Shown here in pieces: positions 1 through 64,000 of a stretch of DNA of 64,000 nt. Position 1 is the stretch's first letter; the number at the start of each line of letters is the position of its first letter. The position numbers were made by a program, and so were the translations under genes. This DNA is from Litorilituus sp. GTDB lineage: Bacteria; Pseudomonadota; Gammaproteobacteria; Enterobacterales; Alteromonadaceae. The stretch spans positions 62,001 to 126,000 of the forward strand of contig JASMAS010000076.1 of the NCBI GenBank assembly GCA_030754235.1, given 5' to 3'. Under the pieces are notes generated by a model. That model had not been told where the DNA came from. It made no database searches and saw only the letters and a program-made list of their open reading frames with translations.

Positions 1-77
1 AGTATTCTGTTTTGGGTTTTCATGGGTATGTTAGACTAGAGTAAATTGTTATAAGCCAAATCAAATATAGAGGTAAA

Positions 78-581
78 ATGGCCGTTTTAGAAATCCTTAA
101 AGCTCCAAATGAAAAGTTAAAAGTTACAGCTGAGCAAGTTACTGATATTGAGAAAGTCCAAAGATTAATAGATGATATGCTTGAAACAATGTATAGCACT
201 AAAGATGGAATCGGTTTAGCCGCTGCACAAGTTGGCAGAAGAGAAGCCATCATAATGGTCGATATTTCAGAGGAAAGAAACTCTCCTCTGATTTTAGTTA
301 ATCCTGTTGTAATTAGCGGTACAAACAAAGAAATGGGACAAGAAGGCTGTTTATCTGTTCCTGGTTACTACGCTGATGTAAAACGCTTTACTACTGTTCA
401 AGTAAAGGGCTTAGACCGTAATGGAATAGAAATCGTTGTTGAAAGTGATGACTTTTTAGCAATTGTTTTACAACATGAAATCGATCATTTGAAAGGTAAA
501 TTGTTTATTGATTATCTTTCCCCATTAAAACAACAAATTGCATTAAAAAAAGTGAAGAAAGTAATTAAAAAAGTAGCATAA
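78..581 (+). CDS. def: Peptide deformylase (accessory copy)
   Basis: Removes the formyl group from the N-terminal methionine of new proteins in the cytoplasm. All three family motifs are present: GIGLAAAQVG at residues 44-53, EGCLSVPG with metal-binding Cys91, and QHEIDHLKG with His133, Glu134 and His137. The length of 167 aa is normal. The start has a GAGG ribosome site five bases upstream. It is not next to fmt, the usual partner of the housekeeping def, and it is followed by an attC-like site, so it is probably an extra copy carried as an integron cassette gene. The enzyme call is secure; the cassette status is inference. Confidence 0.93.
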   Translation: MAVLEILKAPNEKLKVTAEQVTDIEKVQRLIDDMLETMYSTKDGIGLAAAQVGRREAIIMVDISEERNSPLILVNPVVISGTNKEMGQEGCLSVPGYYADVKRFTTVQVKGLDRNGIEIVVESDDFLAIVLQHEIDHLKGKLFIDYLSPLKQQIALKKVKKVIKKVA

Positions 582-585
582 AAAT

Positions 586-682
586 GCCTTATAACGGCAC
601 AATAAGCGGCAAAAAATTGTTGGCTAAAATTAGCGAGGCACTACCAAAAAGCCAACTGTTTTTGTCCGTTTAATTGCCTTAA
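586..682 (-). repeat. attC-like integron recombination site, inverted
   Basis: Imperfect inverted repeat. On the plus strand the left inner arm is ATTGTTGGCT (616-625) and the right inner arm AGCCAACTG (650-658). Read on the minus strand it gives ACAGTTGGCT, a spacer, AGCCAACAAT, GCCGCTTA and then GCCGTTATAA. These match, in order, the parts of the site at 1275-1371, so the two sites point in opposite directions. The outer R boxes are weak (GTTATAA against the consensus GTTRRRY). It could be a decayed site. Confidence 0.55.
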
Positions 683-702
683 TATATTTTTTATACCAGA
701 AT

Positions 703-716
703 CCAATATATATTGG
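703..716. promoter_or_regulatory. Palindromic operator candidate for parDE
   Basis: CCAATATATATTGG is a perfect 14-bp palindrome ending 19 bases before the parD start. ParD-type antitoxins usually repress their own operon from such a site; that use here is inference. Its presence suggests the pair has its own promoter rather than relying on an integron promoter. Confidence 0.45.
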
Positions 717-735
717 TATTGAGAGATTTTGTATT

Positions 736-975
736 ATGGCTAAAAACACAAGCGTAACATTGGGCGATCATTTTGATCAATTTATAAATCAACAACTTAA
801 CACTGGTCGTTATGGATCAGTAAGTGAAATAATTAGAGCTGGATTAAGAGCTTTAGAAGATCAAGAAGCCAAACTATTAAATTTACGCAATATGCTAATT
901 CAAGGTGAACAAAGCGGTATTGCTAATTATAGATATGAAAGTTTATTAACCGAGTTAGATAAAGATAACCAATAG
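736..975 (+). CDS. parD: ParD-type ribbon-helix-helix antitoxin
   Basis: 79-aa protein with the ParD/CopG-like N-terminal DNA-binding fold (strand SVTLGDHFDQFI, then a helix with SVSEIIRAGLRALE at about residues 29-42) and an acidic C-terminal tail expected to bind and neutralise the toxin. It is the first gene of a two-gene unit; the stop codon directly precedes the toxin ATG with no gap. A palindrome upstream is a likely autoregulatory operator. Toxin-antitoxin pairs are common stabilising genes in chromosomal integron arrays, which fits the flanking attC-like sites. Confidence 0.9.
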   Translation: MAKNTSVTLGDHFDQFINQQLNTGRYGSVSEIIRAGLRALEDQEAKLLNLRNMLIQGEQSGIANYRYESLLTELDKDNQ

Positions 976-1269
976 ATGAATAAGTTTTTATTATCTTCAA
1001 AAGCAAAGTCAGATTTAATTAAAATAGCTAAATATATCCAATTAACTTGGGGTAAATCACAAAGAAATGATTATTTAAAAGTAATGGATAATACGTTTCA
1101 ATTTTTAGCCGATGATCCAAAGTTAGGCATTAATTGCGATTATATTAGAGAAGGCTACAACAAGTACCCTCAAGCTAGTCATGTAATATATTATAAAGAG
1201 CATAAAGTTAATCACATTTTAATAGTGCGACTATTACATAAAAGTATGGATGTAAACTCCGCACTCTAG
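976..1269 (+). CDS. parE: ParE/RelE-superfamily toxin
   Basis: 97-aa toxin of the ParE type; family members usually poison DNA gyrase, and the paired antitoxin blocks this. Visible features are the N-terminal helix pair (LSSKAKSDLIKIAKYI, then WGKSQRNDYLKVM), a central region with the typical PKLG and IREGYNKYP pattern, and a C-terminal strand ILIVRLLHKSMD that matches the family ending (usually RILHxxMD). The start abuts the parD stop. An attC-like site begins six bases after the stop. The target (gyrase or ribosome) cannot be told from sequence alone. Confidence 0.9.
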   Translation: MNKFLLSSKAKSDLIKIAKYIQLTWGKSQRNDYLKVMDNTFQFLADDPKLGINCDYIREGYNKYPQASHVIYYKEHKVNHILIVRLLHKSMDVNSAL

Positions 1270-1274
1270 AAAAA

Positions 1275-1371
1275 TATAACAAGTTACGCAAACGAACGCT
1301 AAACAGTTGGCTAGCGCTCGTTCCTCGAAATTATAGCCAACAATTTCACGCCGCTTAGTAAGGCGTTAGGT
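1275..1371 (+). repeat. attC site of an integron cassette
   Basis: Starts TATAACAAG and ends GGCGTTAGGT; the end holds a perfect R' core site, GTTAGGT, at 1365-1371 (consensus GTTRRRY). The inner arms ACAGTTGGCT and AGCCAACAAT pair, with GCCGCTTAGTAAGGCGTTAG before the end as in Vibrio/Shewanella-type attC sites. The next gene starts seven bases after the core site, and the core's AGGT probably serves as its ribosome site. Confidence 0.78.
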
Positions 1372-1377
1372 AATATT

Positions 1378-1917
1378 ATGAAAAATACTGCAATAATCGT
1401 AAATTCGCTGTTAGCTTTATTGATCAGTTGTAACTTATATGCAACTGATTTAAAAGTAGGGGATCAAGCGCCAAACTTTACTTTACAGGCAACTAATGGT
1501 GACTATTATCAACTAAGTGACTACAAAGACAAAAGTGCAGTAGTTCTCGCTTGGTACCCTATGGCAAACACACGAGGTTGCACCATAGAGTGCTTGTCTC
1601 TAGTCGAAAAAGGCCACCTTATTAGAGCGTTTAATGCCAACTATTTTATGGCCAGTGTTGACCCTTTAGATGACAATAGAGATTTTGCAAAAAAAACCAA
1701 AGCAGATTTCCCTATGCTTAGCGACCCATCAAAAGAAACAGCTAAGTCTTATGGTGTTTTAAATTTTTTGCGTGTTGCTAGTAGAGTAACCTTTTATATT
1801 TCCAAAGAAGGTAAAATTTTAAAAATAGATGACAATATCAGTCCTGCAACAGCAGCGGAGGACATCGCTACTAACTTAAATACGCTAAATATTGCACTAA
1901 AAAAACTCGATAAATAA
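1378..1917 (+). CDS. Exported peroxiredoxin (Bcp/PrxQ-like redoxin)
   Basis: AhpC/TSA-fold thiol peroxidase expected to reduce peroxides in the periplasm. A signal peptide covers residues 1-22 (ends NLYA before TDLKVG). The redoxin domain follows with VGDQAPNFTL and the active-site segment YPMANTRGC, giving the P-x3-T-x2-C pattern with peroxidatic Cys68. The usual Pro before Gly-Cys is Arg66. A second cysteine, Cys72, lies four residues on (Bcp has it at five), so it may be the resolving cysteine. The gene begins just after an attC core site, so it is probably a cassette gene; no attC is visible downstream. Confidence 0.8.
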   Translation: MKNTAIIVNSLLALLISCNLYATDLKVGDQAPNFTLQATNGDYYQLSDYKDKSAVVLAWYPMANTRGCTIECLSLVEKGHLIRAFNANYFMASVDPLDDNRDFAKKTKADFPMLSDPSKETAKSYGVLNFLRVASRVTFYISKEGKILKIDDNISPATAAEDIATNLNTLNIALKKLDK

Positions 1918-2119
1918 TTAATTAACAACTATCTATGCTATTCACACTTCACATAATCAAACAAGCTAAGCGTAGTACTGTACGATATTGAATACTTATA
2001 ATGGCTTGAAAGTTAATTTAATTTTGTATTTTTTGCGCGACAATAGCTTCTCCCAGCTTTAGTGCAACCCTATCTCAAGTTCTTCAGCCGATGACAGCTT
2101 AAATTAATTGTTTCATAAA

Positions 2120-2176
2120 TAGGGGCTGTTGATCTTTCTGGGTTAAATTCTGTTCGAGAAAGATCAACAGCCCCTA
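2120..2176. repeat. Perfect 20-bp inverted repeat (MITE-like hairpin)
   Basis: Arms TAGGGGCTGTTGATCTTTCT (2120-2139) and its exact reverse complement (2157-2176) surround a 17-base loop. There is no T-run on either side, so a simple terminator is unlikely. Its inner part shares a 21/25 match with 9151-9175. It may be a small non-autonomous element or insertion-sequence end; no transposase is nearby. Confidence 0.7.
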
Positions 2177-2312
2177 ATTTAAGCTTCGTCACCAAAGAGG
2201 CGTATTGCAAGTGAATTTAACGTAAAAGTCAGTGAGACATCTTTTTCTTTGCTAATAATGTATGACCAACACAATGGGAAGAAATATACCCACCCTTATT
2301 GAAGTACCAAAC

Positions 2313-2328
2313 AAAAATCATTATCATT
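2313..2328. promoter_or_regulatory. Fur box
   Basis: AAAAATCATTATCATT matches the inner part of the Fur consensus (GATAATGATAATCATTATC), centred about 65 bases before the receptor's start at 2386. It implies iron-repressed expression. Confidence 0.65.
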
Positions 2329-2385
2329 CGCACCAATACAGTTATGTATTATTTTCCCTGTAACCAAAATAAATTAAGGCTAGAT

Positions 2386-4548
2386 ATGAAACCCCTTTAT
2401 ATGGCGACTATTTTACCAATAACACTAATCGCACTTTCTGTTAACCAAGCTTTTGCTCAAGCTGAGAATAATATTAAAAATAGTTCAGAGAACATTGATG
2501 AAACGATTGTAGTAACAGCTACTCGCTATCAACAAGATGTTAATAAAATTCCTGGTGCAATAACTGTGATTACTGAAAGTGAAATTGCAAAACAAACCCG
2601 TGTAAATGATGATTTAACCTCTGTATTAGCTAATCTTGTGCCAAGTATGACACCTTCTCGTCAAAAGCTGTCAAATCAAGGTGAAAATTTACGTGGGCGT
2701 ACTGCATTGATCTTAGTTGATGGCGTACCACAAAATAATCCGTTAAGAAATGGTAATCGCTACGGCTACCCACTAGACTCTTCCACATTAGAGAGAATTG
2801 AAGTAGTTAATGGCGCCAGTGCTGTTCACGGTATGGGTGCTACAGGAGGATTAATTAATTATATAACTCTATCGGCTAAAAAAGGAGATAATTTCAAACA
2901 GAAGTTGGGCCTGCGTATTAATGACAGTTTTAATAGCGACTCTACCAGCACAAAAATGTGGTACAACCTTCGCCATTACGATGAAAAATTTGATATTGTC
3001 GGTGCTGCTTCTTGGTATGATCAAGGGTTATATTATGATGCTAAAGATAATGCGATAGGAATGAATTCTATTCAAGGCGAAACGCAAGACTCAAGTGCTA
3101 CTAATTTTTTCATCAAAACAGGGATCAACTTTGCCGACCAACGACTTGAGTTCTCTACTAACCATTATGAATTAGAAAATAAAAATCACTACGTGCCTAT
3201 TAAAGGTGATTTTAACAAGGGGATTGTGGGTACTGTTGCAAAAGGAACTAATCCTGGCGAAGCTATTTCAAATAAGGTTGAGTCATACAATTTAAAGTAT
3301 AGTCATGATGATGTCGCTAATGGTGGTTTAACTGTTCAGTTTTTTTATCAGCAATTTGATGCAATTTATGGTCAAGCATATTGGTTGCCAACGCCAAGCG
3401 TTATTAGAGATCAAGGTACAATAACTTCAACAAAAAAAGGCATGAAGCTATCTTATAACCAAATAGAACTTTTGGGGTTAGATGATAGTTGGGTATTTGG
3501 CCTTGACGTATTAAAAGACAGCACACAACAATATTTACTTGGCACAGGTTTAGCAGTCACTCCTGTTATGTCATACAGTGGTATATCTCCATTTGTACAA
3601 GGTGACATATTAATCAGTGAGGATCTTCGTCTAACAGGTGGCTTACGCCATGAAAGTACAACGGTTGATGTGAATAATGCCCAAACACTTTATAGCTTTG
3701 GTTTGTATAATGAAGAAGGTAATCCTCATGGTCGTGTTAATACCATTGGTGGAGAACAAGATTTTAGTGAATTAGTGTATAATTTAGGTGCAGTTTATCG
3801 CCTGAGTGATGAAGCAAATGTATTTATCGGTTTTAATCAAGGCTTTGGTTTACCTGACATTGGTCGCGTATTGCGCGGGAATTGGATAGGTGATAAAGGT
3901 CAAGCTGTTGATAGTAATATCAACATTGATTTCAATACCATGCCAGCAGTAAAACCAGTAGTGACAGATAATTTTGAAATAGGCGTTAATTATACTAATG
4001 ATCAATGGCAATTAGCGGCTTCTGCGTACTATTCACTAGCAAAAGATGGCGCAAACCTATCATTAAATGATGGTGGCTCTTATGATGTCGTTCGCCAACG
4101 CACTGAAATTACAGGTGCTGAAGTTAGCGCCAAATATCAATGGAATGAGCAACTATCATTAGCGGCACTGTACTCTACGGTAAATGGTGAAGTCGATAGT
4201 AATGCCAATGGTGAAGTCGATAGTGATATGGATTTAAAAAATGTATCGCCCGATAGGTTAATGCTCTCAGTAAATTATGATCTAACGGATAATTTGTCTA
4301 GCGCAATTCAGCTAAACACGTTGTTTGATACAGAAAACAAAGCTAAAAATCAAAAATTTTCAGGATATAGCCTTGTAGATGCCTCTATGGGGTTTGGTCT
4401 GCAAGAATATGGTAAATTAACCTTTGCAATAGAGAATTTACTGAATAAAAATTATGTCGGCTACTTCAGCCAGATAAGAAATCATTCATCTTATTATTTT
4501 GCCGGTAGAGGTCGTAATTATTCAATAAATTATGAGGTTAACTTTTAA
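2386..4548 (+). CDS. TonB-dependent outer-membrane receptor, probably for a siderophore
   Basis: Imports an iron chelate across the outer membrane using TonB energy. The start at 2386 is chosen because it gives a good signal peptide (MKPLYMATILPITLIALSV, cut near AFAQA), has AAGG six bases upstream, and leaves the Fur box outside the gene; an in-frame ATG at 2299 would include it. A TonB box region (DETIVVTATR) follows, then a plug domain with LVDGVPQNNP and INYITL. The rest is a 22-strand-type barrel ending in aromatic Phe (INYEVNF). The SQGF-like segment NQGFGLPDIGRVLRG is typical of siderophore receptors. The ligand is unknown. It stands alone, with no siderophore genes beside it. Confidence 0.88.
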   Translation: MKPLYMATILPITLIALSVNQAFAQAENNIKNSSENIDETIVVTATRYQQDVNKIPGAITVITESEIAKQTRVNDDLTSVLANLVPSMTPSRQKLSNQGENLRGRTALILVDGVPQNNPLRNGNRYGYPLDSSTLERIEVVNGASAVHGMGATGGLINYITLSAKKGDNFKQKLGLRINDSFNSDSTSTKMWYNLRHYDEKFDIVGAASWYDQGLYYDAKDNAIGMNSIQGETQDSSATNFFIKTGINFADQRLEFSTNHYELENKNHYVPIKGDFNKGIVGTVAKGTNPGEAISNKVESYNLKYSHDDVANGGLTVQFFYQQFDAIYGQAYWLPTPSVIRDQGTITSTKKGMKLSYNQIELLGLDDSWVFGLDVLKDSTQQYLLGTGLAVTPVMSYSGISPFVQGDILISEDLRLTGGLRHESTTVDVNNAQTLYSFGLYNEEGNPHGRVNTIGGEQDFSELVYNLGAVYRLSDEANVFIGFNQGFGLPDIGRVLRGNWIGDKGQAVDSNINIDFNTMPAVKPVVTDNFEIGVNYTNDQWQLAASAYYSLAKDGANLSLNDGGSYDVVRQRTEITGAEVSAKYQWNEQLSLAALYSTVNGEVDSNANGEVDSDMDLKNVSPDRLMLSVNYDLTDNLSSAIQLNTLFDTENKAKNQKFSGYSLVDASMGFGLQEYGKLTFAIENLLNKNYVGYFSQIRNHSSYYFAGRGRNYSINYEVNF

Positions 4549-4857
4549 CAAAAGAACCCGTTAAATAGCATAAGTTTAACGTAAAGCTGTCAAGGTTGAA
4601 TAGTATTTATCAACCTTGATAGTTAACAGTTTGTTCAAATCAACATCCCCTATTAATAATGAATTAACAAACTAACGAGACGTTGCTTATTTCCCTAAGC
4701 TGTGAACATGACATAAGCGATAAGGTATTTTTTGTTCTTTTAAATTAGATTTGACCTAATCATACCGTTGGTTAGATCAGCAATGAGACTAAAATATCAG
4801 CCCTTTTTATCATTCACCCTCTGTGGCGTAAAATGCTAATCAAGATTACCGTTCGTG
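4549..4857. other. Gene-free stretch between convergent genes
   Basis: Contains a 10-bp-stem hairpin (TCAAGGTTGA at 4590-4599 with TCAACCTTGA at 4610-4619), probably the end of the receptor transcript although no T-run follows. Nothing else is recognised. Confidence 0.5.
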
Positions 4858-6408
4858 CTAATTGCTTCTGATAAGATATTCAAAAGCAGATAAAGCGGCT
4901 TTTGAACCTTCCCCCATCGCAATTACAATTTGCTTATAAGGTACCGTGGTTACATCACCTGCAGCAAAAATCCCCGACTCAGTAGTTTGACACTTTTCAT
5001 CAATCACTACTTCGCCATATTGACTACATTCAACTACACCGTTTAGAAAACCGCTATTGGGGACTAAACCAATTTGAACGAAAATACCTGACAAATTATG
5101 ATTTTTGATTTCCCCTGTGTTTCTATCTTCATAAGCTAGAGCAACTACTTTACCCTCTTGAGCAATCACTTCTTTAGTCGCGGCACTCTTAACAATAGTA
5201 ATTTTCGGGTTAGCTTGAGCTTTATCAATCAAAACTTGATCGGCTTTGAGTTCAGGTAAAAATTCAAAAACAGTCACATGATTAACCACAATGGCTAAAT
5301 CCAGCGCAGCTTCTATACCTGAATTACCACCACCAACCACAGCAACCTCTTTACCTTTAAAAAAAGGTCCATCACAGTGGGGGCAATAAGCAACACCAGA
5401 GCCGATATTATCTTTTTCTCCTGGTACGCCTAGCTCACGCCACTTTGCTCCGGTAGCGACAATAACCGTTTTACTGTCAATAAGTTCACCGTTTGATAAG
5501 TGTAACTTTTTAATCGTACCCTTCTCAATTTTTTCGACTCGCAAAAACGATTTTATTTTAATGTCATAATCATTCAAGTGCGCTTGCATATTATTGGTTA
5601 ACTCTGTACCGGTAGTTTTTACTACAGAAATTAAGTTTTCAATACCTAGGGTATCTTTGACTTGTCCACCTACTCTGTCGGCAATCATAGTGACTTTGAG
5701 TCCTTTACGTGCCGCATAAATAGCTGCTGCAACACCAGCAGGGCCGCCACCAATAACCGTGACATCTTGTAATTCTTGCTCCTTATTTTCATTTTTTTCA
5801 ATAATATAAGGGTAACGTTTTACTAGCTTATCTACCAGTTGAGCAGTATCAATTTTACCATTCGCAAACAGTTCACCATTAAGATATACACTTGGAACTC
5901 CTTGAATATTACGTTCATTTACCAATGCTTGAAACAAGCCTCCATCAATCATTTCTGTACTTATTGAGTCATTTAACAATGAGAACTGATTTAACGATTG
6001 CACAACATCTGGACAATTATGACAAGTCAGTGAAATAAATACCTCAAAGTGTAAACGCTCTTTAATTTTTTTCACCATCTTAATGAGTGAGTTATCAAGT
6101 TTTAATGGTGTACCTGACAATTGTAATATCGCCAGAATTAACGAGTTAAACTCATGACCGCTTGGAATTCCTGAAAAAGAGATACCACTATGTTGACCTT
6201 CTACTTCTAAATAAAATGAGACCGGTGAGCGTAATTTATCATCTCGCTCTACACATGTTAACTGTGCTGACACACTGCAAATTTGTCGTAAAAATTCAAC
6301 TAATTCTGCACGTTTTTCATGCTCACCAGTTTGCAAAACTACTGTCACTTTGTTAGTCATATTTTGTGTATAAGATTTTACTGCGATTATAATATCTGTA
6401 CTTAACAT
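4858..6408 (-). CDS. ahpF: Alkyl hydroperoxide reductase subunit F
   Basis: Flavoprotein that passes electrons from NADH to AhpC, which reduces peroxides. The start at 6408 is preferred over an in-frame ATG 48 bases upstream because AAGGAG lies six bases before it; this gives 516 aa (E. coli 521). Domains in order: an N-terminal double-thioredoxin domain with TCHNCPDVV (the CxxC that feeds AhpC), an FAD site VIGGGPAGVAAAIYA, the redox pair CPHC in AYCPHCDGP, an NADH-binding VAVVGGGNSG, and the C-terminal FAD segment GIFAAGDVTT. It lies 77 bases downstream of ahpC behind a terminator-like hairpin, so it should be made in lower amount. oxyR lies just beyond ahpC. Confidence 0.97.
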   Translation of the reverse strand: MLSTDIIIAVKSYTQNMTNKVTVVLQTGEHEKRAELVEFLRQICSVSAQLTCVERDDKLRSPVSFYLEVEGQHSGISFSGIPSGHEFNSLILAILQLSGTPLKLDNSLIKMVKKIKERLHFEVFISLTCHNCPDVVQSLNQFSLLNDSISTEMIDGGLFQALVNERNIQGVPSVYLNGELFANGKIDTAQLVDKLVKRYPYIIEKNENKEQELQDVTVIGGGPAGVAAAIYAARKGLKVTMIADRVGGQVKDTLGIENLISVVKTTGTELTNNMQAHLNDYDIKIKSFLRVEKIEKGTIKKLHLSNGELIDSKTVIVATGAKWRELGVPGEKDNIGSGVAYCPHCDGPFFKGKEVAVVGGGNSGIEAALDLAIVVNHVTVFEFLPELKADQVLIDKAQANPKITIVKSAATKEVIAQEGKVVALAYEDRNTGEIKNHNLSGIFVQIGLVPNSGFLNGVVECSQYGEVVIDEKCQTTESGIFAAGDVTTVPYKQIVIAMGEGSKAALSAFEYLIRSN

Positions 6409-6430
6409 AGTGCTCTCCTTAAATGTTAGT

Positions 6431-6461
6431 AAAAAAAAGCGGATGATTATTTTCATCCGCT
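6431..6461 (-). terminator. Hairpin with T-run between ahpC and ahpF
   Basis: On the minus strand AGCGGATGA, a six-base loop and TCATCCGCT are followed by eight Ts. It has full Rho-independent terminator form but sits inside the ahpC-ahpF unit, so it probably lowers ahpF expression relative to ahpC. Confidence 0.85.
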
Positions 6462-6485
6462 AGTATGAAAACATTGTCTTAAATG

Positions 6486-7049
6486 TTAAATTTTACCCAC
6501 TAAATCTAGGCTTGGTGTTAAGGTTGCTTGGCCTTGCTCCCAAGCTGCTGGGCAAACTTCACCATCATTTTCCCGGACGTATTGGGCTGCTTTAACATTA
6601 CGAACCATGTCTTTTGCACTACGACCAATGCCTCCAGCATGAATATGTGCAACTTGAATAACGCCATCCGGGTCTACTAGAAAAGTACCACGATGCGCCA
6701 TATGATCTTCTTCAATCATCACATCAAAACCACGGGTAATATTGCCGGTTTGATCACCTAACATGGGAAAATTTATTTTACCAATAGCATCTGAAGAATC
6801 ATGCCAAGCTTTATGTGAAAAATGTGTATCGGTAGATACAGCATAGACTTCAACATTTAGCTTTTGTAATTCTACATATTGATTCGCCATATCTTCTAGT
6901 TCCGTTGGACAAACAAAAGTAAAATCTGCGGGGTAGAATAAAAAGATTGACCACTTACCTTTTACGCTGTCAGAAGTCACTTCTACAAATTCGTTCTGAT
7001 GAAATGCTTGTGTTGTAAATTCTGGTATAGTTTTGCCGATTTGAGCCAT
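6486..7049 (-). CDS. ahpC: Alkyl hydroperoxide reductase subunit C (2-Cys peroxiredoxin)
   Basis: Reduces hydrogen peroxide and organic peroxides in the cytoplasm and is recycled by AhpF. The length of 187 aa equals that of E. coli AhpC. Peroxidatic Cys47 lies in FTFVCPTE and the resolving cysteine in GEVCPAAW near residue 166. GGIGRS, present in peroxide-sensitive 2-Cys enzymes, is also seen ([10 protein letters not shown]). It is divergent from oxyR, its expected activator, with about 190 bases between the two starts. I could not make out a convincing four-part OxyR site there by eye. Confidence 0.98.
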
Positions 7050-7236
7050 GTTTTTTTTCCTCTTTACATAAAATGAATATTATCTAAAAAGCATCTTTGC
7101 TTTCGATGTGATAATACTAGCCCCACAAAGAAATTTAATAAAATTGATTATATTGATTTTAATGTGCGATTTTATTGAACTACAAACAAAATGGCGTAAT
7201 ATAGACTTCAAATATCTAAAACCTCTATACCTTATT

Positions 7237-8151
7237 ATGATTTCATTAAAACAATTACATTATGCGCTAGCCGTTGAAAAAACACTGCATTTTAAAAAAG
7301 CGGCTGAGCATTGCAATATTTCCCAATCCACACTAAGTTCAGCAATAAACGAGTTAGAAAAGCAGCTTAATGTCATTATCTTTGAAAGAAATAACAAGCA
7401 GGTATTAATAACCAATCAAGGTAAAGCAATACTGGCCAAGGCTAAAAAAGTCAAAATAGAAGTGAACGAATTGCGCGTACTTTGTCAGAAAAATACGTCG
7501 CCATTATCTACGTCAATGACTATTGGCGTGATCCCAACTATTGGCCCGTATTTGCTGCCAAAAGTATTACCCGAAGTACGCAGGAAATTTCCAAATTTTC
7601 AATTAAAAATAGTGGAAGAGCAGTCTCATGTACTTGTTGATATGGTGCGCGATGGAGAGATTGATACTGCAATTTTAGCACTTCCTTACCCTATTGAAGG
7701 CTTAATGAGTTTTGAGTTCTGGCAAGAAGATTTTTACTGGGTAAGTCACAGGGATGAATGCTCAGTGCAAAGGCAAGAAGTGACTAGCGACGAGCTTGAA
7801 TTAGATAAACTCATGTTGCTTAAAGAAGGTCATTGCCTTAAAGAACATGCACTCGCAGCTTGTCAATTCAAACTCAACAAGCAAGATACTGAATTTGAAT
7901 CAGCAAGTTTACATACCTTAATTCAAATGGTGGCAGGAAAGCTTGGCACAACCATTGTGCCGAAAATGGCTTTAGATCAGCTTATTTACACTGAATCTGA
8001 ACTAAGAGCAATACATTTAAATGAGCCTGGACCCCATCGCAAAATATCACTGATTATTAGGCCAAACTATGTTCGTACCGACGAGCTAACACTGTTAAAA
8101 GATATTTTTACCGAACAGCTAACAATAAAGTGCGATATTCAAAAAAGTTAA
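7237..8151 (+). CDS. oxyR: Peroxide-sensing LysR regulator OxyR
   Basis: Transcription activator that forms a disulphide when peroxide rises and turns on antioxidant genes. The start at 7237 (304 aa; E. coli 305) begins with the classic LysR helix-turn-helix ISLKQLHYALAVEKTLHFKKAA; the longer frame from 7108 adds an AT-rich leader unlike any LysR protein. The sensor cysteines are Cys200 and Cys209 in EGHCLKEHALAAC, which match E. coli Cys199 and Cys208 in sequence and spacing. This makes OxyR firm rather than a generic LysR. It is divergent from ahpC-ahpF and convergent with the DUF808 gene, whose stop lies only seven bases away. Confidence 0.95.
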   Translation: MISLKQLHYALAVEKTLHFKKAAEHCNISQSTLSSAINELEKQLNVIIFERNNKQVLITNQGKAILAKAKKVKIEVNELRVLCQKNTSPLSTSMTIGVIPTIGPYLLPKVLPEVRRKFPNFQLKIVEEQSHVLVDMVRDGEIDTAILALPYPIEGLMSFEFWQEDFYWVSHRDECSVQRQEVTSDELELDKLMLLKEGHCLKEHALAACQFKLNKQDTEFESASLHTLIQMVAGKLGTTIVPKMALDQLIYTESELRAIHLNEPGPHRKISLIIRPNYVRTDELTLLKDIFTEQLTIKCDIQKS

Positions 8152-8158
8152 GTCAATT

Positions 8159-9103
8159 CTACAATGCCATTTTTACTTTTTTCAAAATTGTGACGGCCAA
8201 TAACACTATCAGCCCTACTATTAACCCTATCAAAGAGTTTAATAGTGCCGCAGAGAGAGAGGAAACAATATTTGTGATGGCCGGTAATATTGTTACTGCA
8301 TCTACCGTCTGCTCAACAAATTGATGTAAAAAAGGGATAGCATGAACGAGTATGCCGCCGCCAACAAGAAAAACGGCGGCAGTACCAACAATTGAAAGGA
8401 TTTTCATTAGAAAAGGTGCAAATTTCAATAAGGCTCTGCCAATCAAGCGTTGCAGACGATTAAAGTTTCCGCTGACTGATTTCCTTAAAAAATAAAGACC
8501 CATATCGTCAAGTTTTACGATCAACGCCACGGCACCATAAACAATAACAGTAAATAATATTGCCATTAATGTCAGTACCATGATTTGAGTTTCCATTGTT
8601 GAAGACTGCACGGTCCCTAGTATAATAACAATAATCTCTGCAGAAAGAACAAAATCTGTGCGGATAGCACCTTTAATCTTATCCTTTTCAGCTTCAACAA
8701 TATTTATATTTTTATCTAACAACGCAGACACTTTTTTATCATGCGCTTGTGTTAACTCTTCTTTTGTGTGTAAAAAGTTATGCAGCAACTTTTCAACACC
8801 TTCAAAAACAAGAAAAAGCCCACCTAAAATAAGCAAATAATTGATTAACCAAGGAGCTAAAGTACTAATTGTTAGAGCTGCGGGAACTAGTATCAGCTTA
8901 TTTAACAATGAGCCTTTGGTTACAGCCCAAACAACAGGTAACTCCCTATCGGCATTCACGCCAGACACTTGTTGAGCATTGAGCGCTAAATCATCACCTA
9001 ACACTCCCGCCGTTTTTTTAGCCGCAACTTTTGATAATATGGCAATATCATCAAGCATCGCTGCGATGTCATCAATTAATGTAAGTAAACTTGCGCTAGC
9101 CAT
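8159..9103 (-). CDS. DUF808 (YedI-like) inner-membrane protein
   Basis: 314-aa multi-pass membrane protein of the DUF808 family; biochemical function unknown. The family's N-terminus is clear (MASASLLTLIDDIAAMLDDIA, then SKVAAKKTAGVLGDDLALN). It is followed by several hydrophobic segments (for example PWLINYLLILGGLFLVFEG and a long C-terminal helix pair LLNSLIGLIVGLIVLLAV) and a KKVKMAL tail. It ends seven bases from the convergent oxyR stop and stands alone. Confidence 0.85.
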   Translation of the reverse strand: MASASLLTLIDDIAAMLDDIAILSKVAAKKTAGVLGDDLALNAQQVSGVNADRELPVVWAVTKGSLLNKLILVPAALTISTLAPWLINYLLILGGLFLVFEGVEKLLHNFLHTKEELTQAHDKKVSALLDKNINIVEAEKDKIKGAIRTDFVLSAEIIVIILGTVQSSTMETQIMVLTLMAILFTVIVYGAVALIVKLDDMGLYFLRKSVSGNFNRLQRLIGRALLKFAPFLMKILSIVGTAAVFLVGGGILVHAIPFLHQFVEQTVDAVTILPAITNIVSSLSAALLNSLIGLIVGLIVLLAVTILKKVKMAL

Positions 9104-9150
9104 TGAATTCCTTAGCTATATTTTGTCACGTTAATGAGGGTATATTGTTC

Positions 9151-9260
9151 TTTCACGGTTAAATTTTATTCGAGATAAAAGCGTTTTACTTGAGGCGAGT
9201 AGTGTCTAGCTTAGTCACTATAAGCAAATACTACTCAACAAAGCATAAAGCGCTTTTAGC
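9151..9260. repeat. Nested inverted repeats in an intergenic gap
   Basis: TAAAAGCG near 9176 pairs with CGCTTTTA at 9250-9257. Inside it GAGTAGT pairs with ACTACTC. The left edge (9151-9175) shares 21 of 25 bases with 2135-2159. It may act as a terminator for the upstream genes or be a remnant of a repeat family. Confidence 0.45.
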
Positions 9261-10778
9261 CTAATATTTAGCCGCTTGGTTTTCGCTCGGTAATGTTTTA
9301 TTAATAAAGTCGCGTATATCTTCATTAGCCTGTTGTAAGTCTTCTTTTCTAAGGTACATCATATGCCCACTGTGATATCCCTTAAAAGAGAGACGATCGC
9401 GCATTTGACTACTAGGGTCTAGCTGCCACATGGTATATTTTGCATCAAAATAATTGGTTGCGCCATCAAAATAGCCAGACTGAATCATAACGTTTAAATA
9501 AGGGTTTTGCGCCATTGCTAAGCGTAGATTTTCGCCGGTTTTATTGTTAGTTCTGTCCCAGGGGTGAACATCACCAAACATATTATATTTAATATCGGTT
9601 TTATAATTTAACTCTTCACGCAAATAATAATTTATTGCGGGGGTAAAGCTGTGTAACCATGAAGTTAATTCGGCATTGTAATCAGGTCTTGAACCTGCCA
9701 CTTTTTTATCTATACCTAAGTAACGTGAATCTAACCGGCCTATGGTTTGTTTTCGATCTTTTAATAGGGTTTTCCAAAAGAAGTTATTATTTATATCTAA
9801 GTTATTTGCTAAGATATCTTCAGTGCTTAGCCCCGAATATTTTGAGACTTTACGCGCAATATCCATTTTTTGTGGGGTACTGATAAATCCCCCTTTGGCC
9901 AAAGCAGGTAAATAGGTATTCACTGTGAATTTTTCTACTTCAGCTAATAGTTCGGTTAACTCTTGCTGCTGCAAATCACTACTTAATGCCTGGTGATACC
10001 ATGCGGCAGCGGCAAAATAAGGAAGACGATTAGCAATCTTAACCGGACCATCACGCTTTATACCTATATCAGTTGGAGACACTAAAATAACACCATTGAT
10101 GTACATCCACTGTTGTTGTTGAAGTGCTAGCGCTAAACCCGATACACGTGTTGTACCATAACTTTCACCAATTAAATATTTAGGTGATCGCCAACGATTA
10201 TTTCGGCTAACAAAAGTGGTGATCCACTCGGCAAGATAGTTTATATCTGCATTAACACCAAAGAACATTTTCTTTTGCTGATCTTTGGTTGGAATTTTAC
10301 CTTCTTTATTGGGAAGTACTCTTGAATATCCCGTATTAACCGGGTTAACAAAAACAATATCAGCTTTATCTAAAATAGAATAATCATTTATTTTTACGCC
10401 ATAAGGTTGCAGCGGATAGCCTTCATCATCCACATTTATGACTTTAGGACCGGTATATGCAACATGCATCCAAACTGACGCAGAGCCTGGACCACCATTA
10501 AATGATATCAATAAAGGCCGCTTAGCATGGTTCTCAACATCAGAACGTTGGTAATAAGTATAAAATAAACTCGCTGTTGGATGGCCTTCTTTATCCCATA
10601 CAGGTTGAGTACCCGTAGTTGCCGTATACTTAACTTTTTTACCATTTATTTGGGTGACATGTTTGCTTGTTTGAAGAGCATCAACAACAAGTTTACGCTC
10701 ATTCTCTGCTTGAACCTGCCACGCCAGTAGCACGCTCACTATCCATAATAGGTTAGAAAACAGTGTGATTATTTTCAT
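9261..10778 (-). CDS. Exported S10-family serine carboxypeptidase
   Basis: Secreted or periplasmic exopeptidase that removes C-terminal residues from peptides. A signal peptide covers residues 1-24 (LLAWQVQA before ENERK). Family marks in order: SFNGGPGSAS near 92-101 (oxyanion region), VNPVNTGYSR, GESYGTTR with nucleophile Ser206, the Asp region SGYFDGATNY and the His region GYHSGHMMY near the C-terminus. The length of 505 aa fits. It is monocistronic, with a gap of about 157 bases to the DUF808 gene. The natural role is likely nutrient peptide use, which is inference. Confidence 0.9.
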   Translation of the reverse strand: MKIITLFSNLLWIVSVLLAWQVQAENERKLVVDALQTSKHVTQINGKKVKYTATTGTQPVWDKEGHPTASLFYTYYQRSDVENHAKRPLLISFNGGPGSASVWMHVAYTGPKVINVDDEGYPLQPYGVKINDYSILDKADIVFVNPVNTGYSRVLPNKEGKIPTKDQQKKMFFGVNADINYLAEWITTFVSRNNRWRSPKYLIGESYGTTRVSGLALALQQQQWMYINGVILVSPTDIGIKRDGPVKIANRLPYFAAAAWYHQALSSDLQQQELTELLAEVEKFTVNTYLPALAKGGFISTPQKMDIARKVSKYSGLSTEDILANNLDINNNFFWKTLLKDRKQTIGRLDSRYLGIDKKVAGSRPDYNAELTSWLHSFTPAINYYLREELNYKTDIKYNMFGDVHPWDRTNNKTGENLRLAMAQNPYLNVMIQSGYFDGATNYFDAKYTMWQLDPSSQMRDRLSFKGYHSGHMMYLRKEDLQQANEDIRDFINKTLPSENQAAKY

Positions 10779-10893
10779 TAGTTACTCATTAAAGTCTGAT
10801 TACTGAACTAAAACTATCATAGTCATAGGTCCATAATAAGAAAATAAAGATTAACCAACGAAATTACAAGATAAATAACTTATCGGAATGTAT

Positions 10894-10923
10894 TAACAAA
10901 GGTTACTCGAGTAACCTTTGTTA
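10894..10923 (-). terminator. 30-base perfect palindrome after chemoreceptor gene
   Basis: TAACAAAGGTTACTC is followed at once by its exact reverse complement. It lies 24 bases past the chemoreceptor stop (10947) on the minus strand. There is no clean T-run on the minus strand and an A-run lies on the other side, so terminator use is likely but not certain; it could also be a protein-binding site. Confidence 0.6.
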
Positions 10924-10946
10924 TAAAAAACAGATAAAAGCTAGGT

Positions 10947-12971
10947 TTATGAGACTTTAAACTCACCTATAGAGTCATCAAGTTTAGCCGCCAAATCAGC
11001 AACCTGATTGCTGTACGCTAATGTAGATGATGATTTATCACTACTGTGCTGGCTTAAGTTAACCACTTCTTGAATACTCTGGTTAATGTCATTACTTAGG
11101 GTATTTTGCTGAATTGCAGATTGAGAAATATCTTTACTCATATCATGCATTTGTTGAATTGCGCCAGTGATCATTAATAAGGTATTCAATAATTGATTTG
11201 TGTGTTCCTGGCAGTTATTTGCTTCGGCTTTACCATGAGCAATATCTTCTACAGCTTTTTCGGTTTGGTTTTGCAATGATTCAATCATGTTCTGAATTTC
11301 AGAAGCAGACTCTTGTGTTCTGCTTGCTAACAGTCTCACTTCATCTGCTACCACAGCAAATCCTCTGCCGGCTTCTCCTGCACGTGCTGCCTCAATAGCA
11401 GCGTTTAAAGCTAACAAGTTAGTTTGTTCTGAAATGCCACGAATCGTTTCTAAAATACCGGTAATATTGGTTGATTCCTGTTGTAATACAGACATAACAT
11501 TGCTGGTACTATCTAACATACCTACCAAGTTTTGCATACGTTCGTTTGTTGTATTCGCGGTTAATTCAAGCTCATTACTTTTAGTTAATGCGCTAGTCAT
11601 TTTTTCTTCTGCGGTATTGGCTTTATCTAAAATATGGTTAGCACTTTCCCCTAACTCATCAGTTTGTTCGGTAACCCCTTCAATGGTTTTCTTTTGCATT
11701 GCTAGTGAATCTGTCACTTGTGCAACTCTTTCACTAGACTGCTCTGCAGCGTCATTCAATAAATGGGTATTATCAGAAATATTACCAATAAGAGCCCTTA
11801 AATCAGCAACAACAAGGTTTACATTCTTAGAGAGTTCACCATATTCATCCTCTGAGTATACGGTTAATTGACGTGACAAATCTCCTTTTGCAATATGTGA
11901 CAAAACCCGATTAATACTTTTTAACGGGCCAATCATCGCTTTAATGGTAGTAAAAGCAATCGCAATACCTACCGCAAATAAGACCAAAAAGATAATAATG
12001 GTTTCTAAATTACCTTGCTCAACATTATCAATAATATCAGCTTGTAAAGTAGATAAGTTTTTATCTACTGCTTGTAAAAAGGTATCAATAGACTTAATTG
12101 ATTTATTGATATGCTGTTCCGATTCAATAAAGGTGCTATTGAGTGAATTTCTCTCGGTCAATTGCGATATTTTTAGCGTGAATAGATTACTTTCTCCCTG
12201 TAACATATTCTTAGCTTTCTTAAACTCGTTAAGAAACTGCTCGATTAAACCGTTTGTGTTGTATTCTTTTCCCAGGTTGATTAAAAAAACAGAATATTGC
12301 TCAACATTACTCACAGCAAACTCAATGGTTTGTTGTGATTCTTTAACTTCAGCAATCGTACTTATTAATTTAATAGTTTTTGTAGCATCAATTAAATTAA
12401 AAATAAAACCTTCAACTTGACCTGCAGAGCCGACAATTCTATCAACTTGAGCCTGATTGTCAGGATCTTCTAAATAGGTTAAATCGCCTAACACCGCACC
12501 GGCTTCAAAAAGTATGTCACTGACTTCTTCTTGCTGCTTTGTAAAAGCTTTTGTCTGATTGATTTCCTTGATGCGGTGATTAAACATTGCCTCAACAGAC
12601 TCTGTATATTGTTTATAAACCTGATTGAAATTTTGTAAATTATTGATGGTAGGGAAAACATAAAGCATTTTTTCAATAAGCTTTTTCTGCTTAACGAGTT
12701 TCAAACCGCGCTGAGCAAAAACGTTCTTCAACGCTTCTATCTGTTCAACCGTATTTGAGGTGGAAATTAAAGAGGATGATTTAGCTTGTTTTAATAATTG
12801 CTTTTGTACCGTGTTAGCATACTTTTGAATAGGTAGAGCAAAATCATCTACTTTGGCAGAGGCTTCTTTTATATCACTCAAAACACTCATTGAGCTAATA
12901 CTTGAAAAAAACAAGGATAAAAGAATTATTGCAAAACCAATAATAACTTTATGAGCAACTTTTAAAACCAT
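10947..12971 (-). CDS. Methyl-accepting chemotaxis protein
   Basis: Transmembrane chemoreceptor that controls CheA. A membrane helix near residues 9-30 is followed by a large periplasmic helical sensor of about 290 residues, a second membrane helix ([16 protein letters not shown], about 325-345), a HAMP linker ([19 protein letters not shown]), and the signalling coiled coil. The conserved hairpin tip is present ([20 protein letters not shown], then [15 protein letters not shown]). There is no C-terminal methyltransferase pentapeptide. The long all-helical sensor resembles helical-bundle type sensors; the ligand is unknown. It stands alone, not in a che operon. Confidence 0.93.
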
Positions 12972-13121
12972 AATTAAACTCTACTTTTTATTTATTATAA
13001 TGGTCAAATGTCCATATAAAAACATCCGACCAGTACATCTTAATAGAATATTCATCCTTAAATCAAGCGTATAAAAATCAAATACTCCTTTTAGTATAAA
13101 AACCTCTAAAATTTTGGCAAA

Positions 13122-13153
13122 AAAAAGTCATGACACGATAATCATGACTTTTT
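13122..13153 (-). terminator. Terminator of norCB
   Basis: AAAAAGTCATGA, an eight-base loop and TCATGACTTTTT form a perfect 12-bp stem with A and T runs on its flanks, 38 bases past the norB stop. Confidence 0.85.
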
Positions 13154-13190
13154 ACTGTTCTTCACAGTTGAGTATAGCTTATTATTTAAA

Positions 13191-15024
<1,834 letters not shown>

Positions 15025-15507
15025 GATCTATTCCTTACTGAATTCCTAAAAATTCATGCGTTAATTACTGATATTACGTTTTTCACTTCGATTAGTAGAC
15101 GTGAGAATAATAGCCCAAGTAACAAGAAAACAAGCTTGATAAAAATCAAGTATTTTTTAAGAGTTGTCAAAAATGTGTCAAAAAGTTAGTTATTGTTGAG
15201 GTATATCAAAAAAAGTAAATTAATTTAGTTAAAACCCAACAAATTTTTAATATAACCTTATATTTTTTATGGGTATTTTCATGAGCCGGCAAATCATCTC
15301 TCTGCATTATTACAATGATTCCTCTCTATATTATGGCTTGATTATTAGCGGTCAAAAGCAATTTTTCTCACAAATTCACCTTGCTGTAGATTAATAGAAT
15401 TTGAAAAAAATTAAGGCAATATTCGCCCTCAATATATAGCAAAATTAACTTACTAGTTTATTTTAGATCAGTCTTTGAAATGACAGATGTGTTATAATGT
15501 TACTATT
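15025..15507. other. Divergent promoter region of norCB and the PqqD-like gene
   Basis: AT-rich gap of about 480 bases. It holds the FNR-type box at 15136-15149. A TATAAT at 15493-15498 may be a -10 element for the rightward gene. No coding sequence is seen. Confidence 0.6.
15136..15149. promoter_or_regulatory. FNR/DNR-type box before norC
   Basis: TTGATAAAAATCAA is a perfect match to TTGAT-N4-ATCAA. FNR (low oxygen) and DNR/NnrR (nitric oxide) proteins share this motif, so which one acts cannot be told from sequence. Confidence 0.85.
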
Positions 15508-15906
15508 ATGACTAGTAACCTTAGAGAAGCTCTTTTGGACAAATCGCAATTTTTTTATCGTACCGTTATTTTTACTCGCAAAGCGGGAATCGTTGCTCTA
15601 GCCGATATTAATAACCCTCAAGAAAGTACTAAATTAGAAGACTGGTTTGGTGTGATAATTTCCCTAGCTGACGGTAAACATACCTTACAAGAACTGACAG
15701 CTTTTATGCGTCAACACTATCAACAAGTACCTGAACGATTAGATGACACCTTAGAGTCTGTTATTGAACGCCTGATAGAAAGTAAAATGATAAAACTTAG
15801 TGAAAAAGCAGTAGAGTTACCTTATTACTTGAGCTCACCAATTGAACAACTTGATATTGAAAAAGCCCAAAAATTGATTACTGAAGATGGTTATACCGTA
15901 CATTAA
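15508..15906 (+). CDS. PqqD-like small protein of unknown function
   Basis: 132 aa from the ATG at 15508 (an in-frame ATG at 15487 would add seven residues but overlaps a TATAAT). The middle part (about 45-105: GVIISLADGKHTLQELTAFM, then DTLESVIERLIESKMIKL) has the pattern of PqqD-like winged-helix domains, which bind peptides in RiPP pathways, but no precursor or radical SAM enzyme is nearby. It sits between norCB and the kinase/phosphatase and nitrate transporter genes. A link to nitrogen-oxide metabolism is inference from position only. Confidence 0.5.
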   Translation: MTSNLREALLDKSQFFYRTVIFTRKAGIVALADINNPQESTKLEDWFGVIISLADGKHTLQELTAFMRQHYQQVPERLDDTLESVIERLIESKMIKLSEKAVELPYYLSSPIEQLDIEKAQKLITEDGYTVH

Positions 15907-15963
15907 CGGGTAAACAACTATGTTAAAACGGCACCAACAAAGAAATGAAATGAGTATGTATCA

Positions 15964-16374
15964 ATGACTGAAAATAAAGCCTTGGCACTTGCGCCGCTAA
16001 TCACTCCTTTTGCCTTTACCTTTTGTGCATATATGTTAGATGTACCTGGCTTTAATATGGATAATGGCCTTATAGATTTTCTCGGTCTATTTTTTGGTTT
16101 AACTTTAGCTGCTATACCCGTTGCTTATATCTATATGTTCTTCATTGGTGGTAAGTTTTGGGGAATGATAAAAAGAAGAAAAATGGTCAACTTCTTTACT
16201 ATTGTTTTTGGCTCTATTTTTGTTGCAGATATCCCTATGCTACTCATTTGGCCTGTGACACAAGGGAATAACTTTTATTTGACGCTACAATTATTTTCCT
16301 TTGTTGGTTTAATGGTCGGTCTTAATTGCTGGTTTTTACTGAACTTAGACAAATTTAGAGCGAAATTCATGTAG
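15964..16374 (+). CDS. Small four-helix membrane protein, unknown
   Basis: 136 aa with about four hydrophobic segments (LAPLITPFAFTFCAYML, LGLFFGLTLAAIPVAYIYMF, FTIVFGSIFVADIPMLLIW, LTLQLFSFVGLMVGLNCWFLL) and a short basic loop (KRRKM). I do not recognise a family. It follows the PqqD-like gene by 57 bases in the same direction, so the two may be co-transcribed, and it ends 19 bases before the convergent kinase gene. Confidence 0.6.
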   Translation: MTENKALALAPLITPFAFTFCAYMLDVPGFNMDNGLIDFLGLFFGLTLAAIPVAYIYMFFIGGKFWGMIKRRKMVNFFTIVFGSIFVADIPMLLIWPVTQGNNFYLTLQLFSFVGLMVGLNCWFLLNLDKFRAKFM

Positions 16375-16393
16375 TAACTGAGCTTGAGTAAAC

Positions 16394-18124
16394 TTAGCCT
16401 TGTGTAAAAAGCGCTATAACCAACACCAACATGAGGATCCAAAAGCCAGATAAAAGCTGCCAAAATAAGATTTGAGGTTTATTTTTATTAACTTTAGGAT
16501 CATCTAATAAGTACTCTGGGTTTGGGTTTTTCAAATCCTTAATAAATTCAGGAATATTGGTATAACGCTGTTCAAGATCAAAGCTAGCACCCTTTTCTAA
16601 AGTTCGGTCAAACCAAGTAGGAATAATAGGATTTGCTTCTGATGCTGAAATATAACGAAGACGATCATATTCAAAAGCTGTCTGACACTCTTCTATTTTA
16701 TTGCCATAAGGTAGCTTGCCTGTGAATATCTCATAAGTGATTGTTGCCAAAGCATACAAATCCCCTTGAATACCCGTATTTTTTCCTAACAAATATTTAG
16801 GATCTGAGTAAGTGGCGGTGCCTAATACCCCCTCATGCTCGAGTGGCACAAAGACTTCAGCAAGGCCGGCGACAAACACAGAACCAAAATCAAGGATTTT
16901 TATATTGTGATCAGAACTAATCAAAATATTGCCAGGTTTTAAATCCTGATGAATGGTTTCCATTTGATGAAAAGCCGATAAGCCTTGTGCTATTTGTTCA
17001 ACAATATTTATCGCGGTTTTAGGCTTAGGGAAATGATTTTCCTCTATCCACTGATCTAAAGAAATACCCTGAACATATTCCATTAAGTAATACAAGCAAG
17101 TACGCAACCGCTGTTGACTGATAATATTAACCACATGTTCATTATTAATACGTTTACCAATCCATTCTTCTTGAATAAATCGATCAATATAGCCGGTATC
17201 TTCTTCAAAATTTATGGACGGTGTTTTCATCACCATCTGTTCACCTGTATCGGTATCTTCAACTAAATAAAGTTGACTTCTACTACTGGCAAAAATTTCT
17301 CTAATGACTTTATAACCATCTAGAAGTACACCATCGTCAAGCGGAGGAGGAAAAGGTAAGCGAGTCAATTTAGAATTATAGTCATCTAAGCTTTCATTAG
17401 GTAATGTGGCTAGTTGGCATAAAGAACCACTAATATTATCATCACTACCCGAATCAAAAGCCTCACGCACTAAGGTTTCAATGCGTGCCTGACAGGGCTT
17501 TGGTGTCGATATTATTTCAATGATTTTTTCCGCTGAAACAAAATCATGAATGCCATCAGATGTCACTAATAAAACATCATCTATTTCTAGAGTAAACTGG
17601 CTATAATCAATTTGAATAGAGTTATCCATGCCCATTGCTCGAGCAAGAAAACTTCGACCTGATCCTATGCTTGCAACATGATCGCGGGTTAACTGTTTAA
17701 AAACACCGTCACGCAGTAAATAAGCTCGACTATCGCCGGCATGAAAATAATGAGCAATACGAGACTTTAACACTAAAGCGGTAAAGGTCGTTAAGTAACC
17801 TTTCTCTTCACTCGCAAATTCATGACTGCGCTTAAATAAGGTTAAATTAATACTCGAAAGGATTTTTTGCCCTGCGTGCTTGACTGACCAAGTATCAGGG
17901 GTTTGATAGTAGTCGCTTAAAAAACGCGTAATAGCAGTATTACTGGCCTCTTTCCCCGCTTCGGCGCTGCTAACGCCGTCAGCAACCGCTAACACGATAC
18001 CTTTGCTTTCAAGCACGCTTGGCTCTTCTGGCACAAAAAAACCAACCCCATCTTCGTTATTATCTTTTAAACCTTGAATTGAATGGCTAGCGATATCAAC
18101 TTGTAGTTGGTTGGTTTTTGGCAT
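16394..18124 (-). CDS. Fused PP2C phosphatase / serine-threonine kinase, membrane-anchored
   Basis: Two opposing enzymes in one 576-aa chain. Residues 1-240 form a PP2C phosphatase: NNED (22-25), AVADGVSSAEAG with Asp49-Gly50, TSDG (188-191) and SDDN (227-230) are the metal-binding motifs. Residues 270-535 form a protein kinase: Lys300 in MVMK, a likely helix-C Glu near 320, HQDLKPGN with catalytic Asp394, and DFG (412-414). The glycine-rich loop is degenerate (IREIFASSRSQ) and the usual HRD is HQD. A C-terminal membrane helix (near 552-573) ends the protein. It lies 190 bases downstream of an NNP nitrate transporter on the same strand; such fusions are found beside nitrate assimilation genes in other marine Gammaproteobacteria. 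The substrate is unknown. Confidence 0.88.
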   Translation of the reverse strand: MPKTNQLQVDIASHSIQGLKDNNEDGVGFFVPEEPSVLESKGIVLAVADGVSSAEAGKEASNTAITRFLSDYYQTPDTWSVKHAGQKILSSINLTLFKRSHEFASEEKGYLTTFTALVLKSRIAHYFHAGDSRAYLLRDGVFKQLTRDHVASIGSGRSFLARAMGMDNSIQIDYSQFTLEIDDVLLVTSDGIHDFVSAEKIIEIISTPKPCQARIETLVREAFDSGSDDNISGSLCQLATLPNESLDDYNSKLTRLPFPPPLDDGVLLDGYKVIREIFASSRSQLYLVEDTDTGEQMVMKTPSINFEEDTGYIDRFIQEEWIGKRINNEHVVNIISQQRLRTCLYYLMEYVQGISLDQWIEENHFPKPKTAINIVEQIAQGLSAFHQMETIHQDLKPGNILISSDHNIKILDFGSVFVAGLAEVFVPLEHEGVLGTATYSDPKYLLGKNTGIQGDLYALATITYEIFTGKLPYGNKIEECQTAFEYDRLRYISASEANPIIPTWFDRTLEKGASFDLEQRYTNIPEFIKDLKNPNPEYLLDDPKVNKNKPQILFWQLLSGFWILMLVLVIALFTQG

Positions 18125-18211
18125 AATCGTTTCTTATTTTTTTATTTAAAATTCATATTTTCCATTTTGCTCTAAATAGTTATCTATATGCAAATAACAA
18201 TTTAGCTTTAA

Positions 18212-18295
18212 GCTGTATCGTTCAATTTAAAGGAAAAAGCACGGAGTTGACGCTAGTCAATGAGTACTTTTGATGCCTAAATTGGGCGATACAGC
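18212..18295. repeat. 84-base imperfect palindromic intergenic element
   Basis: GCTGTATCGTTCAATTTA (18212-18229) pairs with TAAATTGGGCGATACAGC (18278-18295), 16 of 18 bases, with a 48-base GC-richer centre. It sits between two genes of one operon. It resembles a repeated intergenic palindrome rather than a terminator, as it lacks a T-run. Confidence 0.6.
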
Positions 18296-18314
18296 AACAA
18301 GGTGAATAGTTACT

Positions 18315-19790
18315 TTAGTTAACGTCGATAAGTTCGACGGTCCCATCGGCATTTACTTCAGCCATATGCCCTTTAGGTTCGGTTAAGAACATAGTGGCGA
18401 AGAAGATAACAGCTGCAGAAGCTGCGATGACCATAAAGAATGTCGAATAATCAACAAATGATAGTACCGTTAGATAAGTTACCGCGCCAACATTACCGTA
18501 AGCACCAGCCATACCGGCAATTTGACCAGTCATGCGACGCTTCACTAGCGGTACAATAGCAAATACGGCACCCTCACCTGCTTGTACAAAGAAAGAACAA
18601 CACATAGTAGCCATTACCGCAAAAGGGATCATCCAAGTACCATCAACTTGGCTAAGCACCATATAACCGACAGCTAAACCGCCTACTAAGATCATTAGTG
18701 CTTTACGGCGACCAAAATTATCACTAAACCAGCCGCCCGTAGGACGTGCAACTAAGTTCATAAAGGCAAAACCAGAAGCTAATAGACCCGCTTTAACGGG
18801 ATCTAAACCGTCGAATGTTTCTAAGAAAAATAGAGGTAACATTGATACTACCGCTAATTCTGAACCAAAAGTAACAAAATAAGATACATCTAAAATAGCA
18901 ACTTGTTTAAAGTCATATTTTTCAATATCAGCTACGCCATGAGTTAAGTTGTCTTTATTTACACGCCAGATAGAGTGAACTTGTACAGCAAATAAGGCCA
19001 CTAAACCAATCCACATAATATACATGCTTTCAGTTGTAAGCAGCTTTACACCCGTTGGGGATAATTTCCATGCTAATACGCCAAGTGCAATATACATAGG
19101 AATATTCATAAACAAGTAGAAGTAGAAATCTTTCCAGCTAGTAACCTCTAAACCACCTGATTTCTTAGGCTTAAAGTAAGTTGACCCTTTTGGTGTGTTA
19201 CGTGCAGCAAAATAAAAGAAAATACCGTAAACACCAGCAATAACACCTGTTAAACCTAAGGCATAGCGCCAACCATCATCACCACCAAACATTAAGGCAA
19301 TAGTGGGTAAAGTCATTGCACCAGCAGCGGAACCAAAGTTACCCCAACCACCGTAAATTCCCTCGGCAACACCAACTTGTTTCGCAGGGAACCATTCACC
19401 TACGAGGCGGATGCCAATCACAAAACCAGCACCGACGAAACCCAGTAAAAATCTAAATAATGCAAGTTGTTCAAAACTATCTGCGGTTGCAAAGCCCATA
19501 CAAATAAAAGAACCAATAATCAATAAACTGGAAAAAATATGTCGAGGACCAAACTTGTCAACTAAAATACCTACCACGATCCGACCAGGAATAGTTAAGG
19601 CTACGTTTAAAATTAACAATGCTTTGACTTGAGCTGTTGATAAGTCAAATGCCTCTTTAATAAACACCAGTAGTGGTGCGTGTGAAAACCAAACAACAAA
19701 TGATAAAAAAAACGCAAACCACGTGACGTGCAGCATTTTAATTTTAGGATCGGCTAAATTCAGCAGATTCATTTTACCCTCGTGCGACAT
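18315..19790 (-). CDS. NNP-family nitrate/nitrite transporter (NasA/NarK-like)
   Basis: 491-aa major-facilitator protein of the nitrate/nitrite porter family, about twelve helices. Family marks are [20 protein letters not shown] and the glycine-rich nitrate signature [13 protein letters not shown] in the first half, with [18 protein letters not shown] in the second. AGGAG lies before the ATG at 19790. It is followed by the phosphatase/kinase gene, a pairing usual for assimilatory nitrate uptake, so this copy may serve assimilation rather than respiration (inference). It is divergent from another NNP gene, with a TTGAC-N4-GTCAA palindrome midway. Confidence 0.9.
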
Positions 19791-19905
19791 TATACTTACT
19801 CCTGCGCCATAATCTTTTTAAGTTAAGATGCGCTATGTGACGTTAAATTAAAAATCGTTAATAAATTGGTTAGCGCTATTCTGCGCTTTTGGAGTATTTA
19901 CTTTA

Positions 19906-19919
19906 TTGACTTATGTCAA
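19906..19919. promoter_or_regulatory. FNR/CRP-family type box between divergent transporters
   Basis: TTGACTTATGTCAA keeps the TTGA-N6-TCAA frame of FNR/DNR boxes with one symmetric change (C/G for T/A). It is nearly equidistant (about 120 bases) from both gene starts, so it could serve either. Confidence 0.6.
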
Positions 19920-20037
19920 CAAACTCAATTTATTTAAATTAGTCCTTATTAAAAATAAGGATTTTTTGAATTAAATTTGTTTTAATTCAAATAAAAATAA
20001 TGTAACAGACCCTAGTTATCATAATCAAAGAGAGCCT

Positions 20038-21309
20038 ATGGAAATTCAACAACGTCATTCGTATAAAGCACTAACACTGGCTACCCTCGCCTTTGCCGCT
20101 TCTTTTTCTGTATGGACCTTATATTCAATACTCGGGGTTGAAGTAAAAGAGCAGCTGAATCTAAGCGCTACTGAATTCGGCTTACTACTTGCTGCACCAA
20201 TTTTTACTGGTGCAATATTTCGTATTCCAATAGGTTTTTTAGCTGAACGAGTTTCTTGTCGAAACTTGTTTTTTTGGCAAATGTTGTTAACTGTTCCTCC
20301 ACTCTTTTACCTGCCTTACGTTAAAACATTTAGTGATTATATTTTCTTAGGCTTTATTCTCGGATTAAGTGGCGTTTCATTTATCATCGGCATTCGTTAT
20401 GTCACCGATTGGTTTGATACTAAACAACAAGGCTTTGCTTTAGGTGTATTTGGTGCTGGCAATGCGGGTGCCGCCATTACTCTAGCTTTAGTCCCATTCA
20501 TTGTAGAAGCTTATAGCTGGCAACATATAGGCCCAATTTATGGGGTCGGCATGCTAGGCATGGCGATAATTTTTCGACTATTTGCCCCAGAGATAAGTAA
20601 ATATTACCAAGAAAAGAAAATTCAGGATCTCGCCTTTCATTTAGCACCGTTAAAAGATGTACAAGTATGGCGATTTGGCTTGTACTACTATTTTGTTTTT
20701 GGCTCTTTTTTAGCGCTACTTTTATGGTTACCTCAATATTATATGGAAGCCTATAAATTACCACTCACGCAAGCATTGGCACTCACCGTATTATTTGTTG
20801 CTAGCTCAAGTATGGTCAGAGCTATTGGGGGTTGGTTTGCAGATAGATTTGGCGCAAGAGCGGTAAACTGGAGTGCGTTTTGGATTTGTATGGTGTGTTT
20901 ATTTTTTTTAAGTTATCCTCCAACCACAATGATCATTCACGGTGTTAGCAAAAATGTTGAAGTGTCTTTTGAAGTCAATGTTTGGCTATTTACATTACTA
21001 ATGTTTGTTATAGGAATCGCCCAAGGCATGGGTCGAGCTAGTGTTTACAAAATCATTTATGACTATTACCCAAATCATATGGGCAGTATTGGTGGTGTTA
21101 TCGCAGCATTAGGTGCTTTAGGCGGTTGCACCCTACCCATTCTATTTGGTTTAGCTGTTGATATCATTGGTGTGTATAGCGCCTGTTTTATGTTACTTTA
21201 TGGTGTATTAGCCTTATGTATGATCGCTATGCATTTTGCCATTAAAGCTGAAAGACACCAAAAATCACTAAAAGAGGCGATTGAAAATAACTTTTTAGAG
21301 CACGATTAA
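20038..21309 (+). CDS. NNP-family nitrate/nitrite transporter (short type)
   Basis: 423-aa major-facilitator protein with about twelve membrane helices. It carries the NNP marks GIRYVTDWFDTKQQGFALGVFGAGNAGAA in the first half and GGVIAALGALGGCTLP in the second. It is more compact than the two other NNP proteins in this window and lacks their long loops, resembling NarK1-type proton/nitrate symporters. Transport direction cannot be told from sequence. The promoter shares the TTGAC-N4-GTCAA box at 19906 with the divergent gene. A hairpin follows before the convergent narL. Confidence 0.88.
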   Translation: MEIQQRHSYKALTLATLAFAASFSVWTLYSILGVEVKEQLNLSATEFGLLLAAPIFTGAIFRIPIGFLAERVSCRNLFFWQMLLTVPPLFYLPYVKTFSDYIFLGFILGLSGVSFIIGIRYVTDWFDTKQQGFALGVFGAGNAGAAITLALVPFIVEAYSWQHIGPIYGVGMLGMAIIFRLFAPEISKYYQEKKIQDLAFHLAPLKDVQVWRFGLYYYFVFGSFLALLLWLPQYYMEAYKLPLTQALALTVLFVASSSMVRAIGGWFADRFGARAVNWSAFWICMVCLFFLSYPPTTMIIHGVSKNVEVSFEVNVWLFTLLMFVIGIAQGMGRASVYKIIYDYYPNHMGSIGGVIAALGALGGCTLPILFGLAVDIIGVYSACFMLLYGVLALCMIAMHFAIKAERHQKSLKEAIENNFLEHD

Positions 21310-21367
21310 CCCTAAGCAGATGATAAAAAATGGATAGCATCATAAATTTAATCAACTATTTTTCAAC

Positions 21368-21389
21368 GCGGTTATTGACGTATAACCGC
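21368..21389. terminator. Hairpin between convergent transporter and narL
   Basis: GCGGTTAT, loop TGACGT, ATAACCGC: an 8-bp stem between two converging genes. It has no strong T-run. It is probably a shared terminator. Confidence 0.5.
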
Positions 21390-21459
21390 CAGTTTAAAAG
21401 TTTTCTTAAATAGCCATGGCTAAAATCCCGCTTTTTATGTCATGGGATGATCCGCTATC

Positions 21460-22098
21460 TTAATGGCTTACTTTATGCTCTACCGCCCACATAGCAGCTT
21501 CTACTCGACTTTTTAAACCTAGTTTTTTAAATAAATTTTTATTATGCACTTTTACTGTCGCTTCGGTTATCCCTAATTTACGAGCAATTTCTTTGTTACT
21601 TTTTCCGCTAGCAATCAGTTTAAGATTTTCAACCTCTCGTTGGGTTAAGGTATCAATAACATTCACTTTATTTTGCGGTCTCAGAGATTTAGCTAAAATT
21701 TGTGCCAATGGATTACTGATAACAAACTCGCCTGAAAGTGCTTGGTTTATTTTATCAATTAACTCTTCGGGTTCACTGTCTTTTAACAGGTAACCATCAG
21801 CATTAAATTTTAATGCCTGCAACACATCAGCTTCACTGTCTGACACACTAAAAATCACCACCTTTGCCTTAGTATTGGCACGCTTTAGTGCACTTAGGGT
21901 TTCAATGCCACTTAACCCCTTCATATTCAAATCAAGTAAAATTAAATCTGGTGCATGCTCAATTGCAAATGTAATGGCCTCATCGCCAGAGCTCACCTCT
22001 CCTATCACGTTCAGGTTATCTTCTAACGATATTAATTGAGCCACACCTTTGCGCAGCATTGGGTGATCATCAACCAATAAAATTTTATCTTCTACCAT
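21460..22098 (-). CDS. narL: Nitrate/nitrite response regulator NarL/NarP type
   Basis: 212-aa response regulator that, when phosphorylated by NarX, binds TACYNMT heptamers to control nitrate-respiration genes. The receiver domain has LVDDHPMLRKG and phospho-acceptor Asp56 in LILLDLNMKG. The C-terminal LuxR-type domain has LTQREVENLKLIASGKSNKEIARKLGI and TVKVHNKNLFKKL, near-identical in style to E. coli NarL. It lies 37 bases downstream of narX, same strand. A NarL-type site lies in the narX-narK promoter gap. NarP is the alternative name; position beside narX supports NarL. Confidence 0.93.
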   Translation of the reverse strand: MVEDKILLVDDHPMLRKGVAQLISLEDNLNVIGEVSSGDEAITFAIEHAPDLILLDLNMKGLSGIETLSALKRANTKAKVVIFSVSDSEADVLQALKFNADGYLLKDSEPEELIDKINQALSGEFVISNPLAQILAKSLRPQNKVNVIDTLTQREVENLKLIASGKSNKEIARKLGITEATVKVHNKNLFKKLGLKSRVEAAMWAVEHKVSH

Positions 22099-22135
22099 TG
22101 ACTTTCCTTTTTATAATCCTATTTATCACGGGTAC

Positions 22136-23923
22136 TTAATGGCTAAATTCAAAACTGACTATCGTACCCGACACTTCTCTTTCGCCTATATGCATATCAG
22201 TATTTAATGATTTGGCACGCTCTTGCATTATACCTATTCCTAAATGACCTTGCTCATTAAGCGTTTCAGGCAGCCCTACGCCATCATCCCAAATTTTCAC
22301 TTTGACTTTATTGTCTTCAAGTACTATCGACACGCCAGCTTTGCTAGCAGCAGCATGACGATGGATATTAGATAAAGCTTCACGTACTATTTGTAACAAG
22401 TGAATTTCTTGATTCGCACTAAGGTAACTTTGAGGTAGCTGATAATCAAACGCTATACTGAATTGGCATTTAGCACTGAATTCAATAATAGTGCTTTGTA
22501 GTGAGTTTTTTATTGCCGGATCATCTAATTTTAATCTAAATGTTGTCAGCAGTTCCCTCAGTTGCAAATAAGCACTGTTTAACCCTTCCTTAATATCATC
22601 AATGGTTTCTTCAACTTGCTCTTGAGGTAATTGCTTGTGCATTTTACGCGTTAACAAACTCATTTGAACCTTTAAATAGGACAATGATTGCGCTAAAGAG
22701 TCGTGCAGTTCTCGCGCAATAACCGCACGTTCTTCTACAATGACAAGACGGTTTTCACTGGTGCGTTTTTGATCAAGCTCTATGGCTGTAGCAATAATAT
22801 CAGCCATGGCTTGCAATATTTGCTGTTGCCAATCTTGTACCTCTGTTCCTTTAGGGAGCTCCCAAACTAGGTATCCAAAAAGGCGATTTTGTTTTTCTAG
22901 AGGAAATTTTTGATAGTTAAAACAAATATTATCAATAGTATTATTGACATAAACATCAATAATTAAATTATTTTGCTTACTGTTATTGATTTCTATTTTA
23001 ATTTTACCAAAGCCTAATACTTCGACTAATTCATCAATAATTTGATGATCAATTTGATAACTGGCGCTGTCTTGCTCTGATAAAGTATAACCAGCTAAGT
23101 TTCTTGCCGCGCGATACAATACATCAAGAGATTGATTCGTCCGGCTTAATTGTTGAGTTTTATGGCTCACTCGGCTTTCAAAATCTTGGTAAGTTAGCTT
23201 TAATTCATCGGACATTTGATTAATGGTATGAGCTAAAACACCTAATTCATCATTTCTGTTATAAGTGGCTCTGACCTCAAAATTACCTTTACCTGCCTGC
23301 TCCGCTACATTGACCAACTGTTTTAAAGGGCCTATTAAAGTCCGGTTTAATTTAAATAACACAAAGCTGGCGACAGCAATAACAAGAAACAAAGTAAGCC
23401 CTTGAATTAAGCGTAAAAGACTCAACTTTTTTTCTGATTCTAGTTGTAACAATTTTACGAGTTGATCTAATTCAACAACAAAATGATCATAAGAGGCGAT
23501 TAACTCAATCAACTGCCCATGAGTTAAGTGTTTCACCGCCAAACTTCGTACGTTGATTTGTTGCCATAACGCTAAAATACGATGATATTGTTGACCCACG
23601 GCTGTATTTTTACCGTCTTCAAATTTTTTACCATGCAAAACCTGGGTAAGACTTAAATTAAATGTATGTATTTCGGCTCTAACGGCTGCTTTATTTATAT
23701 TTTGATCAATAAAATAAGCCCTGGAAATTCGTACAGCCTGCATGCGTAATGAACCAGCCTTATTAATTTTCGCAGCATCGCCATTAAGACTTTCTGTTAC
23801 CAGCATAGATGAGATCATACTTAATAAACCTAAAGTAATAATCACTGCCATCACCTGTCCTACTTTGGCAATAAGTGATGTGCTTGATTCAGATAGTTCA
23901 AGTGAGTTTGAGGCTATTTCCAT
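22136..23923 (-). CDS. narX: Nitrate/nitrite sensor histidine kinase NarX
   Basis: Membrane sensor that phosphorylates NarL when nitrate is present. The start at 23923 gives 595 aa (E. coli NarX 598); an in-frame upstream start would add an unlikely extra hydrophobic leader. The periplasmic P-box that binds nitrate is visible (INKAGSLRMQAVRISR) after the first membrane helix. A second membrane helix (LIQGLTLFLVIAVASFVLF), a HAMP region, a central linker with a GAF-like stretch, the HisKA_3 motif ARELHDSLAQSLSYLK with the phospho-histidine, and an ATP-binding end (WDDGVGLP, HLGIGIMQERA) follow. It is divergent from narK, and narL follows. Confidence 0.94.
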   Translation of the reverse strand: MEIASNSLELSESSTSLIAKVGQVMAVIITLGLLSMISSMLVTESLNGDAAKINKAGSLRMQAVRISRAYFIDQNINKAAVRAEIHTFNLSLTQVLHGKKFEDGKNTAVGQQYHRILALWQQINVRSLAVKHLTHGQLIELIASYDHFVVELDQLVKLLQLESEKKLSLLRLIQGLTLFLVIAVASFVLFKLNRTLIGPLKQLVNVAEQAGKGNFEVRATYNRNDELGVLAHTINQMSDELKLTYQDFESRVSHKTQQLSRTNQSLDVLYRAARNLAGYTLSEQDSASYQIDHQIIDELVEVLGFGKIKIEINNSKQNNLIIDVYVNNTIDNICFNYQKFPLEKQNRLFGYLVWELPKGTEVQDWQQQILQAMADIIATAIELDQKRTSENRLVIVEERAVIARELHDSLAQSLSYLKVQMSLLTRKMHKQLPQEQVEETIDDIKEGLNSAYLQLRELLTTFRLKLDDPAIKNSLQSTIIEFSAKCQFSIAFDYQLPQSYLSANQEIHLLQIVREALSNIHRHAAASKAGVSIVLEDNKVKVKIWDDGVGLPETLNEQGHLGIGIMQERAKSLNTDMHIGEREVSGTIVSFEFSH

Positions 23924-24103
23924 GGCAAGTAATTTTATAAAAAATGAAGAACAATTGAATGTTATAGCATACTGAAAATTTGCTAAAAATACCAAAAACT
24001 TTATTGCTACCACCAAATAGTTATTCTATCCACCTCCATAACTCCCAAACCACAAAAAAAACAACAAAACAAATAAAAACAAAAACTTAACCAATAAAAA
24101 CAC

Positions 24104-24119
24104 TACCACCTTAGTGGTA
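24104..24119. promoter_or_regulatory. NarL-type 7-2-7 binding site
   Basis: TACCACC, two bases, then AGTGGTA (reverse complement TACCACT): two inverted heptamers of the TACYNMT type spaced by two bases, the arrangement preferred by NarL/NarP dimers. It lies 46 bases before the FNR box of narK and could also act on divergent narX. Confidence 0.75.
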
Positions 24120-24157
24120 TAAGTTCCCGACTGCCAAATATGTACTTCTATAACTGC

Positions 24158-24171
24158 TTGATCCAGATCAA
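24158..24171. promoter_or_regulatory. FNR box before narK
   Basis: TTGATCCAGATCAA, a perfect FNR consensus, centred about 103 bases before the narK start. A class II start site would fall near 24206, with TGATACC just upstream as a possible -10. Confidence 0.88.
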
Positions 24172-24267
24172 CTCTTGCTCATCTGGTCATTGATACCTTA
24201 GCCTCGACAAAAGATTTAACGCTTAATAATAATTTCACAATTAACAACAGAACAATTGGAGTAAACA

Positions 24268-25872
24268 ATGTCTGACATTCAAAAGTGGGACGTAGAAGAC
24301 GCCCAGTTTTGGGAAAATGAAGGTAAGAAGGTTGCAAATCGTAACCTTTGGATTTCAATCCCAAGCCTTTTATGTGGTTTCGCCGTATGGTTATGCTGGG
24401 GTATCATTACGATTCAAATGCTAAACCTAGGCTTTCCAATTCCAAAGGCAGATCTTTTTACTTTAGGTGCGGTTGCGGGCTTAACGGGAGCTACTTTACG
24501 TATACCAAGTAGTTTCTTTATTCGTTTATGTGGTGGTAGAAATACCATAGTATTTACGACTGCTTTATTAATGATACCTGCTATTGGAACAGGTATTGCT
24601 TTGCAAGACCTTAATACACCACTTTGGGTATTCATGTTCTTAGCGCTGCTATCTGGTATTGGTGGTGGTAACTTCGCTTCTTCCATGTCAAATATCTCTT
24701 TTTTCTTTCCAAAAAAACAGCAAGGTTTGGCTTTAGGTCTAAATGCTGGTTTAGGTAACTTTGGTGTTACCACGATGCAAATATTAGTTCCTCTGGTGAT
24801 GACTTTTGGTTTGTTTGGCGGTGAGCCAATGGAACTAGTGAACACTTCAGGTACTTTGATTGGTAAAATTCCTGCTGGCACAGATGCTTGGATTCATAAC
24901 GCGGGTTATGTTTGGTTATTCTTTTTAATTCCTTTAGCGCTAGTGGGCTGGTGGGGAATGAATAACATTAAAGCATCACATGTTACTCCTGGTTTACCAA
25001 GTCCTGTTGGCTCATTCTCTATCATCACAGGCATGTTCTTAATTGGTTTTGGTACTGCTATTTTCGGTCTTTGGTTAATGCTTCCTGAAAAAGTCGGTGG
25101 TAGTGGTTTTGGAGTTAGTAAATGGATTGTTTTACCCATAGTTATCGCGTTAACAGTTTATTTATTGAAGCTAATTCCTGGTCAAGTTAAAGATAACTTG
25201 TCTCGTCAATACAAAATATTCGGCAATAGACATACATGGGTGATGAGTGTTATTTACACCATGACGTTTGGTTCTTTCATCGGTTTTGCCGCTGCATTTG
25301 GTCTATCAATCAAAGTTATCTTTGGTTATCAGCATGTTATGGTTGACGGTGTCATGAATCATGACCTTGCTAACCCGAATGGTCCAAGTGCATTGATGTA
25401 TGCATGGATGGGACCTTTCATCGGTGCGTTAATTCGCCCAGTAGGTGGTTGGATTGCCGATAAAATGGGTGGTGCTAAAGTCACTGAAATCTGTGCAATT
25501 ATCATGGTAGCAAGTGCTATCGGTGTTGCTCACTACATGAAACTAGCCTATTCTTCAGCAACCCCTCAAGATTATTTTGTACCGTTTTTAGTCTTATTCT
25601 TAGTATTGTTTGCTGCTACTGGTATTGGTAATGGCTCAACTTTTAGAACCATTTCAATGGTATTTGATAAAGAGCAAGCCGGTCCGGTACTAGGCTGGAC
25701 TTCTGCAGTTGCTGCATACGGCGCATTTATTATTCCTAAAGTACTTGGTGAGCAAATTAAATTGACCACCCCTGAAAATGCTCTTTACGGATTTGCCATA
25801 TTCTATGCGGTTTGTATCGTTATCAATCGCTGGTATTACTTGCGCAAAAGTGCGGAGTTTCATAACCCTTAA
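24268..25872 (+). CDS. narK: Nitrate/nitrite antiporter NarK (respiratory)
   Basis: 534-aa NNP-family major-facilitator protein that brings nitrate to the inner face of the Nar enzyme and exports nitrite. The long hydrophilic N-terminus (SDIQKWDVEDAQFWENEGKK) and periplasmic loops are typical of NarK2-type proteins beside narGHJI. Nitrate signatures are ALGLNAGLGNFGVT in the first half and GIGNGSTFRTISMVF in the second; arginines in LRIPSSFF and LIRPVGGW probably bind substrate. TTGGAGT precedes the ATG. The promoter has a NarL 7-2-7 site and a perfect FNR box. narG starts 194 bases later behind its own FNR-like box. Confidence 0.95.
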   Translation: MSDIQKWDVEDAQFWENEGKKVANRNLWISIPSLLCGFAVWLCWGIITIQMLNLGFPIPKADLFTLGAVAGLTGATLRIPSSFFIRLCGGRNTIVFTTALLMIPAIGTGIALQDLNTPLWVFMFLALLSGIGGGNFASSMSNISFFFPKKQQGLALGLNAGLGNFGVTTMQILVPLVMTFGLFGGEPMELVNTSGTLIGKIPAGTDAWIHNAGYVWLFFLIPLALVGWWGMNNIKASHVTPGLPSPVGSFSIITGMFLIGFGTAIFGLWLMLPEKVGGSGFGVSKWIVLPIVIALTVYLLKLIPGQVKDNLSRQYKIFGNRHTWVMSVIYTMTFGSFIGFAAAFGLSIKVIFGYQHVMVDGVMNHDLANPNGPSALMYAWMGPFIGALIRPVGGWIADKMGGAKVTEICAIIMVASAIGVAHYMKLAYSSATPQDYFVPFLVLFLVLFAATGIGNGSTFRTISMVFDKEQAGPVLGWTSAVAAYGAFIIPKVLGEQIKLTTPENALYGFAIFYAVCIVINRWYYLRKSAEFHNP

Positions 25873-25911
25873 ACCCTTAGCCATAATAAATGTAGGGTTA
25901 TTGCAAGGGAA

Positions 25912-25925
25912 TTGATACAGATCAG
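25912..25925. promoter_or_regulatory. FNR-like box before narG
   Basis: TTGATACAGATCAG matches the FNR consensus at nine of ten fixed bases, centred about 148 bases before the narG start. It suggests narGHJI has its own low-oxygen promoter in addition to read-through from narK. Confidence 0.7.
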
Positions 25926-26066
25926 TTCTCTTGTGTTCATTAAAGAATATGATGTCTATCTATTTTTAGAACACCATCAATAATTATTAAAATTTTATAA
26001 TCGGTTTTATCAGTTAACAGAGCGCAATTTTCAAAATACCTGATATGACTTCAACGGAGAAAAAAG

Positions 26067-29000
26067 ATGAGTAACTTTCTTGATCGCCTACAGTTTCTTA
26101 AAAAGAAAACTGGCGAATTCAGCGATGGTCATGGTGATACCACCAATGAAAGTCGTGAATGGGAAAACAGCTATCGTCAACGCTGGCAACACGACAAAAT
26201 CGTACGCTCTACCCACGGGGTAAACTGTACAGGTTCTTGTTCTTGGAAAATTTACGTAAAAAATGGTTTAGTGACTTGGGAAACACAGCAAACGGATTAC
26301 CCACGTACTCGTCCAGACTTACCAAATCACGAGCCACGCGGCTGTCCTCGCGGTGCTAGTTACTCATGGTATTTATACAGTGCAAACCGATTAAAATATC
26401 CTAAAGTACGTAAGCCACTATTAAAATTATGGCGTGCAGCTCGCGCTACCATGGATCCTGTTGATGCTTGGGGCTCTATTGTTTCTGATGAAGCAAAAAC
26501 AAAAACCTATAAATCTAAACGTGGTTTAGGTGGTTTTGTTCGCTCTTCATGGGACGAAGTTAACGAAATCATTGCCGCAGCAAACGTTTACACAACCAAA
26601 ACTTTCGGTCCTGACCGTGTTATTGGTTTCTCGCCTATTCCTGCAATGTCAATGGTATCATATGCGGCAGGTGCACGTTACTTGTCACTTATTGGTGGTG
26701 TATGCTTAAGTTTCTACGATTGGTATTGTGATTTACCTCCAGCTTCTCCAATGGTTTGGGGTGAGCAAACCGATGTTCCTGAATCTGCTGACTGGTATAA
26801 CTCAAACTACATCATTGCTTGGGGTTCTAATATTCCTCAAACACGTACCCCTGATGCACATTTCTTTACTGAAGTTCGTTATAAGGGTGCTAAAACGGTA
26901 TCAATCACTCCAGATTACGCCGAAGTTTCAAAGCTTACTGATGAATGGTTAAACCCTAAACAAGGTACTGATGCAGCATTAGGTATGGCATTTGGTCATG
27001 TTATTCTTAAAGAATTCCATTTAGAAAAACCAAGTGAATACTTCACCAGTTATGTTCGTCAATATACCGATTTCCCGATGTTAGTGGTATTAGAGAAGCA
27101 TAATGAAGAATCTTTCACTTCAACACGCTTCTTACGTGCAAGTGATTTGGCGGGTGATTTAGGTCAAGAAAATAACCCTGAATGGAAAACCATTGCTTTT
27201 GATGAAAACTCAAGTGAATTAGTGTCTCCACAAGGTTCTATCGGTTACCGCTGGGGTGAAAAAGGTAAGTGGAATATTGAAGAGCGTGAAGGTAAAGCTG
27301 GCGCAGATACTAAACTTCAATTATCGCAAATTGGTGGCGATGTATCACCGGTTGCTTTCCCTCACTTTGCGGCAAACAACACTAACAGTGCTTGGACAGG
27401 TTGTGATCAAGAAGAGATTCAAGTTCGTAACGTGCCAACTAAAACAATCATTGGCGCAGACGGTAAAGAATATCTAGTTGCCACTGTTTACGACTTAATG
27501 ATGGCTAACTATGGTATTGACCGTGGTTTAGGTGGTGGTAATGTTGCCTCTAGCTACGACCAAGACATTCCTGGTACACCAGCATGGCAAGAAAAAATCA
27601 CTGGCTTACCACGTGAAAAAGTAATCAAAGTTGCCCGTGAATTTGCGGATACTGCTGACAAAACTCATGGTAAATCGATGATCATCGTTGGTGCGGCAAT
27701 GAACCATTGGTACCACATGGACATGAACTATCGTGGCCTGATCAATATGGTGATGATGTGTGGTTGTGTTGGTCAATCAGGTGGTGGTTGGTCACACTAT
27801 GTTGGTCAAGAAAAATTACGTCCACAAACAGGTTGGCAGCCACTCGCATTTGGTTTGGATTGGTCTCGTCCACCTCGTCAAATGAACGGTACTTCATTCT
27901 TCTACAACCATTCTTCACAATGGCGTCATGAAAAAGTCAGTATGCATGAAGTCTTATCGCCATTAGCGAAAAAAGACGATTTTGATGAGCATCAACTAGA
28001 TTACAACATTCGTGCTGAGCGCATGGGTTGGTTGCCTTCTGCTCCACAAGTTAACATGAATCCGCTTCAGTTAACTAAAGATGCAAAAGCCGCAGGTATG
28101 GAAGCAAAAGATTATGCGGTACAACAGCTTAAATCAGGTGACATCAAATTTGCTTGTGAAGCACCAGATGCACCCGAAAACTTCCCTCGCAACATGTTCA
28201 TCTGGCGTTCAAATTTACTTGGTTCATCAGGTAAGGGGCATGAATACATGCTTAAGTACCTTTTAGGTGCTGAAAGAGAAAGTGTATTGCACGGTGATAA
28301 TGGCGCTATTGGCGGCATAAAACCAAAAGAAGCTGAATGGGTTGACCAAGGCGCTACTGGTAAATTAGACCTTGTCACGACTCTAGATTTCCGTATGTCT
28401 TCTACGTGTATGTACTCAGACATTATCTTACCTACGGCTTGTTGGTATGAAAAAGATGATTTAAACACTTCTGATATGCATCCATTTATTCACCCATTAT
28501 CAACCGCTGTTGATCCTGCGTGGGAAGCAAAATCAGATTGGGAAATCTACAAAGGTATTGCTAAAAAATTCTCAGAAGTTTGTGTTGGTCACTTAGGTGA
28601 AGAAACTGACTTTGTGACTATTCCAATGTTACATGACACTGAAGGTGAATTAGCTCAACCTTTTGATGTTAAAGACTGGAAAAAAGGTGAATGTGATTTA
28701 ATCCCCGGTGAAACAGCGCCAAATATGGTCGTAGTTGAACGTGATTACCCGAACACTTACAAGAAGTTTACCTCATTAGGTCCACTACTTGATAAGTTGG
28801 GTAATGGTGGTAAAGGTATTAACTGGAATACTGATGACGAAATTATGTTGTTAGGTGAGTTAAACCACAAAAATACTGACGAAGGTATTAGTGAAGGTCG
28901 TCCAATTATAGAATCAGCAATTGATGCTGCTGAGACTATCTTAACTTTCGCTCCTGAAACTAATGGTGGTGTTGCGGTAAAAGCATGGGCTGCACTAAGT

Positions 29001-29849
29001 GAGTTTACAGGTCGTGACCATACGCATTTAGCATTACCAAAACAAGAAGAGAAAATCCGTTTCCGTGACATTCAAGCACAACCACGTAAGATTATTTCTT
29101 CTCCAACTTGGTCAGGTTTAGAAGATGAACATGTAAGTTATACCGCTGGTTATACAAACGTTCATGAGCTTGTACCATGGAGAACAATAACCGGTCGTCA
29201 GCAGTTTTATCAAGATCACAAGTGGATGCAAGCCTTTGGTGAGCAATTGATGTCTTATCGACCACCTATTGATACGAAAACAATTGATATCGTTAAAAAC
29301 TCGAAGCAAAACGGTAACAAAGAAATCACCTTGAACTGGATCACTCCACATCAAAAATGGGGCATTCATTCAACTTACTCTGATAACCTCATTATGCTTA
29401 CCCTATCTCGTGGTGGACCAATTATTTGGATGAGTGAAGTTGATGCTAAAGACGCGGGTATTGAAGACAACGATTGGGTTGAAGTATTTAACGCCAACGG
29501 TGCTATTGCCTGTCGTGTAGTTGTTTCACAACGTGTTATGCAAGGTATGACCATGATGTATCACGCTCAAGAGCGTATCGTAAATGTTCCTGGCAGTGAA
29601 ATGACAGGTACTCGTGGTGGTCACCATAACTCGGTTACTCGTGTTGTGATGAAGCCAACACACATGATTGGTGGTTATGCACAACAATCATGGGGCTTTA
29701 ACTACTACGGTACTGTAGGTTGTAACCGTGATGAAATGGTTGTTGTTCGTAAGATGGATAAGATTGACTGGTTAGATGATGACGGCTATGAAGCTGGCAA
29801 CACTGAAAAATTACCCCGTCCTTTACCAACTAACCCAGATGAAGCTTAA
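26067..29849 (+). CDS. narG: Respiratory nitrate reductase, alpha subunit
   Basis: Molybdenum (bis-MGD) catalytic subunit that reduces nitrate to nitrite at the inner face of the membrane. The length of 1260 aa is close to that of E. coli (1247). The FS0 iron-sulphur ligands His50, Cys54, Cys58 and Cys93 (THGVNCTGSCSW, RGCPRG) and the molybdenum ligand Asp222 (WYCDLPP) fall at exactly the E. coli positions. CGGAG lies before the start. It is first of narGHJI. Just after the stop lies a duplicated narG-end/narH-start segment, described separately. Confidence 0.98.
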   Translation: MSNFLDRLQFLKKKTGEFSDGHGDTTNESREWENSYRQRWQHDKIVRSTHGVNCTGSCSWKIYVKNGLVTWETQQTDYPRTRPDLPNHEPRGCPRGASYSWYLYSANRLKYPKVRKPLLKLWRAARATMDPVDAWGSIVSDEAKTKTYKSKRGLGGFVRSSWDEVNEIIAAANVYTTKTFGPDRVIGFSPIPAMSMVSYAAGARYLSLIGGVCLSFYDWYCDLPPASPMVWGEQTDVPESADWYNSNYIIAWGSNIPQTRTPDAHFFTEVRYKGAKTVSITPDYAEVSKLTDEWLNPKQGTDAALGMAFGHVILKEFHLEKPSEYFTSYVRQYTDFPMLVVLEKHNEESFTSTRFLRASDLAGDLGQENNPEWKTIAFDENSSELVSPQGSIGYRWGEKGKWNIEEREGKAGADTKLQLSQIGGDVSPVAFPHFAANNTNSAWTGCDQEEIQVRNVPTKTIIGADGKEYLVATVYDLMMANYGIDRGLGGGNVASSYDQDIPGTPAWQEKITGLPREKVIKVAREFADTADKTHGKSMIIVGAAMNHWYHMDMNYRGLINMVMMCGCVGQSGGGWSHYVGQEKLRPQTGWQPLAFGLDWSRPPRQMNGTSFFYNHSSQWRHEKVSMHEVLSPLAKKDDFDEHQLDYNIRAERMGWLPSAPQVNMNPLQLTKDAKAAGMEAKDYAVQQLKSGDIKFACEAPDAPENFPRNMFIWRSNLLGSSGKGHEYMLKYLLGAERESVLHGDNGAIGGIKPKEAEWVDQGATGKLDLVTTLDFRMSSTCMYSDIILPTACWYEKDDLNTSDMHPFIHPLSTAVDPAWEAKSDWEIYKGIAKKFSEVCVGHLGEETDFVTIPMLHDTEGELAQPFDVKDWKKGECDLIPGETAPNMVVVERDYPNTYKKFTSLGPLLDKLGNGGKGINWNTDDEIMLLGELNHKNTDEGISEGRPIIESAIDAAETILTFAPETNGGVAVKAWAALSEFTGRDHTHLALPKQEEKIRFRDIQAQPRKIISSPTWSGLEDEHVSYTAGYTNVHELVPWRTITGRQQFYQDHKWMQAFGEQLMSYRPPIDTKTIDIVKNSKQNGNKEITLNWITPHQKWGIHSTYSDNLIMLTLSRGGPIIWMSEVDAKDAGIEDNDWVEVFNANGAIACRVVVSQRVMQGMTMMYHAQERIVNVPGSEMTGTRGGHHNSVTRVVMKPTHMIGGYAQQSWGFNYYGTVGCNRDEMVVVRKMDKIDWLDDDGYEAGNTEKLPRPLPTNPDEA

Positions 29850-29869
29850 GGCTAGTGAGGATTAACAAC

Positions 29870-29965
29870 ATGAAAATACGTTCTCAAATAGGTATGGATG
29901 TTGTGGAAACTACGTTACCACGCCCTGCAATACCTTTTATCCACACTAACCCTGATAAAGCTTAA
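29870..29965 (+). pseudogene. 31-codon chimaeric ORF: narH start fused to narG-like end
   Basis: Starts with ATG behind a GAGG and encodes MKIRSQIGM, identical to the first nine residues of narH (the first 28 bases are identical to those at 29976). It then reads DVVETTLPRP...TNPDKA and stops, which resembles the narG ending EKLPRPLPTNPDEA. After its stop comes TAAGGAG and the true narH start. The simplest reading is a scar left when a tandem narGH duplication collapsed. It is translated in principle; a function is not expected. Confidence 0.75.
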
Positions 29966-29975
29966 GGAGTAGAAC

Positions 29976-31520
29976 ATGAAAATACGTTCTCAAATAGGTA
30001 TGGTTCTTAACCTTGATAAGTGTATCGGGTGTCATACTTGTTCAATCACGTGTAAAAACGTATGGACGTCTCGTGAAGGCGTTGAATATGCTTGGTTCAA
30101 CAATGTTGAAACTAAGCCTGGTATTGGTTACCCGAAAGAATGGGAAAATCAAGACAAATGGAATGGTGGTTGGATCCGTAAAGGTGACGGCACTATCGAA
30201 CCAAAAATTGGTGGTAAATATCGTCTATTAGCGAGCATTTTTGCTAACCCCAACATGCCTGAAATAGATGATTATTATGAACCGTTTGATTACGATTACC
30301 AGCATTTACATACTTCCCCAGAAGTAAAGCATCAGCCAACGGCTCGTCCGCGCTCTGTTATTTCTGGTAAGCGTATGGAAAAAATCGAATGGGGTCCAAA
30401 CTGGGAAGAAATTCTTGGTACTGAGTTTGAAAAACGCTCTAAAGACAAAAACTTCGATAACATGCAAAAACAAATGTACGGTGAATTTGAAAATACATTC
30501 ATGATGTATTTACCGCGTTTATGTGAACATTGTTTAAACCCTGCTTGTGTAGCTTCTTGTCCATCTGGCGCAATTTACAAGCGTGAAGAAGACGGTATCG
30601 TTCTGATTGACCAAGAAAAGTGTCGTGGTTGGAGAATGTGTATCTCTGGTTGTCCGTACAAGAAAATATACTACAACTGGAAATCAGGTAAATCAGAAAA
30701 ATGTATTTTCTGTTATCCACGTATTGAAGCAGGCATGCCAACGGTTTGTTCTGAAACGTGTGTTGGTCGTATCCGTTACTTGGGCGTTATTCTTTATGAT
30801 GCAGATAAGATCAAAGAAGTGGCCTCAACACCATCAGAAACCGATCTATACGAAAAGCAACTTGAAGTCTTTCTAGATCCAAATGATCCTGCAATCATTG
30901 CTCAAGCACGTAAAGATGGCATTACTGATTCAATCATTGAAGCAGCACAAAAGTCTCCTGTTTACAAACTGGCCATTGATTGGAAACTCGCATTACCATT
31001 GCACCCTGAGTACCGTACCCTTCCTATGGTTTGGTATGTACCTTCACTTAGCCCGATTAATAGTGCGGTTGAGTCAGGTAACTTGGCAACTATCGGTAAA
31101 GCTGGCGTAATCCCTGATATACGCAGTTTACGTATTCCAATGAAATATTTAGCCAACTTGCTAACGGCTGGTGACGAAGAGCCTGTAGCTCGTGCGTTAG
31201 AACGTTTACTTGCTATGCGTGCCTATAAACGTGCTGAAAATGTCGAAGGTATTGAAGATCTACAAGTACTTGAAGATGCTGGCTTAACGAAAAAGCAAGC
31301 CGACCAAATGTACCGTTATTTAGCCATTGCTAACTACGAAGATCGTTATGTTATTCCTTCGGGTCATCGTGAAATGAATGTACCAGAAGCCTATGGCGAA
31401 AAATCTGGTTGTGGTTTCACTTTCGGCAACGGCTGTAGCGATGGTCAAAATGGCGTAAATATGTTTGGTGGCAAAAAAGTTGCTAAACGTGACGTTATCA
31501 AAACCGTTAATATAGGTTAA
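29976..31520 (+). CDS. narH: Respiratory nitrate reductase, beta subunit
   Basis: Carries electrons from NarI to NarG through four iron-sulphur clusters. The length of 514 aa compares with 512 in E. coli. Cluster ligands in order: Cys16, Cys19, Cys22 and Cys26 (KCIGCHTCSITC), then CEHCLNPACVASCP, CRGWRMCISGCP (the Trp marks the [3Fe-4S] cluster) and KCIFCYPR with VCSETC. The start has AAGGAG seven bases upstream; the same first 28 bases occur 106 bases earlier in the chimaeric ORF. narJ follows after ten bases. Confidence 0.98.
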   Translation: MKIRSQIGMVLNLDKCIGCHTCSITCKNVWTSREGVEYAWFNNVETKPGIGYPKEWENQDKWNGGWIRKGDGTIEPKIGGKYRLLASIFANPNMPEIDDYYEPFDYDYQHLHTSPEVKHQPTARPRSVISGKRMEKIEWGPNWEEILGTEFEKRSKDKNFDNMQKQMYGEFENTFMMYLPRLCEHCLNPACVASCPSGAIYKREEDGIVLIDQEKCRGWRMCISGCPYKKIYYNWKSGKSEKCIFCYPRIEAGMPTVCSETCVGRIRYLGVILYDADKIKEVASTPSETDLYEKQLEVFLDPNDPAIIAQARKDGITDSIIEAAQKSPVYKLAIDWKLALPLHPEYRTLPMVWYVPSLSPINSAVESGNLATIGKAGVIPDIRSLRIPMKYLANLLTAGDEEPVARALERLLAMRAYKRAENVEGIEDLQVLEDAGLTKKQADQMYRYLAIANYEDRYVIPSGHREMNVPEAYGEKSGCGFTFGNGCSDGQNGVNMFGGKKVAKRDVIKTVNIG

Positions 31521-31530
31521 GAGGTTAGTT

Positions 31531-32268
31531 ATGTTAATTCTTAAAGTTATTTCACGTCTACTTGATTACCCAACAGCAGCGCTTTTTGCTGCGAAGGATG
31601 AATTAAAAGCAATCGTTGAAAATACCGACGAATTGACTGCTCAAAACCGTAGTCAGCTGCTTGATTTTATTGAGCAACTGACTTCTAGAGACATTTTTGA
31701 TGCACAGGAAAGCTACGATCTATTATTTGATCGTGGCCGAGCATTATCACTATTGTTGTTTGAACATGTTCACGGTGAATCTCGTGATCGTGGTCAAGCC
31801 ATGGTTGATTTAATGAATGTTTATAAAACCAACGGTTTTGAAGTTGATTCATCGCAACTGCCTGACTACATCCCTCTGTATTTGGAGTTTTTAAGTGAGC
31901 AATCACCTGAGTTTATTGAAGAATGGCTTGGCGATATTTGTCACTTATTAACCATGTTGTCAGAACGTTTAATAGACAGAGAATGTTATTACTCAGTGCT
32001 TTTTGATTCATTGGTAGAAGTTTCTGGTCAAGAAGTTGACCGTAAAGAAATTGCTGACTCAGTGAAGCAAGAAGAGCGAGACGATACCGTCGAAGCTATT
32101 GATAAAGAATGGGAAGATAAAGAAATACGTTTTGATGACCCTATGGTAGGCGACTGTCCATCATCATCAGGATTACAAAACTCCCAAAATTCGTTAGATC
32201 CAAATACTGTTCATCAAGTGCCTATTAAATGGCACGATGCTGATGCAGCAGAAGTGTCAGGACTGTAA
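31531..32268 (+). CDS. narJ: Nitrate reductase assembly chaperone
   Basis: Cytoplasmic TorD/NarJ-family chaperone that binds NarG and helps cofactor insertion and membrane attachment; not part of the final enzyme. Family features are the N-terminal LKVISRLLDYPTAALF, the central HVHGESRDRGQAMVDL and the DYIPLYLEFLS motif. The length of 245 aa is slightly more than in E. coli (236), mostly in an acidic C-terminal tail. AGAGG lies before the start. It lies between narH and narI with gaps of about ten bases each side. Confidence 0.96.
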   Translation: MLILKVISRLLDYPTAALFAAKDELKAIVENTDELTAQNRSQLLDFIEQLTSRDIFDAQESYDLLFDRGRALSLLLFEHVHGESRDRGQAMVDLMNVYKTNGFEVDSSQLPDYIPLYLEFLSEQSPEFIEEWLGDICHLLTMLSERLIDRECYYSVLFDSLVEVSGQEVDRKEIADSVKQEERDDTVEAIDKEWEDKEIRFDDPMVGDCPSSSGLQNSQNSLDPNTVHQVPIKWHDADAAEVSGL

Positions 32269-32280
32269 GGAAGAATACTT

Positions 32281-32958
32281 ATGTCAAATTTAAATTTTTT
32301 ACTTTTTGGGATTTATCCCTACATAGCTATTGCTGTGCTATTCATCGGTTCTTGGATCAGATATGACCGCGAACCCTATTCATGGAAAGCAGACTCTAGC
32401 CAACTTTTAGATCAAAAAGGGTTCCGTTTAGCAAGTAACTTGTTCCACGTAGGTATTATTTTTGTACTTTGTGGTCACTTTGTCGGTTTATTAACACCGC
32501 ATGCTATTTACCACGCTTTCATTTCAACAGCTAACAAACAATTATTAGCAATGGTTAGTGGTGGTTTCTTTGGGGTGTTATGTTTAATCGGTTTAGTTAT
32601 GTTATTAAAACGTCGTTTAACCAACCCACGTGTTCGTGCAGTTTCTAAAACATCAGATATCTTTATCTTAGTACTATTACTTGTACAATTATTACTAGGG
32701 TTAGCGACTATCTTCGCTTCAATGAGTCACTTAGACGGCTCAGTGATGGTATTGTTAGGTGACTGGGCACAAAGCATTGTTACTTTACAAGGTGTTGCTG
32801 CAGCTGAAGCGATGGAAACGGTTGGTATTATCTACAAGTTACACGTTTTAGTTGGTTTAACTATGTTATTAGTATTCCCATTTACACGTTTAGTGCATGT
32901 AATTAGCGTGCCTGTTAAATATTTTGCACGTAACTACCAACTAGTTCGTCAAAGATAA
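32281..32958 (+). CDS. narI: Respiratory nitrate reductase, gamma subunit (cytochrome b)
   Basis: Membrane diheme cytochrome b that oxidises quinol and anchors NarGH. The length of 225 aa equals that of E. coli NarI. Five membrane helices are visible; likely heme-binding histidines sit in LFHVGIIFVLCGHFVGLL (helix II) and YKLHVLVGLTMLLVFPFTRLVHV (helix V). AAGGAAG lies before the start. A terminator follows 40 bases after the stop, ending the narGHJI unit. Confidence 0.97.
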   Translation: MSNLNFLLFGIYPYIAIAVLFIGSWIRYDREPYSWKADSSQLLDQKGFRLASNLFHVGIIFVLCGHFVGLLTPHAIYHAFISTANKQLLAMVSGGFFGVLCLIGLVMLLKRRLTNPRVRAVSKTSDIFILVLLLVQLLLGLATIFASMSHLDGSVMVLLGDWAQSIVTLQGVAAAEAMETVGIIYKLHVLVGLTMLLVFPFTRLVHVISVPVKYFARNYQLVRQR

Positions 32959-32998
32959 TATTAACTTTTTAGATAGTGAGTTAACAACGCACATTTAC

Positions 32999-33034
32999 AT
33001 GGCGATTTTTATTGACTAAAAGTCGCCATTTTTC
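32999..33034 (+). terminator. Terminator after narI
   Basis: ATGGCGATTTTTA, loop TTGAC, TAAAAGTCGCCAT followed by Ts: a 13-bp stem with one G-T pair. It may let some transcripts run on to the isomerase gene. Confidence 0.75.
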
Positions 33035-33144
33035 TAAATAAACCATAAAATAAATATAGCTAAATCACTTGTAATTAGGTTATTTAACCATATTTATTTA
33101 ATAATTTTATTGCAGCATTGCTGCACATCGAGAGTAATATAGTT

Positions 33145-33978
33145 ATGAGCAGTTCATGTGGCACTAATGAGCCAACCACCCCATCAGAAGAACAATTACC
33201 TAAAATTAAGGTTAATGGCGCAACGATTAACGAAAAAGATCTCGCTAATGAATTACAGTATCACCCTAATCAGAACTTTGACGTAGTGGTGCAACAAGCC
33301 AGCCAAGCATTAGTTATTCGACAATTACTTATTGATGAAGCGAGATCGCAAGGTATTGACGCATCTGCTCAAGAGAATGAAGAAGAAGCCATTCAAAAAT
33401 TAATTGAAGCTAATATTAGCTACGATGCGCCAACTGAAGAAATTTGTCAGCGCTACTTTGATAACAACAAAGAAAAATTCATGACCATGCCATTAATGGA
33501 AGTGGATCATATTTTACTTGCTGCTGCAAAAGATGATATTGAAGGTCGCGATGCTGCAAAACATAATGCTGAGGTGATTATCTCTCAACTAAAGCAAGAA
33601 ATGAACAATAATGAACCTTCAAGTTTTGCCGCGCTTGCAAAAGAATATTCAGCTTGTCCTTCAAAAGAAAGCGGTGGAAATTTAGGCCAGTTAAGTAAAG
33701 GGCAAACAGTACCTGAATTTGAACGTCAATTAATGCCGCTACCAGAAGGACTAAGTGAAAAAGCCATTGAGTCACGCTATGGTTTCCACGTAGTGAATAT
33801 CAACCGAAAAATAGATGGAAAACAACTTGAATATTCAATGGTGATTGATAAAGTGCGCGGCTACTTAGTTAATAGTGCGTCACACCTTGCCATTCAATCT
33901 TACATACAAAGCTTAGTTGAACAAGCACATATTGAAGGTGTTGAGATTAAATTTAGCGATGAGAATATCCATATTTAA
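33145..33978 (+). CDS. Parvulin-type peptidyl-prolyl isomerase (NifM/PpiC-like)
   Basis: 277 aa from the ATG at 33145; a TTG 27 bases earlier is also in frame but less likely. There is no signal peptide, so it is cytoplasmic. The N-terminal helical chaperone part (about 20-100) precedes a rotamase domain at about 115-215 (MEVDHILLAA, FAALAKEYSACPSKESGGNLG, FERQLMPLPEG, SRYGFHVVNI). Isomerases of this kind often end nar operons and may help fold NarG or NarH; this is inference from position. A terminator separates it from narI, so it may have its own promoter. A 12-bp hairpin (33990-34019) follows. Confidence 0.88.
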   Translation: MSSSCGTNEPTTPSEEQLPKIKVNGATINEKDLANELQYHPNQNFDVVVQQASQALVIRQLLIDEARSQGIDASAQENEEEAIQKLIEANISYDAPTEEICQRYFDNNKEKFMTMPLMEVDHILLAAAKDDIEGRDAAKHNAEVIISQLKQEMNNNEPSSFAALAKEYSACPSKESGGNLGQLSKGQTVPEFERQLMPLPEGLSEKAIESRYGFHVVNINRKIDGKQLEYSMVIDKVRGYLVNSASHLAIQSYIQSLVEQAHIEGVEIKFSDENIHI

Positions 33979-34298
33979 CTGCTCCTGTAGGTTTAGCGCA
34001 GGAAAACCTGTGCTAAACCACTCTCTGATTTCTGATTAAAGATCACCGTTTTCCCTACTCATCCCTTGTAAAACATAAATGAACGAATTAAGCTTACAAG
34101 CTGTACAAGCGACTCATCATTTTTTCGTTTAACACCGTAAAAAATATTACTAAATTAACAACAAATACCTATAAATCTGTTAATTCTCGCTAAGTACTGT
34201 ATTCACTAAGTCAATGGGTATTCTCAATAAGGTTAGCAATTAAGTTAATTGTTTTGAGTCAAAATTATCTTTCAAGGAGCTCAGCTGGAGAACAGAGT
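33979..34298. other. Gene-free stretch with terminator hairpin
   Basis: The hairpin GGTTTAGCGCAGG, AAAA, CCTGTGCTAAACC (33990-34019) probably ends the isomerase transcript. The rest is AT-rich leader for the next gene; nothing else is recognised. Confidence 0.6.
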
Positions 34299-35090
34299 AT
34301 GATGAAAAAACTAATTATTGTTTTAGGCGTGATAATTGCCGTTATTGGTGGTGTTTTCTGGTTCATATCTAGCGACCAACTTAATGCCTTAATTAAAGAA
34401 CAAATTGAAACACAAGGACACAAATTTACCGAGCAAACTGTCGCCGTTGAAAAAGTTGAAATGAATATATTACAAGGTGCTGGCACCATCAATGGTCTTG
34501 TAATTAATAATCCAACGGACTATTCCACAACTCCTTTATTTTCTTTAAATGAAGTGACTATAGACATCAATTTAGCCAGTCTACCCAAAGTAAAAGATGG
34601 TGGTCCAATAATACTTGACGCGGTAATTATTAGTTCTCCTGAGGCGTTTGTCGAGTTCACCAAAAGTGGCCGAACTAACATCCAAGATGTGCTTGATGCT
34701 GTCAATAGGAACACCTCAAAATCAGCAACTCAAAGTCAACAAACAAGTGAATCAGGAAAACTTGTTCCTAACATAGCCATTAAAAAATTAGTACTAGCTG
34801 GGGTCACTTTACGCGCAGATTTAACCGCACTTGGCAACACGACTCACAAGAAGATTTTACCTGATATTAACTTAGCTAATATCGGTAGTGAAAAAGGCAT
34901 TCCAGCCAGTGAGCTTGGTGGCACACTGATAAAAAAATCATTATCAGCCATTTGGAAGTCCGCGAAACAAGAGCAAGAAAAAATAATTAAAGAGCAACTA
35001 AAAGAAAAAGCAAAAGAGAAACTTAAAGAAAAACTTGGAGAAAAATTAAAAGGCAAAGCACCAAAATTACTTAATGATCTATTAGGTTAA
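34299..35090 (+). CDS. AsmA-like membrane-anchored protein
   Basis: 263 aa from the ATG at 34299 (a second ATG directly follows; an in-frame TTG upstream is unlikely). One N-terminal membrane helix (KLIIVLGVIIAVIGGVFWFI) is followed by a periplasmic region with AsmA/DUF748-like patterns: LNALIKEQIETQGHKFTEQTV, ILQGAGTINGLVINNP and FSLNEVTIDINLASL. The C-terminal 40 residues are a lysine/glutamate-rich helix (KEKAKEKLKEKLGEKLKGKA) like those of other small AsmA-like proteins. AsmA relatives act in envelope lipid transport; the specific role here is unknown. It stands alone. Confidence 0.6.
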   Translation: MMKKLIIVLGVIIAVIGGVFWFISSDQLNALIKEQIETQGHKFTEQTVAVEKVEMNILQGAGTINGLVINNPTDYSTTPLFSLNEVTIDINLASLPKVKDGGPIILDAVIISSPEAFVEFTKSGRTNIQDVLDAVNRNTSKSATQSQQTSESGKLVPNIAIKKLVLAGVTLRADLTALGNTTHKKILPDINLANIGSEKGIPASELGGTLIKKSLSAIWKSAKQEQEKIIKEQLKEKAKEKLKEKLGEKLKGKAPKLLNDLLG

Positions 35091-35401
35091 GTTTCCTTTT
35101 TACGGGTTTAATCCAGTAAAAAACAGGTATTAAGCTAAAGAGTTCATCGCTCTATAGGTAAGATTGATACCTGCCTACTGCACTTTTTAAATGGCAGGTA
35201 AACGATGTAATAATACTGTTGTCTCTCTCCCTTCATCACTAACTAACTCCCTACTTTTACTCACTGCATTATTAGAATGAAAGGTAAGCTAAAAGCTTTA
35301 TCTCTTTAATATGTAAATTTGGCACACCAAACCTATTGATAATAATTCTCATTAACATTATCATTGTTTTTTGTTATTTATGATATTACTTATTTCTATT
35401 T
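35091..35401. other. Gene-free stretch with terminator and Fur box
   Basis: A short stem (TTTTTAC 35097-35103 with GTAAAAA 35116-35122) probably ends the AsmA-like gene. The Fur box at 35338-35356 belongs to the next operon. Nothing else is recognised. Confidence 0.55.
35338..35356. promoter_or_regulatory. Fur box before the fumC operon
   Basis: GATAATAATTCTCATTAAC matches the classic Fur 19-mer (GATAATGATAATCATTATC) at most positions and ends 45 bases before the first gene. A second overlapping ACATTATCATTG follows. It predicts induction when iron is scarce. Confidence 0.8.
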
Positions 35402-35752
35402 ATGGCGCATCATTTTATTACTCAGCTACTCAGAAAAAAAATTCGCTTTGCGCAAGAGCCTAACAACCCTGCCTTAATAACGTTATGGCTACAGCAGGAA
35501 AATGATATTCATTTAACAACACAACCCAAAAAAGTTTTACGCCAACATTACGAAGCGCAATTTCGCTTACTTCTTGAAACTATTGTTGATGAGATTGTAC
35601 CTACGCACTGGCGGAGGCTTTGTCTAGATAACATCTATAAACCAATTACATCATTACAGCGTATTGCAGATACTGAACAATCTAAACAACACATTAGGTA
35701 CCTAATGAATGAACTATCAGTGAGTTGCCAGTACGTTGAACATAGCCTTTAA
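35402..35752 (+). CDS. Small Fur-controlled protein upstream of fumC (FagA-like position)
   Basis: 116-aa soluble protein with no signal peptide or membrane helix, rich in Gln, His and Arg, probably mostly helical (LLETIVDEIVPTHWRRLCLDNIYKPI). I do not recognise the sequence itself. It lies directly behind a Fur box and 24 bases before fumC. This is the same arrangement as fagA-fumC in the Pseudomonas iron-regulated fagA-fumC-orfX-sodA operon, so it may be a FagA-type protein; this is inference from position. No sodA follows here. Confidence 0.65.
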   Translation: MAHHFITQLLRKKIRFAQEPNNPALITLWLQQENDIHLTTQPKKVLRQHYEAQFRLLLETIVDEIVPTHWRRLCLDNIYKPITSLQRIADTEQSKQHIRYLMNELSVSCQYVEHSL

Positions 35753-35776
35753 ATAACATATCAACTAGGAGATTTT

Positions 35777-37159
35777 ATGAGCGATTTTCGCATTGAAAAA
35801 GATAGCATGGGCTTTCTACAAGTACCTGCTGAAGCACTCTATGCAGCGCAAACACAACGTGCTATTAATAACTTTCCAATTAGTGGCCAAGCCATGCCTA
35901 AAGCATTTGTCAAGGCATTACTGTTAGCAAAGCAAGCTGCAGCTAAAGCTAACAGTGAGCTAGGACTTATACCCGGAGAAATGGGCAACGCAATTAGCGA
36001 AGCTGTAGAGAAAATATTAGCTGAAGATTTTATGCCTCACTTTCCCGTAGATGTTTTTCAAACAGGATCTGGCACCAGTTCAAACATGAATGCTAATGAA
36101 GTATTATCTAGTGTAGCATCTGACATATACCAGCAAACTGTTGGGGCAAATGATCATATAAATTATGGTCAAAGTAGTAACGATATTATTCCCTCTACTA
36201 TTCATATTAGTGCTGCCATAGAAGTCTCTGAACAATTAATCCCCTCGCTGACACATTTGTGTAATACCATAAAAAGCAAAGCGAAAGATGTTCAACAACA
36301 TGTTAAAACAGGCCGCACTCATTTAATGGATGCTATGCCAGTAAAAATGAGTCAAAGCCTTAATGCTTGGGCTGATCAAATTGCATTAAACATTAAGCAC
36401 ATTGAACAATTACAGCCAAGTATTTTAAGCTTAGCTCAAGGCGGAACCGCGGTAGGTACTGGCATTAATGCTGATCCCGCTTTTGCTGATAAATTTAATA
36501 CCGCATTATCAAACAAAACAGGACTTAACTTCACCCCAGCTGAAAACTTTTTTACACACATAGGCTCGCAAGATATTGCGGTTGCACTATCAGGGCAATT
36601 AAAAACTACAGCAGTCTCTATTTTAAAAATTGCTAATGATTTACGCTGGATGAATTCAGGCCCTTTAGCAGGCTTAGGAGAGATTGAACTTGAAGCATTA
36701 CAGCCAGGTTCGTCAATTATGCCCGGTAAAGTAAACCCCGTAATCCCTGAAGCTGCAGCCATGGTCTCCGCACAAGTTATAGGCAATGACAGTACAATCA
36801 CTGTAGCTGGGCAATCTGGAAATTTCGAATTAAATGTAATGTTGCCCGTTATTGCTAAAAACTTACTTGAAAGCATTGATTTATTAAGTAACGTTAGTAA
36901 ATTGCTAGCTGACCGTGCTATTGCCACCTTTACGGTTAACGAAAATAAATTAAAAGAAGCTCTGAGTAAGAACCCTATCCTAGTTACCGCGCTAAATCCA
37001 ATTATTGGCTACTTAAAAGCAGCTAAAATTGCAAAAATCGCCTATAAAGAAGGCCGCCCTATAATTGATGTAGCTTCTGAACACACTGAATTAAATAAAG
37101 AAGAATTAGCTCGATTACTTGACCCTGTAAAATTAACCCTTGGTGGCGTGCAACAGTAA
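35777..37159 (+). CDS. fumC: Class II (iron-free) fumarase
   Basis: Converts fumarate and malate without an iron-sulphur cluster, so it can replace class I fumarase when iron is short or oxidants are present. The length of 460 aa compares with 467 in E. coli. Visible are the substrate-binding TGSGTSSNMNANEV, the catalytic-histidine region KTGRTHLMDA, and the signature loop GSSIMPGKVNPV. AGGAGA lies before the ATG. It forms a probable operon with the 116-aa gene upstream, behind a Fur box. It is convergent with cydB across a bidirectional terminator. Confidence 0.97.
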   Translation: MSDFRIEKDSMGFLQVPAEALYAAQTQRAINNFPISGQAMPKAFVKALLLAKQAAAKANSELGLIPGEMGNAISEAVEKILAEDFMPHFPVDVFQTGSGTSSNMNANEVLSSVASDIYQQTVGANDHINYGQSSNDIIPSTIHISAAIEVSEQLIPSLTHLCNTIKSKAKDVQQHVKTGRTHLMDAMPVKMSQSLNAWADQIALNIKHIEQLQPSILSLAQGGTAVGTGINADPAFADKFNTALSNKTGLNFTPAENFFTHIGSQDIAVALSGQLKTTAVSILKIANDLRWMNSGPLAGLGEIELEALQPGSSIMPGKVNPVIPEAAAMVSAQVIGNDSTITVAGQSGNFELNVMLPVIAKNLLESIDLLSNVSKLLADRAIATFTVNENKLKEALSKNPILVTALNPIIGYLKAAKIAKIAYKEGRPIIDVASEHTELNKEELARLLDPVKLTLGGVQQ

Positions 37160-37195
37160 AATCACGTAATCTACACACAAAATATTTTTTGTTAA

Positions 37196-37220
37196 TTAGC
37201 CTGATAACACATCAGGCTAA
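37196..37220. terminator. Bidirectional terminator between fumC and cydB
   Basis: TTAGCCTGAT, loop AACAC, ATCAGGCTAA: a perfect 10-bp stem between two converging genes, with AAAATTT on one side and AATTAAC on the other. Confidence 0.8.
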
Positions 37221-37238
37221 AATTTCGCTATTCTCTAA

Positions 37239-38237
37239 TTAATGGTACCTAAGTTCTTCTACTTTTCCCCAGAAAACACGATATGAAAATGCGGTATAAC
37301 AAAATATCACTGGAACAACAACAATAGTACCCCATAATAAAAAACTCAATGATTCAGGCGCGGCAGCTGTTTCCCAAATGGTTAATTTATCTGGAACAAT
37401 ATAGGGAAAAAAGCTAAACGCTAAGCCAAAGAAACATAAGAAAAAGATTAAAACTGCTGCAACAAATGGCCGCCAGCAACCTTTGTCATTTACTTTAGGT
37501 AATTGCCTTAATTGTATGTAACTAAAAACAAACAAAGCAAAACATAATAATGGCACAGGTAAAATTAACAAGGTATTTGGCCATGAGAACCATTTTTGAT
37601 AAACCTCAGAATTTATCAATGGGTTGACAAACGACACTGCGATAACACCTAAAAAACATATGCCCCCTGACTTTAGTGCCCAGTTAATTGCTTGAGCTTG
37701 TAATTGACCTGTTGTTTTCATGATAAGCCAACAAGCGCCTATGTAACTATAAGCTGCAGCTACGCCAAAAGCACTAAGTAAACTAAAACTGTATGCCGCG
37801 AATGTATTCTCAAAGCCCATCACATACATTCCGAGCATATAACCTTGACTCAATGCTGCCAGTAACGAACCAACTTTAAAGACTCTATTCCATGTCGGCT
37901 TATGACTAAAAGCCGCTTTTGCCCTGAAATCAAAAGCTACGCCACGTAATACTAAACTAATCAAGAGAATTGCCGTTGGTAAATAAAGCTCTTTAAATAC
38001 ATGACTATGTGCAACAGGAAAGGCAATTAACAATAAACCTACCGCCAGTACCAACCAAGTTTCATTGGCATCCCAAAAGGGCCCAATTGACGCTATCATA
38101 GTATCTGAATCATCTTTGCTCTCCAATGGCAGTAAGATGCCAACGCCTAAATCATAGCCATCTAAAATGGCATAAAGCAAAACAGAAAACGCCATTAAAG
38201 AGGCGAATACTATCGCTAATGTATTTATTTCAAACAT
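37239..38237 (-). CDS. cydB: Cytochrome bd-type quinol oxidase subunit II
   Basis: Membrane partner of CydA. 332 aa with eight to nine hydrophobic helices; family marks are the N-terminal LYAILDGYDLGVGILLPL and GPFWDANETWLVLAVGLLLIAFP. Its length resembles CioB of the cyanide-insensitive branch more than E. coli CydB. It lies three bases after cydA. No small cydX gene is obvious between cydB and the fumC terminator. It probably is expressed with cydA as a two-gene operon. Confidence 0.94.
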   Translation of the reverse strand: MFEINTLAIVFASLMAFSVLLYAILDGYDLGVGILLPLESKDDSDTMIASIGPFWDANETWLVLAVGLLLIAFPVAHSHVFKELYLPTAILLISLVLRGVAFDFRAKAAFSHKPTWNRVFKVGSLLAALSQGYMLGMYVMGFENTFAAYSFSLLSAFGVAAAYSYIGACWLIMKTTGQLQAQAINWALKSGGICFLGVIAVSFVNPLINSEVYQKWFSWPNTLLILPVPLLCFALFVFSYIQLRQLPKVNDKGCWRPFVAAVLIFFLCFFGLAFSFFPYIVPDKLTIWETAAAPESLSFLLWGTIVVVPVIFCYTAFSYRVFWGKVEELRYH

Positions 38238-38240
38238 AGT

Positions 38241-39605
38241 TTACCTCTTAACGGTCATGTGATTGCCAACAGTTGATAAAACTCTTTCATCATCCGTTAT
38301 TTCCTCAATTTCAACTGCTCGAATCGCCATTGTAAAAATTGTATGTAGATATGCAACTAACAATACCACATATAAAATAAGGTATAGAATAAGTGATAGA
38401 CCAACATTTTCCGGCGCAATATCTGTTGCGGCATCTTTAACAGTTAACACCCCTGTGACTAACCAAGGCTGACGACCAATTTCGGTTACATACCAACCAG
38501 CCAAGGTTGCAATCCAACCTGAAAAGGTCATGATGACTAAGAATTTTAATAACCAAGTAGATAAAAACTTTTTACGCCATAGTTGAAAACGACTAACCCA
38601 AGCAATTGTCAACATTAGAATACCTAGGCCAACCATAATTCTAAATGCGTAAAATACAGGTGCAACAGGTGGATGATTCCCTAAAAATTCATTTAACCCT
38701 TTGAGCTCACCATTGAAGCTATGTGTTAAAATTATACTGGCTACCTTTGGAATGCCAATCTCAAGGTGATTAGTTTTTTCTGCTTCATCTGGCACAGCAA
38801 ACAATAATAACGGCACCCCTTTTTCTGTATGCCATATTCCTTCCATTGCCGCAATTTTTTGAGGCTGATGCTCTAACGTGTTTAAACCATGCATATCGCC
38901 AATAAATATCTGTGTTGGTGCTAATAATGACGCAACAGTTAAGGCGATTTTAAGCGTTAGTTTAGGAGCCTGTTTATTATCGCCTTTTAACAAGCGATAT
39001 GCGCTGATACCCGCAACAAAAAATGCAGCCGTTAAACCAGACGCAATCATCATATGTATTAATCGATAAGGGAATGATGGATTGAATATAATTGCAAACC
39101 AATCAATGGGAAATGCTATACCATCACGCATTTCATAGCCTTGCGGCGTTTGCATCCATGAGTTAAGCGCTAATATCCAAAATGCTGATAACGTGGTCCC
39201 AAAAGCAACAATTAAAGTTGATAAGGTATGAATTCGGGGAGATACCCGATTAATTCCAAATAACATAATACCTAAGAAACCTGCTTCTAAAAAAAATGCA
39301 GTAAGCACTTCATAACCAAGTAATGGACCTGCAATATTCCCCACGGTTTCCATAAATTTTGGCCAGTTAGTCCCAAATTGAAACGACATAGTGATACCAC
39401 TTACTACACCTAAAGCAAAAGTCAAAGCAAACACTTTTACCCAAAAACGATATGCGCGCATCCACACAGGTTCACCCGTTTGGTCAAAACGCCATTTGAA
39501 AAAGAATATAAACCAACTTAAAGCAATGGTTATTGTTGGAAATAGAATATGAAAACTGATATTAGCAGCAAACTGAATTCTAGAAAGCATTAACGTTTCT
39601 AGCAT
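38241..39605 (-). CDS. cydA: Cytochrome bd-type quinol oxidase subunit I (short Q-loop, CIO type)
   Basis: Quinol oxidase that reduces oxygen to water with high affinity and resists cyanide and NO. 454 aa is shorter than E. coli CydA (522) because the Q-loop is short, as in CioA. Visible marks are RIQFAANISFHILFP (His near 19 as heme ligand), PYRLIHMMIASG (heme b ligand region) and GWYVTEIGRQPW (quinol-binding signature). The ATG at 39605 has AAGGGAG seven bases upstream. cydB follows after three bases. A GbsR/MarR-like regulator lies upstream in the same direction. Confidence 0.95.
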   Translation of the reverse strand: MLETLMLSRIQFAANISFHILFPTITIALSWFIFFFKWRFDQTGEPVWMRAYRFWVKVFALTFALGVVSGITMSFQFGTNWPKFMETVGNIAGPLLGYEVLTAFFLEAGFLGIMLFGINRVSPRIHTLSTLIVAFGTTLSAFWILALNSWMQTPQGYEMRDGIAFPIDWFAIIFNPSFPYRLIHMMIASGLTAAFFVAGISAYRLLKGDNKQAPKLTLKIALTVASLLAPTQIFIGDMHGLNTLEHQPQKIAAMEGIWHTEKGVPLLLFAVPDEAEKTNHLEIGIPKVASIILTHSFNGELKGLNEFLGNHPPVAPVFYAFRIMVGLGILMLTIAWVSRFQLWRKKFLSTWLLKFLVIMTFSGWIATLAGWYVTEIGRQPWLVTGVLTVKDAATDIAPENVGLSLILYLILYVVLLVAYLHTIFTMAIRAVEIEEITDDERVLSTVGNHMTVKR

Positions 39606-39828
39606 AACTTACTCCCTTAACGAAATTACGCAAAATACACGGCATAGCCGAGACAATATTTCAGGTTGAAAACAGTAGAAAATGGGCTGTGTTAAACAAT
39701 GTTGACTCTACAGATACAATTGCTTTGGCTTTAATGTACTGCATTGCCCGAGTAAAGAAATCACATAATATTTCGCACTCATATAAAGTTGCAACTTGGA
39801 TACAACCTAAAGCCAACACCTATAAAAA

Positions 39829-40371
39829 TCAGCTATTTTTCATGAGCTTATCTTTCATGTCAATGACTTTACTTACACCAGAACCAAGTTTCATTAAGGT
39901 ATTTAACTTTTCCGGGTTCATGCTTTGTAACTCACCAGCCCAATGCGTTATCGTCTCAAGTAACTCATGCATTTCATACATTTTACTTTGGGCATATTGC
40001 TCTTGCGGATTAGCCGGCTCGTCCAATAAATTATGGCGTAATAACGAAAGCGTGGGATCTACTTCACGTTTACGGCGTTCTTCAAAAACACGCATAGCCA
40101 ACTCCCAAATAGAACCTGCTGGTGAATAATATTCTTTGCGATCTTTGGGCTTGTGATTTATCTTGACTAAGCGCCAAGACTGTAACTCTTTAATGCCCAT
40201 ACTGACATTTCCACGAGAGATATTCAGCACATCAGATATTTGCACCGCACTGAACGCATCCTGATGAATAATTAATAAACCTAATATTTGACCTACTGTG
40301 CGATTGAAGCCCCAGCGGCTCCCCATTTCACCACAATGAAGAACAAATGATTCAATTTTAGCTGTCATCAT
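39829..40371 (-). CDS. GbsR/MarR-family winged-helix regulator
   Basis: 180-aa DNA-binding protein. The N-terminal MGSRWGFNRTVGQILGLLII and the helix-turn-helix SAVQISDVLNISRGNVSMGIKELQSWRLV followed by a wing (KPKDRKEYYSP) fit the GbsR-like branch of MarR regulators. It lies 223 bases upstream of cydAB on the same strand, so it is a good candidate for its regulator; the ligand is unknown. Its own promoter has a perfect FNR box 54 bases before the start, linking it to low oxygen. Confidence 0.85.
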   Translation of the reverse strand: MMTAKIESFVLHCGEMGSRWGFNRTVGQILGLLIIHQDAFSAVQISDVLNISRGNVSMGIKELQSWRLVKINHKPKDRKEYYSPAGSIWELAMRVFEERRKREVDPTLSLLRHNLLDEPANPQEQYAQSKMYEMHELLETITHWAGELQSMNPEKLNTLMKLGSGVSKVIDMKDKLMKNS

Positions 40372-40424
40372 AACAACCCTCTTTATATTGAACTTTCAGA
40401 AAGTAGTGAAAGTTTATCACTTTA

Positions 40425-40438
40425 TTGATTTAGATCAA
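40425..40438. promoter_or_regulatory. FNR box before the GbsR-like regulator
   Basis: TTGATTTAGATCAA, a perfect FNR consensus, centred about 60 bases before the regulator start. Confidence 0.85.
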
Positions 40439-40608
40439 GCTTACCTTGAATATTTTTACTTTTATATTGCATACCACAGGTTGCTTATATAGTGCCTCTT
40501 GGCTATTAGGAATTTATTTTAATAACTTAAACATCATAGTTAACGCCTTTGACTTGTTGTTTTTAATGAGTAAAGTAAAACTGTTCCTCTGAGTTATTAA
40601 CTTTAGAA

Positions 40609-40830
40609 TCAAAGATATGAGTCAATTAAGGCTCCAGGGGAACTCTTTAACGAAGGTGGATGCGTTTTTCACCGTGACTGGGTAGCAGCTTTTGGGTTAT
40701 CCTGCCTACTTGCTGTCGTGACGTTCGAGTATTTTTTTATCACCACAGGATCTTCAATACTCGCAATGATCTTAACCACACTACCACACCAAAAATATGT
40801 GTTTATTAATAAATTGATTGTTTCAACGGG
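40609..40830 (-). pseudogene. Decayed transposase C-terminal tail (IS91-like)
   Basis: Reading the minus strand without a start codon gives YFWCGSVVKIIASIEDP followed by VVIKK. This resembles the CGG-x-VKIIA-x-IEDP-x-VI-x-KIL tail of IS91-like (Y2-type) transposases. The frame then breaks (an internal stop after AATQSR) and ends ...PGALIDSYL. No complete element or ends were found. Assignment to IS91 is from memory of the motif and is moderate. Confidence 0.42.
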
Positions 40831-41078
40831 TACGGATATCACTTATTAAGATATGACGTTCTTAAAGGTATCAATAGGAGAGTGTCACCGAGAGTCCTCG
40901 CTAAAAAGGTGTAGGGTATTCGCAGTGCCTATATCAATTGAACACCCTCATGGTAACGCTGCTCAAAGAGTGGATTATGACCAGTACAGGATTTACTGTT
41001 CTAATTGCTATTAATCCTAGTTTTCATTGATAATAGCCTTATAATAAATTGCATAAAATATCTAAATGACATCACATT

Positions 41079-41753
41079 ATGGTAATAGAATACAAAACAC
41101 GTACTCAGTTAGTAGTTGAAATAATAAGAGAAAAAATACTCAGCGGTGAGATTATTGCCGGCCAACCGCTACGTCAAACCGCTTTGGCAAATGAACTAAA
41201 TGTAAGCCGGATCCCTGTGCGTGAAGCATTATTACAACTTGAAGCTGAAGGCTTAGTGACTTTTGAGCCTCATAAAGGTGCTAGTGCCACCGAACTAAAT
41301 CTTGATCAGGTTGATGAATTGTTCGAACTTAGGGCCATGCTTGAAGGTGACTTACTTGCATCATCATTAGCAAATATTACCGATGACGCATTAACCCAAG
41401 CGACCAATATCCTTGCTAACCTTGATAGTGCCTTAGGAAAAGAAAATGCCGCTAATACTTGGAGTGAGTTAAATTCAGAATTTCACAATTGCTTATATTC
41501 TGGGGCAGCGAGACCTCAAACTACAGATTTAGTTAATATTTTAAATAAAAATGCCGATCGTTATATTCGCATGCATTTGTTATGGGCAGGGGGTATTTCT
41601 AAAGCAGGACCAGAGCATGCAGAGCTTTTAGCTTTTTGTCAGGCACGAGATATTGATAATGCCGTTGGCAAATTAAAACAACATATTCTAAACTCTCGAG
41701 ATGAAATAAAAGCCTTTTTAGAACAACGTGAAGCGATTAACAATCAATCATAA
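41079..41753 (+). CDS. GntR-family regulator (FCD/VanR-type)
   Basis: 224-aa transcription factor. The N-terminal winged helix is typical (LVVEIIREKILSGEIIAGQPLRQTALANELNVSRIPVREALLQLEAEGLV), and the C-terminal helical FCD domain (about 90-215) carries the metal-binding-type histidines in EFHNCLY, AGPEHAELL and LKQHILNSR. Such regulators usually bind a small carboxylic acid. No metabolic operon adjoins it, so the target is unknown. Confidence 0.9.
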   Translation: MVIEYKTRTQLVVEIIREKILSGEIIAGQPLRQTALANELNVSRIPVREALLQLEAEGLVTFEPHKGASATELNLDQVDELFELRAMLEGDLLASSLANITDDALTQATNILANLDSALGKENAANTWSELNSEFHNCLYSGAARPQTTDLVNILNKNADRYIRMHLLWAGGISKAGPEHAELLAFCQARDIDNAVGKLKQHILNSRDEIKAFLEQREAINNQS

Positions 41754-41960
41754 ATACTTAAAGCAACGCCTCACCTGTAAATGACTCTCGTTGACTTTGC
41801 GTGCTGAGGCTGATTAATACCATGAATAAATTAGTCAGCTTAACCATACATTTGGGAGCTTGGAACAAAAAAAACACGTAAAAATAGATAAGTCTATATT
41901 GTATTCATTTTAAGCAGTTACCCGTTCAATTATCAATTTCCATTTAATGACAGACCTATT

Positions 41961-42617
41961 TTAGAGGACTTGCAATACATCATCTATAGGTAAACGTGAT
42001 TTGGGTAGCTTAGCATTATAGTCTTCTTCAGCATGATGATAACCCATAGCCAAAGCAACATTACATTGGTAGCCGTCTAACTCTTTAGTAAAAGCTTTAC
42101 TGATCATTTCACTATCCACACCTTCCATTGTTGTTGAGTCAATCCCTAGGCGTGCCAATATATGCAGGGTGTTACCTAAAGCTAAATACGTTTGAGACTT
42201 TGTCCAAGAAGCGGTATTACCATGTTTATCAGTATTAAGCTCTGCAAACATAAAGCTAGCAAATGCTTGCTCTCTATTTTCGGGCGGAGTACGACCATCA
42301 GCAATACCTTTATCTACAACCTTTGCGTAATCCTCACGGCCATAGTTTGGATTATGGGCAAATAAAATAATATGCGACGCTGATTTAGCATGGGGCTGAT
42401 TGAACTGGTATTTATGCTCAAAAGTGTCATGAAATCGCTGCTTGGCTTCATCACTTTCAATCACAATAAACTTCCAAGGTTGCGAATTGATTGAAGATGC
42501 AGATAAATGCATGGCCTTATAAATAATATCGAGCGATTGTTGAGGAATACGCTTTGATGGATCATATTTTTTTGCTGTATAACGGCGTTCTAAATCAGTA
42601 ATAATTTGATGAGTCAT
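41961..42617 (-). CDS. NfsB-like NAD(P)H nitroreductase
   Basis: 218 aa from the ATG at 42617 (an in-frame ATG 30 bases upstream adds a non-conserved leader). It is an FMN enzyme of the nitroreductase family: RRYTAKKYDP (FMN phosphate-binding Arg), SSINSQPWKFIVIES (flavin contact) and ALGNTLHILARLGIDSTTMEG (the conserved helix and loop) are visible. Family members reduce nitroaromatics, quinones or flavins. It stands alone with no linked regulator beyond the divergent GntR gene 344 bases before its stop. Confidence 0.9.
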   Translation of the reverse strand: MTHQIITDLERRYTAKKYDPSKRIPQQSLDIIYKAMHLSASSINSQPWKFIVIESDEAKQRFHDTFEHKYQFNQPHAKSASHIILFAHNPNYGREDYAKVVDKGIADGRTPPENREQAFASFMFAELNTDKHGNTASWTKSQTYLALGNTLHILARLGIDSTTMEGVDSEMISKAFTKELDGYQCNVALAMGYHHAEEDYNAKLPKSRLPIDDVLQVL

Positions 42618-43144
42618 ATTTATTTCTACATTTATTCTATCGCGCAATGACCACTCAGGTTATTGCATATTAGGCTAAGTTTACGGGCTATTTAACCATG
42701 CTATACCTGCTTATTCATAGCATTATTATCAAAAAAGATGTGAATACGCACTGAATTTTAATACGTTGTTTTAGCGCCTATCGCTCTATTTAATTAGCTG
42801 CTAACCTTTTGCCGTTAACGCTAGCCAATAACACATAAGATGAGCTAAAAACGTTGTAAGCTATCATAAAAAGACTATGTAACCATAAGTCAGGCAAACT
42901 GGCTCTAGCATTAACAACTGCCAATCTCTTGGCGCTTGCGCTGAGCAACAAACAACACAAACACTAGCTAAAGTTGATGTGCAAATCAGTTACCCTGATA
43001 ACTTTCAATCGCAAATGTTAGCGTATGGTAGCGACTACCGCTTACTACCTTATATGAACTGATCTAACAAAGTTAATTATGCATGATTTAAAAATCGCCT
43101 GTGCCTCGGTGCATACGGTTTTTCTTTCTGTCAAGCTATGCTTT
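42618..43144. other. Gene-free stretch with a coding remnant
   Basis: No intact gene. A plus-strand frame without a clear start (42889-43062) is listed as a possible pseudogene; the rest shows nothing recognisable. Confidence 0.5.
42889..43062 (+). pseudogene. Possible 3' remnant of an unknown gene
   Basis: The frame opens after a stop and lacks an ATG until residue 43. It reads ...SLGACAEQQTTQTLAKVD, VQISYPDNFQSQMLAYG, SDYRLLPYMN and stops. Amino-acid usage looks protein-like, but no family is recognised and no ribosome site is seen. Confidence 0.3.
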
Positions 43145-43636
43145 TTAGTCCGTAAACGGATTTTTATCTCTAAATGTTGCCACTGCCATAGCAATAGAGA
43201 GCAAAATTATTGAGTTAAAAAATACAGGCACAATAACAAAGATATAACCCAATTCATGTACTGATGTACCACCAATAACCGCGGTGACAGCGGTTGCCCC
43301 TCCTGGTGGATGCATACTCCCTGTATGGTGCATGGCTAACATTGCCAACGCAATAGCCACTGACGATGCCAAGATTGGGTTTGGTATCAAATAATAAGCA
43401 CTAATACCTATAAAAGCAGAAATAATATGGCCGCCAACTAAGGGCCAAGGTTGGGATACGGGACTATGAGGTATCGCAAAAATAAGCATAGCCGAAGCCC
43501 CTGTTGAAGCTAATACCATAGGCTGATTCTCTGCTTGCAGAATGTTAAAGCTAAAAAAAGATGCGCACAAAGTGGCGATAAATGCGCCAACAATTGACAC
43601 ATACACTTCCCTATTTGGCATAGTTCTCATTGGCAT
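43145..43636 (-). CDS. HPP-family integral membrane protein
   Basis: 163 aa with four membrane helices. The family's motifs are present: STGASAMLIFAIPHSPVSQPWPLVGGH, then HHTGSMHPPGGATAV, which contains the HPP signature. Some HPP proteins of plastids and cyanobacteria transport nitrite, so a nitrite role is possible in this nitrate-respiring organism but unproven. An internal ATG 15 bases on is an alternative start. It stands alone. Confidence 0.85.
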   Translation of the reverse strand: MPMRTMPNREVYVSIVGAFIATLCASFFSFNILQAENQPMVLASTGASAMLIFAIPHSPVSQPWPLVGGHIISAFIGISAYYLIPNPILASSVAIALAMLAMHHTGSMHPPGGATAVTAVIGGTSVHELGYIFVIVPVFFNSIILLSIAMAVATFRDKNPFTD

Positions 43637-43815
43637 AGACGGAAAATCATATAAAATCTAATAGGTTGATTTCTTTAGCATAACAGAGAAGTAATATTTG
43701 GCAAATACTCCAAAGTTTTTAAACAATAGTAATCAAGTTTATTTGGTCAATATTAATAAGATTGATACATTACAAATCAGGTCATATCTTAATTGGTAAG
43801 ATTAAGGTGGATACC

Positions 43816-44106
43816 CTAAGATTTGCTTAATGTTAAACTTTTATTAACTAAGTTATTTCTAGCCATATTACGATGAACTTTTTTAGCTATACGTACCAAG
43901 TCATTGAGTTCACCTAAGGTAGGTGTTTCATCATTATCAAGTTGGCATTGATGATGATCCAACTCACTGCCCATATATTCCAGCATTTTTTTCGGACAAC
44001 CTGTACATTTCCCCTCACAAATTTCATGCTCAGGCTTATCAAACGGTAAAACCGTTTGAATCTGCTTGATTAAAATTTTCATTGCTTGGGATGTGTTGGG
44101 TTTCAT
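43816..44106 (-). CDS. Small cysteine-motif protein, unknown
   Basis: 96 aa, charged and soluble. The notable part is EICEGKCTGCPKKMLEYM near residues 28-45 (C-x3-C-x2-C), with a fourth cysteine in HHQCQLD near 54 after a HH pair. This looks like a metal or iron-sulphur binding site. I do not recognise a characterised family. It lies alone between the HPP gene and the next small gene. Confidence 0.6.
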   Translation of the reverse strand: MKPNTSQAMKILIKQIQTVLPFDKPEHEICEGKCTGCPKKMLEYMGSELDHHQCQLDNDETPTLGELNDLVRIAKKVHRNMARNNLVNKSLTLSKS

Positions 44107-44301
44107 TTTATTTTGTAATTGAATTTCAGTTTGACTATTGCTTAAAACATTGAGGCTTCACCAAGTATCCTGAAGAGGCTTGAAGGGAAATAGACTTCCC
44201 TCAACAAAATCAAAATATTGTTGTGTAATATATTCACAGAAATAGGAAAATCTATCCAGGATCAACGATGATAATGACACAAGAGAAAAACGGCCTAAGT
44301 A

Positions 44302-44694
44302 TTAAGTATTCGCTTCTAATTCAATAGGATTTTCATCTCTATCATAGATAACATAGCGGCCAACATTGTTACCTGTTTGTACGTCATTTGCCATTTTATT
44401 TAAAAAGGGTTCTGCATCATCTTGGCTTGGTGTCATACCATTTTCACCACTTAAACTGGCAATGAAAACAAAGTTCCAGTTTTTCTCAATGGCATCTGCT
44501 TCTTTTTTCAATGCGGTAAAGGTACTTAACTCTTCAGGTAGTTTATCAACACACATTACGGGTGAAATTGTACCTTGCTGGTGTTTTTTACTCTTTTTAG
44601 GTTTTTTTGATTCGGCATTAGCAAATAAAAACATTAAACGTTGAGGTTGCTCTTGTTGCTGAGTTAATTCGAGTAATTCTTTAAAGGTTTTCAT
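44302..44694 (-). CDS. Conserved small protein (often misnamed ribonucleotide reductase alpha)
   Basis: 130 aa. It matches a small family of Gammaproteobacteria with the pattern FKELLELTQQQEQPQRLMFLFANAE, SPVMCVDKLPEEL, NWNFVFIASLSGENG and a C-terminal YDRDENPIELE. Databases often label it ribonucleotide reductase subunit alpha, but it is far too short and lacks any reductase motif. True function unknown. Confidence 0.75.
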   Translation of the reverse strand: MKTFKELLELTQQQEQPQRLMFLFANAESKKPKKSKKHQQGTISPVMCVDKLPEELSTFTALKKEADAIEKNWNFVFIASLSGENGMTPSQDDAEPFLNKMANDVQTGNNVGRYVIYDRDENPIELEANT

Positions 44695-45121
44695 AACTTG
44701 TGTTCAATTAGCATAAATAATGCGAAAGATGATAACACAGAAAAGAAAAAACACCTTGATCTGAGTTAACAAATCAAGCTGAGATGTTAGTGAGTAGAGT
44801 GAAGTTGAACTACCTATGCCGGCATTTCCTTAACCCATAATAGTGCTTCCAAGGTTGTACTTTTATGACTGGGCACATTCAACATAATCATCAATTGAAT
44901 TTACCATGGCAAAGCTTCAGCTGCGATACACAAGCACTTATTTTTTATATTATTATCAATGGCTTAGGAAAAGCAACCCAACAGTGTATTGAGTATGGCA
45001 GCAATTTTGCCCCCCCGCGCCATTTATTCGTAAAAGTGGTTACCGCGACAAAAATACCTTTATCCCAGATAAAATTTAACTATGCAAAATATATGTCTCT
45101 AATAAGGACAGCTTTAGGCTA
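44695..45121. other. Gene-poor stretch upstream of recQ stop
   Basis: Only an 86-codon plus-strand frame (44865-45125) is open; it lacks a ribosome site and family resemblance and runs into recQ's end. Nothing else is seen. Confidence 0.4.
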
Positions 45122-47068
45122 TTAAATTTGTGGATGCAAGCCCATTAGTTTTTCTCGAATACCTTGATAACGTTGTTGCTCGCAGCATCCAAAGCCTGCT
45201 AGGCTTCTTACTTTGTTACGACCAAATAGTGGTACTGTCATTCCGGCAAAAAAGCGACAGTAACTTTCAAGAGTTAACGGTTGTGTTACTTTCGAAACTA
45301 AGTGCAACTTTAATGCTTGGGCATATTCAACTAAGATTTCATCAGTTGGCCAAAGAGGTTGCTCAGAATAGCTTAATTTAGCTACTTCGCCACGACAAAC
45401 GCTGCAATGTCCACAATGTGCTGGTGCATTATGATCATCAAAATAACGCGCTAAATTAGCACTTAAGCAGGTTTCTAATTGAAAAAATTGCACAAGGAAT
45501 GCAATCCGCTTAATTTCTTTATTCTCTTTATCAATAAAGTAATCATGCAATTGTTTAGCTAAGCACGGCTCAGCAAGACGATCATTATTGACTTTAAAAA
45601 CCTCTGTCATCTGTGAGGTTTTTAACTCAATCAATTGTTGCTCTTGCAAAAACTCTAAAGCTGAGATGACACGGTTTCTTTCAATAGTATTATCTTCCAA
45701 TAAAGTGTCAAAATGTAAATTCCCCCACACTTTCTTAAAAGTAATCGCCTTAAAAATTGCTGATAGAAAGTTTTGCCTCTGCTTATTAAAATGAGTAAGA
45801 ATTTGCTCAATGGGCTTTAAAAGCTTGATCTTAAAGTCCGCAAAATAACTATGCATTGGCTCAATAACACCAGCAAGCTCAAGCTGTACTAGCAAGGTTT
45901 TTAGTGGGAGCTGTTTAATATTACTTTCATTAGACAAGACCAATAATTGCAACTCCCACTTGCCATACATTGTTTGTGTTTTGATGTTTTCCAAAAGAGA
46001 CTCAATACCACTAAGCTCAGGCGTGTCACCGTACACAAAGTTCTCTACCGTATTAAGTCCATCTAGGTTAGCTAGTGTTATACAATGGGACTGTTGCCCG
46101 TCACGCCCTGCTCGACCAATTTCCTGCGAATAATTTTCAATGGATTTTGGCAAGTCATAATGAAAAACAAAGCGAATGTCACTTTTATCTATACCCATAC
46201 CAAAAGCAATGGTTGCAACAATCACCTGTATTTTTCCAGACATAAAATCAGCTTGAATTTTCTGGCGGACATCACTCAAAAAACCGGCATGATAAGCACT
46301 AGCGTTGATATTGACTTTTTGTAAGTAGGCCGCTACTTGTTCCGCACTATGCTGCAAGGTGACATAAACAATACCTGATCCAGCTTGCTGTTGAATTTTT
46401 TTTGCCAAATAAGTATTTTTTTCTGCACTGGCTACTGGCACAACAGACAAGGTTAAATTGCTGCGATAAAACCCTGTTTGCACGGTATGCTCTTCAGCTA
46501 TGGCAAACTTCTGTGCCATATCTCTTTTAACTTTTTTCGTTGCGGTAGCAGTTAACAGCAAAGTTAATGGGATATTTAATACTTGTCGATAACAGGGCAG
46601 CTTTAAATAATCTGGTCTAAAATTATGGCCCCATTCTGAAATACAGTGCGCTTCATCAACAACAAGCATTGAGATGGGTACCGATTGAATAAATTGTCGA
46701 AAGCATTCATTTTTAAAGCGCTCAACTGACACCATTAATATCTTAGTATCACCATTGCGCACATTAGCCATCACAGTTTGAGCTTCATTTCCTTTTAGAG
46801 TTGAATCAATGCTTGCAGCGGCAATGCCTTTACTGGCTAAAAATTCCAATTGATCTTGCATTAAGGCTAATAAAGGTGAAACCACTAGCGTTAAGTGGGG
46901 CAGATGCAAAGCGGTTAACTGGTAACACAAGCTTTTACCCGAGCCTGTAGGAAATACAGATAAGCTTGAGTCGCCATTAAGCAATTGCTTTACTGTTTTC
47001 TCTTGTCCTTGACGAAAACTATCAAAGCCAAAGGTCTGGTTGAGAGATTGAGTTATCTGGCTATTCAT
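45122..47068 (-). CDS. recQ: RecQ-family ATP-dependent DNA helicase
   Basis: 648-aa 3'-to-5' DNA helicase for recombination and repair. Helicase motifs in order: Walker A VFPTGSGKSLCYQ, motif II VVDEAHCISEWGHNFRPDY, motif III LLTATAT, and motif VI QEIGRAGRDGQ. A zinc site near residues 555-575 (CxxC in CGHCSVC) follows. It lacks a clear HRDC domain, and the C-terminal part differs from E. coli RecQ, so it may be a second RecQ-type helicase rather than the main one. Its start overlaps the end of the upstream membrane-anchored gene by eight bases. Confidence 0.92.
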   Translation of the reverse strand: MNSQITQSLNQTFGFDSFRQGQEKTVKQLLNGDSSLSVFPTGSGKSLCYQLTALHLPHLTLVVSPLLALMQDQLEFLASKGIAAASIDSTLKGNEAQTVMANVRNGDTKILMVSVERFKNECFRQFIQSVPISMLVVDEAHCISEWGHNFRPDYLKLPCYRQVLNIPLTLLLTATATKKVKRDMAQKFAIAEEHTVQTGFYRSNLTLSVVPVASAEKNTYLAKKIQQQAGSGIVYVTLQHSAEQVAAYLQKVNINASAYHAGFLSDVRQKIQADFMSGKIQVIVATIAFGMGIDKSDIRFVFHYDLPKSIENYSQEIGRAGRDGQQSHCITLANLDGLNTVENFVYGDTPELSGIESLLENIKTQTMYGKWELQLLVLSNESNIKQLPLKTLLVQLELAGVIEPMHSYFADFKIKLLKPIEQILTHFNKQRQNFLSAIFKAITFKKVWGNLHFDTLLEDNTIERNRVISALEFLQEQQLIELKTSQMTEVFKVNNDRLAEPCLAKQLHDYFIDKENKEIKRIAFLVQFFQLETCLSANLARYFDDHNAPAHCGHCSVCRGEVAKLSYSEQPLWPTDEILVEYAQALKLHLVSKVTQPLTLESYCRFFAGMTVPLFGRNKVRSLAGFGCCEQQRYQGIREKLMGLHPQI

Positions 47069-47651
47069 TGATAGGGCATGCTGCTACAGGCTCAACAAAC
47101 CCATTTTTTTCCGTAACATAACACTCATCAAGTAAAGAGCAGTAACAAATTTTTACGCTAACTAAAAAGCGCTCATCATTTAGTTTTTCCCAATATTTAT
47201 TTATCGCGTTTCCTCGCAATAGTTGGAAGTGTTTCACTTTAGTTTGTGCAGGTATAATTGTGTTTAAAACATTAGTCGTAATAGAGCTGTAACGAAGTTT
47301 CTTAGTGGTATTAATCTTTTTATAGTGTTCCTCACGTTCTTTATCACAACAAGCTTTTAAGAACCTTTCCCTGCTAGCATATTCGACACCTTGATAACCA
47401 TAAGAAATACTTTTAATTAATGCTGGACCTACACCCGCATTCTCTAGGGTAAAAAAAATGGTTTCTTCCTTTGTATCGCCATCTAAATTTCCGGTATAAG
47501 ATTGCATCAAAGGCAAGGTCATCGCCTTCACTTGCTTTTCAGCAGCACTTGCTTGCAAATAAGTCGCATAAAAGGAAGCAATTGAAATCAATATGGCACA
47601 TAAAGCGAGGGTTAAATTGAGTTTTTGTGAAGAAAAGCCTGAGTCTGACAC
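47061..47651 (-). CDS. Membrane-anchored protein, unknown
   Basis: 196 aa. One N-terminal membrane helix (LNLTLALCAILISIASFYATYL, about residues 12-33) precedes a soluble domain with six or more cysteines (ACCDKE, KICYCSLLDECYV, VAACPINE) and the stretch FTLENAGVGPALIKSISY, which is typical of small domains of unknown function attached to a membrane helix. It overlaps the recQ start by eight bases, so the two are translationally coupled. Confidence 0.65.
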   Translation of the reverse strand: MSDSGFSSQKLNLTLALCAILISIASFYATYLQASAAEKQVKAMTLPLMQSYTGNLDGDTKEETIFFTLENAGVGPALIKSISYGYQGVEYASRERFLKACCDKEREEHYKKINTTKKLRYSSITTNVLNTIIPAQTKVKHFQLLRGNAINKYWEKLNDERFLVSVKICYCSLLDECYVTEKNGFVEPVAACPINE

Positions 47652-47741
47652 AATAGTTCCTTATCAAAGGTATCAATGCTAGTGTAAAGCATTATTTAAA
47701 AAGTATAATTTATAAACGGAAATAATTAAGGCCCGGTAAAC

Positions 47742-48092
47742 TTATATTTCTGCGGCAACAACAGAGATTTCGACCAATAACGCTTCTCGTGCCATTTTTG
47801 CTGCCACACAAGCACGAGCAGGCGCATGGCCTTGTGGTACCCAAGCATCCCATACGGCATTCATTTTAGCGAAGTAACTCATGTCTTTCACATAGATAGT
47901 TGCCGATAAAATATGCTCTTTGTCACTACCAGCCTGTGCAAGTAGCACATCAACCTTATCAAGCATGGTTTGCGTTTGTTCAGTGATATCTTTAGTTGCA
48001 TCAGCGGCTACTTGACCACATAAATAAATAGTGCCGTTGTGCTTAACAATACGGCTCATTCGTTGTTTAGTTTCTAACCTTTCAATAGTCAC
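47742..48092 (-). CDS. RidA-family (YjgF) enamine/imine deaminase
   Basis: 116-aa cytoplasmic protein of the RidA/YER057c/UK114 family, which hydrolyses reactive enamines and imines. Visible are [19 protein letters not shown], the helix [19 protein letters not shown], and the C-terminal [22 protein letters not shown] with the conserved arginine needed for catalysis in true RidA. It belongs to a shorter subgroup without the PxxSG-type start of archetypal RidA. It lies three bases after the DUF2959 gene. Confidence 0.9.
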
Positions 48093-48095
48093 CCG

Positions 48096-48743
48096 TTACT
48101 TCTCCAACAAATCAATGAAGAGTTGCGATTGCGCAATAGCGGTATTCATCTCTTTAATTAAGGCGCTAACATCTTTTTTAATGGAAACCATTTCACCTTG
48201 TAATGCACCAATGGCTCTTGCATTTAAGTTATGTTTCAAAAATAGGCTATTATCTTTTAATGCTGAAAGTACTGGTGCCATTTTGCTCTCTGCTTTTCGC
48301 ATAGACTTAATTAAGCTTCTATAGCGACGTTGTGTTTCTTTAAACTTTAACGAACTTTGACTTTTAAGGTTTGCACTTACTATTTGCTCAATTTCATTTT
48401 GCCACTCATCAAACAAAGCATTCGATACATCTGCTATTTTTTCGATACGTGAGCTTACTTTATCTGCAGCTTCTTTAGAGTCTTCATATTGTTCTTGAAT
48501 AACATTATATTGATCTTCTAATTTGCCACCATCAACATTAATCAGTGCCGTCATTTCTTCTAACGCTGATTTAAACTGCTCTTGCGCTTCTTGTTGTGAT
48601 TCTTTAGCGTCAATGACGCGTTCAATCATTATATCGCGTTTATGAATGCCCACTTTTTCCATGGCAGAGTAATAGGCGCTTGAACAATTTGATAGCGAGA
48701 ACACACACACTAGAGCCATAATTTTTCTGCTAATATTAACCAT
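48096..48743 (-). CDS. DUF2959 lipoprotein
   Basis: 215 aa with a lipoprotein signal (CVFSLSNCSSAYY; lipidated Cys near residue 20) followed by an almost entirely helical, coiled-coil-rich body (EKVGIHKRDIMIERVIDAKESQQEAQEQF at the start; IEKIADVSNALFDEW in the middle). Matches DUF2959, whose function is not known. It is placed three bases upstream of the RidA-like gene on the same strand and divergent from the SPFH gene. Confidence 0.82.
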   Translation of the reverse strand: MVNISRKIMALVCVFSLSNCSSAYYSAMEKVGIHKRDIMIERVIDAKESQQEAQEQFKSALEEMTALINVDGGKLEDQYNVIQEQYEDSKEAADKVSSRIEKIADVSNALFDEWQNEIEQIVSANLKSQSSLKFKETQRRYRSLIKSMRKAESKMAPVLSALKDNSLFLKHNLNARAIGALQGEMVSIKKDVSALIKEMNTAIAQSQLFIDLLEK

Positions 48744-48941
48744 AGTACCCCTGAATTGGAAGACAAGTAATTTAAGATAATCCTATATGGAATATGCCTG
48801 TAGCGCAAATTATTACGTAATTTATCAGCATGTTATTTCTTAACTTAGATGATAAACACTTGCTTTGCATTTAACAGTCTATTACCGTATTAGCAGGAAA
48901 TCATTCCAAGCTAAATACAGTGAATAAAGGAAGAAAACTTG

Positions 48942-49928
48942 ATGGAAACTATAATTGAGAACATAGTGACTAGCCCTGTTTTATGGCTAACTATTGTTAT
49001 TTTATACACCTTAAAAAAGGGAATTTATTTTGTGCCACAAAACCGTGGCTACGTTGTTTACACCCTAGGAAAATATAGCAAAACCCTATCTGCTGGTTTG
49101 AATTTTATTATTCCCTATATGCAATCAGTTGCGGCCGATCGTAACCTCAAAGAACAATCGTTAGAAATTAGCTCACAGCCTGCTATCACCAAAGACAATA
49201 TTACCTTAGAAATAGACGGTATATTGTTTATGAAGGTAACTGATGCCGCTTCTGCGACCAATAATATTACTGACTATAAATTATCAGTCACACAACTGGC
49301 AATGACGACTATGCGTAATGCTATAGGCTCAATGGAGTTAGATGAGTGCTTTCAAAATCGTGATGGTATTAATGCACAAATTTTATCTGCCATGACCGAA
49401 GCCACAGCGCCTTGGGGTGTTATGGTGACGCGCTATGAAATAAAAGATATTACCCCTCCGCAAACAATCCGCGAAGATATGGAAAAGCAAATGACCGCTG
49501 AGCGAGAAAAACGCTCTGTTATTTTAACTGCCGAAGGGGTGAAAAGTGCCGCTATCACAGAAGCTGAAGGTCACAAACGCGCAAGAGTCCTTGATGCAGA
49601 GGCCGCAAAAGCAGAGAAAGTATTAGCTGCTGAGGCCTCAAAAGAATCTCAAATTTTAGAGGCTAGTGGTAAAGCTGAAGCTATTCGTTTAGTCGCTGAA
49701 GCTGATGCCAACGCTTTAGATGTGGTGGGGCAAGTCGCTGAGACTAAACAAGGTCAATCAGCGGTGACGCTAACCTTAGCCCAAGATGCCATTACAGCTC
49801 ATCAAGCAATCGCTAGTGACAGCACTGTGGTGTTAACTGATGGTAAAACTGGCGATAACATTGCCAATACCGTCGCACAAGCCATTGCCGTTTCCAGTAG
49901 TTTAAAATTGCCTAGCCAAGCTGAATAA
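48942..49928 (+). CDS. SPFH/band-7 membrane protein (QmcA-like)
   Basis: 328 aa with one N-terminal membrane helix (PVLWLTIVILYTLKKGIYFV) and a band-7 domain (VPQNRGYVVYTLGKYSKTL, ITPPQTIREDMEKQMTAEREKR) leading to an alanine/glutamate coiled coil. Such proteins form large membrane rings that control proteases or local membrane order. The ATG at 48942 has AAGGAAG upstream; the TTG right before it is in frame but unlikely. A NfeD-family partner follows after 35 bases, the common pairing. Confidence 0.92.
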   Translation: METIIENIVTSPVLWLTIVILYTLKKGIYFVPQNRGYVVYTLGKYSKTLSAGLNFIIPYMQSVAADRNLKEQSLEISSQPAITKDNITLEIDGILFMKVTDAASATNNITDYKLSVTQLAMTTMRNAIGSMELDECFQNRDGINAQILSAMTEATAPWGVMVTRYEIKDITPPQTIREDMEKQMTAEREKRSVILTAEGVKSAAITEAEGHKRARVLDAEAAKAEKVLAAEASKESQILEASGKAEAIRLVAEADANALDVVGQVAETKQGQSAVTLTLAQDAITAHQAIASDSTVVLTDGKTGDNIANTVAQAIAVSSSLKLPSQAE

Positions 49929-49963
49929 TTGATTGGTTAGGTAAAAAATCAGGATAATTTACT

Positions 49964-50422
49964 ATGCAGTATTTTTTCGAACATCATGACCATTTTTGGT
50001 ATTTGGTTGCAGGATTAAGCTTCGTTATTGAGCTAAGTATTATGGGGCTTAGTGGACCGTTATTTTTCTTTGCTATTGCAAGTTTAATTACGGGTTTTTT
50101 GGTGGGTATTGGCTTGATTCCAAGTTGGCAGGCAGAAATATTGACTCTTGGCTTATCAACCGCCTTGATTACTGCTGTTTTATGGAAGCCATTGAAAAGG
50201 TTACAAAACTCAAAAAGCAAAACAGATGACTCTAGTGATATGATTGGACTGCAAGTCCCAGCGAGTGCCGATATAACCTTAAATGGCGGCAGTATTCGCT
50301 ATTCAGGTATAGATTGGCAAGCACGCTTAGCTGAAGAGGCTAATGTTGACTTAATTGATAATCAAAGTCAGTGTCAGGTTGTCGCCATAAAGGGGAATAC
50401 TATGCTGGTTAAACCCCTATAG
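49964..50422 (+). CDS. NfeD-family membrane partner of SPFH protein
   Basis: 152 aa with two to three membrane helices (FWYLVAGLSFVIELSIMGLSGPLFFFAIASLITGFLVGIG) and a C-terminal OB-like domain (SIRYSGIDWQARLAE, QCQVVAIKGNTMLVKPL). Matches the short NfeD/YbbK type that pairs with QmcA. It follows the SPFH gene and is ended by a strong terminator. Confidence 0.92.
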   Translation: MQYFFEHHDHFWYLVAGLSFVIELSIMGLSGPLFFFAIASLITGFLVGIGLIPSWQAEILTLGLSTALITAVLWKPLKRLQNSKSKTDDSSDMIGLQVPASADITLNGGSIRYSGIDWQARLAEEANVDLIDNQSQCQVVAIKGNTMLVKPL

Positions 50423-50449
50423 CTCTACTGATAACGTGCACGCAATACC

Positions 50450-50485
50450 AAAAATCCTTATTACTTTTGCGTAATAAGGATTTTT
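50450..50485 (+). terminator. Terminator after NfeD gene
   Basis: AAAAATCCTTATTAC, loop TTTTGC, GTAATAAGGATTTTT: a perfect 15-bp stem starting 28 bases past the stop. Confidence 0.92.
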
Positions 50486-50645
50486 GTAAGGTAATGAAAA
50501 ACGTTTAAAGACAAGAAAATTACACTCAGCTGACGATAGACAGTGCTCGCTAAGCCTCACATAAACAAACATACCCTTTAAAACTACTTCTATGTTTACT
50601 TTCACCCGATTGAGTAACCTCAACAGGTTCTAATCATTTTTACAT

Positions 50646-50897
50646 TTATCCAATAATTCTCTTTAGCTCCGTTAAATGCAGCTTGAAAGATTTTCTTCCC
50701 TTAGGCGTCAATGACACCCAAGTTCGTTGGCGAGTAAATTCTGTCTTTTTAATTAATTGGACGTAATTTGCATCTTCCAACACCATTAAATGTTTCGAAA
50801 GTACTAAATCACTTACATTGAGTTGTTCTTTAATAATCTGAAACCCCAACTCTTTTGTAGTGTCCAATAAAGCACATATGTTTTCATGCTCTGTCAT
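50646..50897 (-). CDS. Short winged-helix regulator, N-terminally truncated
   Basis: 83 aa. It matches the HTH_27-type winged helix found in small bacterial regulators (ICALLDTTKELGFQIIKEQL, VSDLVLSKHLMVLEDANYV, RTWVSLTPKGRKSFKLHL), but the first helix usually seen before ICALL (about 10-15 residues, starting FDxLIHxxxRL) is absent. A stop codon lies two codons upstream of the ATG. It may be a functional short form or a decaying gene. Confidence 0.7.
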   Translation of the reverse strand: MTEHENICALLDTTKELGFQIIKEQLNVSDLVLSKHLMVLEDANYVQLIKKTEFTRQRTWVSLTPKGRKSFKLHLTELKRIIG

Positions 50898-51308
50898 CCC
50901 CCAGCTAAAAACTATAAGGGAGTAACTTAAATTTATTAATATTATTAGTAATAGCGGTATTCTGAATGACTTAATAGCGTCACGTTTGGTTGAATCTACT
51001 GATTTTTATATCGTTACTGCTTCTTCTTTGGATATAGTTTCTTTTTCATTATTCATCACTTCTGTTCCTATAATTTATATTAATGAAATAACTACACCAC
51101 ACACTTTCCAACACAGAAAGTCACAACTTTCTATGTTGGAAAATGACGGATTAACTTTTGTGGATTCTAAGCTAATTATGAATCGCAATAGCCGAGTTAG
51201 TTTGTAACTACAACGAAGGAATGGAGCCTACAGAGGAGTTTGCAACAAGTTTGTAACTATTTTTAGCGCACAAAACCCTTATAGAATAGATATTTGCGAG
51301 GAAAACGG
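50898..51308. other. Gene-free stretch with strong hairpin
   Basis: Contains the 17-bp-stem hairpin at 51105-51142. A 73-codon plus-strand frame over it begins with TTG and looks spurious. Nothing else is recognised. Confidence 0.5.
51105..51142. repeat. 17-bp inverted repeat with four-base loop
   Basis: TTTCCAACACAGAAAGT, CACA, ACTTTCTATGTTGGAAA; 16 of 17 pairs are standard and one is G-T. No T-run, so it is not a typical terminator. It is about 165 bases past the guaA stop. Confidence 0.7.
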
Positions 51309-52886
51309 CTATTCCCATTCGATGGTCGCTGGTGGCTTGCCTGAAATATCGTAAACGACACGTGAAATACCATCAATTTCATTAATAATACGGTTAGAAA
51401 CTAACCCTAAGAAATCATAGGGTAAGTGTGACCAACGCGCAGTCATAAAATCAATGGTTTCTACACAACGAAGTGATACCACCCAGTCATATTTACGCGC
51501 ATCACCCATAACACCGACTGAGCGTACCGGCAAAAATACAGTAAATGCTTGGCTTACTTTTTTGTATAAGTCATGATTATGTAATTCTTCAATAAAAATG
51601 GCATCTGCACGACGTAATAAGTCGGCATATTCTTTTTTCACTTCACCTAAAATACGCACCCCTAAACCTGGGCCAGGGAAAGGATGACGATAGAGCATGT
51701 CATAAGGTAAACCAAGCTCTAAGCCAATTTTACGTACTTCATCTTTGAATAATTCGCGTAATGGTTCAACTAAGCCCATTGCCATATCGTCAGGCAAACC
51801 ACCAACATTGTGATGAGACTTTATTACATGCGCCTTACCTGTTGCAGAAGCCGCAGACTCTATTACATCTGGATAAATTGTCCCTTGCGCTAACCATTTA
51901 GCGTTGGTAAGTTTTTTAGATTCTTCATCAAAAACTTCAACAAATACATTACCAATAATTTTACGCTTTTTCTCAGGATCATCTTCACCGGATAAACGAT
52001 CTAAAAAGCGCTGTTCGGCATTAATATGTACTATGTTTAAGCCAAAATGATCGCCAAACATGTCCATCACTTGTTGGCTTTCATTTAAACGAAGCAAACC
52101 ATTATCAACAAAGACACATGTTAATTTATCGCCAATTGCACGTTGTAATAACATGGCAACAACTGATGAGTCAACGCCGCCTGATAGACCAAGAATAACT
52201 TCGTCATCACCTACTTGCTTCTTCATTTTCGCAACGGCATCTTCAATAATTGACGCCGAAGTCCATAATTTTTCACATTGACAAATATCTACAACAAAGT
52301 GCTCTAAAATACGCAAGCCTTGCTTAGTATGAGTGACTTCTGGGTGAAACTGTACGCCATAGAATTTCTTTGTTTCATTGGCCATCGCTGCGAATGCACA
52401 ACTGTCAGTTTTAGCAATGGTTTCAAAACCTGCTGGAATTGCCGATACTTTATCACCATGACTCATCCATACGTCGAGTAATGTATTACCAGCATCGCTT
52501 ACATGATCTTCAATGTTTTTGAATAGTTCAGATTGAGAAATCACTTCTACAGCTGCATAACCAAACTCTTTATGTTCAGAGCTTTCTACTGCCCCACCAA
52601 GTTGTTCTGCCATAGTTTGCATGCCATAGCAAATACCTAATACAGGCACATTAGCATTAAAAACATACTCAGGAGCACGTGGTGAATTAGTTTCGGTTAC
52701 AGATTCTGGGCCACCAGCAAGGATAATACCTGTAGGATTAAAGCCTTCAATTTGCTCCTGTGTTACATCCCAAGCCCAAAGTTCACAATAAACACCTATT
52801 TCACGTACACGACGTGCTATAAGTTGTGTGTATTGCGAACCAAAATCTAATATTAGTATGCGGTGATCATGAATGTCTTTACTCAT
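51309..52886 (-). CDS. guaA: GMP synthase (glutamine-hydrolysing)
   Basis: Converts XMP to GMP, the last step of guanine nucleotide synthesis. The 525 aa equals E. coli GuaA. An N-terminal class I glutamine amidotransferase (nucleophile Cys in GICYGMQ, His/Glu in FHPEV) is followed by the ATP-pyrophosphatase domain ([11 protein letters not shown]) and a C-terminal dimerisation domain ending PPATIEWE. It lies downstream of guaB on the same strand with a hairpin between, so its share of guaB transcript may be limited. Confidence 0.98.
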
Positions 52887-52962
52887 GGTTGTTTTCCTAC
52901 TTTTAGCGCTTGTGGTGAAAAAAGCTTACGCTTGTTCATTTAGAGCGATGTATATAAATAAA

Positions 52963-52995
52963 CAGGCTGAACTAATTGACTTATAGTTCAGCCTG
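52963..52995 (-). terminator. Hairpin between guaB and guaA
   Basis: CAGGCTGAACTA, nine-base loop, TAGTTCAGCCTG: a perfect 12-bp stem, followed on the minus strand by TTTATTTAT. It may partly end guaB transcripts before guaA. Confidence 0.75.
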
Positions 52996-53091
52996 ACAAA
53001 AATGCTTTTACTTCCCATTATTGAGAAAGCAACTAAGCACTGTTTAGTTCAAAGCGAATTCGTCGATAGACAAAGAAATAAGCTATTCGGC

Positions 53092-54564
53092 TTAGCCCAT
53101 ACGATAATTAGGTGCTTCTTTGGTGATGGTTACATCATGTACATGTGACTCACCCATACCTGCTGACGTTATTTTCATAAACTCAGGTTTAGTTCGCATG
53201 ACTTCAATAGTCTCACTACCCGTTAAGCCCATAGATGAACGTAATCCGCCCATTTGCTGATGAATAATGGCAGCAACAGGTCCTTTATAAGCAACACGAC
53301 CTTCAATACCTTCTGGCACTAATTTATCTGCTTCACCATCCGTCTTTTGGAAATAACGGTCACTTGAACCTTCTTTTTGGTCCATAGCCCCTAAAGAGCC
53401 CATACCACGGTAAGATTTATAATAACGACCTTGGTAAAGCTCAACTTCGCCTGGAGACTCTTCTGTGCCAGCAAGCATACTACCCACCATGACACAGTGT
53501 GCTCCAGCGACTAAAGCTTTAGCTATATCCCCTGAAAAACGAATACCGCCATCAGCAATCACGGGGATTCCTGTTCCTTTTAGCGCTTCTACTGCGTTTG
53601 AAATCGCTGTTAATTGCGGAACACCTACACCTGTAACAATACGAGTTGTGCAAATTGAACCAGGACCAATGCCCACTTTAACAGCATCAACACCTACATC
53701 GGCTAATGCTTTTGCACCAGCACCTGTGGCAACATTACCAGCAATAATTTGCAAGTCTGGATGTTTTTGGCGAGTTTCACTAACACGGTCAATAACACCT
53801 TGAGAATGACCATGTGATGTATCAATTAATAAAACATCAACACCTGCGGCAACTAGCGCATCTATACGTTCATCGGTACCAGCACCAACACCAACAGCAG
53901 CGCCCACACGTAAACGACCTAACTCATCTTTACAAGCATTGGGTTTTCTTTCTGCTTTTTGATAATCTTTTGCAGTAATCAAGCCCTGTAATTTAAACGC
54001 ATCATCAACAACAAGAATTTTTTCTATGCGATTTTCATGCATTAATCCTAAAATTTCTTCGCGTTCCGCTTTCTCTGTAACAGTGACTAACTTATCTTTA
54101 GGTGTCATAAGAACCGAAACAGGCTTGCTTAAGTCAGTTTCAAAGCGTAAATCACGACCTGTAATAATACCCACTAAATTGTTAGAATTATCAACAACAG
54201 GAAAACCAGAAAAGCCAAGTTCATCAGCTTTATACATTACCTGTTTAATAGTGTCATCGGGACAAACCGCAACAGGGTCGGACACAACCCCACTTTCATA
54301 TTTTTTTACTTGCGATACATTGCTAGCTTGTTCCGCAATAGTCATGTTTTTATGAATAAAACCTACACCACCTTCTTGCGCTAAGGTAATAGCCAAACGT
54401 GCTTCGGTTACTGTGTCCATAGACGCAGAAACCATAGGTACATTTAAATTGATTTTTCGGGTTAGTCGGGTTTTTAAATCGGCTGTATGAGGCAGTACCT
54501 TGGAGTGTGCAGGTACTAGTAGAACATCATCAAAAGTTAACGCTTCTTGGGCAATTCGTAACAT
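53092..54564 (-). CDS. guaB: IMP dehydrogenase
   Basis: NAD-dependent oxidation of IMP to XMP, the first step to GMP. 490 aa (E. coli 488). A barrel with the catalytic loop GPGSICTTR (nucleophile Cys), two CBS domains inserted at about residues 95-205 ([31 protein letters not shown]) and the flap region [20 protein letters not shown] are seen. It is divergent from xseA, as in E. coli, and followed by guaA. Confidence 0.98.
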
Positions 54565-54787
54565 CGCAATATCACCAGAGTTAAGTGTAGAGTGGATACC
54601 AATCAGTGAATGTTAGTACCAAATATTGCGGCAGAATTTTAACCGTTTTCCTTGCTCAGGTAAACATAAATTTAGTGACAAAAGTCATTATTTTTTAATA
54701 TATGATGCAAATTAAATACCCTATATATTTTTCACAACGATATAATGCCACTTCAGCCACTATTTGCATTTGAATATACGCACGATT

Positions 54788-56116
54788 ATGACATCTCAAC
54801 ATATTTTACAGGTAAGTGAATTAACCAATAAGGTGCGCTTTATTTTAGAAAGCGAACTGAGCAAAATTTGGCTAACGGGTGAAATTTCAAACTTTACTGC
54901 TGCCGGCTCAGGCCATTGGTATTTGACATTAAAAGATAGTAAATCGCAAGTCCGCTGTGCCATGTTTAAAGGCAGTAACCGACGAGTTAAAGTTAAGGCG
55001 GCTAATGGACAACAAGTCTTAGTAAGAGCAAAAGTTTCTCTTTATGAGCCAAGAGGTGACTTCCAATTAATTATTGAACAGATGGAAGGTGCCGGAGAAG
55101 GGTTACTACGTCAACAATATGAGCACTTAAAGCATAAGCTTAATGCACAAGGCATCTTCTCACAAGCACACAAAAAATCTTTACCTGAACATATAGAAAC
55201 TATTGGTATAGTGACTTCACCCACGGGTGCAGCGGTTAAAGACATACTAACCGTACTTAAAAGACGTAATCCATTTATCAAGGCAATTATTTATCCAGCA
55301 TTAGTGCAAGGCGAATACGCCAGCAACGATATTTGTCATGCGATTATTAACGCCAATATTCGCCACGAATGTGACTTACTCATTGTTGGGCGTGGAGGCG
55401 GCTCATTAGAAGATCTTTGGTCATTTAATGAAGAAAGTGTGGTAAAAGCAATTTACGACTCCCAATTACCTGTGATCAGTGCTGTGGGTCATGAAATAGA
55501 CACAACATTATCTGATTATGTTGCTGATCTACGGGCACCAACACCGTCGGCTGCGGCTGAATTAGTCTCTACCGATGCCAGCGAATTATTAGATAAAATA
55601 CAGTTTTTCAAACAGCGTTTATCTCATGCTATTAGACAAAAAAACGCACAACTAACACAATTACATCAACATTTACAGCATAGGTTATCCTTAGTTCACC
55701 CAGAGCAACAGCTACTTTCGCAACAACAAAGAGCTGATGAGCTAGTCCTCAGGTTAAGCCGAGCCATTAAGCGCTTACTTACTGATAAAGCACAACACCC
55801 CTTACAATTAAAGCAAAGATTATGGCAGCTCACACCAGATAAGAATATTGAACAACATTGCATACAAATAAAGCAAAGCAAACACCGACTTATTTATGCG
55901 ATGCAAAATAAGTTACATCAAAAAGGTGAGTTGTTTGTGCACTTGATTGAGCAATTACAGCTAGTCAGCCCATTAGCGACTATTGCCCGAGGTTACAGCG
56001 TTACACGTAATGCCAATGGTGCGCTAATCAGTCGTGTTGCTCAAGTACAAGTTGATGATGAATTGACGGTGCAAGTAAGTGATGGTCATATTAACGCGGT
56101 GGTGATTAAACGTTAG
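54788..56116 (+). CDS. xseA: Exodeoxyribonuclease VII large subunit
   Basis: Single-strand DNA exonuclease, with XseB encoded elsewhere. 442 aa from the ATG at 54788 (E. coli 456); the in-frame TTG 24 bases upstream is less likely. An N-terminal OB-fold (VSELTNKVRFILESELSKIWLTGEISN) is followed by the catalytic core (TSPTGAAVKDILTVLKRRNPF, RGGGSLEDLWSFNEE, SAVGHEIDTTLSDYVADLRAPTPSAAAE) and a long coiled coil. Divergent from guaB with about 220 bases between starts. Its stop codon meets the convergent PilZ gene, overlapping by four bases. Confidence 0.97.
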   Translation: MTSQHILQVSELTNKVRFILESELSKIWLTGEISNFTAAGSGHWYLTLKDSKSQVRCAMFKGSNRRVKVKAANGQQVLVRAKVSLYEPRGDFQLIIEQMEGAGEGLLRQQYEHLKHKLNAQGIFSQAHKKSLPEHIETIGIVTSPTGAAVKDILTVLKRRNPFIKAIIYPALVQGEYASNDICHAIINANIRHECDLLIVGRGGGSLEDLWSFNEESVVKAIYDSQLPVISAVGHEIDTTLSDYVADLRAPTPSAAAELVSTDASELLDKIQFFKQRLSHAIRQKNAQLTQLHQHLQHRLSLVHPEQQLLSQQQRADELVLRLSRAIKRLLTDKAQHPLQLKQRLWQLTPDKNIEQHCIQIKQSKHRLIYAMQNKLHQKGELFVHLIEQLQLVSPLATIARGYSVTRNANGALISRVAQVQVDDELTVQVSDGHINAVVIKR

Positions 56117-56805
56117 TTTTCATTCGCTTCGTAAGTAAGAGTCTCGAGTAATAACTGATAGACTTGAGGGTCACTTTGCGCTGAAAATTTAACACCAAAT
56201 GATAGACTATTATTTTGGTATTTTAAGTTACAAACATCACCATTAAGTTTGGTATTAGTCGCATTTTTTTTATCTTCCACAACAATGTCTAAATTCTTTT
56301 TTTCAGACAAAACTAACTTTTTACCGCTAATAATATTGAGTTGGCAACCACTGACAGATAAATTAGTTATGGTTGTCTGCCAATAAATTTTATCAATAAG
56401 CACCTTCGCACCTATATTTGTATCAATTCGAATCGAAGAACGTAAGTATTGCAAACTTACTTCTAGAGGAAACTCTAATACCATCAGACGTGATGGCATT
56501 TGAATAGTTTGTTTCAGGGTGCTTATAAAAGCCACTACCGCCCCCTCATGCCCTTCTATTAGACCACGTAAAGTAACTTTAACTCCTTGTTTAATATGCT
56601 GGGAAAAGGCGCCTAATTTATTTGCATCTGGATATTGAACTAGCACATATTGCTTGGGTAAATACCCGATAAAAGTGGTTCTAAATTTACCTTTTTGACC
56701 GGCAGGCGTTACAATATCAATTGTTATTGCGCTGCCTGCATGTAAAAGTGCCAAGTTTTTATTAAGTTGAGCTACGGTATTTGTATTGGTAGGGTTTATG
56801 GCCAT
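56113..56805 (-). CDS. PilZ-domain c-di-GMP receptor (YcgR-like)
   Basis: 230-aa protein. An N-terminal flagellar-brake-like domain (SAITIDIVTPAGQKGKFRTTFIGY, YVLVQYPD, TLRGLIEG) precedes a PilZ domain with the c-di-GMP motifs RSSIR (RxxxR) and NLSVSGC (the [D/N]xSxxG pattern). Such proteins slow flagellar motors or act on surface attachment. It is not in a flagellar operon here; it is convergent with xseA. Confidence 0.85.
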   Translation of the reverse strand: MAINPTNTNTVAQLNKNLALLHAGSAITIDIVTPAGQKGKFRTTFIGYLPKQYVLVQYPDANKLGAFSQHIKQGVKVTLRGLIEGHEGAVVAFISTLKQTIQMPSRLMVLEFPLEVSLQYLRSSIRIDTNIGAKVLIDKIYWQTTITNLSVSGCQLNIISGKKLVLSEKKNLDIVVEDKKNATNTKLNGDVCNLKYQNNSLSFGVKFSAQSDPQVYQLLLETLTYEANEN

Positions 56806-56926
56806 AATTCAAAAACACAAGCAAAAACACCGTCGCATTAGCCTTAAAGGCTAAATACCAAAGTCACTTTACATAAGAAACTTATTGAGTATCCTTTGCC
56901 AGAGCTCTCCTTACAATTCTATTATT

Positions 56927-58399
56927 TTATTTTAAATCTTTATTATAACCCTGTGTTGCACGAGCATTTTTCTTCTGCTCAGTATAGGTTAATTTTTTCT
57001 TTCCTGCGAACGGATTTGAAGTTTCCCTAAACTCAATACGAATTGGTGTCCCCATAATTTGTAATGATTTACGATAATAATTCATTAAATAACGTTTATA
57101 TGAACTAGGTAGCTTCTTCGCTAAATTACCATGAATAACAATAATGGGTGGATTATATCCACCCGCATGTGCATATTTCAGTTTAATACGACGACCTTGA
57201 TACATAGGTGGCTGATGATCAAACACTGCCATATCTAGTATTTTAGTGACCATAGCTGTGGAAATACGCTTTGTTGCACTGACAAAAGCCTCTTCAACAG
57301 ATTCGTATAAATGACCTACACCTGTACCATGTAAAGCTGAGATAAAGTGAATTTTTGCAAAATCGATAAAACCTAACCGTCTATCTAATTCTGTTTTTAT
57401 TCGATCTTTAACATGTTCATCCAAGCCGTCCCATTTGTTAACCGCCAATACCAATGAGCGTCCGGCTTCAAGAATAAAACCAAGCAAACTTAAATCCTGA
57501 TCGGTAATACCTTCCCTTGCATCAATAATCAGCAAACAAACATTAGCATCTTCAATGGCACGCAAGGTTTTAATAACTGAATATTTTTCCACAACATCCG
57601 TGACATTTTTACGACGACGAATACCCGCCGTATCAATTAGGGTATAAGATCGGCCATTATGCTCCATGGGAATATAAACACTATCACGTGTTGTGCCCGG
57701 CATATCATAAACAACAACGCGCTCTTCACCCAAAATACGATTAGTGAGTGTTGATTTACCAACATTGGGTTTACCAATAATAGCAAGCTTGATGGTGTCA
57801 GTTTCATTTGGCGCTTCAGCGATTTGCTGTTCAAGTTCCGCTTCTGTTAACTGATAATCGCCTGCAAACTCATCATTTTCTTCATTGGTTGACTGACCTA
57901 ATGCTTCAATATGAGGCGATAATGCTAACGTGAGTAACTGTGTCACACCACGACCATGAGCAGCGGCAATTTGATGTACTTCTTCACCTAAGCTTAAGGC
58001 ATAAAATTCTGCTACCGCTGAGTCTGCATCAATACCATCTACCTTATTAGCAACCAAAAACACTTTCTTATTTTGCTTACGTAAATAATCCGCAATACCG
58101 TGATCGGCCGACGTTAAACCGTCTCTTGCATCTACTAAAAAGAGTACTGCATCGGCTTCTTCTACCGCCATTAATGATTGTTCTGCCATTAAGGTATCTA
58201 TACCTTCTTCATCGCCTTGTATACCGCCGGTATCAATTACAATAAAAGGATGATCTTCGACTTGTGCTTGGCCATATTGGCGATCTCGCGTTAAACCTGG
58301 ATAATCTGCAACTAAGGCATTTCTAGAGCGCGTTAAACGATTAAACAATGTTGATTTTCCAACATTAGGACGGCCAACTAAGGCAACGACAGGAAGCAT
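56927..58399 (-). CDS. der: Ribosome assembly GTPase Der (EngA)
   Basis: Essential GTPase with two G domains for 50S ribosome assembly. The 490 aa equals E. coli Der. First domain: [20 protein letters not shown]; second: [24 protein letters not shown]. An acidic linker (about 165-195) and a C-terminal KH-like domain ([18 protein letters not shown]) follow. Downstream of bamB as in many Gammaproteobacteria, with a hairpin in the 174-base gap. Confidence 0.98.
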
Positions 58400-58468
58400 G
58401 AAAACCTCAATAAATTACTAAAACTCACTAAATTACTTTATGTAAAAGCGAGTGTATAAAAACAAGTA

Positions 58469-58499
58469 ACGGCCCCGCATGTAAAAACATTGGAGCCGT
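58469..58499 (-). terminator. Hairpin between bamB and der
   Basis: ACGGCCCCGCATG and CATTGGAGCCGT form an imperfect stem around an A/T loop. It probably attenuates read-through from bamB into der. Confidence 0.55.
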
Positions 58500-58573
58500 A
58501 TATAATTTTAGTCTAAAAAAATCATACCAAGATAATAAACCTTTACTAACTTAGTATCATTAAAGGAGCTTGA

Positions 58574-59827
58574 CTATTTTTCAACCTTTAGTATGTTTGG
58601 TGTTGCAATCGCTTGTAAGTCGCCGTCTCGAGATTGGCTAAATAAAATATTGTTCACCACGGTCGGAGTTGAATGAAGACCACTGCCGTCCACCTGATGA
58701 CGAGCAACTATTTCGCCTGACTCTTGACTTAACCAATGTAAGTAGCCTTCAAAATCACCGACAACGACATAATCATCAATGATTGCAGGACCAGTAACAC
58801 CACGATTAGTCAGTGCAAGGTTACTCCAACGTTCTATACCATTTACTCTATCAATCGCAAAAACATGTCCACGTAAATTGGTTAGGAAAATGGTATTACG
58901 ATAAATAGCTATTTGACGATATGATGAGTATTGGCGTTTCCACAAAATACGCCCACTCTTAAGCTCAATAGCTGCTAGGTTGCCGCGCGAAGAAACTGCA
59001 TAAATTTTGTCACCGAAAATGACTGGTGTACTATCGACATCAATCACTCGCTCCAGTTCAGTTGAACCAGCTGTTTCTCCAATTTCGGTTGACCAACCTT
59101 GCTGCCCTTTTTCAAGTAGATAAACATCAACACTTCCCTTACCCGAACCTATAACCACACCGCCAGATGCAATAACAGGAGCACTGATACCGCGTAAGGT
59201 CAAGGCAGGAACATCTTGTTCTACAGTCCAAAGTACTTTGCCATCTTCAGCATTAAGTCCCATCATAATTCCAGATGCACTATTGACTACGACAATGCCA
59301 GAATCAATTGCCGGGGCATTTATCACTTCACCTTTGATGGTAACTTGCCAAACAACATCGCCCGTTTGTGCATCTAAAGCGAATAATTTACCATTTTCAC
59401 TACCGATAAAAACTTTATTTGAACCTGCAATAGGACCACCAGAAAGTAATGCGGATGTTTTGCTATCCCAAAAATTTCTCTCCCCGTTGATGTCACTTAA
59501 GTCAGCTTGCCACAATTTATCGCCTGTTTTTGCTTCAAAAGCAATGACATCACCAGATCTACTGGCACTATAAATATTACCGTAAGCCGAAACAGGTTTT
59601 AGTCTAGAAAAGTAATCTTCACTACCATCACCAACATTTTCTTGCCAAAGTACTTTAGCCTCAAACTGTGAGTCTACTTGTGTTAATTCAGCAACGAGCT
59701 CTACATCATCTACTTCGTCATCGGTAGAAGAACAGCTAAACAAGACACCTGAAAGTAAAAAAACAGCCAATAATTTGTGATGTTTTTTTGCCAAGATAAG
59801 AGCTGATTTTTGCTTATAAAATGCCAT
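58574..59827 (-). CDS. bamB: Outer-membrane assembly lipoprotein BamB
   Basis: Part of the BAM complex that inserts beta-barrel proteins in the outer membrane. A lipoprotein signal (LLAVFLLSGVLFSCSSTDDE; lipidated Cys near 32) is followed by an acidic linker and eight beta-propeller blades of the PQQ type (for example VIAFEAKTGDKLWQADLSD, LFALDAQTGDVVWQVTIKG). 417 aa compares with 392 in E. coli, the extra lying in the acidic N-terminal part. It follows yfgM after nine bases. Confidence 0.96.
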   Translation of the reverse strand: MAFYKQKSALILAKKHHKLLAVFLLSGVLFSCSSTDDEVDDVELVAELTQVDSQFEAKVLWQENVGDGSEDYFSRLKPVSAYGNIYSASRSGDVIAFEAKTGDKLWQADLSDINGERNFWDSKTSALLSGGPIAGSNKVFIGSENGKLFALDAQTGDVVWQVTIKGEVINAPAIDSGIVVVNSASGIMMGLNAEDGKVLWTVEQDVPALTLRGISAPVIASGGVVIGSGKGSVDVYLLEKGQQGWSTEIGETAGSTELERVIDVDSTPVIFGDKIYAVSSRGNLAAIELKSGRILWKRQYSSYRQIAIYRNTIFLTNLRGHVFAIDRVNGIERWSNLALTNRGVTGPAIIDDYVVVGDFEGYLHWLSQESGEIVARHQVDGSGLHSTPTVVNNILFSQSRDGDLQAIATPNILKVEK

Positions 59828-59836
59828 TCAATAACC

Positions 59837-60502
59837 TTACTTAGCTGCTTCTTCAATGAGTGCTGTTGCAGGTAAATTAACTGCGGTTGCTAAATCATCT
59901 AGTTTCATTTGCAAATTTGGACTACTCGATAACCCGTTTGCCGCAATGGCTGCTTGGTATGCAGTACGTGCCAACTCTTTTTTACCTTGTAGTAAATAGG
60001 TATCACCTTTGGTTTCTTCTATTGCAGCGGTGAACGACTCAGGTAAAGGTTTTGCTAAAGTTGCTAATGCTTGTTCATACTGTGCTTGTTGTATTTGAAT
60101 ACGAGCAAGGCGCAAGCTAGCAATACCTTTAATGCCGTCACTCGGAGCGCTTGCAATTGCTGCGCTCAGTTGAGCTTGTACTTCTGCCCAATTTTTACTG
60201 CTAGCCGCTTCTTTTGCTAAGGCTAGTGCAGTAAGAGATGCATAACTTGTTTCTGAATTTTCATTAATAAATGCTTGGGCATTTTTATTAAAAGCGCCTT
60301 TATCTTCAGTCGCACTCTCAACTAATGCTTGATAACTATCAGCAATTGACAATTCGTTTTCCAACTGATTTTCTTTATAAAAATTAAAGCCGATAAAGCC
60401 AGCAAAACCAAGTACGACACCAGCAATAATCATATTACCGTTTTCTTGCCAATAACCTTTAATTGCTTCTACTTGTTGTTCTTCTGTTTGATAAATTTCC
60501 AC
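59837..60502 (-). CDS. yfgM: YfgM-like translocon/BAM-associated TPR protein
   Basis: 221-aa inner-membrane protein with one helix (NMIIAGVVLGFAGFIGFNFY) and a periplasmic TPR-like region; in E. coli it associates with SecYEG and helps periplasmic chaperones. Visible TPR helices include GIASLRLARIQIQQAQYEQALATL and GDTYLLQGKKELARTAYQAAI. It lies between hisS (23 bases upstream) and bamB (nine bases downstream), the same order as in E. coli. Confidence 0.93.
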   Translation of the reverse strand: MEIYQTEEQQVEAIKGYWQENGNMIIAGVVLGFAGFIGFNFYKENQLENELSIADSYQALVESATEDKGAFNKNAQAFINENSETSYASLTALALAKEAASSKNWAEVQAQLSAAIASAPSDGIKGIASLRLARIQIQQAQYEQALATLAKPLPESFTAAIEETKGDTYLLQGKKELARTAYQAAIAANGLSSSPNLQMKLDDLATAVNLPATALIEEAAK

Positions 60503-60525
60503 TTCTTCACCTTCGACTATACGTC

Positions 60526-61806
60526 TTAAATTAATGTCATTAATAAATCTGGTATTTGTTCAAATGCCAGATTTTGTTGTGCTTGTTGACCACGTAAATA
60601 CTTAACCATGACTTTTTGCTCGGCTATTTCGTTATCACCTAGTATTAACGCAATTTGCGCATTAGATTTATCCGCGCGCTTTAATTGTTTCTTCATGTTG
60701 CCGCCACCACAGTGACATTGCAAGCGAATATCAGGCACTTGATCACGCCACTGCTCCGCTAACTGATTAGCCGCAATTTGTGCTGCATCACCTAAAATGA
60801 CAATATAGGCATCGACTTGAGGGCGCACATTAGTCACTTTTTCTAGGCTAGTTAGCATCAAGATCAAACGTTCAATACCTAATGCAAAACCAAAACCGGG
60901 AGTTGCTTTACCACCAAGTTGCTCAACTAAACCATCGTAACGACCGCCTGCACAAATAGTGCCTTGAGCGCCCAAACTGCTAGTTACCCATTCAAACACT
61001 GTGCGATTATAATAATCTAAGCCACGTACTAAGCGTTCATTTAAGACGTAATTAACACCAAATGCATCTAATCGCTGACAAAGGCTAGCAAAATGTGCTT
61101 TGGTGTCTTCACCAAAGTAGTCTGATAGCTTTGGTGCATCCACAAGTGCCTCTTGTACTTGTGGATTTTTACTATCTAATACCCGCAACGGGTTAGTATG
61201 CATACGACGCTTAGCATCTTCATCTAATAATGCTTCACGTTCCGTTAAATATGCCACTAACGCTTCTCGGTAATTGGCACGTTCTTCATTGCTACCTAAC
61301 GAGTTCAACTCTAGTGTGACAAATTCATTGATGCCAAGTTCCTTCCATAAACGAGAAGTGAGTAAAATAACTTCTGCATCAATATCAGGGGTATCTATAC
61401 CAAAGGCCTCTAGACCAAATTGGTGGAATTGACGATAGCGACCTTTTTGTGGTCTTTCATGGCGAAACATCGGCCCCATATACCACAAACGCTGCTCTTG
61501 GTTATAAAGTAATCCGTGTTGATTACCTGCACGTACACAACTTGCCGTGCCTTCTGGTCGCAATGTTAAGCTGTCACCATTGCGATCATCAAAGGTGTAC
61601 ATTTCTTTTTCAACAATGTCAGTGACTTCGCCAATTGAGCGTTTGAATAACGCTGTCGACTCAACAATTGGCATACGAATTTCTGCAAAACCATAATTAC
61701 TGGCCACTCGGCGTAACACCGATTCTACCATTTGCCAAATATTGGTTTCGCTTGGCAAGCAATCATTCATACCTCGAATGGCTTGTAATGTCTTATTCTT
61801 TGACAC
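60526..61806 (-). CDS. hisS: Histidyl-tRNA synthetase
   Basis: Charges tRNA-His. 426 aa (E. coli 424) with class II synthetase motifs: motif 2 [22 protein letters not shown], the histidine loops [15 protein letters not shown] and [15 protein letters not shown], and motif 3 [11 protein letters not shown]. The start codon is GTG, with GAGAA ten bases upstream. The C-terminal anticodon-binding domain has [11 protein letters not shown]. It is followed by yfgM-bamB-der. Confidence 0.98.
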
Positions 61807-61940
61807 TTAGTTATTCTCTTTTAATTTGAAATAGCGTGTAAAGGTGTTTTCATCTACAGCAAACACTGATAATTTTTTTTGTAGCGCGCATTGTACCTAA
61901 TAAACGTTACCTAATAAACAAGCACAATAAACAAACAGAG

Positions 61941-63062
61941 TTAGTCATCTATTTTTTTTACCGCAATTTGATTTGATTCATCTAACATTCTGGCTTTATT
62001 TCGAATGCGCTGCTCAAGCTGATCAACTAAATCTGTATTATCAAAACGCTCTTTTTGGCGGATACCGTCTAGATAGTAGCCACTTTTTTTATTACCACCT
62101 GTTAAACCTAAGTCTGACACCATCGCTTCGCCTGGACCATTAACGATACAGCCAATAATTGAGACATCCATTGGCGTCATAATATCTTCGATACGCTGCT
62201 CTAGAGCATTTACGGTGGCAACAACATCAAACTCCTGTCTTGAGCAACTTGGACAAGCAATTAAGTTAATGCCTCGGCTACGCAGTTTTAACGATTTTAA
62301 AATATCAAAACCCACTTTAATTTCTTCTACTGGATCAGCAGCCAATGAAACGCGCAAAGTATCGCCAATGCCTTGAGATAAAAGCAAGCCTAGTCCAACG
62401 GAAGATTTAACAGCGCCAGAGCGTAAACCACCCGCTTCGGTAATACCAAGATGCAATGGATTATCAATTTGTTTTGCTAATAATCGATAAGACTCAACAG
62501 CAAGAAAGACATCTGAGGCTTTAACGCTGACTTTAAATTGATCAAAATTTAGCCTATCAAGGATATCAACATGACGCATAGCAGACTCTAATAAAGCTTC
62601 AGGGGTTGGCTCTGTATATTTTTCTTGAATGTCTTTTTCTAGCGAGCCTCCATTAACACCGATACGAATAGGTATATTTTTATCTCGTGCACACTCAACC
62701 ACACTTCTTACCCTATCTTCACGGCCAATATTACCCGGATTAATGCGTAAACAGTCGGCGCCATATTCTGCTACTTTAAGGGCAATTCGATAATCAAAAT
62801 GAATATCAGTGACTAACGGCACACTCACTTGTTGCTTGATTTGACGAAATGCTTGCGCAGCATCCATGGTTGGCACACTAACACGAACAATATCCGCGCC
62901 CACCGCTTCTAAAGCTTTTATTTGCGCGACTGTTGCCGCCACATCGGTCGTTTCAGTGTTAGTCATCGATTGAACCGTAATTGGCGCATCACCGCCAACA
63001 GGCACATTACCCACCATAATTTGGCGAGATTTACGACGAATAATAGGAGATTCTTTAAACAT
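61941..63062 (-). CDS. ispG: Flavodoxin/ferredoxin-dependent HMBPP synthase
   Basis: Iron-sulphur enzyme of the MEP isoprenoid pathway (GcpE). 373 aa (E. coli 372). Cluster ligands are in [11 protein letters not shown] (two cysteines) and [10 protein letters not shown]. The barrel part starts [12 protein letters not shown] and has [13 protein letters not shown] and [13 protein letters not shown]. It lies between rodZ and hisS as usual. Confidence 0.98.
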
Positions 63063-63108
63063 AACTTTTCTTTACTAATAATCAGAATTTAATTCTTCAC
63101 CTAAGTAA

Positions 63109-64000
63109 TTAATCCAAGGTGAGAGGCAAAGTAAACTTGGCAATATTACCAACATTAAATGGCGACATATTAATTGTCTGACCATTAAAAACAATTGCAG
63201 CTAATTCCGGCTTCCCTAGGGTCACTTTGAAAGGAGCCTTACCTGAAATGGTCATGACATAACCAGACTTTTTAACACCCCAAGCGATTCGTTCTCCTGT
63301 GGCATCATAAATATTTACCCAACAATCACCGGAAAAAGTAAACACAGCGCTACTAATGCTGGCTTCATCAGGCTGACTTTTTTGCTGTTTAACTTGGACA
63401 CTTGATTCAACAAAGGTGGTTGCAGAGTTTACCTTATTGGTCAGGCCTGGCATCACGTTTTCAACCCTTTGAATTTTCTTGCCCTTCGCCTTTTCACCAT
63501 CAAGGCTGTTTTTCGCTATACTCATTTTAGCCGGTTCAGTAACGATAGTCTTTGTTACATCACTTTCATTGGCAACACGAATCACAGGTTCATCTTCTGC
63601 CGATTGTTGGAACCACCACACCACCATAAGACCCAACAAAATAGCGGCGATGAAATAACTAAGCCACATTAATCGACTATGCTCAGCTTGCTTTTCTGTT
63701 AAGTTTGAAAAGCTCTGCATTTCACTGCGCTGTGTTTTTGCAACCCCTAATAAATCATAAGCAGCTATGACTTCGTCAATATCCACAGTAACCAATTTGG
63801 CATAATTTCGTAAATAACCGCGATTAAAGGTAGCGGGTAGCGAATGGTCAAAAATATCCTTTTCGATATCTGTAACAAGATTTAATCTAAAATTAAGTCT
63901 ATCGGCCACTTGTTGCTGTGTTAATGATATTTTTTTTCTCGCTTCACTTAATATTTGTCCCGGGCCGACAACAATTATATCTTCGCCAAGTTCATCAATT
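63109..64000 (-). CDS. rodZ: Cytoskeleton protein RodZ, 5' end outside window
   Basis: Cell-shape protein that links MreB to the membrane. The frame stays open to the right edge (residues such as GPGQILSEARKKISLTQQQ before position 63909), so a GTG at 63909 is internal and the true start lies beyond 64000. An N-terminal helix-turn-helix (Cro-like) is followed by a basic region, the membrane helix (LSYFIAAILLGLMVVWW, near 63590-63660) and a C-terminal DUF4115 domain (SGDCWVNIYDATGERIAWGVKKSG). ispG follows 46 bases downstream. Confidence 0.95.
   Translation of the reverse strand, partial: IDELGEDIIVVGPGQILSEARKKISLTQQQVADRLNFRLNLVTDIEKDIFDHSLPATFNRGYLRNYAKLVTVDIDEVIAAYDLLGVAKTQRSEMQSFSNLTEKQAEHSRLMWLSYFIAAILLGLMVVWWFQQSAEDEPVIRVANESDVTKTIVTEPAKMSIAKNSLDGEKAKGKKIQRVENVMPGLTNKVNSATTFVESSVQVKQQKSQPDEASISSAVFTFSGDCWVNIYDATGERIAWGVKKSGYVMTISGKAPFKVTLGKPELAAIVFNGQTINMSPFNVGNIAKFTLPLTLD

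Follow-up and report, generated by a model that had tools for sequence, protein, structure and literature searches.

The locus poses a simple question: where does the extra DNA between narG and narH come from, and does it do anything there? The window (the whole stretch of DNA that was analysed, 64 kb) contains a narGHJI operon, the setting of the insert, in which the gap between narG and narH measures 126 bases, against 10 to 20 in the ten close relatives that we aligned. The original prediction had seen here a chimaera of narH and a diverged narG end, and had proposed an ancestral tandem narGH-narGH, or a second nar operon, as its origin.

An enlarged junction in an intact operon

The operon and the two genes upstream of narG are as follows.

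22136-24016, minus strand: histidine kinase with a PilJ-type sensor domain
24268-25872: MFS transporter
26067-29849, plus strand: narG, intact, native ending LPRPLPTNPDEA and stop; Pfam Molybdopterin and Nitr_red_alph_N; groups with genomes G036 and G031
29976-31520, plus strand: narH, intact; Pfam Fer4_11 and Nitr_red_bet_C
31531-32268: narJ
32281-32958: narI

Both narG and narH keep their native stop, ribosome site and start. The 126-base gap is made up of a 20-base spacer, a 31-codon ORF and a 10-base spacer, so that the junction reads narG end, spacer 1, narH start, narG end, spacer 2, narH. Its parts overlap in places:

29829-29851, plus strand: narG-end repeat, copy 1 (native)
29850-29869, plus strand: spacer 1, long type, GGCTAGTGAGGATTAACAAC, resembling the narG-narH spacer of genome G007
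29867-29897, plus strand: narH-start repeat, copy 1
29870-29965, plus strand: chimaeric ORF of 31 codons plus stop, opening as narH and running in frame into a narG-like end
29945-29967, plus strand: narG-end repeat, copy 2, ending TNPDKA and stop, 2 mismatches of 23
29966-29975, plus strand: spacer 2, short type, GGAGTAGAAC, identical to the spacer of G036 and G031
29973-30003, plus strand: narH-start repeat, copy 2, which contains the true narH start (29976)

The narH start had been described as 28 bases occurring twice, 106 bases apart, and we find it as a 31-base exact repeat (AACATGAAAATACGTTCTCAAATAGGTATGG) at that distance, without a mismatch, 28 of the 31 bases being those of the narH start. 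The narG-end repeat is identical at 21 of 23 bases, with copies 116 apart. Neither is matched by chance: the 31-base repeat gave no match in 100 dinucleotide shuffles of the 64 kb window, and the narG-end repeat none in 100 shuffles. The flanking sequence is thus directly repeated beyond chance, as in a recombination scar, and the new join between narH start and narG tail sits near 29894-29900. A listing of direct repeats over the whole window (exact seeds of 13, distance at most 1000) returned two families, that of the junction (36 nt, 94%) and a 21-nt pair at 4183/4207. The latter, at 4183-4227, consists of AATGGTGAAGTCGATAGTAAT in two 21-base copies, 24 apart, with one difference.

Native flanks and a private insert

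In both the narG tree and the narH tree the window groups with G036 and G031, two close relatives in the genus, with support of 0.998 and 0.997 and weak support inside the group. Over a 75-base step from 29775, the narG end of the window is 97% and 95% identical to those of G036 and G031, and 77-85% to those of the other eight relatives. The trees and this identity, together with the match of spacer 2, indicate that the native parts are narG including its end, spacer 2 and narH. An ancestry switch at the junction was rejected, both sides next to it being closest to G036 and G031. As read from the sequence, the extra piece is the stretch between the two narG-end repeats. Removing 116 bases gives exactly the arrangement of G036 and G031, which makes the insert private to our own genome among those read. 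Three things can be seen directly: the repeats, the native state of the flanks, and the lack of the insert in the relatives read.

In order to place the junction among its relatives, we read the spacers of the genus and of the family. NarH was matched at E 0.001 or better in 15 of the 39 genus genomes. Close NarH (at least 93% identity per matched stretch) is present in seven, our own genome counted; G009 has a distant form (55%), and seven further genomes gave weak matches only. In each of the six other genus genomes with a close NarH, 10 or 19 bases separate narG from narH. The 10-base spacers are GGAGTAGAAC in G036 and G031, GGAGTAACCT in G032 and G026, and GGAGTAACCG in G027, and the 19-base spacer, in G007, is GGCTGAGAGGATTAACAAC. 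All four genomes of a neighbouring genus (g9) have narH, with a long spacer form in G128, GGAGTAGAATT in G094 and G155, and GGAGTAGACC in G046. The close relatives lack the insert and show the simple junction, again as in a recombination scar.

For the family we used 395 genomes drawn from a larger family; G007 and G027 are absent among the narH matches of this draw, and their junctions were covered separately. NarH is matched at E <= 1e-100 in 93 of the 395 genomes, with a single match each, and 30 of the 93 contributed loci. The narH-start peptide is found in 150 of 182 loci, those in which it fits the search pattern, and is doubled in five, all of them entries of our own genome. The junction was read in 118 of 130 loci, including two entries of our own genome, three of G007 and two of G009; entries marked OVERLAP carry no spacer value, and L058, L090, L101, L118, L124, L102 and L104 appear there without a NarG-like ending. 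A second reading covered 15 loci, one of them our own genome.

Several other nar loci drew attention in these readings. The narH of G007 (L009, L018 and L023; G007:C1:1117576-1119118) is matched in three successive pieces, as by frameshifts, beside a normal junction, and perhaps reflects sequencing errors in a 2 Mb contig. In L164 (G439) the narG-narH gap is 149 bases long and contains the inverted stretches GTATCGAAGG and CCTTCGATAC, which we take to resemble a REP-type element. The gap of L088 (Moraxella) was measured by script at 334 bases. A partial narH match at G388:C37:98264-99304 has one in-frame TAA and is perhaps a decaying gene.

Composition of the insert

The ORF at 29870-29965 translates to MKIRSQIGMDVVETTLPRPAIPFIHTNPDKA, followed by a stop. 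It begins with the first nine narH codons and finishes with a NarG-like end, TNPDKA; this tail and the repeats support the chimaera with a diverged narG end that had been proposed. In alignments of the tail (AIPFIHTNPDKA) with narG, clear likeness is limited to LPRP, TNPD.A and the stop; neither AIPFIH nor the 18 bases that precede LPRP have a clear counterpart there. The ORF belongs to no Pfam family. When its protein was searched against the 395 family genomes, 41 gave some match at E up to 10, our own genome alone was significant (1.0e-16), and the next best reached 0.109.

Spacer 1 aligns with the spacer of G007 at a score of 15, with that of G128 at 7, and with the short spacer at 0.5. 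No random 20-mer of the window reached 15 among 20000 (maximum 8.0, and 9.0 in a second draw), nor did any of 56 stretches before long ORFs. The score of 7 against G128 was also reached by 4 of 20000 random 20-mers; the long spacer form of G128 itself scores 11 against that of G007.

Scores of the ORF tail against narG are closely bunched among the relatives. The highest are those of G094 (53), G046 (51.5), G036 (51), and G032 and G128 (both 49); our own narG scores 47.5, as do G026 and G031, and the lowest are G155 (46), G007 (44.5, nearly the lowest of 11) and G027 (44). Among a first 500 shuffled tails the mean was 26.8 and the maximum 47.5, which equals the score of our own narG; among a second 500 the maximum was 42.5 and none reached 47.5. 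Since the best match to the spacer, G007, has a near-lowest score for the tail, the insert may have several sources, or its donor may belong to a lineage outside the genomes examined.

The narH part of the insert is not what one would expect of a diverged donor. Both narH starts have ATA as third codon, where nine of the ten relatives aligned have ATT and only G046 has ATA. Because the two starts are identical, ATA included, this part of the insert is, to judge from its codons, copied from the genome's own narH or homogenised later.

Search for a donor and for a second narGH

The original prediction staked itself on relatives having a narG that ends in TNPDKA, and NarG does so in two of them, G094 (L025) and G730 (L156). 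A narG with this ending thus exists in relatives, but the full tail was found in none of them by protein and DNA search of the 395 family genomes or in the 182 loci. A search of the same genomes with the insert DNA, which scored at most two candidates per genome listed, gave matches at E up to 1 in 301, mostly short chance matches. Outside our own genome, matches at E below 0.001 involve only the two ends of the insert and never its middle (29898-29939). The seven genomes of genus g129 gave one insert match, on the narG-end side.

Our own genome shows no second narGH. One further stretch matches NarH, with 36% identity along some 100 residues; it belongs to another protein and was rejected as a second copy. 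No genome in the genus list has two full narGH copies. Elsewhere in our own genome the middle of the insert finds only chance matches of 14 to 19 bases.

Mobile sources were also considered and rejected. A 38-base piece of the insert had no exact match in viral_contigs, and for phage we obtained three short chance matches at E 0.2 to 8. Plasmids gave four chance matches at E 8, on Vibrio plasmids and annotated RtxA, and in the narGH of a Shewanella plasmid the spacer is an ordinary one of 15 bases. A small mobile element was set aside as well: the stretch 29500-30300 is free of inverted repeats of length 12 and above, and the insert is single copy.

Translation of the ORF and of narH

The ORF had been said to keep a ribosome site, and GAGG indeed stands nine bases before its ATG. 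Ribosomes probably start on it, its start following a G007-type spacer of the kind that leads into narH. They would stop 10 bases before narH, as they would after narG in G036 and G031. The ORF may therefore be translated. The narH ribosome site, TAAGGAG, overlaps the ORF stop, and since this layout of stop and TAAGGAG is that of narG in G036 and G031, narH translation should continue much as before and narH expression should be little changed by the insert. The effect on narH coupling suggested by the original prediction finds no support here, the order of stop, Shine-Dalgarno sequence and start before narH being the one found behind narG in those genomes.

If the ORF were a functional leader, or encoded a small protein, with a tuning effect on narH, this would explain the ribosome site, the frame kept open to a stop, and the stop-SD-start layout before narH. 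We regard such a role as highly improbable: the ORF has no significant relative in the 395 family genomes, a random join would be in frame one time in three, and the predicted fold of the region is no more stable than that of shuffled sequence (z 0.32). Searches for RNA families and for promoter or terminator patterns came up empty, and the predicted openness of the narH start, 0.41, lies inside the range of 0.05-0.48 in 10 relatives. With neither a conserved peptide nor a stable RNA fold, a leader ORF or cis-acting RNA finds no support. No selection is needed to account for the ORF, and the insert resembles a harmless remnant of DNA exchange more than a functional element.

Origin of the insert

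We think it probable, with modest confidence, that the site is the scar of a recombination in which the native junction met a diverged one, leaving a private insert of about 116 bases. Illegitimate or unequal recombination would have joined the native short-spacer junction with the diverged long-spacer junction of a relative. The product would carry the native narG end, the long spacer, nine narH codons, the diverged narG end, the native short spacer and the native narH, and the chimaeric ORF would be a by-product. We infer the donor, the mechanism and the neutrality of the insert.

The same final order would result if a diverged second operon had integrated as a tandem narGH-narGH and a deletion had then fused the first narH at its codon 9 to the final 22 codons of the second copy of narG, and TNPDKA endings do occur in two relatives. 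We nevertheless consider this unlikely. Each of the 93 family genomes has one NarH match, neither the genus genomes nor our own show two full copies, and the ATA common to both narH starts argues against a long-diverged second copy as the source of the narH part; this history would also take a large gain followed by a large loss, where a short insert suffices. Two narGH copies of the needed kind were found neither in relatives nor in our own genome, though an ancestor could still have had them. Of the earlier proposal, the chimaera of narH start and diverged narG end is supported, while the tandem is neither shown nor required, the order being explained by an insert of about 116 bases and the flanks being native. 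A plain local duplication of the narG-narH junction, followed by drift of the freed narG end and spacer, fits the unit length (narG end, spacer, narH start) and the identical narH starts with their shared ATA. It seems to us quite unlikely: spacer 1 would have had to reach its score of 15 against G007 by chance, the narH start would have stayed unchanged while the tail changed greatly, and between the aligned codons for LPRP and TNPDEA/TNPDKA three differences are synonymous and only one is not, unlike free drift.

An artefact of assembly or library could be suspected, the assembly being in 112 contigs and the insert private. By reasoning, however, joining two strains at the 31-base repeat cannot make the join of narH start and narG tail, which one parent would need to have already; the contamination figure is 0.27, and the chance matches of the insert middle suggest no source for a chimaeric read. 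We judge an artefact very unlikely.

Mosaic genes arise by exchange between relatives, and the junction is similar in combining two types of spacer with two endings of narG; the difference is that sequence was here added, not swapped, with both versions left in tandem. A literature search found no work that treats narG and narH together with an intergenic tandem duplication, and returned general papers on rearrangement. In bacteria, duplications at short homologies are described in the portions consulted of two papers (PMC11111574, PMC3411829). As far as those portions go, junction duplications by illegitimate recombination (PMC11111574, PMC3411829) share with our case a private novel join beside intact genes, with flanks duplicated, and differ from it in that sequence of a diverged allele is here apparently included and the unit is only ~116 bases.

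The locus might also be a two-way intermediate of spacer exchange, resolvable to either spacer type, which we put forward as a long shot. The long and the short spacer stand there in tandem, with a direct repeat to either side: loss of sequence between the two narH starts would give the G007 form with its long spacer, and loss between the two narG ends would give the short form of G036 and G031. This reading rests on two genomes; if true, the patchy long spacer in two genera (G007 and G128) could reflect passage through such states.

The locus offers a small, legible case of how exchange between relatives can leave both intergenic versions adjacent and make a short ORF with the operon unbroken. 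If doubly repeated states of this kind prove frequent, they would account for the patchy distribution of spacer types in conserved operons; if not, this is an ordinary scar.
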